In this document: in pieces, positions 1-64,000 of the stretch | Layout: each line of letters starts with the position of its first letter | Position numbering within the stretch: the first letter of the stretch is position 1 | NCBI GenBank assembly: GCA_001442925.1 | Contig: LDXX01000001.1 | Span: 1-64,000 of the forward strand | Direction: 5' to 3' | From: Candidatus Kryptonium thompsonii | GTDB taxonomy: Bacteria > Bacteroidota > Ignavibacteria > Kryptoniales > Kryptoniaceae | DNA length: 64,000 nucleotides | The notes under the pieces: model-generated | The model's database searches: none | The model's input: the letters and a program-made list of their open reading frames with translations, nothing else | What the model was told of the DNA's origin: nothing | Made by a program: the position numbers and the translations under genes

Positions 1-866
1 ACACATATCAAGCAGCAAAAGCCAGGTTAAAATACGATAAAAGATTAGTTATAACGCAGTGGCAAAATATACCATTTGCTTATGCATCTAGAGGTTATAG
101 ATTCGTCGAAAGCAAAAGATTCAAAAAATTAAAAGAGGCTGTTGATGTTATTATTGCTAAGTCGGAAAGGGCTAAACTGTCTCTTGTTCTTGAGGGTTTT
201 CCAGAAGAAAAAATTGTGGTAATAAAACCTGGGGTTGATCTGAGTAGATTTAAACCCATGGAGAAGGATAAGATATTAATGAGGAAGCTTGGAATAAATG
301 AAAAAGATAAAGTTATTCTCTTTTCGGGACGATTACATTGGCACAAAGGTGTCTTTGTACTTTTGAACGCTTTTAAGTTGTTACTTATGGATAAAGAGGT
401 TGATCCAAGCATTGTTAAGTTATTAATCGTAGGGACGGGCGAGTTAGCGAATGTCCTTAATGATTTTGTAAAGTTTTTAGGCATATCAAGAAATGTTATT
501 TTTGTGGGATTCGTTGACTATAATGAAATGCCTAAATATCATAACCTAGCTGATGTCTTTGTTCTTCCAAGCGTTCCAACTCAAAGATGGCAGGAGCAAT
601 TTGGGATGGTTTTAATTGAGAGCATGGCTTGCGGAAAGCCTGTTGTTACAACTCTTAGTGGTTCCATCCCTGAGGTAGTAGGGGATAAAGCAGTTCTTGT
701 TCAACCTTTTGATTTCCTTGAGTTATATAAAGCGTTAAAGAAAGTTTTATGCGATGAAAAGTTTGCAAAAGATTTGGGAGATAGGGCAAGGGAGTTTGTA
801 GTTCAAAATTATAACGCTGAAGATGTCGCCAGAAAAATTGAGAACGTTTACAACTCATTGTTGTGA
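1..866 (+). CDS. Glycosyltransferase, GT4 family (5' end outside window)
   Basis: The C-terminal part of a GT4 (GT-B fold) glycosyltransferase, which transfers a nucleotide-activated sugar during surface-polysaccharide assembly on the cytoplasmic face. The frame is open from base 3, so the start lies outside the window; an internal GTG at 216 could be mistaken for it. Visible are IKPGVDLSRF at the domain junction, LFSGRLHWHKG (donor-domain start), the acidic region around EQFGMVLIESMACGKPVV with the family's E-x7-E pattern, and a typical AEDVARKIENVYNSLL tail. Its last ~50 bases recur imperfectly at 2002-2065. A flippase follows on the same strand. The sugar specificity cannot be read. Confidence 0.9.
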   Translation, partial: TYQAAKARLKYDKRLVITQWQNIPFAYASRGYRFVESKRFKKLKEAVDVIIAKSERAKLSLVLEGFPEEKIVVIKPGVDLSRFKPMEKDKILMRKLGINEKDKVILFSGRLHWHKGVFVLLNAFKLLLMDKEVDPSIVKLLIVGTGELANVLNDFVKFLGISRNVIFVGFVDYNEMPKYHNLADVFVLPSVPTQRWQEQFGMVLIESMACGKPVVTTLSGSIPEVVGDKAVLVQPFDFLELYKALKKVLCDEKFAKDLGDRAREFVVQNYNAEDVARKIENVYNSLL

Positions 867-879
867 TTAAATTGTCAAG
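816..879 (+). repeat. 64-bp imperfect direct repeat, copy A
   Basis: This stretch, the 3' end of the first glycosyltransferase plus 13 bases after its stop, aligns without gaps to 2002-2065 with 57 of 64 matches by eye. After the stop it still resembles the start of the flippase (VIKLSSQKA versus MIKWSRRKA), but the start codon is GTG and the frame soon stops. It looks like a decayed gene junction left by duplication or insertion. Confidence 0.85.
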
Positions 880-998
880 TCAAAAGGCAAGTTGAAAATA
901 AAACAATGAATAAGAAATCCTGAAATTACATTAGTTGTTCCAGACGCTGCAATGAAACAATAAATAATTCAAACTAACGTCGAATAAAGATAGTAAAA

Positions 999-1994
999 AT
1001 GAACATTTTCTTAGTCTTTGATAAAAATCAAAAATGCACAACTGGTGTTTATATATACAAAGAGCTTAAGAAGTTAAATCACAATGTGAAGATTTTGTAT
1101 CCCGAAGAAGTTAGAAGTAATTTATCTCCTAAGCCTGATTTGATATTAGCCATTGACTATGGAGCTCACTATATTTTTGATGTTGATTTTCATCCCAAGG
1201 CTATATGGTTAATTGATACACATCTTACCCTCAATTGCGATAAAATAATGGCTGAGTTTTTTGATGTTGTTTTTGTTGCACAAAAAAATAACTTTGAAAA
1301 ACTTAAAAATAGATTTTCACATATATACTGGTTACCTTTAGCTGGAGATCTAGATTATCATGGGAAAAAAATGACTACAATTAAGTATGATATTGCTTTT
1401 GTCGGAAATTTGGGCAGAGGCACGAGAAAAATTTTGATGACCGAATTGATAAATAGATACCCAAACAGTTTCATAGGAAGAGCCCCTTGTGATCAGATTG
1501 GCGAAATTTACAGTTCGTCTAAAATAGTGGTAAACTATTCAATTAAAAATGATGTTAATATGCGGATTTTTGAGGCTGCCATATCTGGTTCTTTACCTAT
1601 GACAAACCAGATATACGATAACGGATTGGAAGAATTGTTTGAAATCGGGAATGAAATTGTGACATATGATGGGACTCTCGAAGATCTAACTGAGAAAATT
1701 AACTATTATTTAAAACATGATAGTGAAAGAAATAGAATAGCGGAAAACGCTTATCAAAAAGCTATAAGCTCGCACACTTATTTGCACAGGGTAAAGTTTA
1801 TCCTAGAAAAAATTGAACAAAATAAAAATTTTATAGTATGTTATTGTGCTTCAAAGAATGTAAAGCTGTCAAGGTTTAGATTAAAGTTCAATGAGTTAAT
1901 TTTGTATTTGCGGGATGCTTTCGATGTGATAATCTCAAAAATAAAAGAATTAAAATATATGCGACTAAGATTACATTGGTTCGGGAAAATCTAA
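999..1994 (+). CDS. Glycosyltransferase, CgeB-like / GT4 (Glyco_trans_1_2 type)
   Basis: A 331-residue protein resembling the CgeB-like glycosyltransferases. The recognisable part is the C-terminal third: RIFEAAISGSLPMTNQ, an LFEIGNEIVTYD segment, then YYLKHDSERNRIAENAY and a SSHTYLHRVKFIL helix, the usual order of Pfam Glyco_trans_1_2. There is no signal peptide or membrane segment, so it should act in the cytoplasm on polysaccharide precursors. The last ~50 residues are basic and could contact the membrane. The gene sits between two copies of a 64-bp repeat, which suggests it was inserted between the preceding glycosyltransferase and the flippase. Donor and acceptor are unknown. Confidence 0.8.
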   Translation: MNIFLVFDKNQKCTTGVYIYKELKKLNHNVKILYPEEVRSNLSPKPDLILAIDYGAHYIFDVDFHPKAIWLIDTHLTLNCDKIMAEFFDVVFVAQKNNFEKLKNRFSHIYWLPLAGDLDYHGKKMTTIKYDIAFVGNLGRGTRKILMTELINRYPNSFIGRAPCDQIGEIYSSSKIVVNYSIKNDVNMRIFEAAISGSLPMTNQIYDNGLEELFEIGNEIVTYDGTLEDLTEKINYYLKHDSERNRIAENAYQKAISSHTYLHRVKFILEKIEQNKNFIVCYCASKNVKLSRFRLKFNELILYLRDAFDVIISKIKELKYMRLRLHWFGKI

Positions 1995-2001
1995 TGCCTC
2001 G

Positions 2002-2065
2002 GCTGAAGATGTCGCTAGAAAAATTGAGAACATTTACAATTCTTTATTATGATTAAATGGTCAAG
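2002..2065 (+). repeat. 64-bp imperfect direct repeat, copy B (ghost of a glycosyltransferase 3' end)
   Basis: Copy B matches 816-879. Before the flippase start it encodes, in one frame, SAEDVARKIENIYNSLL and a TGA, almost the C-terminus of the first glycosyltransferase, although no such gene precedes it here. The ghost stop overlaps the flippase ATG (ATGA at 2049-2052), the translationally coupled junction expected if glycosyltransferase and flippase were once adjacent. Confidence 0.85.
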
Positions 2066-3545
2066 GCGGAAAGCAATTAGCGATCTTTCAATAGCATTTA
2101 TCTCACAATATCTCACACAATTTATACTGTTCTTTCGTAATTTTATCTTTGCAAAACTCCTTGGTCCTGCCGACTTTGGACTTTATAGTGCAATCTTTCT
2201 CTTTTTCTCATACGGAAATTATAGTAATCTTGGCGTCATTGACGGGCTTTCGCGCATCGTTCCATATGAACTTGGGGCGGGACGTGAATCAAAAGCGAGG
2301 GAATTTCTTGGCTCAGGTTTTTGGGGTTTAAATCTTATAACATCTGCATTTTTAATTTCGGTGATCGTTTACTCGTTCATTTCACCATTTGAAACTATAG
2401 TTGAAAATAAAACAGCAGTTATTTTAACGGCAATAGCTGTTTTGTTGAATCAGAACTTCACGTATGCCTTACTATACTATCGTGTAAAACATAACTTCAA
2501 GAAAGCCTACATTTTTCAGCTTATACAAGCGTTGCTCGATTTAACATTTTCAATTCTTTTACTTTTTAAATTTAGAACTGTTGGAATTTTCTTGGGCATG
2601 ACGTTTTCATTTCTGCTCGTGTGTTTTCTCTCATTAAAGGGAGTTCTTAGGGAAATTAACCTTATAATTAATTGGAAGCTTTTAAGGAAAATCCTTGGAG
2701 TTGGATTTCAAATTTTACTCATTGGTTTTACTTATGGTTTTTTGATGAGCATAGATAAATTTTCCGTTGCAAATCTGTTTGAGAAATCCAAGATGGGGTT
2801 TTACTCAGTTGCTGTTGGCTTCGGGGTTATTCCGTATTTTGCATCTGTCACAGTTGGACAGTTTATTGGTCAAAGAATGATAGAGGAATTTGGAAGGTCA
2901 AAGTTAAAGGAGAATTTAAAAATTTTTCTCGATGAGTCGTTGCTTGTAATTGCTTTTATGACACCGCTTATTTCAATGTTAACTATTTCGTTGGCTGAGC
3001 CGCTTATAACAATTTTCTTGCCTAAGTATGTTGAAAGCTTAAGATACATCGATAAACTTTCAATCGCTTACTATTTTCTTTCACTTGGGGCTATGCTTGG
3101 TACATTTTTGATAGCTGTAAATCAACAAGGCAAGATCCTTGTTTTAAATTTAATTTTTATCCCATTTATACTTTTATTGAATTTTGCCGTTTTTAAGAAT
3201 GGGTTCGACTTACTTGGTATCGCATATGTGACTTTTGTAAATTTTTTCCTGCGAACTTTTATATTGTTTGTTTTAAGTTACGTCAATTATTCGAAAATTT
3301 TTCCATCGGTTATTTCATTTGTCAAATTTTCGCTTCCATCTTTACCAATTTTAATGGTTTTTGCGTTGAAGTTTGTAAGAGTTGATGCATATTTAAGATT
3401 TTATTTGCGAATTTTAATCGCTTTTGTCTGGTTTGGGGTTTCAATCTATTATTTATCTCGGAAAACTCAAATTGTTTCAAGTATGATGTCGATTGTGAAA
3501 GAGAAAGCTTGGGTGTACTTGGAAAAGGCTCGGGATATATTTTAA
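2049..3545 (+). CDS. Polysaccharide flippase (Wzx-like, MOP superfamily)
   Basis: A 498-residue, very hydrophobic protein with about 12 predicted membrane segments, the size and layout of Wzx-type flippases that move lipid-linked oligosaccharides across the inner membrane. The N-terminus has the familiar pattern of an amphipathic stretch, then FFRNFIFAKLLGPADFGLYSA (the short aromatic/Gly motif of the first two helices). It follows two glycosyltransferases and would export their product. ATG at 2049 overlaps the ghost stop of repeat copy B. The exact substrate is unknown. A basic tail (KEKAWVYLEKARDIF) ends in the cytoplasm. Confidence 0.88.
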   Translation: MIKWSRRKAISDLSIAFISQYLTQFILFFRNFIFAKLLGPADFGLYSAIFLFFSYGNYSNLGVIDGLSRIVPYELGAGRESKAREFLGSGFWGLNLITSAFLISVIVYSFISPFETIVENKTAVILTAIAVLLNQNFTYALLYYRVKHNFKKAYIFQLIQALLDLTFSILLLFKFRTVGIFLGMTFSFLLVCFLSLKGVLREINLIINWKLLRKILGVGFQILLIGFTYGFLMSIDKFSVANLFEKSKMGFYSVAVGFGVIPYFASVTVGQFIGQRMIEEFGRSKLKENLKIFLDESLLVIAFMTPLISMLTISLAEPLITIFLPKYVESLRYIDKLSIAYYFLSLGAMLGTFLIAVNQQGKILVLNLIFIPFILLLNFAVFKNGFDLLGIAYVTFVNFFLRTFILFVLSYVNYSKIFPSVISFVKFSLPSLPILMVFALKFVRVDAYLRFYLRILIAFVWFGVSIYYLSRKTQIVSSMMSIVKEKAWVYLEKARDIF

Positions 3546-3602
3546 ACTTGGTTTGTTTATTTAAGGTTTGATTTTTAATTTTTAATCGAGGTGAAAAAAA
3601 TA

Positions 3603-5186
3603 GTGAAAGAAATAATGATGAAAGAAAGAGGACACATACTTTGGATAGATGATGAAATTGAACTTTTGAAACCACATATTTTGTTTCTTGAACAAAAGGG
3701 ATATAAAGTTTCCGTCGCCACAAATGGCGATGATGCTGTTGAGTTTTTAAGGGAGAGTGGAAAAGACATCGATTTAATTCTGCTTGACGAAATTATGCCA
3801 GGCAAAGGAGGATTGCAAACCCTTTCTGAAATTAAAGAGTTGTTCCCAGGAATCCCTGTTGTGATGGTGACAAAGAACGAAGAAGAGAGTTTGATGGAAG
3901 AGGCGATCGGACGCAAGATAAGTGATTATCTGACAAAACCTGTAAATCCGAGCCAGATTTTAATGGTTTGCAAAAAATTTATCGAGGCGAAAAAGATAAC
4001 AAGTGAAAAGCTGACAGTTGAATATTTGCAGGGTTTTCGTGCGATTGAAAACGCTCTTATGACGGAACTTGATTATCAGGATTGGATTGAGATTTATCTG
4101 CGTTTGATAAAATGGGATATCGAACTTGATGAACATCCAGAGCTTGGATTAAGGGAATCGTTGTTCGAACAAAAGAGGCGTTGTAATATTGAATTTGGAA
4201 AGTTTATCGAGAAGAACTACCCCGAGTGGATCGAATCTGAGAACAGGCCCGTGTTATCAACTGATATAGTTCAAAGGTATATAATCCCTGAAATTGAAGA
4301 TGGTAAGAATGTTGTGTTTTTTGTTATAGATTGTATGCGACTTGATCAGTGGTTTGTGATGGAGAAGGAATTACATGATTTCTTTATAGTTGAGAGGGAT
4401 TATTATTACTCGATTCTTCCAACGGCTACGCCGTATTCAAGAAATGCAATTTTTAGTGGTCTGTTTCCGATAGAAATTGAAAGAAGATTTCCAGAGTTAT
4501 GGGAGGGAAACAATGATGAGGAAAGGAGCCGAAACAAGTATGAAAAAGAGTTTCTTGAGGATTTGCTTCAAAGAAACCGTGTAAAGTTAAAATCTAAGGT
4601 AAAGTATTTTAAGATAATCGACCCGGACTTTGGAATTGGTGTTGAACAAAATATAACCACTTATGCGCAGGGTCAGCTGACAGCTATTGTAGTTAACTTT
4701 GTCGATATGTTAGCTCACAGTAGGGGTGATTCAACTGTAATAAGAGAATTGTCATTTGATGAATCCGCATACCGTGCGGTGACAAATACTTGGCTTGTTC
4801 ATTCGTCATTTTATAGGATGCTTAAAACACTTTCGAAGATGCGAAATGTGGTAATTTTCGTTACAACTGATCATGGTAGCATCAGGGCTTTGCGTGGCTC
4901 AAAGGTTCTTGCGGATAGGGAAGCCGCTACAAATTTGAGATATAAGTACGGAAGGAATTTAAAGTGCGACGAAAAGGAAGCAATTTTTATCGAAAGACCA
5001 GAAACGTACAAACTTCCGAAAAGAGGTGTTGCAATAAATTATATAATTGCAAAGGAAGATTACTATTTTGTTTACCCGACCGATTATCATCATTATTTAA
5101 ATTTGTATAAAGATACATTTCAGCATGGCGGTGTCTCGCTTGAGGAGATGATAGTACCGATTGTCAAACTTATTCCCAAGATTTGA
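3603..5186 (+). CDS. porX: PorX-like response regulator with PglZ phosphatase domain
   Basis: A fusion of a receiver domain (ILWIDDE near the start; phospho-acceptor Asp in LILLDEIMPG; conserved Lys in YLTKPVNP) and a C-terminal PglZ/alkaline-phosphatase-superfamily domain (VIDCMRLDQW, PTATPYSRNAIFSGLFP, TTDHGS). This is the PorX layout; in Bacteroidetes PorX works with the PorY kinase to control type IX secretion, and its PglZ domain cleaves oligonucleotides. I chose GTG 3603 because GAGGTG at 3588-3593 gives a 9-base spacer; GTG 3591 and ATG 3615/3618 are alternatives. It overlaps tsaE by one base (TGATG). No kinase partner is nearby. Confidence 0.88.
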   Translation: MKEIMMKERGHILWIDDEIELLKPHILFLEQKGYKVSVATNGDDAVEFLRESGKDIDLILLDEIMPGKGGLQTLSEIKELFPGIPVVMVTKNEEESLMEEAIGRKISDYLTKPVNPSQILMVCKKFIEAKKITSEKLTVEYLQGFRAIENALMTELDYQDWIEIYLRLIKWDIELDEHPELGLRESLFEQKRRCNIEFGKFIEKNYPEWIESENRPVLSTDIVQRYIIPEIEDGKNVVFFVIDCMRLDQWFVMEKELHDFFIVERDYYYSILPTATPYSRNAIFSGLFPIEIERRFPELWEGNNDEERSRNKYEKEFLEDLLQRNRVKLKSKVKYFKIIDPDFGIGVEQNITTYAQGQLTAIVVNFVDMLAHSRGDSTVIRELSFDESAYRAVTNTWLVHSSFYRMLKTLSKMRNVVIFVTTDHGSIRALRGSKVLADREAATNLRYKYGRNLKCDEKEAIFIERPETYKLPKRGVAINYIIAKEDYYFVYPTDYHHYLNLYKDTFQHGGVSLEEMIVPIVKLIPKI

Positions 5187-5608
5187 TGCTGGGGAAATTC
5201 TTGACAAGAAGTGAGAATGAAACGATCAATCTTGGACGGGAATTTTCAAAAGTTTTAAAGGCTGGTGATGTAGTTGCGCTTTATGGCGAGCTTGGCTCCG
5301 GAAAAACCAGATTTATTCAGGGCGTGTGCAAAGGTCTTGGGGTTAGTGAAGTTGTGAACAGTCCAACATTTATAATAATGAACAGATATGAGGGAAGGTT
5401 AAAGGTGTATCACTTTGATTTTTACAGGATAGATGAAGTTGATGAGATAATTGAGATAGGGTTTAACGAGTTTATATATAACGATGCTGTTTCATTGATA
5501 GAATGGGCGGAGAAGGTGGGGGAAATTTTGCCGGATTCAAGGTATGAAGTGGTTTTAAATTTTGGGTCAAATGAAAACGAAAGGATAATAGAGATAAGTA
5601 AATTATGA
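5186..5608 (+). CDS. tsaE: tRNA threonylcarbamoyladenosine biosynthesis ATPase TsaE
   Basis: A 140-residue P-loop ATPase that supports the TsaB-TsaD complex in making t6A37 in tRNAs reading ANN codons. The Walker A motif GELGSGKT lies at about residues 36-43, followed by the family-typical NSPTFIIMNRYEG and HFDFYRI segments and a LIEWAEK motif near the end. The length is normal. ATG 5186 overlaps the porX stop; a TTG at 5183 is also in frame. It overlaps tsaB at its 3' end (ATGA), so porX, tsaE and tsaB are probably translationally coupled. Confidence 0.95.
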   Translation: MLGKFLTRSENETINLGREFSKVLKAGDVVALYGELGSGKTRFIQGVCKGLGVSEVVNSPTFIIMNRYEGRLKVYHFDFYRIDEVDEIIEIGFNEFIYNDAVSLIEWAEKVGEILPDSRYEVVLNFGSNENERIIEISKL

Positions 5609-6300
5609 TTCTGGTGCTTGAAACATCAACTGATTTATGTTCTGTAGCCGTTATTGCAAATGGAAAAACAAAATCAAAAATAGAAAACAACATTCAAAAA
5701 CTACACGCAGAGAAACTAATTTCGTTGATAGATCAAACGCTAAAAAACATAAATCTAAGCTTGGACTTAATTACCGCAATTGCTGTATCAATTGGTCCGG
5801 GTTCCTTTACTGGTTTGAGAGTTGGATTAAGTATTGCGAAGGGTTTATGCTATACTACTGGAAAACCTTTGATTGCTGTGCCCACACTCGATGCGCTTGC
5901 TTTAAAGGCGACAAAAGTCTGCGAAGTTGTTGGAAGATATATAGACGATGCTCTGTATGTTTGTTCCATTTTAAATGCAAAGCAGAATGACTTTTATTAC
6001 AGCCTGTATAAATTTCAAGATGGCAAACTTCTCAGAACTACACCATATCTATTTGGAAATGCAGATGAAATTATGCGAGAAATTAAAAGAGGATTTGTTT
6101 TAATTGGTGATGGAATTGTAAATTTAAAGGAAAATCTTTATAATCAAGATGTAATCTTTATTGATGACGATGAATTTAATCACCCTGATGCTTTTTATGT
6201 AGGCAAGGTAGCCGAGGATAAATATAAGATGGGAGATTTTGCTGATATAGCTTCCATCGAGCCACTTTATGTAAAAGAGTTCACAATAAAAACAAAGTAA
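5605..6300 (+). CDS. tsaB: tRNA threonylcarbamoyladenosine biosynthesis protein TsaB
   Basis: An ASKHA-fold protein of 231 residues, the non-catalytic partner of TsaD in t6A synthesis. It has the N-terminal [15 protein letters not shown] strand pattern, [11 protein letters not shown], and the diagnostic [13 protein letters not shown] loop at about residue 70, then a normal-length C-terminal part ending [12 protein letters not shown]. Start and tsaE stop overlap as ATGA. tsaD is in the same window but about 51 kb away, so the t6A genes are split over two operons. Confidence 0.95.
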
Positions 6301-6308
6301 AATTTTTC

Positions 6309-7148
6309 ATGTCTTGGTTTAAAAGATTAACTAAGAACATATCAGGTGAGCGAAAGGAGCTCCCTGAAGGACTTTGGACAAAGTGTGAGGGATGCGGAGA
6401 AATAATACATAGGTCACAACTTGAGCTTAACTTGTGGACCTGCCACAAGTGTAATTATCACTTTAGAATAAACAGCTACGATTATATAAACATTTTAATT
6501 GATAAAGGAACATTTAAAGAAATTGACAAAAAAATTCGATCTGTTGATGTCTTAAATTTCGTTGACACAAAGCCTTACAAGGAGCGGTTGAAAGAAGCTA
6601 TGAAAAAAACTGGATTGAACGAGGCGATAGTTACAGGCTTAGGGAAGATGAATGGGATATCAGTTGTGATTGGAGTGATGGATTTTAGATTCATCGGTGG
6701 CAGTATGGGCTCTGTAGTCGGTGAGAAGGTAGCAAGGGCTATTGAAAAAGCGTATAAGACAAAAAATCCGTTAATAATTGTATCTTCAAGCGGTGGCGCA
6801 AGGATGATGGAAAGCGCGCTTTCTTTGATGCAGATGGCAAAAACTGCTGCGATGCTGACTAAGTTAGCTGAAGCTAGGATTCCTTATATTTCTGTTTTAA
6901 CAGATCCTACAACTGGTGGTGTTACAGCAAGTTACGCTATGCTTGGTGATATAAATATAGCTGAACCAGGAGCTTTAATAGGTTTTGCGGGACCAAGGGT
7001 GATAAAGCAAGCTACTGGGAAGGATTTGCCCGAGGGATTTCAACGAGCTGAATTTTTGCTTGAGCATGGATTTATTGATTTAATCGTTCATAGAAAAGAG
7101 TTAAAAAATAAACTTGTTCAAATTCTTAAACTCCTTCTTGAAAAGTAA
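6309..7148 (+). CDS. accD: Acetyl-CoA carboxylase, carboxyltransferase subunit beta
   Basis: The beta subunit of the carboxyltransferase that moves carboxyl from biotin-BCCP to acetyl-CoA, giving malonyl-CoA for fatty acid synthesis. The N-terminus has the C4 zinc ribbon (CEGC ... CHKC, residues ~26-48). The crotonase-like core shows [36 protein letters not shown] and GFAGPRVI, which form the oxyanion hole and CoA site. Length 279 is standard. It starts 8 bases after tsaB and is the last gene of this plus-strand run. accA is not in the window. Confidence 0.96.
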
Positions 7149-7174
7149 GCTATGAGGGGGAATTTGTTGAATAG

Positions 7175-7535
7175 TGGAGGTGCCGGGAGTCGAACCCGGG
7201 TCCGGAGACCAGGCACTTAAAACATCTACACACTTAGCCTATCTTTGGGGATTCGCTTTGCTGTTCGGGGATAGGCACCCACAGCAAAGCTATCTCAGGT
7301 AATTTGGCTCGCTATTTCCCCTGAGAACAGAAATAGCGACCGCCTGTCGTTAATCCACGCCCTTTATAGCCTGGACAGGCACAAGCTATAAAGGACGGGC
7401 TGCCATTTTAATTAGGCAGCCAAGGCATATGAATAGTTGGCACTTATTTTTCGCCGTTTGTTTTACGTGCACACGGCAAAAGCACGGTGTGCCGTTTTAA
7501 GTACCTCCGGTCTCCGTCGAGACCACAACACCCCC
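7175..7535 (-). ncRNA. ssrA: Transfer-messenger RNA (tmRNA)
   Basis: The ends fold into a tRNA-like domain: GGGGGUG (7535-7529) pairs with CACCUCC (7182-7176, one G-U), and the T arm CCGGG-UUCGACU-CCCGG lies at the 3' side. The 5' side has the tmRNA signature GUCUCGACGG. CCA is not encoded. The tag frame ends ...ANYSYALAA followed by UAA (7414-7412), and several complementary segments between 7260 and 7400 could form the 3' pseudoknots. It rescues stalled ribosomes. The resume codon is uncertain; see the finding. Confidence 0.95.
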
Positions 7536-7827
7536 AAATTTCAAAGAACGCAATGTAGATCAATCCAATTTTTAATAACTTCGTTCAACCTTATTAGGTT
7601 CCTTGATAAAATATAAATACAAAAATTGAAATTTTCAAGTAAGCATTGCGGCTTCTTTTCGAGTAAAGTAGCTAAATAAAATTTAGGTTGATTTTATATA
7701 TCTAAGCTACATTATGTAAACTTAGATAAAAAAACACCCTCACCCTACAGCCCAGCTTGTTCAACGCAAGCTTGCAGTGATTTAGTGCATTTGGAACTTA
7801 ATGCTAAATTTAACATCACAAGCACAT
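7536..7827. other. Intergenic region between tmRNA and methyltransferase
   Basis: This AT-rich stretch contains the upstream side of tmRNA and the downstream side of the methyltransferase. I see a perfect small palindrome AACCT-N4-AGGTT at 7587-7600 and a short AGCTTG/CAAGCT inverted repeat near 7753-7771, but no gene and no convincing terminator. Confidence 0.5.
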
Positions 7828-8676
7828 TCATTTTGAAGCTTCCAAAGCTAACTCTTCACCTACATACCGGAACCGGTTTATTATATATTCAACCGTCCAA
7901 AACATTATCATTTCCATCTTCAACCTCAAACTTACTTTGTTAAGCAATCCACCAGGAATAAAGCCGTCACACTTAATTAAACGGCTGGTCATCCACATCC
8001 AAAGGGCTCCTTTAGCCGGCGTCCATAATCTTTGAACCTTTAACCCTGCCTTTTCAGCGCAGGTTCGTAGCGATTTGGATGAGAAAAGAAATAAATGGCG
8101 TGGAGGATCCCAATGGACCCAAGACTTACCAAACAAATACCTTCCTAAACTTTTAATATTCGGCGTAACCACAACAAGTTTACCATTTGGCTTTAGAATT
8201 CTGCGACACTCAGAAAGTAAACCTATGGGATCAGGCACGTGCTCAATTACATGATTCATGGTGATTACATCAAAACTATCATCAGGAAATTTGGCTTCCT
8301 CCAGCGTGCCTTGAAAAACCCTTAATCCAAAGTGATCTCTTGCAACTTTTACAGCTTTAGGATCAGGTTCAACACCCACAACATCCCATCCAAGATCTCT
8401 CATTTGAACCAAAAAATATCCATTGCCACAACCTATATCTAAAAGTCGCCCTCTTTCACTTGCTTTAAGCCACATTACATTTCCACCGACAAGCTCCTTA
8501 AGAGGTCCCATCAAGGATAAAACCCAGCTCCACCATTTACCTTGCCTACTTATCGAATAACCAAAGTTAGTTAGCAAAATGTTTGCTCCGATAGTTTCAC
8601 ATATGTTTGCCAGCTGTTTTTTAGAAGGGTCTTCCTCTTGATGTGTGTAATACTCAGTAGAATTTATCAATATCAC
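7828..8676 (-). CDS. Class I SAM-dependent methyltransferase, C-terminal part (frameshifted gene)
   Basis: The catalytic part of a methyltransferase of the zinc-finger-plus-Methyltransf_11/23 type often found in polysaccharide clusters. Motif I is LLDIGCGNGYFL, followed by VGVEPDPKAVKVAR, FDVITMNHVIEHVPDP (motif IV) and LKPNGKLVVVTPN. The missing N-terminus, a four-Cys zinc ribbon, lies in another frame at 8654-8854, so the full gene is 7828-8854 with one frameshift in the overlap. The apparent GTG start at 8676 is probably just where the frame opens. The methyl acceptor is unknown. Either a real pseudogene or a sequencing slip. Confidence 0.8.
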   Translation of the reverse strand: MILINSTEYYTHQEEDPSKKQLANICETIGANILLTNFGYSISRQGKWWSWVLSLMGPLKELVGGNVMWLKASERGRLLDIGCGNGYFLVQMRDLGWDVVGVEPDPKAVKVARDHFGLRVFQGTLEEAKFPDDSFDVITMNHVIEHVPDPIGLLSECRRILKPNGKLVVVTPNIKSLGRYLFGKSWVHWDPPRHLFLFSSKSLRTCAEKAGLKVQRLWTPAKGALWMWMTSRLIKCDGFIPGGLLNKVSLRLKMEMIMFWTVEYIINRFRYVGEELALEASK

Positions 8677-8854
8677 TGTGAGAAGGCTGTGGATTCAACC
8701 ATACAAGATCACATACAGGACAACGCATGAAAAACCAAGTGCCCGGTGCATTAAAAAATCGATCTTTGAGACCTTCATAAAAAAGCACCCCTTCATTACC
8801 ACATAACAGACAAATCTTCAAAATTGTACTTTTTTCAAGCACAGGTTCATTCAA
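8654..8854 (-). CDS. Zinc-ribbon N-terminus of the frameshifted methyltransferase
   Basis: A 66-residue stretch with two CxxC pairs (CLLCGNEG and MRCPVCDLVWLNPQP) and the FFNAPGTWFFMRC core, the usual N-terminal domain of sugar-cluster methyltransferases. It ends at DIDKFY-stop, exactly where homologues continue into the YYTH region; that region (STEYYTHQEED) is found in the overlapping frame of the downstream part. It starts 12 bases after the stop of the secreted protein at 8866-9930, so it belongs to the same operon. Confidence 0.8.
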   Translation of the reverse strand: MNEPVLEKSTILKICLLCGNEGVLFYEGLKDRFFNAPGTWFFMRCPVCDLVWLNPQPSHSDIDKFY

Positions 8855-8865
8855 ACTTGAAAAAT

Positions 8866-9930
8866 TTATTTAAAAGCATAACCCATTGAAATTCCAGCCC
8901 ATGGACGAGTTTCACCTTTATCTGGAAAGTTGATAAGCGGAGTAAACGAAACTCTAAAAACTAGACCACCCTTTTTAGGTTGATATCTATAGCCCAAAGT
9001 TAATGTCTCAAAGAATGCTAACTTCTCACCGTCAAAACCACCTATCACTGGAACTATACCTGCGCCAAACTCTAAATGATGTGATGTTTCTCTTCCTGTA
9101 AGAAAATTCAGCATAATCGGGAAACCAAAACCAAAAATCATCCAGCTTCCCCCTGCCCTGAAACTTAAATTTGGATGAAACCTGTAATCAATGTTAACTG
9201 AGCCAATCACTGAATTTCCAAATGCTTCGATATACCATGCCATTTGAGCAAAATCATTAGCAACTTCAGCAGTTTTAATTTCTTTTTTAACTTCGCTATT
9301 TACTTCAAATACATCTTGAAGCGCTAATAAAACTTTGTTTGCTTCTTCGGTCTCCTTATATCTTGAAATATAAGTTTGCTTTTTGTTATCGACCTTGAAA
9401 CTTAGGCTAATTTCATCGCCACTTCCCTTTAATTCCAAATCTTTAAGGTTGTTGCGGAGATAAACATTTTTAACTTCAATCTCTTCACCTCTTTTGGAAT
9501 ATAAATAAGATATAGCACTGACAAAGTTTTCCACGCTCGGACTTTGCTTAAGCGAGTCAAGTATATTTTGAATTTCCTGTCTCATTTTTTCATAAGGATC
9601 AGGTAAAATCTTCTCAAGTGGAAAGAAAAGTATATTCAGGAAAATTTCACTTGGTTCATTTAAATTACCAAATCCTGAAAATGAATACCCAGGTGTATTA
9701 GAAACCTCTGGCATTTCAATTTCAACAATGCTTTCATCGGTGATAAGTAATACATGTCTTACATATCCACCACCTAAAGTTTTCCAACCGAAATGATATT
9801 TCCATGCGTCAAATAAAAACTTCACGTTTTGGTCTTTTACTTGTGAAAATTCTTGGAGATCAACCCCTTGCTGTGCTTGTGCAATTGAACAAAAAATAAA
9901 CAAAACTGAAAATAAAACCTTACATTTCAC
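8866..9930 (-). CDS. Secreted protein of unknown function, probable outer-membrane beta-barrel end
   Basis: I do not recognise the family. A Sec signal peptide is clear (Lys-rich start, hydrophobic LFSVLFIFCSIAQAQQ, cleavage after AQA). The middle, about residues 100-210, is charged and helix-prone. The last ~130 residues alternate short hydrophobic strands with turns (VIGSVNIDYRFHPNLSFRAG, GGLVFRVSFTPLINF) and end in GISMGYAFK, close to the terminal aromatic pattern of outer-membrane proteins. So an envelope protein is likely. It lies between the unknown 126-residue protein and the methyltransferase in the polysaccharide run. Confidence 0.7.
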   Translation of the reverse strand: MKCKVLFSVLFIFCSIAQAQQGVDLQEFSQVKDQNVKFLFDAWKYHFGWKTLGGGYVRHVLLITDESIVEIEMPEVSNTPGYSFSGFGNLNEPSEIFLNILFFPLEKILPDPYEKMRQEIQNILDSLKQSPSVENFVSAISYLYSKRGEEIEVKNVYLRNNLKDLELKGSGDEISLSFKVDNKKQTYISRYKETEEANKVLLALQDVFEVNSEVKKEIKTAEVANDFAQMAWYIEAFGNSVIGSVNIDYRFHPNLSFRAGGSWMIFGFGFPIMLNFLTGRETSHHLEFGAGIVPVIGGFDGEKLAFFETLTLGYRYQPKKGGLVFRVSFTPLINFPDKGETRPWAGISMGYAFK

Positions 9931-9944
9931 AGCGCGCTACAGGA

Positions 9945-10325
9945 TTAAGTTTCCACAGATAAGACGGTGATTAGTTTTCTTTGTTTGTTCACCATGTAGG
10001 TTACATTGGTATCGTTAATTGGAATTTTATAAATTTTATATCTAACTTTAATGCTTTCCAATGGGAACGGGTCGTCTCTTAGTTTGTTTATCTCACCAAT
10101 CAATTTGCTGATTTTAATTAAATCACCTTTAAACAACTCAAGCAACTCCAAAAGCACGGTTTCCTTAAATCTTAAGCTAAATATGGGTGGTTTCTCACCT
10201 GAGCCTTTTAAAAGCAATTCCATTTTTAAAAATTCTTCATATGGCAGGATAGTTATATGTCTCCTACTCCCAGTCATCAAGTGTATTATTCTATCATCAG
10301 AAAGCTTACTCACGAACAATTCCAA
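9945..10325 (-). CDS. Unknown 126-residue protein
   Basis: No family recognised. The protein is soluble-looking, Leu/Lys-rich, with no signal peptide, and starts inside the end of the UXS gene (20-base overlap in another frame), so coupling is likely. Its C-terminal ~35 residues ([10 protein letters not shown]-x6[15 protein letters not shown]) vaguely resemble the closing strands of RelE/ParE-type proteins, but no antitoxin-like partner is adjacent and I would not call it a toxin. Its true start could be slightly different, because only the overlap supports the ATG at 10325. Confidence 0.6.
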
Positions 10326-11253
10326 GTTTTTGCTTGAAGTATTCTAAGGTCATTTTCAGCCCATCTTTTCTCGGAACTTTTGGTTCCCAGCCAAGTATTT
10401 CTCTTGCTTTTGTTATATCAGGTCTTCTAACCTTTGGATCGTCGGGCGGAAGTGGTTTAAACACAATTTTGCTTTTACTGCAGGCAAGTTCCTTAATTTC
10501 CATTGCGAGTTCCAATATCGTAACCTCATCAGGGTTTCCCAAGTTTATAGGATAAACATAATCAGACATCAAAAGTTTAAAAATTCCCTCAACGAGATCA
10601 TCAATATAGCAAATACTTCTCGTTTGTTTTCCATCCCCAAATACAGTTATATCTTCACCTTTTAAAGCTTGTGTCATAAATGCTGGTATTGCTCTACCAT
10701 CGTCAATTCTCATCCTCGGACCGTATGTGTTAAATATCCTTGCGATCCTCGTATCAAGACCATGATACCGGTGATAAGCCATCGTCATCGCTTCTGCAAA
10801 TCTTTTTGCCTCATCGTATACGCCGCGTATCCCAATAGGATTAACATTGCCCCAGTATTCTTCGCTCTGTGGGTGCACAAGTGGATCGCCATATACCTCA
10901 CTTGTTGAAGCTAAAAGAAATCTTGCACCCTTTGCTTTCGCAAGCCCCAATGCTTTGTGAGTTCCAAGCGCACCTACTTTTAAAGTTTGAATTGGATACT
11001 TAACATAATCCATTGGGCTTGCAGGCGATGCGAAATGCAGAATGTAATCAACATCTCCAGGGACATAGAGAAATTCGGTGACATCATATTTTATAAATTT
11101 AAATTTTGGATGCCCAAAGAGATGAGCTATGTTATCAAGATTACCTGTAATAAGATTATCAAGGCAGATAACCTCATCCCCTTCCGCTATAAACCTATCG
11201 CAAAGATGCGAGCCAATAAATCCTGCACCACCTGTAATTACAACTCGAGCCAT
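10306..11253 (-). CDS. UDP-glucuronate decarboxylase (UDP-xylose synthase)
   Basis: An extended short-chain dehydrogenase that oxidises, decarboxylates and re-reduces UDP-glucuronate to give UDP-xylose, using bound NAD. It has the Rossmann [11 protein letters not shown] motif, [23 protein letters not shown], the catalytic ASTSEVYG serine region, a Tyr-x3-Lys equivalent in [11 protein letters not shown], and [11 protein letters not shown], all typical of UXS. ATG 11253 is chosen over the TTG at 11259, which overlaps the upstream stop. It sits two genes downstream of ugd, which supplies its substrate, with rfbC between. Confidence 0.92.
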
Positions 11254-11255
11254 TC

Positions 11256-11822
11256 TCAAAAATCATTTATTTTCAATTCAAGGACGATTTCAGATAGCCT
11301 CGGCAAATTTCTATCCTTGGCTGACAAAATTGGGTACTCAATGGGCCAGTTTATCCCGATTTCAGGGTCGTTCCAGATAATTCCTCGTTCATGCTCAGGT
11401 GAATAAAAATTGTCAACTTTATATTCAACCTCTGCAACTTCGGATAAAACAACAAAACCATGTGCAAATCCCTTTGGAATATATAACATTCTTTTGTTTC
11501 CTTCAGATAAGATTAAACCAAACCATTTTTTAAATGTGGGTGAATTTGGTCTTATATCAACAGCTACATCAAAAATCTCACCTTTTACACATCTTACAAG
11601 CTTTGACTGTGCGAATGGTTCAATTTGAAAGTGTAAACCTCTCAACACACCTTTTTTTGATTTTGAATGGTTATCTTGGACGAATTTTTCGCTTATCCCA
11701 ACCCTTTCAAATTCTTTATACGAATATGTTTCCATAAAAAAACCCCGGTCATCTTCAAAGACGACGGGCTCTATTATGATCAAACCAGGGATATTATCAA
11801 CGTAAGTGAATTTAAACGGCAT
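11256..11822 (-). CDS. rfbC: dTDP-4-dehydrorhamnose 3,5-epimerase
   Basis: A cupin-fold epimerase of 188 residues that converts dTDP-4-keto-6-deoxyglucose to the L-configured precursor of dTDP-rhamnose. Diagnostic segments are [20 protein letters not shown] (catalytic His region), [18 protein letters not shown], and [13 protein letters not shown], then [13 protein letters not shown]. The length is normal. The other rhamnose genes (rfbA, rfbB, rfbD) are not in the window, so they must lie elsewhere or the enzyme uses a related sugar. It is followed with almost no gap by the UXS gene. Confidence 0.95.
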
Positions 11823-11846
11823 TATTTCAGGTTAATTTTTATTTTC

Positions 11847-13190
11847 TTAGGGGCGACCTATTCCGTAATATGTGAATCCAAGTCTTTTTAATTTTTCGGG
11901 GTTATAGATATTTCTCCCGTCAAATACGACCGGTGTTCGCATAAGTGTCTTCATATAGTTAAAATCGGGTTCTCTAAACTCCTGCCACTCTGTTATGAGA
12001 ACGAGCGCGTCGGCGTTTTTCAAAGCGTCGTATTGGCTTTTCGCATACTTTATTTTATTGCCAAAGATTTTTTTAGCGTTTGGAATTGCGACGGGATCAA
12101 ATGCAGTAATTTTGGTTCCAAGTTTCAAAAGCTCATTTATAATTGTAATTGATGGTGCTTCCCTCATATCGTCAGTTTTTGGCTTGAAAGAAAGTCCCCA
12201 TACGGCAATTTTTTTATCTTTTAAATCTTTTCCAAAATGTTTTTTTATCTTTTCCACGATAATTTTTTTCTGCCTTTCGTTTACCTCGTAAACAGAATTT
12301 ACAATCTCCAAATTCAAACCATTTTCTTCACCCATTTTTATCAATGCTTTTATATCCTTAGGGAAGCAGCTTCCACCCCAACCCACACCAGGAAATAGAA
12401 ACTTTGGACCAATTCTGTTGTCATATCCAATGGCAATTCTCACCTTTTCAACATCGGCGCCAAGCCTTTCGCACAAATTTGCTATCTCGTTCATAAATGA
12501 AATTCTCATCGCAAGAAAAGCGTTCGCGGTGTATTTCACCATTTCAGCGCTCCTTGTATCCATGACAAGAATTGGTGCACCCGTTCTAACGAACGGTTCA
12601 TAAAGCTCACGAAGAATTCTTTCCGCCTCCCCATTGTTTACACCTATTACAACTCTATCCGGAAACATAAAATCTTGCACTGCATTCCCCTCCTTTAAAA
12701 ACTCAGGATTTGACGCAACCTCTACTTCTACTTTCTCTTTAAATTTTTCAAGTTCTTTATCCATCATTTCCTTTATTTTATCAGCTGTGCCAACTGGAAC
12801 AGTTGATTTACTTATCAAAAACTTTTTAATTTGCTCTTCACTTTTTTCTGCTATCTTACGCAATATTTTTGCTATATCTTTAACAACTGAAAATAAAATG
12901 CTAAGGTCAGCATTTCCATTTTTCTTAGATGGTGTTGGGAGACAGAGAAAAATTATTTCAGAATTTTCAATTGTATAGTTAAGATCAGTTGTAAATTTTA
13001 ACCTTCCCGAGAAAAGATTCTTTTTCACTATCTCTTCAAGTCCAGGTTCGTAGATTGAAAGGATTCCCTTTTTCAGTTTATTAATTTTAGCTTTGTCAAC
13101 ATCCATACAGATGACATTATTTCCAACCTCAGCAAAACAAGCTCCCGTTACAAGTCCAACATAACCTGTGCCAATTATTGCAATGTTCAT
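11847..13190 (-). CDS. ugd: UDP-glucose 6-dehydrogenase
   Basis: Oxidises UDP-glucose to UDP-glucuronate with two NAD+. The N-terminal Rossmann domain starts IAIIGTGYVGLVTGACFAE; the central helix and catalytic region has ASNPEFLKEGNA and GWGGSCFPKD, with the catalytic Cys inside the latter; the C-terminal domain carries VWGLSFKPKTDDMREAPS. Length 447 is standard. Together with the UXS gene downstream it gives UDP-glucuronate and UDP-xylose for the polysaccharide. It starts 20 bases after glmS ends. Confidence 0.96.
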   Translation of the reverse strand: MNIAIIGTGYVGLVTGACFAEVGNNVICMDVDKAKINKLKKGILSIYEPGLEEIVKKNLFSGRLKFTTDLNYTIENSEIIFLCLPTPSKKNGNADLSILFSVVKDIAKILRKIAEKSEEQIKKFLISKSTVPVGTADKIKEMMDKELEKFKEKVEVEVASNPEFLKEGNAVQDFMFPDRVVIGVNNGEAERILRELYEPFVRTGAPILVMDTRSAEMVKYTANAFLAMRISFMNEIANLCERLGADVEKVRIAIGYDNRIGPKFLFPGVGWGGSCFPKDIKALIKMGEENGLNLEIVNSVYEVNERQKKIIVEKIKKHFGKDLKDKKIAVWGLSFKPKTDDMREAPSITIINELLKLGTKITAFDPVAIPNAKKIFGNKIKYAKSQYDALKNADALVLITEWQEFREPDFNYMKTLMRTPVVFDGRNIYNPEKLKRLGFTYYGIGRP

Positions 13191-13210
13191 TTTTAATTTT
13201 TAATTTTTAT

Positions 13211-15073
13211 TTATTCTACAGTTACACTTTTTGCAAGGTTTCTTGGTTGATCGACATCGCAACCACGCATGACAGCGATGTGATAAGCAAGCAATTGCAA
13301 TGGGATTACAGAAAGAATTGGCATCAACATATCAAGCGTTCCTGGAATTTGAATAATATGATCTGATAATTTTTTCACCTTGTCGTCAATCTCCGTGACA
13401 ATTGAAATTATCTTCCCTTTCCTTGCTTTAACTTCTTCCATATTGCTCAATACTTTCTCATAGACATTGTCTTTGACAGCGATAAAAACGACGGGCATAT
13501 TTTCATCGATTAATGCGATTGGTCCATGTTTCATCTCAGCTGCTGGATAACCTTCAGCGTGAATGTATGAAATTTCCTTCAACTTTAGAGCTCCTTCAAG
13601 GGCGACTGGATAATTAAACCCACGTCCAAGGTAAAGAAAATTGTGATGGTCTTTATATTTTTCTGCAAGAAGTTTTATGTAATCGTTTAATTCAAGAATT
13701 TTTTTAACTTTTTCTGGGATTGAGAGCAATTCTTTTGCTATTTCTCGTGCAAATTCTTGGGAGATTGTTTTTCTTTCTTTCCCAAGCAAAAGTGTAATTA
13801 AACTCAGCACAACAAGCTGGCTTGTAAATGCTTTCGTGGATGCGACTCCAATTTCAGGGCCGGCGTGGATGTATATCCCCGCTTGGCTTTCCCTTGCAAT
13901 TGTTGAGCCGACAACATTTACAATTCCAAGAGTAGTAGCTCCTTTTGCCTTGGCAAGTCGCAATGCTGCAAGCGTATCTGCGGTTTCACCGCTTTGGCTT
14001 ATTAACCAAACCACATCGTCTGGGAAGATTACAGGATTTCTATATCTAAATTCCGAAGCATATTCAACATCAACTGGAATTTCTGCATATTGCTCCAACA
14101 TATATTTCCCAACTAATCCAGCATGCCAACTCGTACCACACGCGGTGATGATGAATCTTCTCGCATTTAAAATTTTATCCATAACATCGGCAATTCCACC
14201 AAGTTTCACATCGCCATTTTCATTTACTCTGCCACGCATTGAATTATACAAACTTTCAGGTTGCTCAAAAATTTCCTTCAACATGAAATGTGGAAAACCA
14301 CCCTTTTCTATCTCCTCTAAGCTGAACGTTAGTTCATGAATTCTTCCATCAAGATTCGCAATTTCATTATCGCTTGTGGAGTGTATCTTTTTTATTTCGA
14401 TGCCGGAGCTTGAAATTATCCCAATTTCATCATCTTCAAGATAAATAACATTTCTCGTTAAAGCAACAATAGCTGAAGGGTCAGATGCAGTGATATACTC
14501 CCCATCTCCTAAACCAATTATTATAGGGCTTCCCTTCCTTGCAACGATCATTTTTTCAGGTTCATCTGCACAAATTATCGCAAGCCCATAGGTTCCTTCA
14601 ATATGTTTAAGGGCAATTTGAACGGATGTAATAAAATCTTTTGTGTTTTTGTAAAATTCTTCTATCAAGTGAGATATTACTTCAGTATCAGTTTGGCTTT
14701 TAAATATATGTCCGAGTGATTCAAGTTTCTTTTTCAAGGTTGAGTAATTTTCGATTATGCCGTTATGAACCACGGCGAATTTTCCAGTGCAATCAACATG
14801 TGGATGAGCGTTGATATCGTTTGGTTCACCATGAGTTGCCCAGCGTGTGTGAGATATCCCGACATTAAAGTTTGAAGTGCTACTAAAAGAAAAATTTTTC
14901 AGTTCACTTTCAAGTGTGGCAACTTTCCCTGCCCTTTTGTAAAGCCAAAGGTTGCCATCTTTTAATATAGCTATTCCCGCCGAATCATAACCCCTATATT
15001 CAAGCCGTTTCAAGCCATTGATTAAAACATCAATCGTATTTCTTTTGCCAATGTAGCCCACAATTCCGCACAT
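13211..15073 (-). CDS. glmS: Glutamine-fructose-6-phosphate aminotransferase (isomerizing)
   Basis: Makes glucosamine 6-phosphate, the entry to UDP-GlcNAc. Mature N-terminus MCGIVGYIG has the Cys2 nucleophile of the class II glutaminase domain, with HTRWATHGEP and VHNGIIENY. Two SIS domains follow (ACGTSWHAGLVGKY, SQSGETADTLAALR, EIGVASTKAFTSQ; then LGRGFNYPVALEGALKLKEISYIHAEGY), ending in the conserved QPRNLAKSVTVE. Full length at 620 residues. Its product feeds the WecA/WecB step encoded upstream and also peptidoglycan. No ribozyme-like leader is evident in the short gap before it. Confidence 0.97.
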   Translation of the reverse strand: MCGIVGYIGKRNTIDVLINGLKRLEYRGYDSAGIAILKDGNLWLYKRAGKVATLESELKNFSFSSTSNFNVGISHTRWATHGEPNDINAHPHVDCTGKFAVVHNGIIENYSTLKKKLESLGHIFKSQTDTEVISHLIEEFYKNTKDFITSVQIALKHIEGTYGLAIICADEPEKMIVARKGSPIIIGLGDGEYITASDPSAIVALTRNVIYLEDDEIGIISSSGIEIKKIHSTSDNEIANLDGRIHELTFSLEEIEKGGFPHFMLKEIFEQPESLYNSMRGRVNENGDVKLGGIADVMDKILNARRFIITACGTSWHAGLVGKYMLEQYAEIPVDVEYASEFRYRNPVIFPDDVVWLISQSGETADTLAALRLAKAKGATTLGIVNVVGSTIARESQAGIYIHAGPEIGVASTKAFTSQLVVLSLITLLLGKERKTISQEFAREIAKELLSIPEKVKKILELNDYIKLLAEKYKDHHNFLYLGRGFNYPVALEGALKLKEISYIHAEGYPAAEMKHGPIALIDENMPVVFIAVKDNVYEKVLSNMEEVKARKGKIISIVTEIDDKVKKLSDHIIQIPGTLDMLMPILSVIPLQLLAYHIAVMRGCDVDQPRNLAKSVTVE

Positions 15074-15104
15074 AGTTTCTCCCTTTTTTTGTTAAAATTA
15101 AAAT

Positions 15105-16739
15105 TTACCACACCAATTTTTCAAAGTTGAAAAACACCCATGCTTTAAATGTAAATAAGTTTTTCTTTGCTCCTTCAACATTTTTATAGTTTTTTATATC
15201 TAAGTATGAAAGTTCAAGGTTAAAGTTCAATCTTGAATTAAAATAATAAAATAGCTTTATTCCCACCAAATGAGTTCTTTCAACCACACCATATGGAAAT
15301 TTTTCTTTATATCCAGTTTCAACTGTTATCTCTGGAGCCATCCATGGTTTATCAAATGGTTTTTCAATTGACCCTTCACCATGTTCAATGAATTTATAAT
15401 TCAAGGTCAATTTTACTTTCCCAAATACCCACTGCGAGAGCCATACTTCCAAACTTTGAAAGTCATTCCCCAATGGATGTGCGATCGGGCGTTTAAATCT
15501 TAAATATTTAAGGGGTTCATACTCATGATTATAGGTTCTATTTCTAACTTGGGTATACTCCATATTTAATTCGCTGCCGATTATATTTAATATATCTCCG
15601 ATCCTAAAACCAATTAAAAATGCATATGTATTTGGTTCAAGTTCTCCTTTTAGTTTCCTCTGGTACATCCAATCATCTATGAGAAATTCAGCGTGGAAGT
15701 TCAAATTTCGAGCTGGGTAATAAGTTAAATCAGCATAGAAGAATATATTTGATTCTTTCCCGTCATTCACTTGAAACTCATAAAGGAAAGCGAATGGATT
15801 TGAAAGTGTTAAGTCAATACTACGACGATTTCCGCCATATAAAATAGATTGTCCAAACCCAAGATAAAGTTTATTCCATAAGTTTATCTCAAATCTACTG
15901 GCAGACAAATATCTACGGGCTTTTAACGTTTCAAGAGTATCAGATCTAATTTCTAATACCCTGCTGCTATCTGGTATTCTATCATCAAGCTGAGAGACAA
16001 ACCAACTATATTTAATTCTCCGTGAAAATAAGTCAACTTGAAGGATATCATATGGAATCGCATAATCTGAAATTAATAAATTTCCACCTCTCCCATACCC
16101 CCACTTTATATAATCCCGCCCCAATTTAATCGACAAAGGTTCAACATTTAATTTTAGATAACCTTGCTCCGTATATCCAGCAAAAAAACCAAGCCATCTT
16201 CTACCGGTGTAAGTTGTATCATCAAGCAAATTTTGATCCATTAAAGAATTATTATACAGTGTGAACTTATCACCGTAATAAAGTACAAACTTTGCTCTGC
16301 CCCTGAATCTTAAAAGACGGTTTGAATACCCATCACGCCAAGCATATTCAAAGAGCGTGACACCAGTTTTAAATTTAAAATCATCACTATCTTTTAAAAG
16401 ATTAGATGAATTTGATTGCTCCTGCGCATGTAAAAAATTGATCTCATCTCCAAATTCTTCTTCAAGCATCTTAAAAAGTCCCTTTTCAAAATCATTCGTT
16501 ATCTTTGTATTCTCTTTAACTATTTGTTTTGCTACCTCAATTCTTGAATATGGTTTATACCCCTGTGGTAGTTCCCTGAAGTAACCACGAACTTTGAGTT
16601 CTTCAATTATGCTGTAAACCCAGTAATCAGTTGGGATGGTCTCAGAAAATTGAGAAAAGGAACGATTCTCAAGAAAAATAATTATAATTACAATAAGAAT
16701 TGCAAATTTACTTGGGCAAGATTTTTTGTCAGCGCGCAT
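15105..16739 (-). CDS. Capsule assembly Wzi-like outer-membrane protein
   Basis: A 544-residue protein with an N-terminal signal sequence (FAILIVIIIIFLENRSFS) and a beta-strand-rich body. The FKTGVTLFEYAWRDGY, KLGRDYIKWGYGRGGNLLISD and ISDYAIPYDILQVDLF segments fit the Caps_assemb_Wzi family, outer-membrane barrels that help attach or organise capsule. The region at about residues 45-95 (ELKVRGYFRELPQGYKPYSRIEVAKQI) resembles the periplasmic helical start of that family. It lies in the polysaccharide operon just downstream of a decayed lipoprotein gene. Function in capsule retention is inferred. Confidence 0.75.
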   Translation of the reverse strand: MRADKKSCPSKFAILIVIIIIFLENRSFSQFSETIPTDYWVYSIIEELKVRGYFRELPQGYKPYSRIEVAKQIVKENTKITNDFEKGLFKMLEEEFGDEINFLHAQEQSNSSNLLKDSDDFKFKTGVTLFEYAWRDGYSNRLLRFRGRAKFVLYYGDKFTLYNNSLMDQNLLDDTTYTGRRWLGFFAGYTEQGYLKLNVEPLSIKLGRDYIKWGYGRGGNLLISDYAIPYDILQVDLFSRRIKYSWFVSQLDDRIPDSSRVLEIRSDTLETLKARRYLSASRFEINLWNKLYLGFGQSILYGGNRRSIDLTLSNPFAFLYEFQVNDGKESNIFFYADLTYYPARNLNFHAEFLIDDWMYQRKLKGELEPNTYAFLIGFRIGDILNIIGSELNMEYTQVRNRTYNHEYEPLKYLRFKRPIAHPLGNDFQSLEVWLSQWVFGKVKLTLNYKFIEHGEGSIEKPFDKPWMAPEITVETGYKEKFPYGVVERTHLVGIKLFYYFNSRLNFNLELSYLDIKNYKNVEGAKKNLFTFKAWVFFNFEKLVW

Positions 16740-16756
16740 GCTTTATCGGATTTGGT

Positions 16757-17120
16757 TTATATCTCCAGCTTTTTAGGGTAAAGGGTATATACTCGCCCTC
16801 CAAGGATATTCGAGAAAGAAAAATTACCGTTTTTATCTGTTAATGTTTGAGCAATCAGAGTTTGTTTTGAATGAGTAAAAAAAAAAGAGTTATATCAAAG
16901 GAAAACAGAAAAGGATAATTTTTCAAGGAGTATAAGATGGTTGAATCAACTTGAGGTAGGTTAAATAGGGAAATCCTTACTCCCGAAAAATCAGATGTAT
17001 CTTCAAGGATTACCTTTCCACTTATAGTTTTCCCCGATGGTTTAGTTGGGGAGCAGGAGGGAAAGATGAGGAGTAGAATGAGGATAATAATAGAAAAAGT
17101 GAAATTTTTATTTGTAGCAT
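16757..17120 (-). pseudogene. Decayed lipoprotein gene with carboxypeptidase-regulatory-like domain
   Basis: Reading across frames gives a lipoprotein signal (IIILILLLIFPSC, lipobox Cys), then SGKVILEDTSDFSGVRISLFN, the opening of a CarboxypepD_reg-like beta-sandwich. At a run of ten A (16877-16886; T on the coding strand) the frame is lost and resumes one frame over with TLTDKNGNFSFSNILGG, the next strands of the same domain, then stops at 16757. The only ATG (17118-17120) is also out of frame with the lipobox, so at least two frameshifts are present. It would have been the gene just upstream of the Wzi-like gene. A poly-A slip may be regulatory or decay. Confidence 0.7.
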
Positions 17121-17254
17121 TGATATTGACTATTCTAATATTCCCTTTTCCTTGTAGTTTGTTAACATAGGTAGAGATATATAAGTTGGTCTATGTTTCA
17201 TCCCCACCGCTGGATAGCTTTCAACGTTTTTTCTCTTTTTAATTATTTGCTTTG

Positions 17255-18385
17255 TTATCTCAATTCAGTTTTACTTATGTCTCTCGTTTTTTTAGGAGAG
17301 ATACTATTATTTGATCCTAGTTGCTTGGCTAGGTATTTTAAATATTTTGGAGTTTCAAAGTGTACGATTTTTCGATAAAGAGATAAATACATAACAATCC
17401 ATAGAAAAGTGCATACCTGAAGGATCAAACTTTTTTGCCAAAAAATTACAGCTGGGATGAAACTTATAAATGTGATTCCCCAGAAATAAATAGAGGTCGA
17501 TGAGTTTTCTCTCGTAATTCTCTTATAAACTAAGGAATGGAAATGCAGTATATCAGCTTTAGTTAAAGGGTAGCCTTTTTTAAATTTTCGCCTGTAGATA
17601 GAAAATAAAGTTTCCCACACGGGATATATCAGAAGTAACATTGGGAACCAGGGTGAGACCTGATGATGTCTTGCAACAAGAAGGATAGAAATTACAGATA
17701 TAAAAAAGCCAATGATATATGCCCCGGCATCACCCAAAAAAATTAAACCACGAGGATAGTTCCATATAAAAAATCCCAAAACTGCAGCTATAATAACGAT
17801 TGAGAGAAAAAGAAGAAATGTATCATTAACCTTAAAAGCCACATAAGCAAGTCCAATAAGAATAATCATAGACACTCCACTTGCGAGTCCATTAAAGCCA
17901 TCAATAAGATTTACAGCATTTGAAAAGCCTGCTATTGCAAGTATTGTAATGAAAAGTGATAATGGAAGAAATCGCAACAAATCGTCAAGCACAATTATAT
18001 CGAGCCTTGTAATTCTTACATCCATTAAAAAGAAGGAAAGTAAAGCAGATACAAGGGCAACTGAAAACCTAACCATTGGCGCGATTTTCTTTGTTAAATC
18101 TTCAGCGGTTCCTATCGCAAAAAGAGGGGTTGAGCATAATAAAATCATGACAAATAAATTTGTAAGCTCATTTTTTTGAAAGAAGAGAATAACGCTCGCT
18201 GCGATAAATCCTCCCCAAATAGCTACTCCACCGATACGAGGGGTAGGTTTTGAGTGAAATTTCTGTGGTTCACCGTTAGCAGAATCAAAGATAGCGCTAT
18301 TGTTGCTATTGTTAGTAAATCCATAGCGAATAATAAAAAAGCAAAGTAAAAATGAGACTAAAAATGAAACAAGTGACCAAAGCAT
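17255..18385 (-). CDS. Undecaprenyl-phosphate sugar-1-phosphate transferase (WecA/WbpL-like PNPT)
   Basis: A 376-residue multi-pass membrane enzyme (about 10-11 segments) of the polyprenyl-phosphate N-acetylhexosamine-1-phosphate transferase family. It starts polysaccharide synthesis by placing HexNAc-1-P on undecaprenyl phosphate. Motifs seen: KPTPRIGGVAIW, GTAEDLTKKIAP (a variant with E-D in place of the usual D-D), NAVNLIDGFNGLASG, and FLGDAGAYIIGF. HFHSLVYKR near residue 285 is the cytoplasmic His-rich loop. It lies just downstream of wecB, as expected for an initiation module. The sugar is probably GlcNAc or a derivative. Confidence 0.88.
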   Translation of the reverse strand: MLWSLVSFLVSFLLCFFIIRYGFTNNSNNSAIFDSANGEPQKFHSKPTPRIGGVAIWGGFIAASVILFFQKNELTNLFVMILLCSTPLFAIGTAEDLTKKIAPMVRFSVALVSALLSFFLMDVRITRLDIIVLDDLLRFLPLSLFITILAIAGFSNAVNLIDGFNGLASGVSMIILIGLAYVAFKVNDTFLLFLSIVIIAAVLGFFIWNYPRGLIFLGDAGAYIIGFFISVISILLVARHHQVSPWFPMLLLIYPVWETLFSIYRRKFKKGYPLTKADILHFHSLVYKRITRENSSTSIYFWGITFISFIPAVIFWQKSLILQVCTFLWIVMYLSLYRKIVHFETPKYLKYLAKQLGSNNSISPKKTRDISKTELR

Positions 18386-18428
18386 AAAATTTACGAACTT
18401 ATTTTAAACCTTCCTTATCCCCAAATAT

Positions 18429-19562
18429 TTAATTAATATTGTCTCGAATTATATCAACAATTCTTTTACTTGCCAGCCCATCTCCATAGGGATTTACCGC
18501 TTTTGACATTTTCTGATATTCAGATTGGTTTTCTATTAAACTTTGAACCGCTTTGAAAATAGTTTCTTTTTTAGTACCAACAAGTTTTGCAGTGCCTGCC
18601 TCTATTCCTTCTATTCTTTCTGTTACATCACGCATTACAAGTACAGGTTTTCCAAGTGATGGCGCTTCTTCCTGAATTCCACCCGAATCAGTTAAAACTA
18701 AATATGATTTAGACATCAACCATATGAGATAAGGATATTCTAAGGGCTCTATCAAATATATGTTTGCGATACCATTTAATATCCTGTTTACAGGTTCCCT
18801 AACATTGGGATTTAAATGTACTGGATAAATGATTTTTATCTCTGGAAATTGTATTGCGATTTCTTTTAATGCCTTACAAATGTTCTCAAATCCCTCACCA
18901 AAACTTTCTCTTCTATGCCCTGTAACCAAGATAACTTTATCTTCATTAGAATCAAGAAATCTTTCAAAAAATGACTCTATTTCTTTTTTTAAGTTAATAT
19001 TTTTTTCAATTATTTCTAATCCCCAAAATAAAGCATCAATGACAGTATTTCCAACTACCCAAACATTTTCTTTTACACCTTCTTTCTGAAGGTTTTCTTT
19101 TGCTTTTATAGTTGGTGCAAAGTGATAATCTGCCAGATGGCCAATCAAAACTCTATTTATTTCTTCGGGAAAAGGAGCATATTTATTATAACTTCTCAAC
19201 CCAGCCTCAAGGTGCGCAACTTTTATTTTCATATAAAAAGCTGAAAGAGCTCCTACAAATGCAGATGTTGTATCCCCTTGAACGAAAACAAGATCTGGTT
19301 TGTAGTCTTTCAAAACTTTTTCTAATCCTCTTAAGACGCCAGTTGTTATATCAAATAATGACTGATTATTTTTCATTAAATTTAAATCATAATCTGGTTT
19401 TATCCCAAAAAAATTCAGTACTTGATCTAACATCTGCCTATGCTGAGCTGTAATACATACTTTTACATCAAAAAAATTAGAATTTTTATTAAATTCTTGG
19501 TATAAAGGCGCAAATTTTATGGCTTCAGGTCGTGTCCCAAAAATAAGTAAGATTTTTCTCAT
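18429..19562 (-). CDS. wecB: UDP-N-acetylglucosamine 2-epimerase (non-hydrolysing)
   Basis: Interconverts UDP-GlcNAc and UDP-ManNAc. The start IFGTRPEAIKFAPL, TAQHRQML, FVQGDTTSAFVGALSAFY, HLEAGLRS with a conserved Glu, FPEEINRVLIGHLADYHF, TGHRRES, and LTDSGGIQEEAPSLGKPVLVMR are all family signatures, and the length (377) is standard. Together with glmS and the WecA-like enzyme it points to an N-acetylhexosamine at the reducing end of the polymer. Confidence 0.95.
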   Translation of the reverse strand: MRKILLIFGTRPEAIKFAPLYQEFNKNSNFFDVKVCITAQHRQMLDQVLNFFGIKPDYDLNLMKNNQSLFDITTGVLRGLEKVLKDYKPDLVFVQGDTTSAFVGALSAFYMKIKVAHLEAGLRSYNKYAPFPEEINRVLIGHLADYHFAPTIKAKENLQKEGVKENVWVVGNTVIDALFWGLEIIEKNINLKKEIESFFERFLDSNEDKVILVTGHRRESFGEGFENICKALKEIAIQFPEIKIIYPVHLNPNVREPVNRILNGIANIYLIEPLEYPYLIWLMSKSYLVLTDSGGIQEEAPSLGKPVLVMRDVTERIEGIEAGTAKLVGTKKETIFKAVQSLIENQSEYQKMSKAVNPYGDGLASKRIVDIIRDNIN

Positions 19563-19609
19563 TACTTTATTATTCGTATCGTAACTTAGTTAACTCATAA
19601 ATTAATCGA

Positions 19610-20713
19610 TCATCTTACTGCGCTACTCATACCCGGGGGGAAATCCGCAAGCATTTCTATTTTTTCCCAGTTATCCCTAAACCATTCAATATTTGCGTAA
19701 AGTTCCTCTTTAAAATCAACTATTGGTTTATATCCGATTAGATTTTCAGCTTTTTCGATAGATGCAAGTAATCTTGGTTTAGTATCCCATTTTCTTCTCT
19801 CCTTAAAAATTATCTTGGATTTACTACCCGTGGTTTCTATTACAAGCTGGGCCACCTCTTTTATTGAAACCTCTCTACCAGCGGCCAGATTAAAGTTTTC
19901 ACCTATAGCTTTTTTATAATATCCCGCTTTAACTAAACCCTGAACTAAGTCTAATACATAAGTAAAGTCTCTCGTTTCTTCGCCAGTTCCTGTAATTGGC
20001 AGTGGAAGTTCTTTCATTGCCCAGTAAATAAAGTTTGGAATAACATTTCTATATTGCCCAGGGACTTCGCCGGGGCCATAAGAATTAAAAAATCTACAGT
20101 TAACTATAGGTAAACCATAATGGTGCAAATAAAAGTTGCAGTACATTTCACCCGTCATCTTGTTAATCTGGTATGGTGTTGTAAGATGCATAGAAATAAA
20201 ATCTTCTTTTAAAGGTAGCTTAGGATAAGACCCATAAATAGCACAACCGCTCGACGCGTATATAAACTTTTCTACTTTACCTAACCTTGAATATTCTAAC
20301 AATTTTATCAAACCCATTATATCTACCTCTGCTGAGGTTTCGGGATAATCTACAGAATTCTGATTTGCGAAAAATGCTGCTAAATGAAACACAATATTAA
20401 TATCTTCTTTAAATACTCTCTTTAAATCAATATCGCTTCTTACATCACCTAAAACAAACATAATGTTTGGTAAGGGTGTTACATTCCATGGATCTTTCAC
20501 TTTTATTGAGGATAAATTATCTAAAACAACAATTTTACCTTTGGAACCAACCAATTTTGATAATGCTATTATCAGATTACTTCCTATAGCTCCAGCTCCT
20601 CCTGTTACTAAAATATTTTTACCTTCATAATAATCCAATAAATCTTTTTCTAATTCAATTCTTCCTAAATACTCCTCTACTAAATTAACCCTTTTATGAT
20701 AGTTATTATTCAT
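19610..20713 (-). CDS. NAD-dependent sugar epimerase/dehydratase
   Basis: An extended SDR protein. The Rossmann motif is VTGGAGAIGSNL (residues ~35-46), preceded by an unusual ~30-residue N-terminal extension; then VFHLAAFFANQ, YASSGCAIYG, a catalytic YQINKMTGE in place of the usual YxxxK, FFNSYGPGEVPGQYRNVIPNF and RDFTYVLDLVQG. It resembles UDP-glucose 4-epimerase and GDP/UDP-sugar epimerases; the exact substrate cannot be told. ATG 20713 is favoured by an AAGGAG 8 bases upstream; a GTG at 20722 is also in frame. It lies between wecB and a GT4 gene. Confidence 0.85.
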   Translation of the reverse strand: MNNNYHKRVNLVEEYLGRIELEKDLLDYYEGKNILVTGGAGAIGSNLIIALSKLVGSKGKIVVLDNLSSIKVKDPWNVTPLPNIMFVLGDVRSDIDLKRVFKEDINIVFHLAAFFANQNSVDYPETSAEVDIMGLIKLLEYSRLGKVEKFIYASSGCAIYGSYPKLPLKEDFISMHLTTPYQINKMTGEMYCNFYLHHYGLPIVNCRFFNSYGPGEVPGQYRNVIPNFIYWAMKELPLPITGTGEETRDFTYVLDLVQGLVKAGYYKKAIGENFNLAAGREVSIKEVAQLVIETTGSKSKIIFKERRKWDTKPRLLASIEKAENLIGYKPIVDFKEELYANIEWFRDNWEKIEMLADFPPGMSSAVR

Positions 20714-20734
20714 ATTAGCCACTCCTTTAGAGTT

Positions 20735-21943
20735 TTATTTTAAATATTTTAACAGTTTTTGAATACACATATCCCTTTCAAAATGTCTTTTTACATATTC
20801 AAACCCGTTAACACCCATTTGGATACGATTTGGGTTATTATATAATTGTCTAATTATCTCCTCAGCTTTAATCAGGTCACCATATACACAGGAAAAACCA
20901 CACTTAGCATCCTTAATAATAAAATGACCATCGCTTTCTTTATTTAGAAAAGCAATAACTGGTATTCCAGCTGCCATATAACCAAGAATTTTACTTGGAA
21001 CAACCGGGGTTTTGTTTTTATTTGTTAAACAAACCAAGCCAACATCACAATCTTTTACAAGGTAAGGATATTCTTCTTTTGAAATAAATGGCTTAAATAG
21101 CACATTGTTTAGTCTCTTCTTTTTGACTAATTCTTGTAACTTTTCCCTTTCCATACCATCCCCCACGAGGAGAAAAACTACGTCTTTTAAATCTTTTATT
21201 CTCTCTGCTACCTCAATTACAAATTCTAATCCTTGAGAAGGTCCCATTACACCTGCAAATAGTATAATAAATTTATTGTCTAAATTAAATAACTTTCGAA
21301 ACTTACCTGTTCGTTTAACCTCCTCAAATTCTTTTGTATTTACCCAATTATGTAAAACAGCAAATTTTTCTGAAAGATTTTGATGTTTTTGTTTTAGGAA
21401 TTCCAAATTACCCTCAGAATGAACAAAGATAAGATCCGCCTCCTCATAAGCTTTTCTCTCTATCACTTCAAAAAATTTTATCAACAATGGATTCTTTATG
21501 ACACCTAAGTCAATAGCATTTTGTGGGAAAATATCTTGAATATTTAGAATAAATTTAGCACTATAAATTTTTTTTAATTTTCCACCTAAAGTTGCGAGCG
21601 TTAAAGGTGGACTATACACTATTATTATATCAGCTTTACTAACATATTTTTTAATTTTGTTCTCAAATATCTTGGGCATAGTTAACTGGGATATTCCACG
21701 AATGATAAAGCTCACCTTGTGGTGTGGTAAAGTTTTGATTCTTATGATATCTATACCATCTTCATGAGAGTATTCTGGATAGATTTGTTCTCTTTGTTCT
21801 TCCGTTAAATTATATTGTGGATAAGATGTTGCAACGTAAACTTTATATCCTCTTTCCTTAAGCCCTTCTGCTAATTCTTTCATTAAGTAAGAAGCAGAAC
21901 GTATTTCTGGAGGGTAAGAATCAGTTATAAGCAATATATTCAT
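20735..21943 (-). CDS. Glycosyltransferase, GT4 family (WbuB-like)
   Basis: A complete 402-residue GT-B enzyme. The acceptor domain begins ILLITDSYPPEIRSASYLMKELAEGL with the YPQYNL stretch typical of WbuB-like enzymes (N-acetyl-fucosamine-type transferases); the donor domain begins KFIILFAGVMGPSQGLEFVIEVAE and has VVPSKILGYMAAGIPVIA with the family's Lys and Glu region altered as is common in this subgroup. There is no signal peptide. Its start overlaps the bi-domain oxidoreductase stop (ATGA). The linkage is unknown. Confidence 0.88.
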   Translation of the reverse strand: MNILLITDSYPPEIRSASYLMKELAEGLKERGYKVYVATSYPQYNLTEEQREQIYPEYSHEDGIDIIRIKTLPHHKVSFIIRGISQLTMPKIFENKIKKYVSKADIIIVYSPPLTLATLGGKLKKIYSAKFILNIQDIFPQNAIDLGVIKNPLLIKFFEVIERKAYEEADLIFVHSEGNLEFLKQKHQNLSEKFAVLHNWVNTKEFEEVKRTGKFRKLFNLDNKFIILFAGVMGPSQGLEFVIEVAERIKDLKDVVFLLVGDGMEREKLQELVKKKRLNNVLFKPFISKEEYPYLVKDCDVGLVCLTNKNKTPVVPSKILGYMAAGIPVIAFLNKESDGHFIIKDAKCGFSCVYGDLIKAEEIIRQLYNNPNRIQMGVNGFEYVKRHFERDMCIQKLLKYLK

Positions 21944-24150
21944 AATTGAATAGGTTTCCCTTTAATTAAGGACTCATTTATTTTAAACACTGCTAAGGTA
22001 GAGTAATATATTTCTTCAAATGATATTTTGGGTTTTTCTATCCCAGATATTACATTAGCAAAATGTTTCAACTCTTCATTATAGCCTATCTCTTGATTAA
22101 TTGTTTTATATTTCTTTGTCTTACCACCAAACCAGAATTGAGTTTCTTTAAAATCGTTAATGAGAATTGTTTTTCCCTCACAATATACTTCTACTCTCTC
22201 TCTTGAAAATGCTTTATCCCCAGATGCAGAGTAAAAGATATTACCGACCGAACCATCACTGAATTTTATTGTGACACTTACATTATCATCATTTACAATG
22301 GTTTTATTATTCCCTGAAACTCTCTCGGCATAAACTTTAAACGGTAAACTATCTGTAAAGTACATCATCAGATCTACAAAATGACAAACTTCCCCAATAA
22401 TTCTACCTCCACCCTCTTCTTCTGAATGAACCCAATGATTTGGTTGAACAAACCCGGCATTGATTCGGTAATAAATCATTACAGGATCTCTTCTATTTAA
22501 AATAGTCTCTTTAAGTTTTTGAGAGTGAGGGGAAAATCGCCTGTTATATCCTACCATCAAAAAGGGTTTATTAGCTAAACCAACGTATGTATCGTATATT
22601 TCTTTTAATTCTTCTTCGTTAATACACAGTGGTTTTTCAACAAAAACATGTTTATTGGCTTTTAGAGCTTCTATCACCATTTTGGCATGAGAGCTATGAG
22701 GAGTCAGAATAACAACTGAATTAATATCCTGATTTTGGATTACTTCTTGATAGTTCGTTGTAATATTTTGGAAGTGATATTTTTTGGCAACATGATTCGC
22801 ATTTATGCCATGAGCAGTACAAATCGTGTGAAGTTTTACGTTAGGCACCTTAGATAAAGCTGGTATAAGCAATGCCTTACCAAATAAACCGGCCCCTATG
22901 ACTCCAACCACAGGTGTAGTTACAAAGGAATTTTCTGAGAGATTAGGGAAATTAGAAACTTTCAATTTTTCATTTTTATCATCATAGTTTTCTTTTGATA
23001 CACCTTTGGCATAGATATCTTTCTCATCCTTATTGTATTCAATTACAACACCAATATAGGGTCCACCTTTATTATTAAGCATGTCGTTATACAATGACAA
23101 AGCGTCTCTTATATGTATCCTATGGGTTATCAAAGGTCTTAAATATATTTTTCTCTCGGAAATGAGCCTTAAAAACTCTTGGAGGTTTCTATTTTCCGTC
23201 CAGCGGATATAGCCTACGGGATAATCTATTCCTTTATTTTCATAGATAGGATCAAGGCTCCCTGGACCACCTGCTTTCGAGACTATAATCTCTACCTCTT
23301 TATGCCACATCTCATTTCTATTGGGATGAATATCAACAACCCCCACAACAACTACTCTTCCTCTAAAGCGGGAAATCTCTACGGCAAGATGAATAGGCTC
23401 AGCAGATTTAGTAGCAGCTGTAATAATTACAGCATCAGTGCCATATCCTTCGGTTATTCTATTCGTTAAATTCTTAAATTCCTCTGGATCTGTTACTGCA
23501 GCATCTACACCTAACTGCTTTGCAAGATCTACCTTGGAGGGGTCTATATCAAATCCTGCCACCACACATCCATAAGCTTTTAAAATTTGAACTGTTAATA
23601 ATCCTATAAGCCCAAGCCCTATCACCGCAACTCTCTCCCCAAAAGTAAGATTTGCACAACGGATTCCGTGTAAAGCAATAATTCCCAACATCCCAAAGGA
23701 GGCTTCTTCAAAACTAACATTTTCAGGTATTTTGCAGCAAAGATTTTCAGGCACAGTAATGTATTCTGCATGGGCTGCATATCCTGCTCCTACACAAGCA
23801 ACCTTATCTCCAACTGAAAACTTATGAACATTTTTGCCTACTTCAACCACAACACCAGCAGAACTATAACCCAAAGGAACTGGGTTATCCAGTCTACCTA
23901 AAGCTTCCTGAAATGTCTTTAAAAACCCCTCCTTTTTTGCTTTATCCAAAAATCTTTTCACTAAATCTGGTCTTGCTCTTGCCTTTCCGAGAAGTGATTT
24001 TTTTCCAAGCTCAATGATCGATCGCTCTGTACCAATACTAACTAAAGAAAAATGATTTTTTACCAAAACAGAATTTGAGCCACAATTAGGTATAGGCACA
24101 TTTACTAATTCTATCTCTCCTGTCCTGTAATTTTGAACTAACTGAAACAT
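21940..24150 (-). CDS. Bi-domain oxidoreductase: zinc-type alcohol dehydrogenase plus Gfo/Idh/MocA
   Basis: A 736-residue two-enzyme fusion. Residues 1-355 are a medium-chain dehydrogenase (GYSSAGVVVEVG, VIGLGLIGLLTVQILKAYG, FDIDPSKVDLAKQLG); residues ~400-736 are a Gfo/Idh/MocA oxidoreductase (GVIGAGLFGKALLIPAL, VFVEKPLCI with the catalytic Lys, GEVCHFVDLMMYF). This fusion is a known type in O-antigen and capsule clusters, where it likely oxidises and reshapes nucleotide sugars; substrate unknown. ATG 24150 is chosen; TTG 24153 also reads. It is followed by the GT4 gene with overlap. Confidence 0.9.
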   Translation of the reverse strand: MFQLVQNYRTGEIELVNVPIPNCGSNSVLVKNHFSLVSIGTERSIIELGKKSLLGKARARPDLVKRFLDKAKKEGFLKTFQEALGRLDNPVPLGYSSAGVVVEVGKNVHKFSVGDKVACVGAGYAAHAEYITVPENLCCKIPENVSFEEASFGMLGIIALHGIRCANLTFGERVAVIGLGLIGLLTVQILKAYGCVVAGFDIDPSKVDLAKQLGVDAAVTDPEEFKNLTNRITEGYGTDAVIITAATKSAEPIHLAVEISRFRGRVVVVGVVDIHPNRNEMWHKEVEIIVSKAGGPGSLDPIYENKGIDYPVGYIRWTENRNLQEFLRLISERKIYLRPLITHRIHIRDALSLYNDMLNNKGGPYIGVVIEYNKDEKDIYAKGVSKENYDDKNEKLKVSNFPNLSENSFVTTPVVGVIGAGLFGKALLIPALSKVPNVKLHTICTAHGINANHVAKKYHFQNITTNYQEVIQNQDINSVVILTPHSSHAKMVIEALKANKHVFVEKPLCINEEELKEIYDTYVGLANKPFLMVGYNRRFSPHSQKLKETILNRRDPVMIYYRINAGFVQPNHWVHSEEEGGGRIIGEVCHFVDLMMYFTDSLPFKVYAERVSGNNKTIVNDDNVSVTIKFSDGSVGNIFYSASGDKAFSRERVEVYCEGKTILINDFKETQFWFGGKTKKYKTINQEIGYNEELKHFANVISGIEKPKISFEEIYYSTLAVFKINESLIKGKPIQL

Positions 24151-24324
24151 CAAACTATTCCTTTTTATACCCCTATTATACTATTCTACAATCTTTTCGA
24201 TAGCAGTTTCTCTATTGTAAGGTAGTTTACCATTGCATACTTCCATAATTGGAGATAAATCAAATATATATTCGGTAGTTATGTTATTTAACCTAAAACT
24301 TGTAATGATACATATATGGAATGT
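24151..24324 (-). other. Short intergenic gap with a coding-like remnant
   Basis: On the minus strand one frame reads DLSPIMEVCNGKLPYNRETAIEKIVE before a stop, close to the oxidoreductase start. It looks like the tail of a lost gene; I cannot name it. Confidence 0.35.
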
Positions 24325-25536
24325 TCAACATTGGAAAATTTTGCGCAGATATTTGTCTTGCTTACTTTCGATTGATAACAATTCTTTGATTTTTCCACTT
24401 ATTATCTTTTCATAAGCAATGATCATCTGATCCGCTATCTTATCCCAAATATATTTTTCCATAACTAATCTTTTGCCTTTACTACCCATATCTTTACATA
24501 ATTCTGGATTATCCACTAATTCAATCATAGCCTTTGACAAGCTAATAACATCAGGATCAATAACTTTCCCTGCTCCTACACTTTCTACTTCAGGAAAATT
24601 GCACTGGCGAGTTATGATAACAGGAAGACCACATATCATTGCTTCTAAAATAGCCATACTAAACCCTTCCGAGTATGATGGTAGTACAAATATGTCGGCT
24701 CTACTTAGAACACTTAATTTCATGTGCCCGGTTAATATCCCAGTAAAGATAACCTTATCCATAACACCTTCTATTTTTAACATCTGTTTTACTTGTTTTG
24801 CATAACCATAGTTATCAGGCCCTACAATCAAGAGTATAATATCATTCCGAGTTCTGGCAAGTTTTCCAAAAGCTTTAGCTAAAAGATCTAACCCTTTTAT
24901 AGGATGAATACGTCCTAAAAATAGGATTACCTTTTTTCGTTTCAACCCCGGGTATAAGAGTTCTATTTCTGATCTCTCTGGAAGATTTTCAAAATCTTCT
25001 GGATTTAAACCATTAGGGATAAGAAATATATTTTGGTTATTAACAAAGTTAGACATACTTTTAACTTCTTCTTCTGTGATAGCATGAAGCCCAGAAGCTT
25101 CTTTTAAAATCCTTTTTTGGATTAAGGTCGCATAGACCCTCTTCCTAAATGCCTTATGATTTAAACACCAGGGATCAAGAGCCCCATGAATGGTTATAAC
25201 AAAAGGTTTTCTTGCAAGTTTTGTTGCTTTATAAGCAGCATAATGAGGATGATGCCAGATTTCATGAATATGAACTAAATCAAAATCAAAAACTTCTTTC
25301 ATTAATGCTTTAGCCAAAGATGAAGAATAAGATGTCCAGAATTTTGAAAGAAAACCTTTGGGGAAGAGTTTCACATCAACCCCTTTTGGTATGCATATCT
25401 CTTTGCTATTTTCTAACGGTGCAAAAATAGATACTTCAATCCCTTTCTTTGCTAAGGCTTCTGTTAATTCAGTAACAACCTTTGTTGGTCCCCCCCATGC
25501 TGGATTCAAACTAGCCGCAACATGCAGGACTTTCAT
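24325..25536 (-). CDS. Glycosyltransferase, GT4 family
   Basis: A full-length GT4 protein of 403 residues. The N-terminal domain starts KVLHVAASLNPAWGGPTKVVTELTEALAKKG; VHIHEIWHHPHYAAYKA and ITIHGALDPWCL are acceptor-site segments. The donor domain begins VILFLGRIHPIKGLDLLAKAF and has VLPSYSEGFSMAILEAMICGLPVIIT, with both Glu residues of the E-x7-E motif. The ATG overlaps the stop of a decayed glycosyltransferase upstream (ATGA at 25533-25536), so it was once translationally coupled to it. Product sugar unknown. Confidence 0.9.
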   Translation of the reverse strand: MKVLHVAASLNPAWGGPTKVVTELTEALAKKGIEVSIFAPLENSKEICIPKGVDVKLFPKGFLSKFWTSYSSSLAKALMKEVFDFDLVHIHEIWHHPHYAAYKATKLARKPFVITIHGALDPWCLNHKAFRKRVYATLIQKRILKEASGLHAITEEEVKSMSNFVNNQNIFLIPNGLNPEDFENLPERSEIELLYPGLKRKKVILFLGRIHPIKGLDLLAKAFGKLARTRNDIILLIVGPDNYGYAKQVKQMLKIEGVMDKVIFTGILTGHMKLSVLSRADIFVLPSYSEGFSMAILEAMICGLPVIITRQCNFPEVESVGAGKVIDPDVISLSKAMIELVDNPELCKDMGSKGKRLVMEKYIWDKIADQMIIAYEKIISGKIKELLSIESKQDKYLRKIFQC

Positions 25537-25740
25537 TTTTCACTCCCTAATACAAATTTTATAGTTTCCACGATAACTTTAGCTGCCTTTTTAGGAGTAT
25601 AGTCCTTTAATATTCAAAGATACGTCATCTCGCCTTTAAGGCATATTTCCCCTCTACTACATTTTTTATAACTTCGTAAAGTTCTTTCACATTAAATGAA
25701 TCGAAAGAAAAATCATTAACACCTTCTTTATCAAATCGGG
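25533..25740 (-). pseudogene. Remnant of a glycosyltransferase C-terminus
   Basis: The minus strand reads GVNDFSFDSFNVKELYEVIKNVVEGKY, then in another frame YTPKKAAKVIVETIKFVLGSEK and a TGA that overlaps the next gene's ATG. This is the usual tail of a GT4 enzyme (G-F-L-F-D-P-F-D-like loop and last helices), with frameshifts and an in-frame stop between the pieces. The N-terminal two thirds are gone. Confidence 0.6.
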
Positions 25741-25747
25741 ATAACAG

Positions 25748-25990
25748 CTACATCTCTTTGAAACTAATACAGATAGACCATCTATAATGACCATTCCCTA
25801 TATGAAAATACCAGTCCTGAGAAATAGGTTTAGAAAGGTTGATATATGGTTCTAAATCATCCATGGTCCCCAAACCAATATAGGTTTATAATCGTCCATT
25901 CAAATGGTAAATTTTACCAATTTTGAACTATTTTTTTTCTTCTATCTTGCTCTGCCCATAGGCGGTAATGGGCATAAAATCCGTATCATG
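25748..25990 (-). pseudogene. Remnant of an NAD-dependent epimerase/dehydratase
   Basis: Three pieces in different frames match consecutive parts of the family: DTDFMPITAYGQSKIEEKKIV (the YxxxK active-site helix), KPILVWGPWMI (the R-P-x-x-V-W-G-P loop), and WYFHIGNGHYRWS (the substrate-lid segment). Order and spacing are right, but the frame changes and stops intervene. No Rossmann motif remains. Confidence 0.6.
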
Positions 25991-26099
25991 TTTTAGAATA
26001 TAGCCTATTTTACAAGCAAGTAAGGATAAGATAAACACCTACACAGGTTGGGGAGTTGAAAATAGAGTTTGAAATCCTCATGTGTCTACTATATTATCC
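25991..26099. other. Short non-coding spacer before the transaldolase gene
   Basis: Nothing convincing is visible here. The whole 563-base stretch 25537-26099 contains only the two remnants annotated above. Confidence 0.5.
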
Positions 26100-26813
26100 T
26101 TACAATGTAAAGCCAGAAGCTTTTGCATCCTCATAAAACATTTTGACTGTTTCAAGTGAAAACTCGTTTAAATCTTTTCCAATAAGGTCCAGCTTTTTGA
26201 TTAGATCATAAGTCAAAGTTATAATGTGGCAACCAACTTCAGACGCCTGGACAACATTCAACACTTCTCGTGGACTTGCCCAAATCAACTCTATATTGGA
26301 ATAGGGTCTCAAATATTCCACCACACTTTTCATAATAGGCACAGGGTCTCTTCCCGTGTCAGCAATACGACCTGCAAAAACTGAAACATAAGCGCCTGGA
26401 CCATGCAAAAGTGCTGGAACAACTTTTTTTACTTGCTCAAGTGTCATAATAGCAGTGACATTGACCTTTACATTTGCGCTAGATAGTTTTTCTATAAGCT
26501 TTGCGCTTGATTCCCCCTTAGTATTTGTTATCGGAATTTTTACATAGACATTTTCACCCCAGGATGCGATCTCACGCGCTTGTCGTTCCATTTCATCAAA
26601 CTCATCTGAAAATACCTCAAAAGATATTGGCTTATCTTTTATCTCAGATAATATCTCTTTAGCAAACGCCTTATAATCTTTTATCCCTGCCTTTCTCATT
26701 AATGTGGGATTTGTAGTAAAGCCAGCAATTATGGAATTTTTAGCCATCTGCAACATTAAATCTTTTTCAGCACCATCAGCGAATATTTTAATACGGAATT
26801 TTTTTAGTTCCAT
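26100..26813 (-). CDS. Transaldolase-like protein (FSA/TalC-type)
   Basis: A 237-residue TIM-barrel class I aldolase of the small transaldolase/fructose-6-phosphate aldolase group. FADGAEKD, FTTNPTLMRKAG, ENVYVKIPITN (Schiff-base Lys) and VNVTAIMTLEQ, VSVFAGRIADTGRD are family motifs. I chose ATG 26813 because AAGGAGG lies 6 bases upstream; an upstream ATG would overlap the neighbour. It lies directly after the gmhA-like gene, so a role in making or draining sedoheptulose 7-phosphate is attractive; this is inference. Confidence 0.9.
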   Translation of the reverse strand: MELKKFRIKIFADGAEKDLMLQMAKNSIIAGFTTNPTLMRKAGIKDYKAFAKEILSEIKDKPISFEVFSDEFDEMERQAREIASWGENVYVKIPITNTKGESSAKLIEKLSSANVKVNVTAIMTLEQVKKVVPALLHGPGAYVSVFAGRIADTGRDPVPIMKSVVEYLRPYSNIELIWASPREVLNVVQASEVGCHIITLTYDLIKKLDLIGKDLNEFSLETVKMFYEDAKASGFTL

Positions 26814-26836
26814 AAAAATCCTCCTTATCATATGAT

Positions 26837-27433
26837 TTATTTTGTTGATTCCCACTTTGGCAGATTTACTTGAAGATCAGGGTGAGATACAAGTAGATGC
26901 CAGATCATAGCTTGAAAAGATTCTGTAAGAGCTGTTATCAAGGATGGATCTATTGTTGGAATAATAATACTAACATCAGAATTTTTAGCAGCATAGCCAC
27001 CATCTCGACCAACTATACTAATAACTTTTGCACCAACCTCCTTAGCAAGTTTAACGGCATTAACAAGATTTGTAGAAATATTCTTTTCTTCATTTCCTCC
27101 ACCAACCGAGAATACGAAGAGACAATCTTTAGAATTAATCCTACTGACTTTCAAGTAATTAGCAATAGATAAATCCCATCCCTCATCATTGATTCGGGCA
27201 GATAATTCTGATACATTATCTGTTGGGCAGTATGCCTCAAAACCACACAACTTTCTAAAGTCGCATGTTGCGTGAGATGCATGACCAGCACCACCTCCAG
27301 AACCAATGAAAAACAATCGCCCCTCCTCATCCCTTATTTTTTTTAAGACTTGCACCATCTTTTCAATTGCCGATGTATCAATAGAGTCAATTATTTGTTT
27401 TGCCACTTCTAAGTACCTTTTGCTAAAAGACAT
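26837..27433 (-). CDS. gmhA: Sedoheptulose-7-phosphate isomerase (SIS domain, GmhA-like)
   Basis: A 198-residue SIS-domain protein that converts sedoheptulose 7-phosphate to D-glycero-D-manno-heptose 7-phosphate, the first step to activated heptose. It shows LFFIGSGGGAGHASHATCDF (the phosphate loop), a conserved ELSARIND segment, VFSVGGGNEEKNIS, and a VISIVGRDGGYAAKNSDVSI core. GmhA of E. coli is about the same length. It overlaps gmhB by one base and is followed by the transaldolase-like gene. Identification rests partly on the neighbours gmhB, hddA and hddC. Confidence 0.85.
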   Translation of the reverse strand: MSFSKRYLEVAKQIIDSIDTSAIEKMVQVLKKIRDEEGRLFFIGSGGGAGHASHATCDFRKLCGFEAYCPTDNVSELSARINDEGWDLSIANYLKVSRINSKDCLFVFSVGGGNEEKNISTNLVNAVKLAKEVGAKVISIVGRDGGYAAKNSDVSIIIPTIDPSLITALTESFQAMIWHLLVSHPDLQVNLPKWESTK

Positions 27434-27984
27434 TAGCTCCTCCTCTTTTTAATTTTATTAACTTTATGAATCATTAGAATATTTATTACCTCACTTAAAG
27501 TATTTATGTTATAATCTGCAATACCATGGATATTGGTATTATAATCCGTTTGAAGAAGAATGGTTTTTACACCAGCCCTCTTTCCAGCTATAATATCTTT
27601 TTCACTATCCCCTAAAAAAAATGAATCTTCCAAGTTAATTTTGAATCTTTTCGCTGCTTCAAAAAGCATTCCTGGATTGGGTTTTCTTCTAAAATCTGAA
27701 TTATCGCAACTTGTACATACAAGTATAGCATCAAGGGGAAAGATTCTATTAAGTAGTTCATGAATCTTTTCAAGCTCAGAAATATTCATTTTTTTTCTTT
27801 CTATATCAGGTTGATTTGTAACTACAATTGTCATATAACCTAATGCTTTTGCCGCCTCTACAACCCTTATTGCTTCGTTCATTATCTCAAATTCAGACAA
27901 AAACCAAGGCGAACTTACAGTGCCATTTCTAATCACAACCTTATTGAGTATCCCATCCCTGTCAAGAAAAAGAGCTTTTTTCAC
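27433..27984 (-). CDS. gmhB: D-glycero-D-manno-heptose 1,7-bisphosphate phosphatase
   Basis: A HAD-IIIA phosphatase of 183 residues. The catalytic motif LFLDRDGILNK is at residues 4-14 (nucleophile Asp and acid/base Asp); VVTNQPDI is motif II; CTSCDNSDFRRKPNPGM has the Cys-x-Cys-type loop and motif III Lys; FFLGDSEKDIIAGKRAGVKTILL is motif IV. It removes the C7 phosphate to give heptose 1-phosphate. The GTG start overlaps the upstream oxidoreductase stop. The zinc loop seems to retain fewer Cys than the classical form. Confidence 0.92.
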   Translation of the reverse strand: MKKALFLDRDGILNKVVIRNGTVSSPWFLSEFEIMNEAIRVVEAAKALGYMTIVVTNQPDIERKKMNISELEKIHELLNRIFPLDAILVCTSCDNSDFRRKPNPGMLFEAAKRFKINLEDSFFLGDSEKDIIAGKRAGVKTILLQTDYNTNIHGIADYNINTLSEVINILMIHKVNKIKKRRS

Positions 27985-28991
27985 TTTATAACAATAACTC
28001 TATTTAATTTGGATGATTTGTATATTGCCTCAACAACTTTATTCGCCTTCAAACCATCCAGTCCATTACCAATTGGCTGCCTGTTTTCTTTAATGGCTGA
28101 TACAAATTCCAGCCATTCCCTTTCCCAGCTTATATCATCGGACGGGAAATCAATAACTTCAATATTGGGCCTACCTCCTTCCTTTTGTCTCTTTCCTATT
28201 TCAAGGGTTTCAGGTCCATAATTTCCACCCAAGCCATTTATAGTTAGGTATCCATTTTCACCAAATATCTCAAATGAAAAGATATTTTTCCAATTAGTCC
28301 AGCTCACATGAAATGAAGCTGTAACATCTTTATCTGTCTTTAATATGGCAAATGCGTTATCTTCTACTTCTATATCCCAAAACTTTGTCTCTACCTTGCC
28401 ATATACTTCAGTAATCTCACCCCCAAACCAGCGTATCAGATCTATCACATGAACACCCTGGTCAAGGAGTTCACCTCCACCACATAACTCTTTCGATGTA
28501 CGCCACTCCTTTTCCATTCCAGGACGTCCACCATGTCCGTATCTTGAACGAATAATAAGGAGGCGTCCTATTATGCCCTCATCTACAATTTGTTTAGCCT
28601 TCCATACAGCGGGATGAAATCTGTGATTAAAACCAGTTTTTATCACAAGATTTTTCTTACTGGCAGCTTTAAGGATATTTTCCGCTTCTTTGATATTCCT
28701 GCCGAAGGGTTTCTCACAAAGCACATGCTTTCCACTTTCCAATGCTGCAATAGAGATAGGGGCTAAAACACTATTGATAGTTGAAACAATTACAATATTA
28801 ATATCCTTTCTAGTTACCACTTTTCTCCAGTCACTTTCTGCCTCTCCTCCAAATTCAGTAGCAAGCTTCTTTGCAGCATCTTTGTTTATATCTACAACTG
28901 CTCTTAAACTTCCAATACCTGTTTTACTTATTGCTGCTGCCCTTTTTCTGCCAATAAGACCTGCACCTATTATTGCAACGTTAAATTGCAT
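27981..28991 (-). CDS. Gfo/Idh/MocA family sugar oxidoreductase
   Basis: A 336-residue NAD(P)-dependent oxidoreductase. The Rossmann motif is IIGAGLIGRKRAAAI; the catalytic region is HVLCEKPFGRNIKEA (EKP motif); GGGELLDQGVHVIDLIRWF holds the conserved Asp-x3-His. It lies inside the heptose module, between the SDR gene and gmhB, so it may modify an activated sugar or a free heptose. No closer assignment is safe. Confidence 0.88.
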   Translation of the reverse strand: MQFNVAIIGAGLIGRKRAAAISKTGIGSLRAVVDINKDAAKKLATEFGGEAESDWRKVVTRKDINIVIVSTINSVLAPISIAALESGKHVLCEKPFGRNIKEAENILKAASKKNLVIKTGFNHRFHPAVWKAKQIVDEGIIGRLLIIRSRYGHGGRPGMEKEWRTSKELCGGGELLDQGVHVIDLIRWFGGEITEVYGKVETKFWDIEVEDNAFAILKTDKDVTASFHVSWTNWKNIFSFEIFGENGYLTINGLGGNYGPETLEIGKRQKEGGRPNIEVIDFPSDDISWEREWLEFVSAIKENRQPIGNGLDGLKANKVVEAIYKSSKLNRVIVIK

Positions 28992-29000
28992 TTAAAATTT

Positions 29001-29846
29001 TCATTTTTTAAAAAAGGTTTTATCATCAATACGGCGTAGCACAGCGATATCTTTATCAACCTTTAATTTCTCAATAAAAGCTTCGTTCTTCCATGGGTCC
29101 CATGGTGCACTGATAAGCTTGCCTGTTATTCCATCAGACTCCTCAGAAGCCAAAAAGAGAGCAAGCTCTACCACAATCTCCAAAGGACTTCCTCCTTTTA
29201 CTGCTCGGGTTATTGCTTCCTCAAGCTCTTTCTTACCAGCTAATTCCCCAGCCTCAAGCACTTCCTCAAGCATTCTTGTATTAATTGCACCTGGGGCAAT
29301 TGCATTAACGTGAATATTATAATCTTTTACCTCTTCTGCAAGTATTTCTGTAAACCGCACAATGGCTGTTTTTGATACACTATAAGCAGAGAAATATGGT
29401 CTTGGATATGTAGCGCCCCCACCGGAAAGATTTATAATCTTACCATTCCTCTTTTCAATCATCAGTGGTAATACAGCCTTACAAAACATTGCTGCTCCGA
29501 AAAGATTTACTTCGAAGTTTCGTATCCATTCTTTTATATCCACATTCTGAAATAATCCTATTGGCTTCTGTATGCCTGCATTGTTTATAAGAATATCTAC
29601 TGTTGAAAATTTCCTAACAGTTTCCTCCACAATTTTTTGAACGTCATTCCAATTTGAAACATCACCAATTAACCCTATTGCTTCACCACCATTTTTTTTT
29701 ATCATCTCAACGGTAGCAAAAACTTCTTCTGAAGTCCTTGCTACAATTGCAACCTTAACCCCCTCACGGGCTAAACGTAGGGCAATGCCTCTTCCTATTC
29801 CCCTTGAACCACCTGTAACAATTGCGCTCTTGTTTTTAAGATTCAT
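29001..29846 (-). CDS. Short-chain dehydrogenase/reductase
   Basis: A classical SDR, 281 residues: VTGGSRGIGRGIA (cofactor), NNAG at ~90, catalytic Ser in INLSGGG, and Tyr-x3-Lys in YSVSKTA. The ~35-residue tail (DPWKNEAFIEKLKVDKD) is longer than in most SDRs and resembles one subgroup found in heptose or polysaccharide gene clusters. It ends ten bases before the Gfo/Idh/MocA gene and presumably acts on the same sugar. Direction and substrate unknown. Confidence 0.88.
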   Translation of the reverse strand: MNLKNKSAIVTGGSRGIGRGIALRLAREGVKVAIVARTSEEVFATVEMIKKNGGEAIGLIGDVSNWNDVQKIVEETVRKFSTVDILINNAGIQKPIGLFQNVDIKEWIRNFEVNLFGAAMFCKAVLPLMIEKRNGKIINLSGGGATYPRPYFSAYSVSKTAIVRFTEILAEEVKDYNIHVNAIAPGAINTRMLEEVLEAGELAGKKELEEAITRAVKGGSPLEIVVELALFLASEESDGITGKLISAPWDPWKNEAFIEKLKVDKDIAVLRRIDDKTFFKK

Positions 29847-30077
29847 CTTTGCTTTATTTAGGTTATAGGTTTTATTTTAATAACATTATTCAAAAAATAA
29901 AATTTTTTAACCCTGGCCCTCATTCTAGATTCTAACATAATATTTAAGAAGTTTCCACTGATATACGACGCTCTGGTTTCATGAGTTTACCTGTTGTGCA
30001 GATAAAAATTTCTCTAGGCTTAAGAAAATGCGCTACTACCTCTTTTAGTTTACTCTATCAGCAGTTTCCATACTTAT
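29847..30077 (-). other. Intergenic gap with a coding-like tail
   Basis: A minus-strand stretch near 29955-30035 reads HFLKPREIFICTTGKLMKPE and continues to ISVETS and a stop, which looks like the end of a lost protein. I cannot name it. The rest is AT-rich with no signal I can support. Confidence 0.35.
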
Positions 30078-31079
30078 TTACAGTACCCCATCCATAAAAT
30101 TTACTAAAACTTTTGTCCCTTCAAAATCAAACCTATATCTCATTTCCCTTAATCCTAATCTTTTCATCTCTTCTTTAAATTTGCTATGTTTCTCCTCCAC
30201 ATAAAACACAAAAAAGCCCCCACCACCAGCACCAGTTATTTTCCCACCAAGAGCACCAGCTTTTTTTGCTGTGTCATAAATATAATCAAAATATGGATTC
30301 GACATCTTAGATGATATCTTCTTTTTATACGCCCAGTGCTTGTCAAAAAGGATTCCTACCTCAGTTATGTTCCCACTCTCCACTGCTTCGAGTATTTTGT
30401 AGCCTATTTCCTTTATGTAATGCATACTCTCAACAACATTTTGCTTTCCCTCTTTGACACTCTTACTTTGCTCATACAAAATAGCATCAGCACTTCGTGA
30501 GGTATTTGTATAAAACATCAATAGATTCCTGTTTAGGTCATCAATTGTTGTATCCGAGACCCTTGCTTTCCTTACTTTTACAGTTCCATCTTTGTCTATA
30601 TCTAACACTGTTAATCCACCAAAGGCAGCCATATATTGGTCCTGTTTACCTATAGGCTTCCCCAACCTGTTTATTTCTAGTTCACAGGCTTCTTCAGCCA
30701 AAGTTTGTAGATCAACAAACTCTCTTTTCATTGTATGGAGGGCGTTTAAAAGACCCACCGCATAACAGCTTGAAGAACCAAGACCAGTTCCGGCAGGAAC
30801 ATCTGCCATTGAGACAATCTCTATCCCTTTCTCAATATTCATCATACGCATAGCCTCACGGGCTATATCGTGTTGCAATTCTTCTCTGTGACTAACTATT
30901 TCAGATTTAGAATATTTGACCCTGACGAGGTCATCTACAATTGGCCTGTTTACACTTATGTACATATATTTGTTAATTCCTGCTGCAAATATAAATCCTC
31001 CATATTTTGAGTAATAAGATGGCAGATCAGTCCCGCCACCTCCAAGTGTAATTCTGAAGGGAGTCCTTGTTATAATCAT
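30078..31079 (-). CDS. hddA: D-glycero-alpha-D-manno-heptose 7-phosphate kinase (GHMP kinase)
   Basis: A GHMP-superfamily kinase of 333 residues that phosphorylates heptose 7-phosphate at C1. N-terminal RTPFRITLGGGGTDLPSYY, the ATP loop PAGTGLGSSSCYAVGLLNAL (motif 2) and the C-terminal GGKITGAGGGGFFVFYV (motif 3) fit HddA proteins closely. It overlaps hddC by one base (TAATG). With gmhA, gmhB and hddC it completes the GDP-D-glycero-alpha-D-manno-heptose route known from S-layer and capsule heptoses. Confidence 0.93.
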   Translation of the reverse strand: MIITRTPFRITLGGGGTDLPSYYSKYGGFIFAAGINKYMYISVNRPIVDDLVRVKYSKSEIVSHREELQHDIAREAMRMMNIEKGIEIVSMADVPAGTGLGSSSCYAVGLLNALHTMKREFVDLQTLAEEACELEINRLGKPIGKQDQYMAAFGGLTVLDIDKDGTVKVRKARVSDTTIDDLNRNLLMFYTNTSRSADAILYEQSKSVKEGKQNVVESMHYIKEIGYKILEAVESGNITEVGILFDKHWAYKKKISSKMSNPYFDYIYDTAKKAGALGGKITGAGGGGFFVFYVEEKHSKFKEEMKRLGLREMRYRFDFEGTKVLVNFMDGVL

Positions 31080-31819
31080 TATTTCCCCCTCATATCTTGA
31101 TTTAGATTTAGTGCTTTATTTAATAACTCTGGCGTATCCACTGCGATAAGCTCTCCTTTCATCTTAATAGCGAATATCTTTGCCCCCTTTTTCAACATGG
31201 AGGGAAAAATATCTTTACCAAAATCACTATATCTATCAGCAGGTATATAATTTATTATAACCTTGGTTTCTAAAATATAAATACCCGCATTTACTAAATG
31301 ACTGAGTCTCTCCTCGGGTCTTGGTTTTTCAATAAATTTGAGAACCCGATCATTCTTATCCAACAGAACGATTCCACTCTGACTAACATCCTCCTTTTCG
31401 TAAACCACGATAGTAGCAACTCCTCCCTTTCTCTTGTGGAAATCCAGAATTTCTTTAAGGTTAAAATTTACCAAATTATCGCCATATATTACAACTAGTG
31501 GTTCAAAATCTCCTTTTTCCACCTCCTCCCAATTGTTAACCAAGATTTTCCGTACTGCTCCAGCAGTGCCTAATAATTGAGGCTCGTATGAATATTTAAT
31601 ACTGACTCCAAACTTTTCCCCATCCTCAAAGTAGTCTGTTATTACATCAGGCAAATGATGTAAATTTATATATATCTTTGTGATCCCGTGACTTTTGAGC
31701 CATTCTATGTTGTGTTCAAGAATTGGCTTTCCCTTTATCTTTAACATTGGCTTTGGAATTGATTTGGTTATATCCCTTAGTCTTTCTCCTTTACCTGCCG
31801 CTAATAATATCGCTCTCAT
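31079..31819 (-). CDS. hddC: Heptose-1-phosphate guanylyltransferase-like nucleotidyltransferase
   Basis: A 246-residue sugar-nucleotidyltransferase. The N-terminal ILLAAGKGERLRDITKSIPKPMLKIKGKPILEH is the nucleotide-binding signature with the essential Lys; VIYGDNLVNFNL holds the metal-binding Asp; FIEKPRPEERLSHLVNAGIYIL is the sugar-site strand. HddC is the best label because hddA, gmhA and gmhB are adjacent; sequence alone would fit other GDP- or TDP-sugar enzymes. It overlaps the epimerase gene by four bases. Confidence 0.85.
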   Translation of the reverse strand: MRAILLAAGKGERLRDITKSIPKPMLKIKGKPILEHNIEWLKSHGITKIYINLHHLPDVITDYFEDGEKFGVSIKYSYEPQLLGTAGAVRKILVNNWEEVEKGDFEPLVVIYGDNLVNFNLKEILDFHKRKGGVATIVVYEKEDVSQSGIVLLDKNDRVLKFIEKPRPEERLSHLVNAGIYILETKVIINYIPADRYSDFGKDIFPSMLKKGAKIFAIKMKGELIAVDTPELLNKALNLNQDMRGK

Positions 31820-32769
31820 GGTATTCTACCTAACTTCATCTCATTCTTTATATATTCTATCATTCCAGCTAGCCCTGTCTTAATATCTACTTTTGGCTTC
31901 CATCCCAAAGATTTAGCTTCCGAGATATCTGCTAATGTCTCCTGGGCCTCGCCAGGTAAATCATCTTTAAAGATTGGGGGTATTTCCCTTCCGATTAACT
32001 CGCATATTAAATAGTATATTTCTAAAATTGAGTAGTTTACCCCACTTCCAAGGTTAAAAACCTTTCCATCGGTTCGTTCATCTTCAATACAAAGGATATG
32101 AAAATCATTTACATCATCAACATGAATAAAATCACGTCGCTTTGTCCCATCTCCATATATTATAGGAGGTTCATTTTTTAAAAGCTTTATTATAAAGGCG
32201 CTCATAACAGGTGGAATAGTCCTTCTATAATCCTGCCTTGGTCCATATACATTAAAATACCTTAATCCTGTAAATCGCATACCATAGAACAATTTATACG
32301 CCTCGGCGAAATACATAGCTGCCATTTTACTGACCGCATAAAAGCTTTTAGGTTTGACTTCCGTTTCAGGGGTGGGGAAAATAGTAATACCTTCATACAT
32401 TGCGGAGGACTCCGCGTAGATAACTTTTTTTACCTTTGCCCTTCGCGCTGCTTCAAAAACATTGACCGTTCCCACCACATTTATATCAGCAGTCTCAACA
32501 GGGTCTGCTTGACAATCACTTATGCAGTTCTTTGCAGCAAGATGAAAAACATAATCAACACCCTCAAAAAGAGGATAAATCTCTTTTGAACGAATATCTA
32601 ATTGATAAAACTCTACTCCTTCAGGTATTTGCTCTTTAACCCCATAAGAAAGATTGTCAATACCGATAACGCGTAAATTGCGAGCCCGAAGTCGTAGGTC
32701 ATTTAATAGTCTTTCCGCAAGATTACTACCAATAAATCCTGCCACTCCTGTAATTAGAATTGTAGGCAT
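31816..32769 (-). CDS. NAD-dependent sugar epimerase
   Basis: An extended SDR of about 317 residues: LITGVAGFIGSNLAERLL, VFHLAAKNCISDCQADP, YAESSAMYEG, catalytic FYAVSKMAAMYFAE, GLRYFNVYGPRQDYRRTIPPVMSAF and RRDFIHVDDVNDFH. It resembles UDP-GlcNAc/UDP-glucose 4-epimerases; next to hddC it might instead epimerise the GDP-heptose. The ATG at 32769 is preferred; a GTG six bases upstream (32775) is in frame. It is the last intact gene before a decayed stretch. Confidence 0.87.
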   Translation of the reverse strand: MPTILITGVAGFIGSNLAERLLNDLRLRARNLRVIGIDNLSYGVKEQIPEGVEFYQLDIRSKEIYPLFEGVDYVFHLAAKNCISDCQADPVETADINVVGTVNVFEAARRAKVKKVIYAESSAMYEGITIFPTPETEVKPKSFYAVSKMAAMYFAEAYKLFYGMRFTGLRYFNVYGPRQDYRRTIPPVMSAFIIKLLKNEPPIIYGDGTKRRDFIHVDDVNDFHILCIEDERTDGKVFNLGSGVNYSILEIYYLICELIGREIPPIFKDDLPGEAQETLADISEAKSLGWKPKVDIKTGLAGMIEYIKNEMKLGRIP

Positions 32770-32993
32770 TGGCACCTGATTTTAAAAAGTTTCAAATCAC
32801 AGAACGAGTTCAATCTACTACAACAAAACCTAAAATTTGCTGAACCACAGTATCCTTTATTTAAATTAAGTAGCCTGTTCTTCTCTGAGAGCACCTATAA
32901 AGGTGTAATATGCAATACTTTATGATGAACTCTTGAAACTCGCATTACCTGTTGCTAAGCATAGTATCATTTCTCAGTGAACCTCCAAACGCT
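32770..32993. other. Intergenic region upstream of the heptose-module epimerase
   Basis: No gene, repeat or strong promoter is visible. It separates the AT-rich heptose module from the less AT-rich genes to the right. Confidence 0.5.
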
Positions 32994-33736
32994 TTAACTT
33001 TTATGTCCCCTGGCCTTAGATTTGATCACTTTAATATAAAATTCCTTGGCTTGCTTCATCGCTTGGTCATAATGTGCTCGTTCTTGAATCAGTTTAAGGT
33101 TTAGGCCACGTACAATAGACTGAGCCAGCGCATACAGGATTTCCAAGTATATCCACGCAAATGAAAATGGTTTCAGACAATTTATCTAGGACAAGCGGAA
33201 TGGCTTGTAAGAAGGCATCATTCTGAATGCGCTGGTGATCAAATCTCCTAGGAGACGACGTAAATCAGAGTTAGGTTGACCCGGGAAAAAGCTCTTTTTT
33301 AATTTCACCAGTGCTTGGCAATACTATAGCCGGTTTAGTTTTATCAAGCCCCATTCCTTGTTGTGCTAAGCACAAGTCATGATAGCAGTTACAGGGCAGT
33401 CTATCGGTGCGGTGCATAGTCAAGCGAGTCCAGCGTGAATGGAGCCAATAACGGTACAATACATGCCCACCAAATAACATCTAGATGTAACCAATCCTTA
33501 ATTTTGTTGGTAAAGCTTCGAAGAAATAGTAAGGAGCTTGGAATAATGGAATTTTTGCTCGTCTCACCAGCCCAAGAGAAGGCAAGGGGTAAAGCATGAA
33601 TTGTGGTTCCAGGAATAACGTTCTGTTCACGGGGAAAGGTAGAGATAACACGAACTTCATGCCCTGCTTGTGGAAAGTAGCTAATCCAATTACGTGCGAT
33701 AAGACTTCTTATATCGGCAATAAAGCGAATCCGCAT
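32994..33736 (-). pseudogene. Decayed GT4 glycosyltransferase
   Basis: The first 111 codons (33736-33401) are open and read as an acceptor domain (MRIRFIADIRS, HEVRVISTFPRE). The frame then stops; later pieces in other frames read DKTKPAIVLPSTGEIKKELFPG (domain-junction-like) and, near the end, QERAHYDQAMKQAKEFYIKVIK, a typical C-terminal helix, before a stop at 32994. The total is too short for a GT4 enzyme (~370 residues), so deletions as well as frameshifts have occurred. Its ATG overlaps the stop of the intact GT4 gene upstream (TAATG). Confidence 0.7.
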
Positions 33737-34932
33737 TATTCCCTTGCAATAAGAGATTCGTACAAGTTAGCAAAGCGGTGTGCAACAATATTTATATCAT
33801 AGTTCGCCAGAACAAATTCTTGCCCTCTTTTTACCATATTAGCAACCTCAACAGGGTGATCAAGTACCCAGGCAATACTTTCTGCTAAACCGCGCCAATC
33901 CCCAGGGTTAACTACTTTCGCCCCTTGCACCGACTCTAATTCAAATGCAACCCCAACCCGCGTTGTAACCACAGGCTTGCCCAGAATGAGGGGCTCAATA
34001 AGAGTATGACCAAATGTCTCCGCTCGAGAGGCACTGACCACTAGATCCATCTCTGAAATGAAGGCGGGCACAAAGTTCTGATCTAATCGTCCGGCAAGGA
34101 CCACTAAATCCGCTATATCAAGCTCATGAACAAGATCTATTAGCTTTTCTCGTTGTGGTCCCCAACCTAGGCAGATACAACCCACTGGGCGTCCTAATTG
34201 TTTTAGGTATCGAATAGCGCGGAAAAGGGTAAGATGATCTTTGCGTGCAATATACAGACCTAAGTAGGCAACTTTTGGAATAGCTTTTGAAAGAGGTTGA
34301 CCATTAACTGAAGTTAAATTATCAGGGTGAAACTCGGGAGGTAAAGGCAGTCTCGCTTTTTTTCTGAAACTTTCAATATCTCTACCTGGATAAATAGTAT
34401 AAATTTTATATTTAGGAACACCATAATGGCTAAGCTTCCGCTCCATATCCCAGCATTGGGCAATTACTGCATCTGCTGCCCATCGCAATATCCGAGCAGC
34501 AACCAGATAAGCAGCGGATTCATACCAACTCCCGTGATGAAGAAACGCTGGAATAATTACCGACCGACTAATGATCCCCCTCTCTAATTTGCCTAATACT
34601 AAAATAGCCCGTTTGATTAAAAGGGCATGAAGAATCCCCCAGCCATGAAAAACTACAGGGCCTCTAAGCCCATTTTCACGAGCCACCTCTACAAGAAATT
34701 GAACTTGTCTTCTGTTAGTAGAAAGCCAATTTCCATCTAACTGATCACAAATTCTCACTTGCATATTTGCTCGTAGAAGTTCGAACGTTCCAGCAAACTG
34801 CTCGCCGGGACTAGTCAACACACAGACACGTACCCCTGCTGCCTGAAGGGCCAATGCCAACTCGGCTGCTTCTAAGCAGAGTCCCTGGCCACGTGAAGAA
34901 GCAAATTGAATAAGAGAATAACCTCCCTTCAC
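33736..34932 (-). CDS. Glycosyltransferase, GT4 family
   Basis: A complete 398-residue GT-B enzyme. A glycine-rich start (FASSRGQGLCLEAAELALALQAAG), VFHGWGILHALLIKRA, then a donor domain beginning KVAYLGLYIARKDHLTLFRAI and ending VSASRAETFGHTLIEPLILGKPVVTTRVG with the E-x7-E pair. GTG 34932 is the likely start. Codon use is less A/T-biased than in the heptose module and housekeeping genes, which suggests a different origin. It follows the O-antigen polymerase gene by 15 bases. Confidence 0.88.
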   Translation of the reverse strand: MKGGYSLIQFASSRGQGLCLEAAELALALQAAGVRVCVLTSPGEQFAGTFELLRANMQVRICDQLDGNWLSTNRRQVQFLVEVARENGLRGPVVFHGWGILHALLIKRAILVLGKLERGIISRSVIIPAFLHHGSWYESAAYLVAARILRWAADAVIAQCWDMERKLSHYGVPKYKIYTIYPGRDIESFRKKARLPLPPEFHPDNLTSVNGQPLSKAIPKVAYLGLYIARKDHLTLFRAIRYLKQLGRPVGCICLGWGPQREKLIDLVHELDIADLVVLAGRLDQNFVPAFISEMDLVVSASRAETFGHTLIEPLILGKPVVTTRVGVAFELESVQGAKVVNPGDWRGLAESIAWVLDHPVEVANMVKRGQEFVLANYDINIVAHRFANLYESLIARE

Positions 34933-34947
34933 TGTGTTGCTTTAGTC

Positions 34948-36375
34948 TTAAGCTTTTGCAAGTAGATTAGAATGCCTTTTACCAACCATTATATGCCTCG
35001 TACCTAAACGATGGACAAACTCTACAAAAATCAGAACTATAGCTGAGTAGAACACACTCTTTATAAAGGCAAGACTATCGCTTCTTAGGTACCACAGAGA
35101 TTGGTATACAATTATTGCATACATCACAATAGCGGAATAAGACCCTGTCGCTATTCTTTTGTGCACGTAACCTAAAAGAGAACCAATAACAAACATTACT
35201 GGAAAGGCTCCAAATATTCCCCAATTAATATAAGCCTCTGCCAAAATAGAGAATCCAAACCCTTGATCAGTGACACTAGGTGCGTAGGCACGATGAAAGA
35301 GCAGCGAAGGTGGGGGAATCAGGCGAGCCCAGTTCGTGCCAAAGACAAACCCCGGTATTAAATTCACGATTGAGCCAATGTATGTAATGCCATATTGTAG
35401 AGGAATTACCTCTCTTCCGAGTGCGATCACAGCTGTTGTGAGATTCCCAGCCCAAGAGATCTCGCCAAGTAAGATACCTATCGTATCCCAAAATGAATTG
35501 GGCAAGAGCGAAAGATCAAACGTTCGTTGTCTAGACAGGATAGATCCTACGAAAAGCGTAATCACGACTATAATCAACAGTATAATGTTTTGGAATTTTA
35601 ATCTCCGCCTGGTGTAATTAACAACAACTAAACTTGATAGCAAGAAGTAAAGCGCTTGACCACGCCCTCCTTGCCAGAAGAAAAGGCCAGCAAAAATAAG
35701 CGGAAACAGAAACATCCAAATGTCATAACAGCGCTGGCTCAAACGAATGCAAAGATAACTCAAATAGGCTGGGTAGGCTAACAGTTGAGATGCCAATAGC
35801 AAATAATAAGCAACCCCATATTCGAATTGTCCCTGACCATAGATTCCAAAGAACCAATTGCTAGCACCATAGTTCGCAATACCCAACAACTGAAGTAGAA
35901 GAGCAAGTCCCATCGCTACCCGCAAAATTATTAATCTATCGGGGCTTCCAAGTGGAACCATACGGAGTGCACTAACCTTTGATCTGAAACGAAAAAGGCC
36001 TGCATATAATCCTATCAGGCCCAGCAGCGCCATAAACTCCATTTCCCCAAGGTGTTCTCGCTGAAGAAGAGGAATAGACAAAGCTTTGCCGGAAAATTGT
36101 TGGTAGACCTCATACAGGACAGGCGCAGAAAAGACCACTGAATATATGACCGGATAAATAACTAATGGCTCAAACAAATCTTTTCTATGCCAGTAGCGCC
36201 ATATCGGAGGGATAATACCTAAAAACAGAAGCACGACCATCAACGCATAGGCTAGATTGCTTGCTTCTATGTTTTGATTTAAATTGTTTGTAAGCATTAC
36301 AACACCCAGCCCAGCAACAATGCTTAATGTAATAACAAAAATAAGGAGTTTAGTATTGCTTGACAAATGCTTCAT
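34948..36375 (-). CDS. O-antigen polymerase-like membrane protein
   Basis: A 475-residue protein with about 12 membrane segments and a long hydrophilic periplasmic loop between residues ~320 and 370, the layout of Wzy-type polymerases and the related oligosaccharide repeat-unit polymerase family. Useful local features are FFWQGGRGQALYFLLSS and a loop with GTNWARLIPPPSLLFHRAYAPSVTDQGFGFS, which resembles the YSDTGPF-like loop of that group. It would join repeat units after flipping. The ATG overlaps the methyltransferase stop (ATGA). Sequence alone is weak for Wzy; position supports it. Confidence 0.75.
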   Translation of the reverse strand: MKHLSSNTKLLIFVITLSIVAGLGVVMLTNNLNQNIEASNLAYALMVVLLFLGIIPPIWRYWHRKDLFEPLVIYPVIYSVVFSAPVLYEVYQQFSGKALSIPLLQREHLGEMEFMALLGLIGLYAGLFRFRSKVSALRMVPLGSPDRLIILRVAMGLALLLQLLGIANYGASNWFFGIYGQGQFEYGVAYYLLLASQLLAYPAYLSYLCIRLSQRCYDIWMFLFPLIFAGLFFWQGGRGQALYFLLSSLVVVNYTRRRLKFQNIILLIIVVITLFVGSILSRQRTFDLSLLPNSFWDTIGILLGEISWAGNLTTAVIALGREVIPLQYGITYIGSIVNLIPGFVFGTNWARLIPPPSLLFHRAYAPSVTDQGFGFSILAEAYINWGIFGAFPVMFVIGSLLGYVHKRIATGSYSAIVMYAIIVYQSLWYLRSDSLAFIKSVFYSAIVLIFVEFVHRLGTRHIMVGKRHSNLLAKA

Positions 36376-37130
36376 AAGGTTCCAGGCTTTCCTCTGGCAA
36401 AAGCAAGTGATGTCCCTACAATATAATAGACAGGCACCTTAGCTGCATATCTCCTGAGAACAGTCAGCACAGAGCTATTCAGACAATCATGCCAGATAAC
36501 GATGCCATCAGCTTTTATACATTTAAAAGCCGCCATCGAATCATTTATCACATAGTCTGTGGTATGCGCACCATCTACAAAGAAAATGTCAACCGTTTGA
36601 TAAAAAGGCGTAAAATCAAAAACAGCTGAATCCCCAAACAAGCGTGTTACCCTATTGGAAAAGCCTAACTGATCTATGAGGAAACCACTAATATATGACT
36701 CGCGTATTGATTGAGATTGATAAGACCTCTCACTGCGCCCAATGTCATTACCTGTTTGGGGAAGATCAAGTGTAAATACCTTGGCAGCAGAATTACCAGC
36801 AAAAATAACAGCACTCAATCCTTCAAAGGTCCCGATCTCAAAAACACATTCTGGACGCTTCATACGGGTAAGAACAGCTAATGCTACAAGGTCATTAAAA
36901 GGCGTAGCACCTCTACGAATATACTGCAGGGGCACAAATATAGTATCCAAGTCCTTTGGAGCGAGTTCTGATAATTCCACACGTTGAAGTGGGGGTTCAC
37001 AGGAATACGAAAGATAAACTCGCTTCAAATCCCTCAGATAATCAACTAGATTCCTCCGGTTCTTTATGGCAATATCTAAGGTAAATCCATTTGCGGACAG
37101 CAAGCCCATCCAAATTTGACGTAAATTCAC
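36372..37130 (-). CDS. Class I methyltransferase (Methyltransf_24-like)
   Basis: A 252-residue protein. VFEIGTFEGLSAVIFAG is a motif-I-like SAM loop; FTLDLPQTG follows, then VDIFFVDGAHTTDYVINDSMAAF (acidic motif plus His) and IVIWHDCLNSSVLTVLRRY, the order seen in the Methyltransf_24/cephalosporin-hydroxylase-like group common in polysaccharide loci. It probably methylates a sugar. GTG 37130 has GGGAG 6 bases upstream. It is the first gene of a tight set with the polymerase and GT4 gene, and lies after a decayed FkbM-type gene. Confidence 0.8.
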   Translation of the reverse strand: MNLRQIWMGLLSANGFTLDIAIKNRRNLVDYLRDLKRVYLSYSCEPPLQRVELSELAPKDLDTIFVPLQYIRRGATPFNDLVALAVLTRMKRPECVFEIGTFEGLSAVIFAGNSAAKVFTLDLPQTGNDIGRSERSYQSQSIRESYISGFLIDQLGFSNRVTRLFGDSAVFDFTPFYQTVDIFFVDGAHTTDYVINDSMAAFKCIKADGIVIWHDCLNSSVLTVLRRYAAKVPVYYIVGTSLAFARGKPGTL

Positions 37131-37621
37131 CAGTTTCTCCCTGTATCTTTTATAAACATCCTAAAAATGAGGCAGCAGAATATTTTGAGCCTTGATTTTT
37201 GGAACCGCAATAAAATTTCTGATTACCAGTTTAGGTACCTCCTGAACGATCCCGCTATGAATGAAACCAAAATCTTGCCTTGATCCTCAACTCTATCAAA
37301 CTACAAGAAGCACAAAAACTCCTAATTCGCACCAATATCCACAAAGGTATTCCCACGGCTTCTAATATTCAGAAGCCGAAGCTTTTCTGGTTCGTACACA
37401 TCACTCTAAACCTACGTATGCTTATAGTGCGTATTCTCCAATTCGTATGATAATTGTCAGTATATTGGATAAAGTTGTCTTGACAAAAACACCACCTCCG
37501 AAAAGCTAACACAGGAATCTCATTGATTTGATTCCTCGCGCTTTGTAAGGCATTATCTATCGTCCTCTTATTAATTATATTAAAGGTTCAGTGTGCTCAT
37601 CGTTGTTCCAAATAGTTCTTG
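37131..37621 (-). pseudogene. Decayed FkbM-type methyltransferase remnant (mainly 37180-37480)
   Basis: On the minus strand 37393-37324 reads VYEPEKLRLLNIRSRGNTF and VDIGAN followed by a stop, which is the hallmark beginning of FkbM-family methyltransferases (T-F-V-D-I-G-A-N-x-G). Further pieces with GKIL resemble the next strand. The rest is broken by stops and frame changes and no start codon is evident. It fills the gap between the flippase and the methyltransferase; nothing else is visible in this stretch. Confidence 0.6.
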
Positions 37622-38974
37622 TCACTTCCTATTATTAACAATTCTATATCTTGTACCTGGCATGGATGTTTCACCACACCAACCCTTGATATAACTGAGT
37701 TGAAATAATAACACTAATAACGTACTCGTATAACTTATAAGAGAAACCAATGCAGCTCCCATAATTCCGAATCTCGGTAAAAGAACTGAAAGTCCTAACA
37801 CAGTTATTACCAAACCGATCAATTCAGCATAAAGAACATTTTGCGGCCGACCGAGACCATGTAAGCAATAGCCTAATACACCATTAACACTAGACACCAT
37901 AGCTGCACAAACAAGTATTAATGCTACCCAAGTTGCAGATACAAATTCTGAGCCAAACAATAAAGATATTCCTAAAGGGGTTATTGATAGCTGGATAATT
38001 CCTAATAACGCAGCCATCAGTACAGCTTGACGTAGAATTTTTTTTACCATTTGCAATTGTAATTCCTCCGGTAAGGCAGATATTCGAGGAAAGGCCACAC
38101 CGCCAACCGCCCAAATTATGGGACTAAGACCATAAGCCCAACTTGCCGCTACTGCGTAGAGCCCCAAAGCTGTAGAAGACAACATATTCGCCATGAGTAA
38201 CTGGTCTAATCTAAGATTTAGTTGACGAGGTCCATTTGATAAAACAGAAAAAATACCATATCGAACCATATTCCGCAAACGACCAACTTCCAGTGTAAAC
38301 GGGCCTGAAATACGGCGCAAAGCTAAATAGCCAAAAAGGCAGGCAAGTCCACCGCTCACAGCAAGGATAAAGTAAGATATAACCTCGGCCGAGGGCTTAT
38401 TGACCCTTGCATATAGTATCCCCAACAATGTACCGCTAAATACGCTCAACGCATTAAATAGGCGCATCAAATTCCATAACCTAAATTCCTGCAGTCCTTG
38501 CAAAACCTGAGAAGAGATTGCTACGAAAAATGACAACGGAACATACAACAGGAAAATCTGAGCAGCACGGATTATCTCATAGCGCTGAGCATTTAGAAAC
38601 ACTGGGAGCAGAAAATATGAAAGTAACAAAAAAGGGAATACAGAGATTAGGGCAATCAGTAAGACAAGAACAAATATCGTACCAGCCGCACGCGGTTCAC
38701 GTCCTACAAAGTAAGTAGCCGCTTCTGGCATCCCCAAATGTCCAAACGTAGCTAACAACATCGGCCATATTTGAATAGCTACTAACTCCCCACGCCCATT
38801 AGCTCCCAGAACACGGGCCAATAGTATTCCACTTATTAGTGTGAGTCCCATAAACACAATATTTGTAGCTACCGTGAGCACCAGATCAAAATCAAGCGAA
38901 GCTACCCGGCCACTTAAAGGCTTTGAAAGCTGGCGCAAAACTATTTTCGGCAATATATAATTTTTTATTAACAT
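37622..38974 (-). CDS. Polysaccharide flippase (Wzx-like, MOP superfamily)
   Basis: A 450-residue membrane protein with about 12-14 hydrophobic segments. LTLISGILLARVLGANGRGELVAIQIWP is the conserved first-helix pattern; ARVNKPSAEVISYFIL and LNLRLDQLLMANMLSSTALGLYAVAAS are further family segments. It exports lipid-linked repeats built by the locus, and is the second flippase in the window. ATG 38974 is my choice; TTG 39001 also opens the frame. It is the first intact gene downstream of the ops-type leader, and its codon use is less AT-rich than the flanking genes. Confidence 0.88.
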   Translation of the reverse strand: MLIKNYILPKIVLRQLSKPLSGRVASLDFDLVLTVATNIVFMGLTLISGILLARVLGANGRGELVAIQIWPMLLATFGHLGMPEAATYFVGREPRAAGTIFVLVLLIALISVFPFLLLSYFLLPVFLNAQRYEIIRAAQIFLLYVPLSFFVAISSQVLQGLQEFRLWNLMRLFNALSVFSGTLLGILYARVNKPSAEVISYFILAVSGGLACLFGYLALRRISGPFTLEVGRLRNMVRYGIFSVLSNGPRQLNLRLDQLLMANMLSSTALGLYAVAASWAYGLSPIIWAVGGVAFPRISALPEELQLQMVKKILRQAVLMAALLGIIQLSITPLGISLLFGSEFVSATWVALILVCAAMVSSVNGVLGYCLHGLGRPQNVLYAELIGLVITVLGLSVLLPRFGIMGAALVSLISYTSTLLVLLFQLSYIKGWCGETSMPGTRYRIVNNRK

Positions 38975-39606
38975 CGATAACTTCAAGCCCTTTAAAATCA
39001 AACCATGCTACTCAACAAGCACTAAACTTGCCAAGACTAGCTATTGATAGTTTCACGTATTGTCCTTCCCTTGATTGTTTTTATATGCCTTCCTCCTTCA
39101 ACCAACCCTCTTTCTTCTTAATGACATTAAAAGTGCACAAACCAAATCTGCTATCAGAATTTTCACCTTTTGCTTTTGAAGGGTTCTAAAATGTATTTTA
39201 TTGAGAGTTTTTCCTCTGTGATATCCACTGTGATATCCACCATTATCATTTCACAAGTTGATTAATAGTTACCATTTATCAACAGGACATGCTCAGTCTA
39301 ACCACATTAGTTTCCTTCAATGCGTTTTTGTTTATATAAAAATGGCTTAATTGCCGTCTCTATTTCTATATAATCCCCCTTTCAGAATAGCTCCTTGCTC
39401 TTTTTCTACATAGTACAGCAAGTATTTTATTTTTTCTTTAACCATTATTTCGCAATTTTGATCTTTCCATAGTTCCTATGATGCCAGATAAAGCCTCTCA
39501 CTGAAAAATTTCCTCCAGCCATATTCACTATCTGGCTTCCTGATATGCAGAATCTCTTTGTGAGCACTTCGAATTAGTTTTTATATTTCTTTTTGTTACA
39601 ACTGCA
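38975..39606 (-). other. Long untranslated leader of the polysaccharide operon
   Basis: About 700 bases separate the predicted transcription start (near 39681) from the first intact gene. On the minus strand 39480-39570 reads RSAHKEILHIRKPDSEYGWR and continues to a stop, with more coding-like sequence beyond, suggesting a lost first gene. There is also an exact 12-base tandem duplication at 39216-39239. I see no intact gene. Confidence 0.55.
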
Positions 39607-39618
39607 CACGCTACCGCC
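39607..39618 (-). promoter_or_regulatory. ops-like element in the operon leader
   Basis: The minus strand reads GGCGGTAGCGTG, an exact match to the enterobacterial ops element that makes RNA polymerase pause and recruit the NusG paralogue RfaH. It lies about 65-75 bases downstream of the predicted start and is preceded by a GGGAG-N9-CTCCC stem-loop. It faces the long polysaccharide operon, as ops does in E. coli. No RfaH-like gene is in the window. Confidence 0.6.
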
Positions 39619-39687
39619 ATTGGGAGCCCCTTGCTCTCCCCAAAATTTAAAACCGGTATGTGATAGTAAGTTAACACCAAAATTCAG

Positions 39688-39715
39688 TGTATAATATAAT
39701 ATCAATTCTTGTCAA
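39688..39715 (-). promoter_or_regulatory. Sigma-70-type promoter for the polysaccharide operon
   Basis: On the minus strand TTGACA (39715-39710) and TATACA (39693-39688) are separated by 16 bases. Start would be near 39681. This is the best promoter I can see in front of the minus-strand locus. Confidence 0.65.
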
Positions 39716-39732
39716 GACCCCCCAGCCAAATC

Positions 39733-39752
39733 AATGTGATTTTAATCACATT
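39733..39752. promoter_or_regulatory. CRP/FNR-family operator-like palindrome
   Basis: A perfect inverted repeat with arms AATGTGATT and AATCACATT and a 2-base centre, containing TGTGA-N6-TCACA, the consensus core of CRP sites. Its centre (39742.5) is about 61.5 bases upstream of the predicted polysaccharide start, the class I activation distance. It also lies upstream of the tRNA-Arg promoter but at a less typical distance (about -104). Confidence 0.6.
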
Positions 39753-39810
39753 CCCGCTTCACTTTGCTTGATCAGGCTTTCAAACTTAATTTTTTGTTAA
39801 CTTCTGTTCA

Positions 39811-39839
39811 TTGAAATTTACATCTAATTTTTTTATAAT
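39811..39839 (+). promoter_or_regulatory. Promoter of tRNA-Arg
   Basis: TTGAAA (39811-39816), a 17-base spacer and a perfect TATAAT (39834-39839), ten bases before the tRNA gene. Transcription probably continues into pdxJ. Confidence 0.75.
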
Positions 39840-39848
39840 TCAATAAAA

Positions 39849-39922
39849 GCGCCTGTAGCTCAACCGGATAGAGCGTGGGCCTCCGGAGCCCAAGGCTGCG
39901 GGTTCAAATCCCGCCAGGCGCG
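39849..39922 (+). tRNA. tRNA-Arg (anticodon CCG)
   Basis: A full cloverleaf can be drawn: acceptor GCGCCTG/CAGGCGC, D arm GCTC/GAGC, anticodon stem TGGGC/GCCCA with loop CTCCGGA (anticodon CCG), T arm GCGGG-TTCAAAT-CCCGC, discriminator G. CCA is not encoded. It reads the rare Arg codon CGG. It borders the polysaccharide locus, whose other end is tmRNA. Confidence 0.97.
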
Positions 39923-39960
39923 CTTAAAAATTAACATATCAAAAATAAAAAACCTTACCC

Positions 39961-40677
39961 ATGAAACTATCCGTAAATGTCGACCATGTCGCAACACTCC
40001 GCGAAGCAAGGGGAGGACTCGAACCAGACCCTGTAACAGCTGCTCACATAGCAGAACTCGCAGGAGCCGACGGAATCGTCTGTCACCTCAGAGAAGATAG
40101 AAGACATATAAATGACAGAGACCTTCGCCTCCTTAGAGAAACTATAAAGACAAAACTTGACCTTGAAATGGCTGCAACTGAAGAGATGATTAAAATCGCA
40201 ATTGAAACTCTCCCCGATCTTGTGACGCTTGTCCCGGAAAGAAGGCTTGAGAGAACAACTGAACAAGGTTTAAATGTAATTGAACAAATATCATATCTTT
40301 CCGATGTCGTAATGGAAATGCATAAACATGATATAAAAGTCAGCTTGTTTGTCAACCCAGATCCAAAACAAATCGAAGCATCCGCAAAGACAGGTGCCGA
40401 CTTCGTCGAAATTCACACTGGCGAATACGCAAACGCAAGAGATGAGAAAAGACAATTTGAAGAACTTCAAAAGATAAAAGAAGCAGCAAAACTTGCAAGA
40501 CGACTCGGCTTGGGTGTAAACGCTGGACATGGATTGAACTATCTAAATGTCATACCTATAACAAAGATAGAAGAAATTGAAGAATTAAGCATTGGACATG
40601 CGATCGTGGCAAGAGCTATCTTCGTCGGATTTGAAAGGGCAGTAAGAGAAATGGTCAGACTTGTAAAAGGAATATAA
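39961..40677 (+). CDS. pdxJ: Pyridoxine 5'-phosphate synthase
   Basis: Condenses 3-amino-2-oxopropyl phosphate with deoxyxylulose 5-phosphate to pyridoxine 5'-phosphate (DXP-dependent vitamin B6 route). Motifs are [15 protein letters not shown] at the start, [14 protein letters not shown] with the catalytic His, TLVPERR with the catalytic Glu region, and [11 protein letters not shown]. The 238-residue length is standard. It begins 38 bases after tRNA-Arg and shares its transcript. PLP made here serves the PLP enzyme encoded next. Confidence 0.97.
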
Positions 40678-40701
40678 AAATTAATCCCCTACCCCAAATC
40701 G

Positions 40702-41880
40702 ATGAAACCAAAATTTGGCATCTCAACAATCGCAATCCACGGCGAGATAAAAGATAAATCTTTCCGTTCCGTGGTCTATCCAATTTATCAAAGTTCTACT
40801 TTCGCAGTTGAAAAATCGGATGATTATCAAAAATTTATAGATGAAGTCGAAGATTTTTATATTTACTCAAGATATGGGAACCCAACCATTAGAGAAGTTG
40901 AAAAGAGATTGGCGCTTATCGAAAATTGCGACGACGCAATTCTTTTCTCATCTGGGATGTCCGCGATTACAACGACTATCTTAAGCCTCGTTGGACCGGG
41001 TGATGAAATTATATCTTTGAGCTCAATCTACGGGGTGACATACAGATTTTTCAGGGATTATATCCCGAGATTTAAAATCAATGTCAAATTTATCGAGCTG
41101 AACCAAATTCAAGAGCTAAAAAATTTTATCACGGAAAAAACTAAGCTAATTTACTTCGAAACTCCTATAAACCCAACGACAAGAGTCGTTGACATAAAAG
41201 AAATCGTAACCCAAGCAAAAAAATATGACCATATCTTAACTGTAATAGATAACACATTTGCAACCCCCGTAAATCAAAATCCTGCCGACTTCGGAGTTGA
41301 TATAATTTTACACAGTGCCACCAAGTATTTATCTGGACATAGCGACTTAATCCTTGGATGTGTGATTTCAAGAAAGGAAATAATAGATAAAATCAGAAAG
41401 GTTAAAAATACCCTCGGTGGCGTCCCCGACCCACATCAAGCTTTTCTGCTTGGGAGAAGCTTAAAAACGCTTGAACTAAGAGTTAAAAAGCAAAATGAAA
41501 ATGCATTGAAAATTGCTGAGTTTTTATCAAATCATAAAGCTGTCAGGAAAGTATTATACCCAGGGCTTCCCTCTCACCCCGACCATGACATCGCCAAAAG
41601 GCAGATGAAAGGTTTTGGTGGAATGTTATCTTTTGAAATTGATGGAAATCTTGAACATGCTAAAAAGTTCTGCGACTCTTTAAAGATTGCACTCAATGCG
41701 ACAAGTCTTGGAAGTGTTGAAACCCTCGTGAGCATTCCGGTCTTAACATCCCACATAAAAATGGATGAAAACGAACTTGAAAAGGCAGGAATTACCTCTG
41801 CACTTGTTCGAATTTCGGTTGGGATAGAAAATGTGGAAGATTTACTTTGGGATTTTGACCAGGCTTTGAACTCAATTTAA
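40702..41880 (+). CDS. Cys/Met-metabolism PLP-dependent lyase/synthase (cystathionine gamma-lyase/synthase family)
   Basis: A 392-residue fold-type I PLP enzyme of the trans-sulfuration family. YSRYGNPTIREVEKRLALIE, FSSGMSAITTTI (phosphate site), TVIDNTFATPVNQNP, and HSATKYLSGHSD with the Schiff-base Lys are diagnostic, as is LGGVPDPHQAFLLGRSLKTLELR. Members include cystathionine gamma-synthase, gamma-lyase and methionine gamma-lyase; I cannot separate these by eye. It ends just before a strong hairpin. It follows pdxJ by 24 bases. Confidence 0.92.
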   Translation: MKPKFGISTIAIHGEIKDKSFRSVVYPIYQSSTFAVEKSDDYQKFIDEVEDFYIYSRYGNPTIREVEKRLALIENCDDAILFSSGMSAITTTILSLVGPGDEIISLSSIYGVTYRFFRDYIPRFKINVKFIELNQIQELKNFITEKTKLIYFETPINPTTRVVDIKEIVTQAKKYDHILTVIDNTFATPVNQNPADFGVDIILHSATKYLSGHSDLILGCVISRKEIIDKIRKVKNTLGGVPDPHQAFLLGRSLKTLELRVKKQNENALKIAEFLSNHKAVRKVLYPGLPSHPDHDIAKRQMKGFGGMLSFEIDGNLEHAKKFCDSLKIALNATSLGSVETLVSIPVLTSHIKMDENELEKAGITSALVRISVGIENVEDLLWDFDQALNSI

Positions 41881-41885
41881 AATGA

Positions 41886-41912
41886 AAAAGGCGTGCTTAA
41901 AGCACGCCTTAA
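41886..41912 (-). terminator. Rho-independent terminator for the peroxiredoxin gene
   Basis: AAGGCGTGC-N4/5-GCACGCCTT forms a strong GC-rich hairpin just between the two convergent genes. On the minus strand it is followed by five T, making it a good terminator for the peroxiredoxin gene; it may also stop plus-strand transcripts. Confidence 0.8.
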
Positions 41913-41916
41913 AAAT

Positions 41917-42372
41917 TTACTTCAATTCCTCAAGAGCTTTTGCAATTTTATTGACATCCGGGACATTCGGAATCCCATGCTCTTCAACATACCGAACTAT
42001 ACCTTCTTTATCAACGATCACAGTCACGCGATTGTGAATTCCTTTATCTTCAAGATATACACCATATTTTCTCCCAACATCACCCTTCGGATGAAAATCA
42101 GCAAGCAACGGATATTTTATCCCCATCTTCTCGGCGAAAGCTTTATGAGTCCATGTGCTGTCAACGCTTATCCCGAAAATCTGGGCATTTAATCCCTCAA
42201 AAAGTTTCAACGCGTCAACAAAGCATGCGTGCTCATTTGTGCAAACTGGGCTAAAATCAAGTGGGTAAAAAACCAAAACGACATTTTTACCCCTAAAATC
42301 ACTTAATTTATATTCTTTATCATCATGCCCTTTGAGTACAAAATCAGGAGCCTTGTCTCCAACTTTGATCAT
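41917..42372 (-). CDS. bcp: Peroxiredoxin (Bcp/PrxQ type)
   Basis: A thiol peroxidase of 151 residues that reduces H2O2 and organic hydroperoxides. [17 protein letters not shown] and [23 protein letters not shown] hold the peroxidatic Cys in the PxxxTxxC-like motif (here PVCTNEHAC, so the second Cys five residues on may be the resolving one, as in PrxQ). The RYVEEHGIP tail is normal. It lies convergent with the PLP enzyme gene. Confidence 0.94.
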
Positions 42373-42436
42373 AATCTATCTCCGATTTTGTTTTTAAAAA
42401 ATTTGCATATTGAATATAACAAACATCGACTTAATT

Positions 42437-42805
42437 TCAAAACTTAACAATCATCACCTTGTTCCCAGACTTGACAAATCCACCTTTGATAATTCTTTTA
42501 ACTGTTAATTCCATATCGTTAATTTTTTCAACCTCAAAAATCACATCACCAATCTTCATCAGGAAATTACTTGGCATTTCAATATCTTTTGCCTCAACAC
42601 ATATAAAGAAATTTTGACTTTCAATTTCAAAAGTTTCACCACGACACAAAAATATTTGAATTTTATCAGCCGAAACTGAATCAACCAACATTTTTCCAAA
42701 TCTGACTTCGAACAAGGCTCTATCCTTGACAACTCGTTGACCGTTTTCAAGCACGACTTGAATGTGTGAGACAACCCCAAGTTCCTTGATTTTTTCTTTA
42801 GACAT
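42437..42805 (-). CDS. Unknown 122-residue protein
   Basis: I do not recognise the family. The protein is soluble, without signal peptide, and consists mainly of short beta strands (VSHIQVVLENGQRVV, NKVMIVKF). It lacks a recognisable catalytic motif. It lies between the peroxiredoxin gene and a spacer, on the same strand as the peroxiredoxin with a 64-base gap. ATG 42805 is the most upstream plausible start. Confidence 0.6.
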   Translation of the reverse strand: MSKEKIKELGVVSHIQVVLENGQRVVKDRALFEVRFGKMLVDSVSADKIQIFLCRGETFEIESQNFFICVEAKDIEMPSNFLMKIGDVIFEVEKINDMELTVKRIIKGGFVKSGNKVMIVKF

Positions 42806-43127
42806 ATTTTGTATGCGAAAACTTGACTTTTAAGTTAGAAAATTTTAAATTAGGACAGATTTTATCTTAGTTTACACTTGCGAACCTAAATTTTTAAAAT
42901 AAACTCCAGCCTTAAAGTAGCACCTGCCGAGAAGACTTCGCTTAAAGTTAATTTGAAAAGTCGAAAACCCAAACTTAAATGAATTTTTAAGTGTGTTTTA
43001 TACCGAGATAGCTTTTACATCGAAAAGTTACTTCCCCATCACACCAGCGGTATTAACACTTATCATAACGCTTGCAATTTTTGGCATCCCCAAAATAAAT
43101 AAAAACAAAAATTAAATGGAGGTAAAA
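42806..43127 (+). other. Intergenic region upstream of the cytochrome pair
   Basis: Mostly AT-rich spacer between divergent genes. A small plus-strand frame, 42993-43115 (GTG, 40 codons), encodes one hydrophobic helix (PITPAVLTLIITLAIFGIP) and a Lys/Asn tail; it has no clear ribosome site and could be a micro-gene or a remnant. I could not fix a promoter. Confidence 0.4.
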
Positions 43128-44291
43128 ATGAGCAGGATGAAAATGTTAACCGCCGTTATTTTGCTCGCCTTCCTCTTCGGCGAGTTATCTTATTCAATAC
43201 CGCTTTTTGCAAGGAAGTATAACAGGTCATGTTTCACCTGCCATACTTCCCCACCGATGCTGAATGAATTCGGGCGTAGATTTCAATCAAACGGCTATCA
43301 ACTTCCCGGAACGGTTGAATCAACTCCGATATGGATGTCAAACCAGCTTCCATTTGCAGCGATGCTTCATTCAACTTTCTCATGGACGAAAGAAGAAATG
43401 GGAATGGAAAAGAAATCAACATTTACATTTGCACGAACTGGAGCTGACATCTTCACAGCTGGGACGCTTGGGAAACATTTATCTTATTTTGCTGCGGTTG
43501 TCGTTGACCCCGCTGAAGGCGGTGGATATGAAGCAGCTGTTGAGGTGGCTCATGTGATTTACAACAATATCCTGCCGCTGAGCAATTTGAATTTAAAGTT
43601 TGGTTCTTTCCGGCTTGACCTTCCCTATCCCGTGAACCTTGCGTTAAGTGAAGCTGGCTATCTTGTTTACGAGTACGCTTCGGAAGTTGAAAAAGATGGT
43701 CAAGTTGAGGCTGAATTTTCACTTGCTGAACCGCAATTGGGTGTTTCCGCTTATGGATTTCTTCCACAAGTCCTTGATGGATTAAGATATGAAGTTGCGG
43801 TTGTTAATGGAACAAATGTAAATGAGGATATCGATAACACACCTGATTTATATGTAAGGTTAAATCAAAGCGTCTGGGTGAACAATGCTCCATTTAGAGT
43901 TGGGGTGCTATATTACCTTGGGACTATGAAGGGAAGCCAACAGAAAAATAATTTCAATCGTTTTGGATTTGATGCTGAACTTTACGACCCGTGGACGAAG
44001 AAAGTAAATATTAATTTCCAATATTTAACAGCAACTGATAAAATTGCTAATGAAGAGAAGAAAATGAGCGGTGGATTTATCGGGGCAAATGTTTTTATCT
44101 TGCCCGAAAAACTCGTCGGGTTTACGAGATATGATTTTATAAAGGTTGACCAAGAAAAAACAAATCAATTCACGATCGGATTAAGGTATCACTTGGCGCC
44201 GAATGTGTTTGTTACAGGTGAATTTACGAATTCAAAAACTGGTGATATGATGATGAACATGTTTATGTTTATGACGCATTTCTTGTTTTAA
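43128..44291 (+). CDS. Mono-heme outer-membrane (porin-like) cytochrome c
   Basis: A 387-residue exported protein. The signal peptide (MLTAVILLAFLFGELSYS) is followed by one heme site, SCFTCHTSPPMLNEFGRRFQ, near residue 35. The rest looks like a beta-barrel: repeated alternating strands (LHSTFSWTKEE, LKFGSFRLDLPYPV, FTIGLRYHLAPNVFVTGEF) ending in MFMTHFLF with a terminal Phe. Similar single-heme barrels occur in Ignavibacteria-like genomes; an electron-transfer role at the outer membrane is inferred. The start is ATG 43128, with GGAGGT 4 bases upstream; the ATG at 43116 is unlikely. Confidence 0.75.
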   Translation: MSRMKMLTAVILLAFLFGELSYSIPLFARKYNRSCFTCHTSPPMLNEFGRRFQSNGYQLPGTVESTPIWMSNQLPFAAMLHSTFSWTKEEMGMEKKSTFTFARTGADIFTAGTLGKHLSYFAAVVVDPAEGGGYEAAVEVAHVIYNNILPLSNLNLKFGSFRLDLPYPVNLALSEAGYLVYEYASEVEKDGQVEAEFSLAEPQLGVSAYGFLPQVLDGLRYEVAVVNGTNVNEDIDNTPDLYVRLNQSVWVNNAPFRVGVLYYLGTMKGSQQKNNFNRFGFDAELYDPWTKKVNINFQYLTATDKIANEEKKMSGGFIGANVFILPEKLVGFTRYDFIKVDQEKTNQFTIGLRYHLAPNVFVTGEFTNSKTGDMMMNMFMFMTHFLF

Positions 44292-44348
44292 AAATTTAGC
44301 GTGATAAAAGTAACAAAAATTCTAAATAAAAAATTTAGGAGGCTAAAA

Positions 44349-45146
44349 ATGAAGTCAAAAGCAATTTTAACTTTGCTTTCGCTTGGGCTTTTCATTTACG
44401 GTTTTACAGGAAATGACCAACCAAGCAAACCCTCGAAAGAAGTTATAGAGCGAGGTAAAAAGGTTTTTAACCATGTCTGTGCTCCTTGCCATGGGAAAGA
44501 TGGAAAGGGAGATGGCGTTGTTAGTTCAACTATTTTTGTCAAACCGAGAAACTTTACAACTGGTGTGTTTAAGTTCAGATCCACTGAAAGTGGGAACTTG
44601 CCAACCGATGCAGATTTGTATGAATCGATTTCGCTTGGTTTCCATAATACAGCAATGCCTTCATTTACTGCGCTTTCCCCCGAAGATAGATATGCAGTGA
44701 TGGAATACATCAAAACATTCTCAGAAAGATTCTCAAACCCAAATGAATATCCCTTGAAGGTAATTGAGCCAGCAAATCAAATACCTCTTTCGCCAGAGAG
44801 TATAGCTAAAGGGAGAGAAATTTATCTCAGGACGAAATGTTGGGAATGTCATGGTGTAAGTGGAAAAGGAGATGGTCCCGCTGCGAAGCGAGGATTCCAA
44901 GATGATTGGGGAAATAAAATATTGATACCGGACTTAACAAATCCAAACGAGGTTAAAAGAGCTCAAACAGTTGAGGAAATTTACCTTGTGTTTACAACTG
45001 GACTAAATGGTTCACCGATGCCTTCGTTTAAAGATGTTTTAACTGACGAAGAGAGATGGCATCTGGCAAACTATATTTACGCTTTGATTCATGGGATTGC
45101 GCTTTATGATGGGACGACAATTGAACAGTTAAAGGAAACGAGGTAA
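44349..45146 (+). CDS. Di-heme cytochrome c (two class I domains)
   Basis: A 265-residue exported protein with a signal peptide (ILTLLSLGLFIYGFTG). Two class I c-type heme sites are seen: CAPCHGKDGKGDG (~residue 42) and CWECHGVSGKGDG (~residue 165), each with a later candidate Met ligand (NTAMPSF and GSPMPSF). Two tandem cytochrome domains, probably in the periplasm or on a membrane. ATG 44349 has AGGAGG 6 bases upstream. It starts 57 bases after the barrel protein and probably passes electrons to or from it or a terminal reductase. Confidence 0.88.
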   Translation: MKSKAILTLLSLGLFIYGFTGNDQPSKPSKEVIERGKKVFNHVCAPCHGKDGKGDGVVSSTIFVKPRNFTTGVFKFRSTESGNLPTDADLYESISLGFHNTAMPSFTALSPEDRYAVMEYIKTFSERFSNPNEYPLKVIEPANQIPLSPESIAKGREIYLRTKCWECHGVSGKGDGPAAKRGFQDDWGNKILIPDLTNPNEVKRAQTVEEIYLVFTTGLNGSPMPSFKDVLTDEERWHLANYIYALIHGIALYDGTTIEQLKETR

Positions 45147-45154
45147 AGAAAAGC

Positions 45155-45174
45155 GAGGGGGTTTATGCCCCCTC
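45155..45174. terminator. Bidirectional hairpin between the cytochrome and phoU genes
   Basis: GAGGGGG and CCCCCTC pair around a 6-base loop between two convergent genes, overlapping the phoU stop. The GC-rich stem suggests a shared transcription end; no clean T run follows. Confidence 0.5.
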
Positions 45175-45831
45175 CCCTTCTTTATATCTTCCATGCTTTA
45201 TCACCTTGCCCTCAACGATATAGATGACATCCTCTCCAATGTTTGTGGCAAGATCTGCGATTCTCTCAAGATTTCTTGATATCCTTTCCAAGTGGAGTGC
45301 TCTTTCAATTGTCGTGGGGTCTGAAATCATATAAGTTACAAGTTCACGCAAAATCTGATCACGATAGGCATCAACTACATCATCCCTTTCACATACGCTT
45401 TTGGCAAGCTTTGGATCATTTTTAATAAAGGAATCAATGCTGTCCTTTAGCATTCGCATTGTTTCCTCTGCCATCTTAGGTAAATCGATCAATGGTTTCA
45501 CCATAGGCCTTTCGATCAAAAACAAAGCGCTTTCGGATATATTCTCAGCCATGTCCGCAATTCTTTCAAGGTCATTGTTCATCTTTAAAATCATTATTAT
45601 CGTTCTCAAATCCTGCGCCGTAGGCTGAAATCTTGCAATTAAATTGATACACATTTCATCTATCTCAATTTCAGCTTCATTTGTTCTCGGCTCATCAATT
45701 TGTATCACTTCAAGGAGAAGTGCTTTATCTTTGTTTATAAGCCCACGGATGCTTTTCTCAATCATGCTTTCGACGAGATTCCCTTGCTCAATGATTTTTT
45801 CTTTGAGTTTATTTAACTTTTCATAAAACAT
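45163..45831 (-). CDS. phoU: Phosphate-signalling regulator PhoU
   Basis: Links phosphate import (PstSCAB) to the PhoR kinase and dampens PhoB activation. The protein is 222 residues, an all-helical duplicated fold: EIDEMCINLIARFQPTAQDLRTIIMILKMNNDLERIADMAENI in the first repeat and ERISRNLERIADLATNIGEDVIYI in the second, with the characteristic ERIAD segment twice. It is the last gene of the phosphate operon and ends in a hairpin shared with the convergent cytochrome gene. Confidence 0.95.
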   Translation of the reverse strand: MFYEKLNKLKEKIIEQGNLVESMIEKSIRGLINKDKALLLEVIQIDEPRTNEAEIEIDEMCINLIARFQPTAQDLRTIIMILKMNNDLERIADMAENISESALFLIERPMVKPLIDLPKMAEETMRMLKDSIDSFIKNDPKLAKSVCERDDVVDAYRDQILRELVTYMISDPTTIERALHLERISRNLERIADLATNIGEDVIYIVEGKVIKHGRYKEGEGA

Positions 45832-45852
45832 AAATTTTCACCCCACGTTATT

Positions 45853-46626
45853 TTATCCAATTTTACCGGTTAGAAACTCCTCCGTCTTTTCATGGGAGGG
45901 CCTTGTAAAGATGACATCGGTTGGGCCATATTCAACTAATTCACCAAGATACATAAAAGCGACATAATCAGAAATTCGTCCAGCTTGACCGACATTATGG
46001 GTTACGATTACTATCGTCACTGTATCTTTTAATTGTTCAATTAACTCTTCAATTTTTGCAGTTGCAACAGGATCAAGCGCCGATGTTGGCTCATCTAAAA
46101 GTATGATATCCGGCTTCATCGCCAAAGCTCTTGCAATGCACAATCTCTGCTGCTGTCCACCCGATAAAAATGTTCCTTTTTTGCGGAGACGATCTTTCAC
46201 CTCATCCCAAAGCGAAACTTTTTTCAAACTTTCTTCAACTATTTCATCCGCCTCGCTTTTTTTAAGCTTTATCCCATTTAATATGTATCCAGCTATAACA
46301 TTTTCATATATGCTCATAGTTGGAAAGGGATTTGGCTTCTGAAAAACCATTCCGATTTTCCTTCTCACCAACATCGGATCAACTGAATAAACATCGATTA
46401 TCTCGTTCGAGTTCTCAATCAATAAAACTTTACCTTCGACTTTTGCCTTCGGGGATAATTCATGCATTCTATTGAAACAGCGTATGAGCGTAGTTTTACC
46501 GCAACCGGACGGACCCATAATTGCTGTTATCTTATTCCTGATAATTGAAAGGTTTACATTTTTCACAACGATGTGCTCATCATAAGAAGCGGTTAAATTT
46601 TCAGTTTTTAAAACTATATCGCTCAT
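45853..46626 (-). CDS. pstB: Phosphate ABC transporter ATP-binding protein
   Basis: The ATPase of the high-affinity phosphate importer. Walker A GPSGCGKTT, the family-typical RCFNRMHEL after it, the Q-loop GMVFQKPNPFPTMSIYENV, signature LSGGQQQRLCIARALA, Walker B IILLDEPTSALDP and switch His in VTHNVGQA. Length 257 is standard. It is cotranscribed with pstA upstream (32-base gap) and phoU downstream (21-base gap). Confidence 0.97.
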   Translation of the reverse strand: MSDIVLKTENLTASYDEHIVVKNVNLSIIRNKITAIMGPSGCGKTTLIRCFNRMHELSPKAKVEGKVLLIENSNEIIDVYSVDPMLVRRKIGMVFQKPNPFPTMSIYENVIAGYILNGIKLKKSEADEIVEESLKKVSLWDEVKDRLRKKGTFLSGGQQQRLCIARALAMKPDIILLDEPTSALDPVATAKIEELIEQLKDTVTIVIVTHNVGQAGRISDYVAFMYLGELVEYGPTDVIFTRPSHEKTEEFLTGKIG

Positions 46627-46658
46627 TTTTTAATTTTAAATTATTTTGGGTAAGTGCT

Positions 46659-47486
46659 TCACCTTCGGCTCAGCAATCTTGTGATTATATTTAAAGATAA
46701 AACAAAAAGAACCAATATGCAAGATGCACCCCATGCTTTTGCCCACCATTCCTCGTAAGGGCTCACAGCATAAGTGAAAATCAAAAGGGGCATCGCACTG
46801 ATTGGCTTTAGGATGTCAAAGTTTAAAAATGGATTTCCAAAAGCAGTGAAAAGTAATGGCGCTGTTTCACCGGCTATCCTCGCAACCCCTGTAAGTATTC
46901 CAGTCAGTATACCGCTTAATCCAGCTGGAATTATCACTTTCAAAATTGTCCTGTAATAAGGGACACCAAGTGCAAGCGACGCTTCTTTTATCTCACGTGG
47001 GATTAATTTTAAAATTTCCTCGGTTGATTTTATGACCAAAGGCAACATCATTATTCCAAGTGCTACACCACCTGAAAGAGCTGAAAAATGTCCCATCGGT
47101 TTAACAACCCATAAATATGCAATTATTCCAATTACAATTGATGGAACACCCTGCAAAATTTCAGATACAAGCCGTGAGAAGAAAGCAATCCTACCCTCCG
47201 AACGCTCGGCAAGATACACACCAACTAAAATGCCGAATGGAACAGATAAAATTAAAGCCATAATAACCAGCATCGCTGTCCCAACGATGGCATTTAAAAT
47301 TCCACCGCCGGGCTCACCAACTGGTTTTGGAAGCGAAGTCAAAAATTCCCAATTGATGACCGAAATGCCGTTTTTTATGATAAAGTAAAGAACAAGCAAA
47401 AATGGTATGGTTGAAAGTATAACTATCAATGTCAAAATGACTGAAATGATCTTGCTTTTGATTATCCTGAACAAATACCTTTTCAT
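46659..47486 (-). CDS. pstA: Phosphate ABC transporter permease PstA
   Basis: One of two inner-membrane permease halves of the phosphate importer. About six hydrophobic segments (LILTLIVILSTIPFLLVLYFII first), GGGILNAIVGTAMLV, the PFGILVGVYLAE segment, and the EAA loop (EIKEASLALGVPYYRTILKVIIPAGLSGI) where it docks PstB. It is preceded by pstC after a 2-base gap and is followed by pstB. Length 275 is normal. Confidence 0.95.
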   Translation of the reverse strand: MKRYLFRIIKSKIISVILTLIVILSTIPFLLVLYFIIKNGISVINWEFLTSLPKPVGEPGGGILNAIVGTAMLVIMALILSVPFGILVGVYLAERSEGRIAFFSRLVSEILQGVPSIVIGIIAYLWVVKPMGHFSALSGGVALGIMMLPLVIKSTEEILKLIPREIKEASLALGVPYYRTILKVIIPAGLSGILTGILTGVARIAGETAPLLFTAFGNPFLNFDILKPISAMPLLIFTYAVSPYEEWWAKAWGASCILVLFVLSLNIITRLLSRR

Positions 47487-47488
47487 TT

Positions 47489-48382
47489 TTAATGTTGCAA
47501 TTTCTTTAGAATAAATCTCCCGATCAAGTTTACAACTGTTGTGATTATAAACAGAGTCAATCCAAGATACATAAGGCTTGAGAGATAAACCTCACCTGTG
47601 GCTTCTGTGAACTCATTCGCTATCACGCTTGCTATCGTGTTTCCGGGGCTAAATATGTTTTCGGGGATGCCATGATAATTCCCTATGACCATTGTAACTG
47701 CCATTGTCTCACCGAGCGCACGACCCAACGATAAAATTATCCCAGCTGTGATCCCAGACCTTGCGTAAGGAAGCATAACCTTTTTTATCATCTCCCATCG
47801 TGTTGCCCCGAGGGCATAAGCAGCTTCTTTAAGTTCATTTGGGACAAGCCTCATCGCATCTTTACCAATTGAACCAGAATAAGGCAATATCATAAATGCA
47901 AGAATTAACGATGCAGTTAAGATGCCAACTCCATAAGGTGGGATTTCAAATTTCATCTCCACCTCGCGAACAATTGGAACAAGAAAAAATAAACCCCAAA
48001 AGCCAAGCACAACCGATGGAACGCCAGCGATCAACTCCGTCAAATATCTTAAAACTTCAGCGAAAAATCCCTTTTGAAAGTATTCACCAAGAACAATGCT
48101 TATCGCTATTGAAAATGGAAGAGAAATGGCAAGCGCTATAAATGATGTTAAAAGTGTCCCATAAATAAATGGCAATGCTCCAAATTCCTCTTGAACGGGA
48201 TCCCACTCAGCTTTTGCGAAAAAAGATAAACCAAATTTTTTTAAAGACACTAATGACGCATTAAACAAACTTAAAAAGAAACCAACCCCAAGAATTATCA
48301 ATAAAACAGCGGAAATAGTAAGGATCAGATTAAATAAAGTATCTTTACTTAATCCCAACTTCTTTATAAACTGGTTTGCCAT
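47489..48382 (-). CDS. pstC: Phosphate ABC transporter permease PstC
   Basis: The second permease half. Six hydrophobic segments, the PFSIAISIVLGEYF segment, ELIAGVPSVVLGFWGLFFLVP, a NELKEAAYALGATRWEMIKKVMLPYARSGI EAA-like docking loop (split by me into short parts for reading), and LGRALGETMAVTMVIGN. The 5' end overlaps the pstS 3' end by 38 bases in another frame, so the two may be translationally coupled. ATG 48382 is the only good start visible. Confidence 0.95.
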   Translation of the reverse strand: MANQFIKKLGLSKDTLFNLILTISAVLLIILGVGFFLSLFNASLVSLKKFGLSFFAKAEWDPVQEEFGALPFIYGTLLTSFIALAISLPFSIAISIVLGEYFQKGFFAEVLRYLTELIAGVPSVVLGFWGLFFLVPIVREVEMKFEIPPYGVGILTASLILAFMILPYSGSIGKDAMRLVPNELKEAAYALGATRWEMIKKVMLPYARSGITAGIILSLGRALGETMAVTMVIGNYHGIPENIFSPGNTIASVIANEFTEATGEVYLSSLMYLGLTLFIITTVVNLIGRFILKKLQH

Positions 48383-49406
48383 TGTATGTGATTGATTTAA
48401 TTATCTTTTCAGCCAATTTCACCGCATTATTGGGTAGTTTCGCGTAATCTAGCGGTTCAGTATATTTTTGTCCATCGTGTATCATCCACCAAAGTAGTTT
48501 AACAAGTTGCTTTGCTCTTTCAAGACTTCTGTTTTTGTAGTTTTGCTCTTTATAGACGAGTATCCAAGTATAACTGCTTATCGGATATCCATCTGGAGCA
48601 TCTGTATCAGTGATTGAAACCCTCGTGTCTTCTGGAATATTTGCTGCGCCAGCGAGTGTAATACTGGATAAATCAGGCTTTATAAACTTACCACTCTTAT
48701 TCTTTACTAAAGCCACTGGAAGTTTATTCTGTTTTGCGTAAATTAACTCGACATAACCTATGCTTCCAGGTATCTGTTTAACTAATCCCGTCACACCTTC
48801 ATTTCCCTTTCCACCAAGTCCGACAGGCCATGCTACAGATGTGCCACGCCCCACTTTCGTCGCCCACTCTTGGCTTACCTTTGACAAGTAATCGACGAAA
48901 ACAAAAGTAGTCCCACTGCCATCTGACCTGTGAACGACAGTTATATTTTTATCCGGTAACTTCACCCCAGGGTTTAAGCTTACAATCTTTGGATCATTCC
49001 ATTTCTTTATCTTTCCAAGAAAAATATCAGCTATAACATCGGGTGTAAGCTTTAACTCGGGATTTCCGGGCAAATTATATGTTATAACAACAGCACCAAG
49101 ACAAATCGGTATGTGAAGAACTGGAGAATCATATTCCTTAAGTTGTTCGTCAGAAAGAAAAGCATCAGATGCGCCGAAATCAACCGTCTTTTCCTTCAAT
49201 TGCCTTATCCCGCCACCTGAACCAATTGACTGATAGTTTACCTTGATACCTGTTTCTTTATAGTAAGCGTCAAACATCTTCGAATACAGAACATATGGGA
49301 AAGTTGCTCCAGCACCAAGTAATTCTTTATCCTGGGATATTAAAAGTGATGGGGTTAAAAGGAGGGAAAAGATGAGGATAAAAAGAATTGATTTTAGGGT
49401 TTTCAT
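48345..49406 (-). CDS. pstS: Phosphate-binding periplasmic protein PstS
   Basis: Captures inorganic phosphate for the importer. ATG 49406 gives a good signal peptide (LKSILFILIFSLLLTPSLLIS), so the upstream ATG (49451) is rejected. The mature protein begins LLGAGATFPYVLYSKMFD, then SIGSGGGIRQLKEKTVDFGASDAFLSDEQ (phosphate-site loops), VVHRSDGSGTTFVFVDYLS and GYVELIYA. Length 353 is normal. A Pho box lies about 50 bases upstream. It is the first pst gene after phoR. Confidence 0.96.
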   Translation of the reverse strand: MKTLKSILFILIFSLLLTPSLLISQDKELLGAGATFPYVLYSKMFDAYYKETGIKVNYQSIGSGGGIRQLKEKTVDFGASDAFLSDEQLKEYDSPVLHIPICLGAVVITYNLPGNPELKLTPDVIADIFLGKIKKWNDPKIVSLNPGVKLPDKNITVVHRSDGSGTTFVFVDYLSKVSQEWATKVGRGTSVAWPVGLGGKGNEGVTGLVKQIPGSIGYVELIYAKQNKLPVALVKNKSGKFIKPDLSSITLAGAANIPEDTRVSITDTDAPDGYPISSYTWILVYKEQNYKNRSLERAKQLVKLLWWMIHDGQKYTEPLDYAKLPNNAVKLAEKIIKSITYNGKPVYKEVGIK

Positions 49407-49457
49407 TGAGTGAATTCGTTTGTTTTTAATTGTCTCATTCAAAATTAGCAAACAAAA

Positions 49458-49495
49458 GTTAAAACTTGGTTAAAGAAATGTTAAAAAATTGTTAA
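49458..49495 (-). promoter_or_regulatory. Pho box: four TTAAC repeats with an 11-base period
   Basis: On the minus strand TTAAC occurs at 49495, 49484, 49473 and 49462 (5' ends), exactly 11 bases apart. This is the direct-repeat layout to which PhoB/PhoP-type regulators bind, on one helix face. It lies 52-89 bases before the pstS ATG and overlaps the phoR stop. A TAATTT about a turn downstream could be the -10 element. Confidence 0.75.
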
Positions 49496-50865
49496 GGCAA
49501 AGGTTTAAAATTTTTATCTTTCTTTACAGGGAGTAAAATTTCAAACTTCGTTCCAACCCCCACTTTGCTTTCAACATTTATTTTCCCGTTATACATCAAA
49601 ACTATATGCTTCACAATTGATAATCCAAGCCCCGTGCCACCACTTTGCCTTGACCTTGATTTATCCACGACATAGAATCTTTCAAATATCCTCGGCAGAT
49701 GCTCTCTCGGAATGCCTATACCTGTGTCCTCAATTGTTATTTTTATTGCGTCGGGTTCTTTTTTAGAGAATTCGCTGTATGGTTCAACTTTAATTTTTAT
49801 GCCCCCTTTTTCAGTATATTTTATCGCATTATCGATAAGATTTGAAAGCATCTGCTCAATTCTGTAAGGGTCAGCCCAGAATGTTGGAATCTCATCTGAT
49901 ATATCAACTTGACAATATAATTTTTTGTCTTTCAGATTTTTCTCGTACATTTTTAAAATTTCATTTACCATCTTTTTAAAGTCAATTCTTTCCTCCTCAA
50001 GTTTGATTCCGTATTCAACTTCGGAAAGGATTAAAAGGTCGTTTATAATTCTGATTAATCTATCGACATTTCTTTTCACTGGCTCAAGAAAGATCAAAAT
50101 CTCTCGTGCCTGTTTCGACCTTCGTCCAAATTTTTCAAGTTCCTCTTCAATCGTTTCAATGTATCCCTTTATGTTTGAAAGCGGAGTTTTCAACTCATGT
50201 GAGATATTTTCAACCAACTCTTTTTTTATCTCCGCAAGCTCCTTAACAGAGCTCATATCGTTGAAGATGACAAAAATTTCATCCTCTTTATTTTTGAAAG
50301 CACTTGCCTGAAAAACTTTCCCATCAAACTTGATCTCCCGAGAAAATATTTCATGCTCCCTTGATTTACCAACCTCAAGGGCATTTTTTATAAAATCAAT
50401 CAACTCAAAATCCCGAAGGATTTCCCAATAAAACTTTTCACTTTCTTTAAATTCATCCGTTTGAATTAAAACCCCAACTTTTGAAAAAGTTTCAACAAAT
50501 CTATCGTTGTAAAATTTTACTTTCCCTTTATCATCAAGGATTAAAATAGCATTTGGTAAAAATTCGATGATATCCCTGAATTTTTTCTCACTTTCTTCAA
50601 ACATCTTTTGAAGTTTTTCATATTCAGCGAGCAACTTTTCAAGACCTTTGGTTGGCTCGTATAAAGCAATTTCATCGATTGATAATTTTTTTTGAGTGAA
50701 AAACTTTCTGATTTTTTTATCAAGTTCATATATTGGTTTAACAAAATTCTTCAAGCACCACAGCAAGAATATAATCGTAAGTATCACTCCTACAGTTGGC
50801 TTGAGAATTAGCAAAGCTACCGTGAGCGTTCCAAATATTAAAAATGTTATCAAAAGGTTTTTCAT
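49492..50865 (-). CDS. phoR: Phosphate-sensing histidine kinase PhoR
   Basis: A 457-residue membrane kinase. Two adjacent short hydrophobic segments (residues ~4-38) anchor it, as in PhoR; a charged linker and PAS domain (~90-200, IIEFLPNAILILDDKGKV) follow; then HisKA with NISHELKTPLSNIKGYIE, and HATPase with SNLIDNAIKYTEKGG, DTGIGIPREHLPRIFERF and GGTGLGLSIVKHIV. It phosphorylates PhoB when phosphate is low. It ends in the pst Pho box. The gene starts 6 bases after phoB. Confidence 0.94.
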   Translation of the reverse strand: MKNLLITFLIFGTLTVALLILKPTVGVILTIIFLLWCLKNFVKPIYELDKKIRKFFTQKKLSIDEIALYEPTKGLEKLLAEYEKLQKMFEESEKKFRDIIEFLPNAILILDDKGKVKFYNDRFVETFSKVGVLIQTDEFKESEKFYWEILRDFELIDFIKNALEVGKSREHEIFSREIKFDGKVFQASAFKNKEDEIFVIFNDMSSVKELAEIKKELVENISHELKTPLSNIKGYIETIEEELEKFGRRSKQAREILIFLEPVKRNVDRLIRIINDLLILSEVEYGIKLEEERIDFKKMVNEILKMYEKNLKDKKLYCQVDISDEIPTFWADPYRIEQMLSNLIDNAIKYTEKGGIKIKVEPYSEFSKKEPDAIKITIEDTGIGIPREHLPRIFERFYVVDKSRSRQSGGTGLGLSIVKHIVLMYNGKINVESKVGVGTKFEILLPVKKDKNFKPLP

Positions 50866-50871
50866 TTGGGT

Positions 50872-51564
50872 CTATTCAATTTCAATTTTATATCCCATTC
50901 CACGAACGCTTTTTATTAACTTTCCCGCTTTTCCAAGTTTATCTCTTAACTTTTTTATGTGCACATCAACAGTCCGATCGATCACCGATTTTTTAACTCC
51001 CCATATAGCATCTAAAAGTTGCTCCCTGGAGAAAACCCAACCCGGCTTTTTTGCAAGATGTTTGAGTATCTTGAACTCAGTCAGCGTTAAATCAACTTTC
51101 TTACCTTCAACATACACCTCCATTTTGTTTACATCGATCACTATTTTATCCCCAACTTTAAGTATCTCTTCCTCTGTTGTTTCTTCCTCAGATGTTCTTC
51201 TCAAAACTGCCTTCACTCTTGCTATCAGTTCACGGGGTGAAAATGGCTTCGTTATATAATCATCTGCCCCCAGCTCAAGTCCAACGATCTTGTCCGTTTC
51301 TTCAATTTTCGCCGTCAAAATTATGATCGGAAGCTTTGCAGTTGATGGATTACTTCTTAACACTTTGCAAATTTCAAGGCCATCCATGTCAGGCAACATC
51401 AAGTCAAGGATTAAAACATCCGGCATATCGGTTGAGAGATACCTGAAGAAAGATTCGCCATCTGTAAATTTTTTTGGTTTAAATCCAGCCTTCTGAACAT
51501 GAAGTGCTATCAGTTCAAGTATATCTTTATCATCTTCAATTATCGCTATTGTTTTTCCGTTCAT
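50872..51564 (-). CDS. phoB: Phosphate response regulator PhoB
   Basis: A 230-residue OmpR/PhoB-family regulator. The receiver has IIEDDKDI (acidic pair), LILDLMLPDMDG (phospho-acceptor Asp), LTAKIEETDK and the ADDYITKPFSPRELIARV segment. The winged-helix domain shows LTEFKILKHLAKKPGWVFSR, VDVHIKKLRDKLG and IKSVRGMGYKIE. With phoR and pst genes next, it is taken as PhoB rather than another OmpR member, and would bind the Pho box before pstS. It starts 3 bases after the DmpA-type gene. Confidence 0.95.
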   Translation of the reverse strand: MNGKTIAIIEDDKDILELIALHVQKAGFKPKKFTDGESFFRYLSTDMPDVLILDLMLPDMDGLEICKVLRSNPSTAKLPIIILTAKIEETDKIVGLELGADDYITKPFSPRELIARVKAVLRRTSEEETTEEEILKVGDKIVIDVNKMEVYVEGKKVDLTLTEFKILKHLAKKPGWVFSREQLLDAIWGVKKSVIDRTVDVHIKKLRDKLGKAGKLIKSVRGMGYKIEIE

Positions 51565-51567
51565 ATT

Positions 51568-52731
51568 TCACCTTAACTTAAATTTTTTATCATAATTAAG
51601 GACATTGTATTTCTTCAAAATTTCCATAACTTTGTCTATTGGTATCGCCTCAACTTTTCTGCCCTTGTATCCTGTCATTGTTTTGGCTTTTAACAATGAG
51701 TTGTAAATGGCTTCTTCCGTAGCTTCGACAACTGCCTGAAATAGCGGGGAAAGGGCGGGATTTGGTAAAACTTCTATCGTTTGCGGTCGATAATCATCGG
51801 TTGATTTAACTCTACAATTTGGATTTGTTGAAAAGGCTATAACATAGTCACCACTTCCATTTGTTGAAGGTGAACCCGTTCGTGCGAGCCCAAGCATTGC
51901 CCTTTTGGCAAGTCGTTTCAATTGGTGTGGCATAAGTGGAGCATCGGTGGCAACCACAATAATTATTGAACCATCCGCCTTTTCAAGCTCATCTTTCAAA
52001 TAATATTTTCCAAGCTCAAGTCCAACGGGAGCGCCGTTTATAGTTAAAATTCCGCCGAAATTTGTCTGCACCAAAACCCCAACCGTCCATCCACCAAGGT
52101 TTTTCGGCAGAACCCTTGACGCAGTTCCAATCCCGCCCTTCCAACCAAATGCAATTGTCCCAGTTCCCGCCCCGACTGATCCCTCTTCAACCTCACCGGA
52201 ACTAGCCGAGTTAATCGCATCAAGGACATCTTGATATGTTATCACCCTATCTTGAATTTTGTTCAAATGGCCATCGTTTGTCTCGCCGACGACGGGATTA
52301 ACCGAGCGAATTTCACCCCCAGATTTTTCAAGCGTATATTGAATCAAAGCATCTGCAACTTTTGGAACTGCGAGCGTATTTGTCAGCGCAATTGGCGTCT
52401 CAAGCTCCCCAAGCTCTTCGATTTGCGTCGAACCTGCAAATTTCCCAAAGGCATTCCCAGCGTAAAAAGCGCACGGGACTTTATCTTTGAAGATGTCACC
52501 TTCATGTGGGATTATAACCGTGACCCCAGTTCTTATGCTGTCCCCCATTATTATCGTCTTGTGCCCAACTTTAACTCCCTTTACATCGGTGATGGCATTG
52601 TATTTTCCGGTCGGTAAAATCCCAACTACAATTCCAAGCTCCCTCGCCCTGAACCTTTTTTCAGTTTCCTGTGGGATCATGTTTGATGTAAAAATTTGTT
52701 GAAAAAGAATTAACAAAAATAAAATTCTCAT
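51568..52731 (-). CDS. P1-family (DmpA/DAP-type) aminopeptidase, exported
   Basis: A 387-residue Ntn-hydrolase of MEROPS family S58. A signal peptide (RILFLLILFQQIFTS) points to the periplasm. RARELGIVVGILPTGKYNAITDVKGVKVGH is the family start; TIAFGWKGGIGTASRVLP and TNGSGDYVIAFST are core parts, the latter with the Gly-Ser where self-cleavage releases the N-terminal Ser nucleophile. It likely removes D-Ala or other N-terminal residues, or esters, from peptides. It overlaps ubiX by four bases. Confidence 0.92.
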   Translation of the reverse strand: MRILFLLILFQQIFTSNMIPQETEKRFRARELGIVVGILPTGKYNAITDVKGVKVGHKTIIMGDSIRTGVTVIIPHEGDIFKDKVPCAFYAGNAFGKFAGSTQIEELGELETPIALTNTLAVPKVADALIQYTLEKSGGEIRSVNPVVGETNDGHLNKIQDRVITYQDVLDAINSASSGEVEEGSVGAGTGTIAFGWKGGIGTASRVLPKNLGGWTVGVLVQTNFGGILTINGAPVGLELGKYYLKDELEKADGSIIIVVATDAPLMPHQLKRLAKRAMLGLARTGSPSTNGSGDYVIAFSTNPNCRVKSTDDYRPQTIEVLPNPALSPLFQAVVEATEEAIYNSLLKAKTMTGYKGRKVEAIPIDKVMEILKKYNVLNYDKKFKLR

Positions 52732-53342
52732 TCTTCCTCACCCCATTTTTTGTAGAGGTTATGTTCAACTTTAAATAGGGACAAAACTTTACCGGCGATG
52801 AAGTCAGCAAGATCTTCAAATGTTTTAGGCTTTTGATAAAAAGCGGGAGAAGCTGGCAAGATCTTTGCGCCAGCTTGAGCAAGCGTGAGCATATTCTGGA
52901 TGTGAATTAAGTTTAAAGGCGTCTCCCTGAAGACAAGGACAAGCAGGCGATTTTCCTTCAAACAAACATCTGCCGAGCGCTCTATCAAGTTTGAAGAAAT
53001 TCCGCTGGCAACACCCGAAAGCGTCTTGACTGAACACGGAACTATGACCATCCCCTCGGTCTCAAATGATCCGCTTGATATCCTCGCCGTCAAATCCCTG
53101 AAGTTATACTTTATAATGGTTCCATTCCCAACATCAGAACCGAACATTGCACTGAAGACTTCCATTGGCTCTGTATTTTTTAAATCGATCCCACATTCAT
53201 CCTTCAAAACGAAATTTCCATAATCGGAAACGATGAGATGAATTTCAAAACCGTGGATCAAAAATGCTCTTATAGTTCTTACAGCGTAAATTCCACCACT
53301 TGCGCCTGTGACGCCTATTATCACTCTTCGTTTACTGGACAT
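52728..53342 (-). CDS. ubiX: Flavin prenyltransferase UbiX
   Basis: Makes prenylated FMN, the cofactor for UbiD decarboxylases. The 204-residue protein has IIGVTGASGGIYAVRTIRAF at the N-terminus, GSFETEGMVIVPCSVKTLSGVASGI (FMN-binding), and SADVCLKENRLLVLVFRETPLNLIHIQNML, which carries the prenyl-site residues. No ubiD lies in the window. The ATG overlaps the membrane protein gene's stop (4 bp and more). Confidence 0.95.
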   Translation of the reverse strand: MSSKRRVIIGVTGASGGIYAVRTIRAFLIHGFEIHLIVSDYGNFVLKDECGIDLKNTEPMEVFSAMFGSDVGNGTIIKYNFRDLTARISSGSFETEGMVIVPCSVKTLSGVASGISSNLIERSADVCLKENRLLVLVFRETPLNLIHIQNMLTLAQAGAKILPASPAFYQKPKTFEDLADFIAGKVLSLFKVEHNLYKKWGEEE

Positions 53343-54990
53343 TTAAAATTTTCTCCATTTTTTGTCTCGGTAACTTAGCACTGTACCTTTCGGCGACTAA
53401 AAGAAAAGTTAAAGTCAAGAAGAATAAAACATAACCATAATTCTCAAATTTTAAAAGAAATCCATAAATCATCTTTTCAAAGCTAAGGGCTATCATGACA
53501 GCGATAATTGTAAAAATCTGAGCTAAAATTTTATCGGATGAACTTAACTTTTCAACTGGCTGACTTAACGGCAAACCTGCGAAAATGAGAAAGATAAAGT
53601 TGAAAAATATCTTCAACAAAATCAAAGTCACCAAAAAATGAAGAAGAATTGGTACCAACTCACCCAACTTAATTAAATATACGAAGAAAAAAATTATAAC
53701 GACGGGAAATAAAATATGATGCCACAAAACCATCAACCCCGAACGAGCCGAGATGTAAATTTCATTTGCGTTGATGTAATTGAAAACCCAATTGGCTTCA
53801 TAATCTCTGTGATTTTGAATTGTTGTAACCCCGGCTGTGACATTGAAGAAAAGCGAAATTAACATCATAGCATTCGCCCTTGATATTGGCTCAAGGATTG
53901 GATTTTTGATATCTTCAAAAAATAAGAAGTAGACAGCTATGGCGATTGAAATTACAAACGCAGATAAAATTTTTACTTTGATCGATTTATCCCTTCTAAG
54001 ATGAATGTAAACAAGCTCATAAACTGCAAGCGCTGACCCACTTTTGAAAAAGATATTCCTAAACCTTTTCAAAACTGTAAGTGCCAAGTACTTTTCAAGC
54101 TTATTTTTATCGGGCTGGAGCTCAGAAAGTATGTTCTGGATGTTTTCAATCCTCAACACAAATATCGGGCTGATCAGAAAAATTAAAAGCATAGCGCCAA
54201 TCAGTATGCAATCAATAAACCCTAGAACATTTCTTCCCACACCAGACATAAAAACGAAAATTTTCGAAAATATATACTGCGGGAGAAAAGATATGAAGTA
54301 AGGCGTTTTATCGGAAAATAAATTAAACGCACCCTTCCCCTCATCTGTTGTAAAGTATCTATTTATTATTTGATATGCGAAAAATATTGCGAAAACGGAC
54401 AAAATTTGGAATGGCAGGATGAATTTTTTAAGCTTGGTAATTTTAAATCCTCTCCCAAGGAAAATCATAACAAGAAGAACAAGATTTGAAATCGAGACGA
54501 CATATAAAAGTGAAGTAATGAAATAAGCGATTGAAATTTTTGCGAACGAAAATCCATAGGCTTCTGGTATAAAAAACTTTGCGAGCAAAAGGACGATGGT
54601 TGGCGAAAAGTTAAATGAAAAACTCAACAAAAACACAAAGAACAGGAAATTCATATACTTCGCAAGGCTGTACATAATTGAATCAACAGGTAGGGCTGAA
54701 AAAAGTTCAACCTCAATCGGATTTAACACGATTGTATCAAATTCAACAAGAATTGTGAAAAAGATCAAAAGTAACTCAAGTGAAAAGATTATAAAAGAAA
54801 ATCCAAAAAGAAAAGAAAATAAATTTTGTTTCCCCGCTTCAAAAACCGCAATAGAAAAACTTAACATCAAAAACCAGATAAAATTGGTCGTCAAAATCAG
54901 AATAATTCTCCCATACGATATTTTCCCCTCCTTCTTAGTGCGAAGGTCAAGCTTAATCAAAAACTTAAATATTTCTCGAGCTAATTGCAC
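53332..54990 (-). CDS. Large polytopic membrane protein of unknown function (ABC-permease-like)
   Basis: A 552-residue, strongly hydrophobic protein with roughly 12-14 membrane segments and no signal cleavage site. Gross layout (a hydrophilic loop near 300-360, YLALTVLKRFRNIFFKSGSALAVYELVY, between two membrane blocks) recalls ABC-2-type permeases, but no ATPase is beside it. I do not recognise a family. GTG 54990 is the start. It lies 17 bases after the AroQ-MltG gene stop and overlaps ubiX by 11 bases. Confidence 0.75.
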   Translation of the reverse strand: MQLAREIFKFLIKLDLRTKKEGKISYGRIILILTTNFIWFLMLSFSIAVFEAGKQNLFSFLFGFSFIIFSLELLLIFFTILVEFDTIVLNPIEVELFSALPVDSIMYSLAKYMNFLFFVFLLSFSFNFSPTIVLLLAKFFIPEAYGFSFAKISIAYFITSLLYVVSISNLVLLVMIFLGRGFKITKLKKFILPFQILSVFAIFFAYQIINRYFTTDEGKGAFNLFSDKTPYFISFLPQYIFSKIFVFMSGVGRNVLGFIDCILIGAMLLIFLISPIFVLRIENIQNILSELQPDKNKLEKYLALTVLKRFRNIFFKSGSALAVYELVYIHLRRDKSIKVKILSAFVISIAIAVYFLFFEDIKNPILEPISRANAMMLISLFFNVTAGVTTIQNHRDYEANWVFNYINANEIYISARSGLMVLWHHILFPVVIIFFFVYLIKLGELVPILLHFLVTLILLKIFFNFIFLIFAGLPLSQPVEKLSSSDKILAQIFTIIAVMIALSFEKMIYGFLLKFENYGYVLFFLTLTFLLVAERYSAKLPRQKMEKILNVQ

Positions 54991-55007
54991 TGATGATTTT
55001 TAAGTTG

Positions 55008-56375
55008 TTAATTTTTCTCTCGATCTTTCCGTGAAAGGATAATTTTGCGATACTTTCTCACCGCTCTCAAGTGCTCATCATAGGTTCTGGAAAATATATG
55101 TCTTCCACTTCCATCGGAAACAAAATACAAAAACTTGTTCTTTTCTGGATATAGAACAGCAAGAATTGAACTTCTTCCAGGGTTATTGACTGGTCCAGGG
55201 GGCAAACCCTGCCTTAAATATGTGTTATATGGCGATTCAATTTTTAAATCTTTGTAAAACAATCTCCTTGGACCATCTGGAATTATGTATTGAATTGTTG
55301 GATCAGCTTCAAGTGGCATTTTAAGTCTTAAGCGATTGAAATATACTCCAGCAATTCTTGGTTTTTCATCGTCAAATCTCGCTTCACCCTCAACTATTGA
55401 AGCAAGCGTAACAACTTGATGCGTGTTTAACCCAACAACTTTTTCTCTTTTCTTCAAACTATCGTTGTAAAATTCTTTAAACTCCGAAACCATTTTCTCT
55501 ATTATATTTTCCTCGTCATCTCCCCAAATGAAAATGTATGTATCCGGCATTAGATAACCCTCAAGCCCATTCGCTTCTATTCCGAGCTTGCGTGCAAAAT
55601 CTGGGTCGTTCACAAGTTTCATGAATTTTGTTGAGTCAATTCCAACTTTTGCCTTCAATATCCCTGCTATCTTCTTTGCCATCGTTCCCTCTGGAATTGT
55701 AACGCTCACGGATAGAACATAGTTTGGATTTGTTATTTCTATAATCACGACAGCCATTGGCAAGTTATCAACGAAGATATATTTTCCAGCTTTCACCTTT
55801 TTATCAAAACCAAATACTTTCCCAACATAATAAAAAAGGGTTTTGCTTCTCAAAAGATTTTCAGAACTTAAAATGTTGACAACCTGTTTAAATGGCGTAT
55901 TTTTGGGGATTTCAACAAGGACAAACCTAGTGGGTGGAAGTTCAAGCATAAAGAATTGACGATTAAAAAAATATATGAGCAAGAGAAACAATAATAGAAC
56001 AAACTTTTTGATGAGATTTTTTCCGTTGTATAGTGCTGACGAATTTATATGCGTTGTGATTTTGTCTTTTAATTTTTGCCTTTGCTCAGCTGATTCTCTC
56101 TCAAGTCGTCTTGATTCATCAATTATCCTTTCATACAATCTTTTGATAGCCATATCGGATAAAGGTCCGTAATTGTGTTTTACAACATTTTGTATCACTT
56201 GAGCCTCCCTTTCAGGGGAGTATATAGGTAAATTTAACTCTTCTTTAATTTTTCCAATTTCGTTTGCATACCTTGCCCTTCTGTTCAATAGTTTAACTAT
56301 CTTTACATCAATTTTATCAATTTTTCTTCTCCATTTTTCGATATCGTTTTTATCCTTTCGCTTCAACCAACCCAT
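55008..56375 (-). CDS. Chorismate mutase (AroQ)-MltG endolytic transglycosylase fusion
   Basis: One 455-residue frame joins two unrelated domains. Residues 15-100 are an AroQ-type chorismate mutase (IDKIDVKIVKLLNRRARYANEIGKIK, SPEREAQVIQNV, IKRLYERIIDESRRLE), with the usual Arg/Lys positions. A linker and a membrane helix (FVLLLFLLLIYFFNRQFF, ~125-142) lead to MltG/YceG: VTIPEGTMAKKIAGIL, VTLASIVEGEARFDDEKP (catalytic Glu), LEADPTIQYIIP, PYNTYLRQGLPPGPVNNPG. The mutase would face the cytoplasm and MltG the periplasm. Gene order trpA then fusion fits an aromatic-pathway origin for the front part. Confidence 0.9.
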   Translation of the reverse strand: MGWLKRKDKNDIEKWRRKIDKIDVKIVKLLNRRARYANEIGKIKEELNLPIYSPEREAQVIQNVVKHNYGPLSDMAIKRLYERIIDESRRLERESAEQRQKLKDKITTHINSSALYNGKNLIKKFVLLLFLLLIYFFNRQFFMLELPPTRFVLVEIPKNTPFKQVVNILSSENLLRSKTLFYYVGKVFGFDKKVKAGKYIFVDNLPMAVVIIEITNPNYVLSVSVTIPEGTMAKKIAGILKAKVGIDSTKFMKLVNDPDFARKLGIEANGLEGYLMPDTYIFIWGDDEENIIEKMVSEFKEFYNDSLKKREKVVGLNTHQVVTLASIVEGEARFDDEKPRIAGVYFNRLRLKMPLEADPTIQYIIPDGPRRLFYKDLKIESPYNTYLRQGLPPGPVNNPGRSSILAVLYPEKNKFLYFVSDGSGRHIFSRTYDEHLRAVRKYRKIILSRKDREKN

Positions 56376-57147
56376 TTTTCAGTTCATTTATGAATTCATA
56401 AGCTATTTTCACGCACTTTGAGATATCTTCAACGCCAAAAAGTTGTTTGATCAACGCTGAGCCAACAACTACTCCATCTGCCCATTGCCAAGCCCTCATC
56501 ACATGCTCCCTTTTTGATATTCCGAACCCAACTACATATGGTTTCTTTGAATTCGCTTTAACTCTTCGCATAAAATTTTCAAATTCTTCACCACCGAAAT
56601 CCTCCCTTTCGCCCGTCACGCCCGTGACTGAAACACAGTAAACGAAATGAGTTGACTTTTCAGATATCATCTTTATTCTTTCATCGCTTGAAGTTGGGGC
56701 AACTAAGAAAATATTGCTAAATTTGAAATCTTGAGACACTCTGATTAACTCATCTGCCTCTTCAACGGGTAAGTCTGCAACTATTAAGCCATCAACGCCA
56801 CTTGAAACCGCTTCGCAGATAAATTTTTCCAAACCCCAGGCTAAAATTGAATTAATGTACCCCATTAAGATCAAAGGCGTCGAATAATTTTTCCTAAATT
56901 CCGCAACAAGGCTGAAAATTTTCTTCAAATTTACGCCGTTTTTGAGCGCAACATAAGAAGAATGCTGGATGGTTGGTCCATCAGCTATTGGGTCGCTAAA
57001 TGGAATCCCCATTTCAATCATATCGCTTCCAGCATCAACCAATGCCTCAAGAAGTGGCAAGGTTACTCCTTTAACTGGAAATTCAGGCGTGATATATGGG
57101 ATGAATAGTTTTTTCTTTTGGTTTAAAACCTTTTCAATTCTGTTCAT
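56350..57147 (-). CDS. trpA: Tryptophan synthase alpha chain
   Basis: Cleaves indole-3-glycerol phosphate to indole. PYITPEFPVKGVTLPLL and DMIEMGIPFSDPIADGPTIQHSS hold the catalytic Glu and Asp; LILMGYINSILAWG, GVDGLIVADLPVEE, VAPTSSDERI and VGFGISKREHV follow in the TIM-barrel order. Length 265 is standard. Its 3' end overlaps the AroQ-MltG gene by 26 bases. No other trp gene is in the window. Confidence 0.96.
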   Translation of the reverse strand: MNRIEKVLNQKKKLFIPYITPEFPVKGVTLPLLEALVDAGSDMIEMGIPFSDPIADGPTIQHSSYVALKNGVNLKKIFSLVAEFRKNYSTPLILMGYINSILAWGLEKFICEAVSSGVDGLIVADLPVEEADELIRVSQDFKFSNIFLVAPTSSDERIKMISEKSTHFVYCVSVTGVTGEREDFGGEEFENFMRRVKANSKKPYVVGFGISKREHVMRAWQWADGVVVGSALIKQLFGVEDISKCVKIAYEFINELKNGLVEAKG

Positions 57148-57159
57148 TTCAACTCAGTT

Positions 57160-58191
57160 TTAAATTTTTAGATTTGGAATTGGGGCTAACTCAAAATCAC
57201 TTTTGATCCCATTTTTAAGTTTGATATATCCGACGAAAGCGATCATAGCTGCGTTATCGGTGCAATATGCGAGATCGGGGATAAAAAGTTTTAAACCTTC
57301 GCTTTCTGCTTTCTCTTTCATGGTTTTTCTCAGCTCAGAATTTGCTGCCACGCCACCAGCGATGGCTATGTTTTTAACATTGAAATCCTTCGCTGCTTTT
57401 ATAGTTTGCTCAACAAGCGCATCTACAACCGCTCTTTGAAAGCTCGCACTCACATTTTTGACTATCTTATTTTTTTCTTCCTCATCAAGATTTTGAAAGT
57501 TTATCTTTTTCAAGTAATAAAGAACCGCCGTTTTTAAACCGCTAAAGCTAAATTCGTAGCTTTCATCTGTTTTTTCCGTCCCTTTTGCAGATGGAATTGG
57601 TTTTGGAAACTTCACAAAGTTGGGGTCTCCTTCACGAGCTAATTTATCAATAAACGGTCCACCTGGGTAGCCTAAACCCAAAAGCTTTGCGACTTTATCA
57701 AAGGCTTCACCAGCTGCATCATCGCGAGTTTGTCCAAGAAGTTTCATCTTTAAAAAATCATCAACAAGTATAAGCATCGTATGCCCACCTGAAACGACAA
57801 GCGATATAAAAGGGAAATCGGGATGCTCATCCATTAGAAAAGTCGAAAATATGTGACCTTCAATGTGGTTGACGCCAACTATCGGAATTTTTAAACCATA
57901 AGCCATCGCCTTTGCAAAGCTGACGCCGACAAGCAAAGAACCGATGAGCCCAGGTCCGTAGGTTACAGCGATCCCATCAAGTTCATCTTTTTTAACTCCT
58001 GCTGAATTTAACGCTTCGTCGACAACCCTAACAATGACTTTTTGATGTGCTCTTGATGCAAGCTCAGGGACGACACCACCATATTTTGAGTGAAAATATT
58101 GTGAAGAGACAATGCTTGAAAGCAGTTTCCCATCTTTAAGGACAGCAGCGGATGTTTCGTCGCAAGATGTTTCTATGCCAAGAATTATCAC
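57160..58191 (-). CDS. tsaD: tRNA threonylcarbamoyltransferase TsaD
   Basis: The catalytic ASKHA subunit for t6A37 synthesis. ILGIETSCDETSAAVL, YFHSKYGGVVPELASRAHQK, VTYGPGLIGSLLVGVSFAK, GVNHIEGHI (metal-binding His pair), LVVSGGHTMLI, and NIAIAGGVAANSELR are all typical. Length 343 is normal. GTG 58191 is the start. It is the first gene of the minus-strand run that ends with phoU, divergent from lysC. Confidence 0.97.
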   Translation of the reverse strand: MIILGIETSCDETSAAVLKDGKLLSSIVSSQYFHSKYGGVVPELASRAHQKVIVRVVDEALNSAGVKKDELDGIAVTYGPGLIGSLLVGVSFAKAMAYGLKIPIVGVNHIEGHIFSTFLMDEHPDFPFISLVVSGGHTMLILVDDFLKMKLLGQTRDDAAGEAFDKVAKLLGLGYPGGPFIDKLAREGDPNFVKFPKPIPSAKGTEKTDESYEFSFSGLKTAVLYYLKKINFQNLDEEEKNKIVKNVSASFQRAVVDALVEQTIKAAKDFNVKNIAIAGGVAANSELRKTMKEKAESEGLKLFIPDLAYCTDNAAMIAFVGYIKLKNGIKSDFELAPIPNLKI

Positions 58192-58273
58192 TTCCGTCTG
58201 CGGTTTTTGAAAAAATTAATCAAAATAGACAACTTATTCAAGTAAGAAAAATCTCAAAGATTCTCAAGCTCTC

Positions 58274-58302
58274 TTGACTTTTCAAATTTGGCTTGATATA
58301 TT
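58274..58302 (+). promoter_or_regulatory. Promoter of the lysine/DAP operon
   Basis: TTGACT (58274-58279), 17-base spacer, TATATT (58297-58302), with the lysC ATG 38 bases further on. A strong sigma-70-type fit. I looked for a lysine riboswitch in the 149-base gap and see none. Confidence 0.6.
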
Positions 58303-58340
58303 TATACTAAATTTTTTAACAAAATTCGCTTTGGCTTTAT

Positions 58341-59603
58341 ATGTTGATCGTTCAAAAATATGGTGGAACTTCCGTTGGAGATATAGAAAGAATAAAAAAT
58401 GTTGCGAAGAGAATAGTTGAGACAAAAAGGGCTGGAAATGATGTTGTAGCTGTAGTTTCAGCGATGGCAGGAGAGACTGATCGATTAATTAACCTTGCTT
58501 ATAAATTAACACCAGATCCTGATTTAAGGGAGCTTGATGTGCTTATTTCAACTGGGGAACAAGTGTCAACTGCTCTCGTTGCAATGGCTATCATTAGCCT
58601 TGGCTATAAAGCTGTTTCCCTTCAAAACCATCAAATAAAGATAGTGACGGATAGTTCGTTTACAAAAGCACGGATAAGAAAAATAGATGCATACAAATTA
58701 AACGCTTTACTAGATCAAGGTATTATACCTGTTATAGCTGGTTTTCAAGGTATAGATGAGGAGGGAAATATAACAACGCTTGGTCGTGGAGGCAGTGACA
58801 CAACTGCAGTTGCTATAGCTGCCTCCCTTATGGATTACAGAAATGATATTATTTGCGAAATTTATACAGATGTGGACGGGGTTTACACAGCCGATCCCAA
58901 TATAGTGCCTGATGCCAAAAAGCTTGATGAAATAAGCTATGAAGAAATGCTTGAGCTTGCAGTAAGTGGAGCAAAGGTTCTCCAAGCTCGCTCGGTTGGG
59001 CTTGCCATGAAGTATAATATCCCACTTTATGTTAAAAGTAGCTTCACAGATAGCGAAGGAACTTTAATAACAAAAGAAACTCAAAAAATGATTGAAGAGG
59101 TTGTAGTTCGAGGAATTGCGAGCGATAAAAATCAAGCGAAAATAACTTTACTTGGAATCCCCGACGATCCAATGGTTATAATTGAGCTTTTTAAAGCGAT
59201 CGCCGATGCAAATATAGTTATTGATATGATAACTCAAACTTCAAGTGTTGAGGGTTTAACAGATATTGGATTTACAGTTTCAAAGCCGGATTTTAAAAAA
59301 GCTTTTGAGATTTCGAAAGACTTCGCTAAAAAGAATGGGCTCAGGAATGTTGAGGGAGATTTAAATGTAGGGAAAGTTTCCGTAATTGGAATTGGCATGG
59401 TAAGTCACGCTGGGATCGCATCAAGGATGTTTACAGCGCTTGCGAGGTCAGGTATAAAAGTTCAAATGATATCAACATCAGAAATAAAAATATCGTGCAT
59501 CATAAAGGAAAGTGATGTTGAAAAAGCTGTTAAAGTTCTACATGAAGAATTTAAACTCTCTGAAACAGAACAGCGATCTCAACGCTCCAAAATAAAAAAT
59601 TAA
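58341..59603 (+). CDS. lysC: Aspartate kinase
   Basis: Phosphorylates aspartate, the first step to lysine, threonine, methionine and [19 protein letters not shown] is the catalytic N-terminus, [16 protein letters not shown] and [16 protein letters not shown] follow; [17 protein letters not shown] and [21 protein letters not shown] complete the kinase domain. Two C-terminal ACT domains (from ~residue 265) suggest feedback inhibition. Length 420. It is the first gene of the operon. Confidence 0.97.
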
Positions 59604-59610
59604 CTCGTCA

Positions 59611-60342
59611 ATGAACATAGGTTTAATAGGATACGGGAAAATGGGGAAAGAAGTTGAGAGAATCGCCAACGAGTATAATCACAATGTGCTATTAAAATTA
59701 AACTCAAAGTTTAACTTTGAAAATGTTGATGATCCAAACCTGGTAAATAACATAGATGTGTTCATTGACTTCTCAACTCCATCTGCGTTTTTAAAAAACA
59801 TTAAGTATGTAGCGGAGTTAGGTAAAAATATTGTCGTTGGAACAACAGGGTGGTATGACAAACTCTCGGAAGTTAAAGAAATTGTAGAAAGAAGCGGGAT
59901 CGGTTTTATCTATGGCTCAAATTTTTCGATCGGAATGAATATTGTTTTTAAACTGACTGAACTTGCAGGAAAATTTGTTAATAAATTTTCTGAATATGAT
60001 GTATTTATTGAAGAAATTCATCACTCCCAAAAGCTCGACGCTCCAAGTGGAACCGCCTTGAGGCTTTTCGAAATTTTAATTAACGAAATCGAACGGAAGA
60101 GGGAAAAACTTATCGGGAAACCGAATGGCAAAATTTCACCTGAGGTAATTCAAATTGTCTCGGTTCGTTCTGGAAGCTTTTTTGGAAACCATAGCGTTGT
60201 TTTTGATTCGATCTTCGACACCATCGAAATAAGGCATAGTTCAAAGGGTAGAACTGGTTTTGCAATTGGGGCAATTAAAGCAGCCGAGTTTATCTTAGGA
60301 AAAAAAGGTTTTTTCAAATTTGAGGAAATTTTATTTAAATAA
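59611..60342 (+). CDS. dapB: 4-hydroxy-tetrahydrodipicolinate reductase
   Basis: Reduces the DapA product to tetrahydrodipicolinate. The dinucleotide motif is GLIGYGKMGKEVERIA; VFIDFSTPSAFLKN, VVGTTGWYDK, NFSIGMNIVFKL, and EEIHHSQKLDAPSGTALRL (catalytic His-His and Lys) follow, then SVRSGSFFGNHSVVFDS. Length 243 is a little shorter than usual. It starts 7 bases after lysC. Confidence 0.95.
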   Translation: MNIGLIGYGKMGKEVERIANEYNHNVLLKLNSKFNFENVDDPNLVNNIDVFIDFSTPSAFLKNIKYVAELGKNIVVGTTGWYDKLSEVKEIVERSGIGFIYGSNFSIGMNIVFKLTELAGKFVNKFSEYDVFIEEIHHSQKLDAPSGTALRLFEILINEIERKREKLIGKPNGKISPEVIQIVSVRSGSFFGNHSVVFDSIFDTIEIRHSSKGRTGFAIGAIKAAEFILGKKGFFKFEEILFK

Positions 60343-60363
60343 AAATTTTGTGTGGGAGGAGAT

Positions 60364-61287
60364 ATGAACAAAAATTTTAATTTCAGAGGACTTGCCACTG
60401 CCCTTGTCACACCATTTAATGAATCTGGTGAGGTTGATTATGAAAATTTAAAAAGGCTCGTGGAATGGCAAATTGAGAATAAAGTTGATGCTATTGTCCC
60501 AGTTGGAACAACTGGAGAAAGTGCGACTTTAACCGATGAAGAACAATATAAAATTATTGAAACTGTAATTGAACAGGCAAATGGCAGGATAACAATTATA
60601 GCAGGGGCTGGTAGTAATTCAACGAAGAAAACGATAAAACTTGCAAAACATGCTAAAGAACTTCAAGCAGATGCGATTTTGACTATCACACCATATTATA
60701 ACAAGCCAACTCAACAAGGCCTTTATGCCCACTTTGCTGAAGTTGCAAGCGCCGTTGATATACCAATAATTATGTACAATGTTCCCGGAAGAACAGGGGT
60801 TAATATGACCGCAGAAACGACTTTAAAAATTGCGGAAGAAATACCAAATGTAGTTGGGATTAAAGAATCATCGGGAAACCTAATTCAAATTATGCAGATC
60901 ATAAAAAATCGACCGGAGGGATTTAAGGTTTATTCAGGTGATGATTCATTTGCTTTTCCAGTAATACTTGCCGGCGGAGATGGTGTTATCTCCGTAGCTT
61001 CAAATGAAGTCCCCAGTCTAATGAAACAGCTTGTCAGCGCCTGTCTCGAGGGGCAACTTGAAAGAGCAAGAGAACTTCACTATAAACTCCTTCCCCTTAT
61101 GGAAGCAAACTTCATTGAAACAAATCCAATTCCTGTAAAGGCAGCTATGGCTATGCTTGGATTAATTAAAGAGGTATATCGCCTTCCCCTTGTCAAAATG
61201 AATGAAAAGAACAAAGAGAAATTAAGAAACATACTTTTTGAAGTTCTCGAAAGAGAAAATGTGAGCATCGGTTTTATTGAAAAGTAA
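60364..61287 (+). CDS. dapA: 4-hydroxy-tetrahydrodipicolinate synthase
   Basis: Condenses pyruvate with aspartate semialdehyde. [37 protein letters not shown] (GTTGE motif), [48 protein letters not shown] (catalytic Tyr), VGIKESSGN (Schiff-base Lys) and [11 protein letters not shown] are all present. ATG 60364 has GGAGG four bases upstream; GTG 60352 is in frame but includes that ribosome site. Confidence 0.97.
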
Positions 61288-61301
61288 TTGGCGATATCTT
61301 T

Positions 61302-62165
61302 ATGAATTTCACAGAAAGGGAGTTATCAGTAGAGTTTATTGCTCGGAAAATTGTCGAATTTTATGAGCTCGATGCTTCTCATCTTCCAAAGGAAGCTGAG
61401 GAAATCTTCATCAAGTTTAGAGAACTTTTATCAACAGGCAAGATAAGAGCAGCTGAAAAGATAAATGATCAATGGGTTGTAAATCATTGGGTCAAAAAGG
61501 GAATTCTTCTTGGCTTCAAAATTGGCAAGCTTGTCGATATGTCAATTAATGAAAATTTTAAATTTTTTGATAAGCATACATATCCGTTAAAGAGAATCTC
61601 GCCTGATTCAGGGATTAGAATTGTCCCAGGAGGAACATCAATTAGAGAGGGAGCTTATATCGCAAAAGGTGTTGTGATTATGCCACCAGCATATATAAAT
61701 GTCGGTGCTTATGTTGATGAGGGAACGATGATAGATTCGCATGTCCTTGTTGGTTCGTGTGCACAGATTGGGAAAAATGTACATATCAGTGCATCTGCAC
61801 AAATTGGTGGGGTGCTTGAACCTATAGGCCAATTTCCAGTAATAATTGAGGATAATGTTTTCATCGGTGGAAATGCGGGAATTTACGAAGGGACAATTAT
61901 AAGAAAAGGGGCAGTTATAGGGGCTGGTGTGATATTAACAGCATCAACTCAAGTTTATGATATTGTAAGAGAAAAAATTTATCAATCTGGAAATGGAAAG
62001 CCACTTGAAATTCCAGAAAATGCAATAGTTGTAATGGGCTCAAGGGCTATACAGAAAAACGACTTCGCAGTTGAAAACGCTCTTTCAATCTATACTCCAA
62101 TAATTGTAAAATATAGGGATGAAAAAACTGATCTTAAAACTGCACTTGAAACTATTTTAAGGTAG
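61302..62165 (+). CDS. dapD: Tetrahydrodipicolinate N-succinyltransferase
   Basis: Starts the succinylase branch by succinylating tetrahydrodipicolinate. A helical N-terminus ([21 protein letters not shown], residues ~55-75) precedes a left-handed beta-helix of hexapeptide repeats ([38 protein letters not shown]), ending [11 protein letters not shown] and [13 protein letters not shown]. Length 287 is within the family. It shows that the organism uses the succinylase, not the DapL aminotransferase, branch. dapC and dapE are absent from the window. Confidence 0.95.
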
Positions 62166-62183
62166 TTTAAAAATAAATTCACC

Positions 62184-63179
62184 ATGCAAATGAGCGAATA
62201 TAATGTTGCAATAGTTGGAGCAACTGGACTTGTCGGCAGAAAAATAATTCAGGTTCTAGAAGAGCGAAGGTTCCCGGTTAAGAATTTAATTCTCCTTGCT
62301 TCGGAAAAATCAGCGGGAAGCAAGTTGAAATTTAATAGTGATGACATAAAGGTTGAAAAATTATCACCAGAAAAATTTAAAGGTGTTGAGATAGCTTTTT
62401 TCTCTGCAGGCACTGATGTGAGTTGTGAGTTTGTTCCTGAAGCAGTAAAAAGAAATTGCATTGTTATAGACAATAGTAGTGCGTTCAGATTAAGAGATGA
62501 TGTCCCGCTCGTTGTTCCAGAAGTTAATAAAGGAAAAATCTCTGAACACAAAGGTATAATAGCAAACCCAAATTGCTCAACAATCCAGCTTGTTGTTGTT
62601 TTAAAGCCACTTCACGATAAATTTAAGGTAAAAAGAGTAGTGGTATCAACATATCAATCCGTTACTGGGGCTGGGAAAAGAGGAATAGATCAACTTTTTG
62701 CCGAGATCAAAGGGGATAAAATTTTAAACCCCAAATTTCCACATCAAATTGCTTTCAATTGCATTCCCCACATTGATAACTTTTATGAAGATGGTTATTC
62801 AAAGGAAGAACATAAAATTATGAAGGAAACGATAAAGATTATAGGTGACAATTCAATAAAAATTACCGCTACATGTGTTCGTGTTCCAGTCATAGGGGGA
62901 CATAGTGAAGCCGTGAACATAGAGTTTGAGAAGGACTTTGAAATTGAGGAAATCAGAGATGTTTTAAATAACTCACCAGGTATAGTCTTATATGACGATC
63001 CATATAACAATGCATATCCAATGCCATTAATTTCACATGAGAAGGATGAAGTTTTTGTCGGAAGAATAAGGAGGGACTATAGCTCTGAAAACGCTTTGAA
63101 CCTGTGGATCGTTGCTGATAACCTGCGAAAAGGAGCTGCAACTAACGCCGTCCAAATTGCGGAGGAATTAATTAAGTGA
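62184..63179 (+). CDS. asd: Aspartate-semialdehyde dehydrogenase
   Basis: Reduces aspartyl phosphate to the semialdehyde. VAIVGATGLVGRKIIQVLEERRFPV (NADP site), FFSAGTDVSCEFVPEA, VIDNSSAFRLRDDVPLVVPEVN, IIANPNCSTIQLVVVLKPL with the catalytic Cys, and RVPVIGGHSEAVNIEF with the catalytic His. Length 331 is standard. ATG 62184 is used; ATG 62190 is a close alternative. It lies after dapD and before comF. Confidence 0.97.
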   Translation: MQMSEYNVAIVGATGLVGRKIIQVLEERRFPVKNLILLASEKSAGSKLKFNSDDIKVEKLSPEKFKGVEIAFFSAGTDVSCEFVPEAVKRNCIVIDNSSAFRLRDDVPLVVPEVNKGKISEHKGIIANPNCSTIQLVVVLKPLHDKFKVKRVVVSTYQSVTGAGKRGIDQLFAEIKGDKILNPKFPHQIAFNCIPHIDNFYEDGYSKEEHKIMKETIKIIGDNSIKITATCVRVPVIGGHSEAVNIEFEKDFEIEEIRDVLNNSPGIVLYDDPYNNAYPMPLISHEKDEVFVGRIRRDYSSENALNLWIVADNLRKGAATNAVQIAEELIK

Positions 63180-63198
63180 AAGTTAAATTTTTACGACG

Positions 63199-63894
63199 AT
63201 GCTTAAGCTTTTGCTTGATTCAATCCTTGATTTCATCTTCATCTATGAATGTGAAATTTGCCATCGACACCTTGAGGATAAGAAAACAATAATTTGTCTT
63301 GATTGTCTCCATAAAATTGAAAAAGTAGAGCCAATTGATATGAAGCAAAGTTTTGAGTTGAAATTTGGAAACCATGGATATATAACAAAGGCTTTTTCTT
63401 GTTTTCATTTTAAAGAGGAAGGCATTGTTCAGATGTTAATTCATGAGCTTAAATATCAAAATAAAAGAACCATCGGTATATTGCTTGGGGAGATCGTTGG
63501 CAACGCAATTAAACATGATGTTGACTTCACCAGCGCAGATGCTCTCCTACCAGTTCCACTTCATAAGATTAGACTCAGGGAGAGAGGATACAACCAAAGC
63601 GAACTAATCGCTAAAGGGATAAGCAAAGTCACAGGAGTAAAAGTCATAAACGACATGCTTATTAGAAAAAAGAACACTCAAACCCAGACAAAGTTAAACT
63701 TTGAACAGCGCCTGGAAAATGTCAAGGATGCTTTCGTGCTTAACGAAAAATATAAAGATTTTGTTGTTGGCAAAAGATTTGCCATAGTTGATGATGTTAT
63801 AACCACAGGCTCTACGCTGAATGAATGTGCGAAAGAACTTATTCGCTCAGGCGCTTCCCAAGTTTTAGCTTTGTCGGTGGCGGTCGCAAGTTAA
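63199..63894 (+). CDS. comF: ComF-family phosphoribosyltransferase-like protein
   Basis: A 231-residue ComF/GntX-family protein. A four-Cys zinc ribbon (CEICHRHL ... CLDCLHKI) is at the N-terminus; the phosphoribosyltransferase part has KYQNKRTIGILLGEI, LLPVPLHKIRLRERGYNQSELIAKGISK and the PRPP loop IVDDVITTGSTLNECAKEL. In naturally transformable bacteria ComF helps move incoming single-stranded DNA. It follows asd by 19 bases and ends convergent with an acyl-CoA dehydrogenase gene. Confidence 0.93.
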   Translation: MLKLLLDSILDFIFIYECEICHRHLEDKKTIICLDCLHKIEKVEPIDMKQSFELKFGNHGYITKAFSCFHFKEEGIVQMLIHELKYQNKRTIGILLGEIVGNAIKHDVDFTSADALLPVPLHKIRLRERGYNQSELIAKGISKVTGVKVINDMLIRKKNTQTQTKLNFEQRLENVKDAFVLNEKYKDFVVGKRFAIVDDVITTGSTLNECAKELIRSGASQVLALSVAVAS

Positions 63895-63899
63895 AAAAT

Positions 63900-64000
63900 T
63901 TAATCTAAATGTGATAACTCCTTCAAAATTTTGTTCGCTATGATAATTTTTTGAATTTCGCTCGTCCCTTCCCCTATCGTGAGAAGTTTTGCATCCCTGT
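63900..64000 (-). CDS. Acyl-CoA dehydrogenase, C-terminal end (partial)
   Basis: The minus strand encodes RDAKLLTIGEGTSEIQKIII followed by ANKILKEL, three more residues-plus and a stop at 63902-63900. The Y-R-D-A-K-x-x-x-I-x-E-G-T-S-E-I-Q stretch is the end signature of FAD-dependent acyl-CoA dehydrogenases, which oxidise acyl-CoA in fatty-acid or amino-acid breakdown. The rest lies outside the window. It converges with comF. Confidence 0.9.
   Translation of the reverse strand, partial: RDAKLLTIGEGTSEIQKIIIANKILKELSHLD

Follow-up and report, generated by a model that had tools for sequence, protein, structure and literature searches.

In the RfaH/ops system of Enterobacteriaceae, the 12-nt ops element stands just behind a hairpin, 60-70 nt downstream of the promoter of a long surface-polysaccharide locus, and is read by a trans-acting factor encoded elsewhere; the rfb and waaQ leaders of E. 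coli display this same order of hairpin and then ops. The known logic of ops requires a loop and a pyrimidine-G pause ending (PMC5995543). RfaH is mostly limited to Proteobacteria, with one occurrence in 1,908 Bacteroidota genomes, and both the recognition of ops and the acquisition of R73 are described as late events in the descent of RfaH (PMC7593976). UpxY of Bacteroides is likewise a NusG paralogue of Bacteroidota that serves polysaccharide loci, but its genes sit in the operon they control and a defined ops is lacking. LoaP of Bacillus and Firmicutes is also a specialised NusG paralogue for long clusters, and no use of ops is known for it.

The window analysed here, i.e. the whole stretch of 64,000 nucleotides, belongs to Candidatus Kryptonia, which are placed within Bacteroidota by GTDB. 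Candidatus Kryptonia are hot-spring bacteria (PMC4737851). The locus described below shares with the enterobacterial system an ops identical in 12 of 12 positions, a hairpin just before it, a promoter 60-70 nt upstream, a long surface-polysaccharide locus and, putatively, a trans-acting factor encoded elsewhere. It differs in that the factor gene, nusG2, follows wzc, in that the upstream half of JUMPstart is absent, and in belonging to another phylum. No earlier report of an ops with a NusG partner in this phylum was found in open PMC papers.

The ops leader and the polysaccharide locus

The minus strand of the window reads ...TTTTGGGGAGAGCAAGGGGCTCCCAATGGCGGTAGCGTGTGC... around positions 39607-39618, where GGCGGTAGCGTG matches the ops core at all 12 positions (G1 39618, G5 39614, T6 39613, T11 39608, G12 39607), as an earlier note on this DNA had claimed. 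The loop GGTA closed by C3:G8 and the pyrimidine-G at positions 11-12 are present, and both are invariant in all sites. GGCGGTAGCGTG is the sole exact copy in the window, where ~0.008 copies are expected by uniform base composition, and also the sole exact copy in the 2.59-Mb genome, where ~0.3 are expected; genome-wide uniqueness of ops alone therefore proves little. The argument from chance made in the earlier note is thus sound for the window and weak for the genome.

A sigma-70-like promoter (TTGACA ... TATACA/TACACT) is predicted at 39686-39715(-), with TTGACA starting at 39715. Counted from the first base of the -35 box, ops begins 97 nt downstream, about 70 nt past the promoter and roughly 60 nt past the expected start site; the earlier note had estimated 65-75 bases after the promoter. 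The small stem-loop noticed before ops is a hairpin, GGGAG-AGCAAGGGG-CTCCC, with a 5-bp stem at 39622-39640(-), which ends 3 nt before ops; by energy alone it is weak, and its stability is not unusual.

The leader from ops to the first gene spans about 600 nt (39002-39606, minus strand). It contains a remnant of a sugar epimerase gene at 39482-39535(-), which in a tblastn search is 89% identical, along 18 aa, to the gene that opens the operon of one relative (G003). On the evidence of this remnant, the leader seems to have been retained through an exchange of the genes behind ops.

The first gene encodes a Wzx-type flippase (37622-39001, minus strand; Pfam Polysacc_synt 1.7e-14). It opens a co-directional polysaccharide locus of ~31 kb, from 39001 down to 7828 on the minus strand, in accordance with the long locus claimed earlier, and the element lies in the leader of this locus, with transcription predicted from the promoter and an operon-length transcript being putative. 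Apart from Wzx, the locus encodes a methyltransferase, Wzy, glycosyltransferases, heptose-type sugar genes, epimerases, sugar-nucleotide enzymes, Wzi, a UDP-sugar dehydrogenase and rhamnose-type genes. Its conserved flank, formed by tRNA-Arg(CCG) at 39849-39923(+) and pdxJ at 39961-40677, is common to three relatives (G001, G002 and G003). Elsewhere in the window, an ORF at 55008-56375(-) encodes an unusual fusion of a chorismate mutase type II domain (15-92) with a YceG/MltG domain (154-441).

Conservation of the leader within the genus

The genus was compared in seven genomes, i.e. the window genome (G000) and six relatives (G001-G006). The ops leader is present in five copies in four species (one each in the window genome, G001 and G003, and two in G002), and all five precede polysaccharide genes. 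A sugar-nucleotide epimerase is located behind ops in G002 and G003, and a UDP-sugar dehydrogenase, a flippase and Glf in G001 (contig 8 of Candidatus Chrysopegis kryptomonas JGI-23). A chance match is rejected because of this conservation. The earlier check for the 12-mer ahead of polysaccharide loci in relatives is thereby answered in the affirmative, the element being either exact or in the G10A form.

The five leaders share GGGAG-N7-9-CTCCC, AAT and then GGCGGTAGC[G/A]TGT; the homologous leaders also have TTGACA/TTGACT ... TATATT about as far from ops, and in all five the -35 box begins 97-107 nt ahead of ops. The 21-nt core (CTCCCAATGGCGGTAGC[G/A]TGT; in the window CTCCCAATGGCGGTAGCGTGT at 39606-39626, minus strand) has a mean pairwise identity of 0.97 in the five copies, as against 0.34 just downstream of the core and 0.39 upstream of the hairpin. 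When three or fewer mismatches are allowed, the 21-mer matches only these five places in the genus, and its reversed control matches none. On contig 14 of G002, a Candidatus Kryptonia MAG, two complete promoter-hairpin-ops leaders are found at about 6048 and 6978, 930 bp apart; a short coiled-coil/nuclease-like gene lies in the interval.

In G004, G005 and G006 no ops match was found, though NusG2 is present in them, and the AATGGCGGTAG matches in these genomes, considered as a hidden ops, are coding. G005 is 71% complete, the contig of G004 ends at pdxJ, and G006 (97% complete) has no polysaccharide operon at the pdxJ-flanked place.

A second site of the window genome, AATGGCGGTAGCACG at C10:36101-36115(-), is intergenic and matches ops in 11 of 12 positions, with T11C. 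It has its own TTGACA...TATATT and is located 40 bp ahead of a polysaccharide operon that runs in the same direction for at least 13 kb; the operon is akin to the ops operon of G001. Neither of the natural variants, G10A and T11C, touches the loop, and both retain pyrimidine-G at the pause. With at most one mismatch, AATGGCGGTAGCRTG occurs at two sites in this genome, both directly before polysaccharide operons, while its reversed-pattern controls gave no site in the seven genomes. A further candidate, C3:219476 (GGCGGTAGCGTA), was discarded, as it has no hairpin and its context reads as coding.

Pairing of the GGGAG/CTCCC stem is retained in each of the five close copies, without covariation among them, so the support for the hairpin comes from its constant position with changed sequence. 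On contig C10 the stem is GCGA/TCGC with an inner 4-bp helix; it ends at the same AAT, folds better than shuffled sequences (z -3.3), and differs from GGGAG/CTCCC in sequence, one pair having changed from G-C to C-G. An ATTGGG/CCCAAT stem occupies the same place in Vibrio harveyi and Wenzhouxiangella.

A hairpin followed by a consensus-like pause might, with no NusG paralogue involved, serve to couple transcription to translation or to fold the RNA, and ops does match the consensus elemental pause (PMC5995543), at a distance from the hairpin that would fit a hairpin-stabilised pause. However, it is chiefly the ends that the pause consensus fixes, whereas the RfaH-read centre GGTAGC is invariant in six sites, and a paralogue with the RfaH-type TRGV contacts is present; a role as pause site only is therefore improbable. 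The conserved letters can also be read as the start of a short ORF, ATG GCG GTA GC[G/A] TGT (MAVAC...), whose translation would govern the operon. All five copies in the genus read MAVAC, and a base that varies among them is synonymous, at a third codon position, but the two other alanine/valine wobble positions are invariant and CTCCCA, upstream, is conserved to the same degree as the supposed codons. Conservation also ends after codon 5, the peptides being 5, 8, 13, 24 and 30 aa long with no common tail, the second site on C10 continues after MAV with GCA CGC (Ala-Arg), and the ops of E. coli is the same 12-mer without ATG. Control by a leader peptide is thus very unlikely.

Occurrence outside the genus

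Among 84,980 species, CCCAATGGCGGTAGCRTG was found in 13 records, against ~15 expected by uniform chance, so that the number alone carries no meaning. Four of the 13 (L130, L131, L140 and L141), all outside Kryptonia, sit in leaders of exopolysaccharide genes; a fifth outside Kryptonia (L136) lies near a NusG paralogue, and several other records lie inside coding frames. In L141 a NusG paralogue directly precedes ops, and one deltaproteobacterial genome has a second copy of ops before a sugar aminotransferase gene. The four leaders, from deltaproteobacterial MAGs, Wenzhouxiangella and Vibrio, resemble those of Kryptonia in having a hairpin, CCCAAT and GGCGGTAGC[G/A]TG before EPS genes. The NusG paralogues of their genomes group with RfaH (98/93) and not with the Kryptonia clade.

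The ops of the two deltaproteobacterial MAGs reads GGCGGTAGCATG. In L130, L140 and L141, which are non-enteric Proteobacteria, a small winged-helix (MarR-like) regulator follows ops and heads the polysaccharide genes. The AATGG before ops gives a MAVAC frame in the five Kryptonia leaders and in L130, L131, L140 and L141, and the frame is unconserved past codon 5.

A wide distribution of ops in the class of Kryptonia was considered and rejected, as exact 12-mers outside the genus are nearly all coding, have no hairpin and are not commoner than the reversed control. No ops match was found in viral contigs.

The NusG paralogue and its relationship to known families

The earlier note had proposed a search for a NusG paralogue away from ribosomal genes, and one is present. 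The window genome has only two NusG-domain genes, nusG in secE-nusG-rplK-rplA and nusG2 on contig C6, where nusG2 stands behind the gene of a Wzc-type kinase and has no linkage to the window. NusG2 (173-180 aa) is found in all seven genomes of the genus, with 69-87% identity to the copy of the window genome. The wzc-nusG2 unit is syntenic in six of the seven, with flhF on one side and the gene of a conserved membrane protein on the other; in G005 the contig starts inside nusG2.

NusG2 is only ~21-26% identical to RfaH, with which it has K10, F56 and T72-R73-G74-V75 in common, and it also keeps W4, Q13 and P52 (RfaH numbering). Of the ops-contact residues of RfaH (K10, H20, R23, Q24 and R73), it lacks the pocket residues H20, R23 and Q24 (having Y/W, S/L/F and A instead); the RfaH of Vibrio harveyi likewise lacks R23. 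Of E48, I93 and F130, which belong to the autoinhibition of RfaH by its alpha-helical C-terminal domain, E48 and F130 are not kept, and the KOW of NusG2 looks NusG-like. The Rho-contact loop of NusG, I-F-G, is replaced by S-M-D in NusG2 of all seven genomes. R73 is missing from NusG and from each of the 24 other paralogues of Bacteroidota in the comparison. Of five proteobacterial paralogues taken from ops-bearing genomes, three have it (Vibrio, Wenzhouxiangella and L130). The UpxY-like proteins of the order and class of Kryptonia are without TRGV.

Since nusG2 is unlinked to the ops locus, its pairing with ops is one that we infer. That ops is read by canonical NusG or another factor, with NusG2 acting elsewhere, e.g. 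only on wzc or at other sugar loci, would suit the three genomes (G004, G005 and G006) with NusG2 and without ops, as well as the wzc-nusG2 leader, in which a search for ops found none, but it is very unlikely given that canonical NusG lacks K10/R73 and retains the Rho loop and that the genome has no third NusG-domain gene.

NusG2 remains below the cut-offs of the RfaH, UpxY and LoaP families. Its scores against the two RfaH models are 84.7 bits (TIGR01955; cut-off 144.5) and 67.4 bits (NF006534; cut-off 124). The score against UpxY (NF033644) is similar, 88.1 bits with a cut-off of 100, and that against LoaP (NF033641), 58.2 bits with a cut-off of 125, is far below. By position too NusG2 differs from UpxY, which heads the polysaccharide operon it controls, as nusG2 is a single gene that stands after wzc on another contig and is accompanied by an exact ops. 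Membership of the leader in the JUMPstart RNA family (RF01707) was rejected; with the covariance model it scores 15.0 bits (threshold 35; E. coli rfb 60), the alignment covering no more than the ops tail and a few letters at the 5' end. That the system works like RfaH is well supported; membership in the RfaH, UpxY and JUMPstart families fails the score tests.

In the phylogenetic tree, NusG, RfaH, the other Bacteroidota and Kryptonia form four separate groups, with 100/100 support for the Kryptonia clade. In topology tests, a joining of NusG2 to the RfaH or the Bacteroidota group was not rejected, and its joining to E. coli and Vibrio gave a p-AU of 0.06. A recently transferred RfaH gene was also considered; no relative above 35% identity is present in 395 genomes of the phylum, and none above about 31% among the plasmid matches listed. 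The transferred control cassette suggested in the earlier note is thus not supported as a recent RfaH transfer, because NusG2 is a syntenic core gene with a score below the RfaH cut-off and a clade of its own.

Proposed mechanism and significance

By its sequence, conservation and placement, ops of Kryptonia is best explained as a genuine recruitment-type site, from which pausing, binding, exclusion of Rho and readthrough would follow. We consider ops-paused, RfaH-like processive antitermination, run by an orphan NusG lineage with NusG2 as the reader, to be the probable mode of action, with a probability of about 0.78. Of the RfaH-type reading offered in the earlier note, antitermination is retained as the best explanation, as ops is conserved and a NusG paralogue is present, while membership in the RfaH family by score is not.

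According to this model, RNA polymerase would start at the promoter near 39680 and transcribe the short hairpin, and would then pause with the RNA 3' end at T11/G12 of ops, after the E. coli model (PMC5995543). With 13 nt between its end and the paused 3' end, the hairpin may stabilise the pause. The exposed non-template strand would display the GGTA loop with its C3:G8 closing pair, leaving G5 and T6 readable. NusG2, made in trans from the wzc-nusG2 unit, would bind the paused polymerase at ops, exclude the housekeeping NusG and stay on the polymerase, and Rho-dependent polarity would be suppressed over the ~600 nt of untranslated leader and the ~31 kb of the locus.

As to origin, we lean slightly towards an independent or very old lineage of NusG paralogues in Kryptonia, which would read the same 12-mer via a partly different pocket; the ops code would then be convergent or older than the RfaH family. 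A conserved exact ops, accompanied by a NusG paralogue that falls outside the RfaH clade, offers a natural test of the residues needed to read ops, and also of whether the ops code arose more than once. It further puts a name to a regulon of an uncultured lineage from hot springs.
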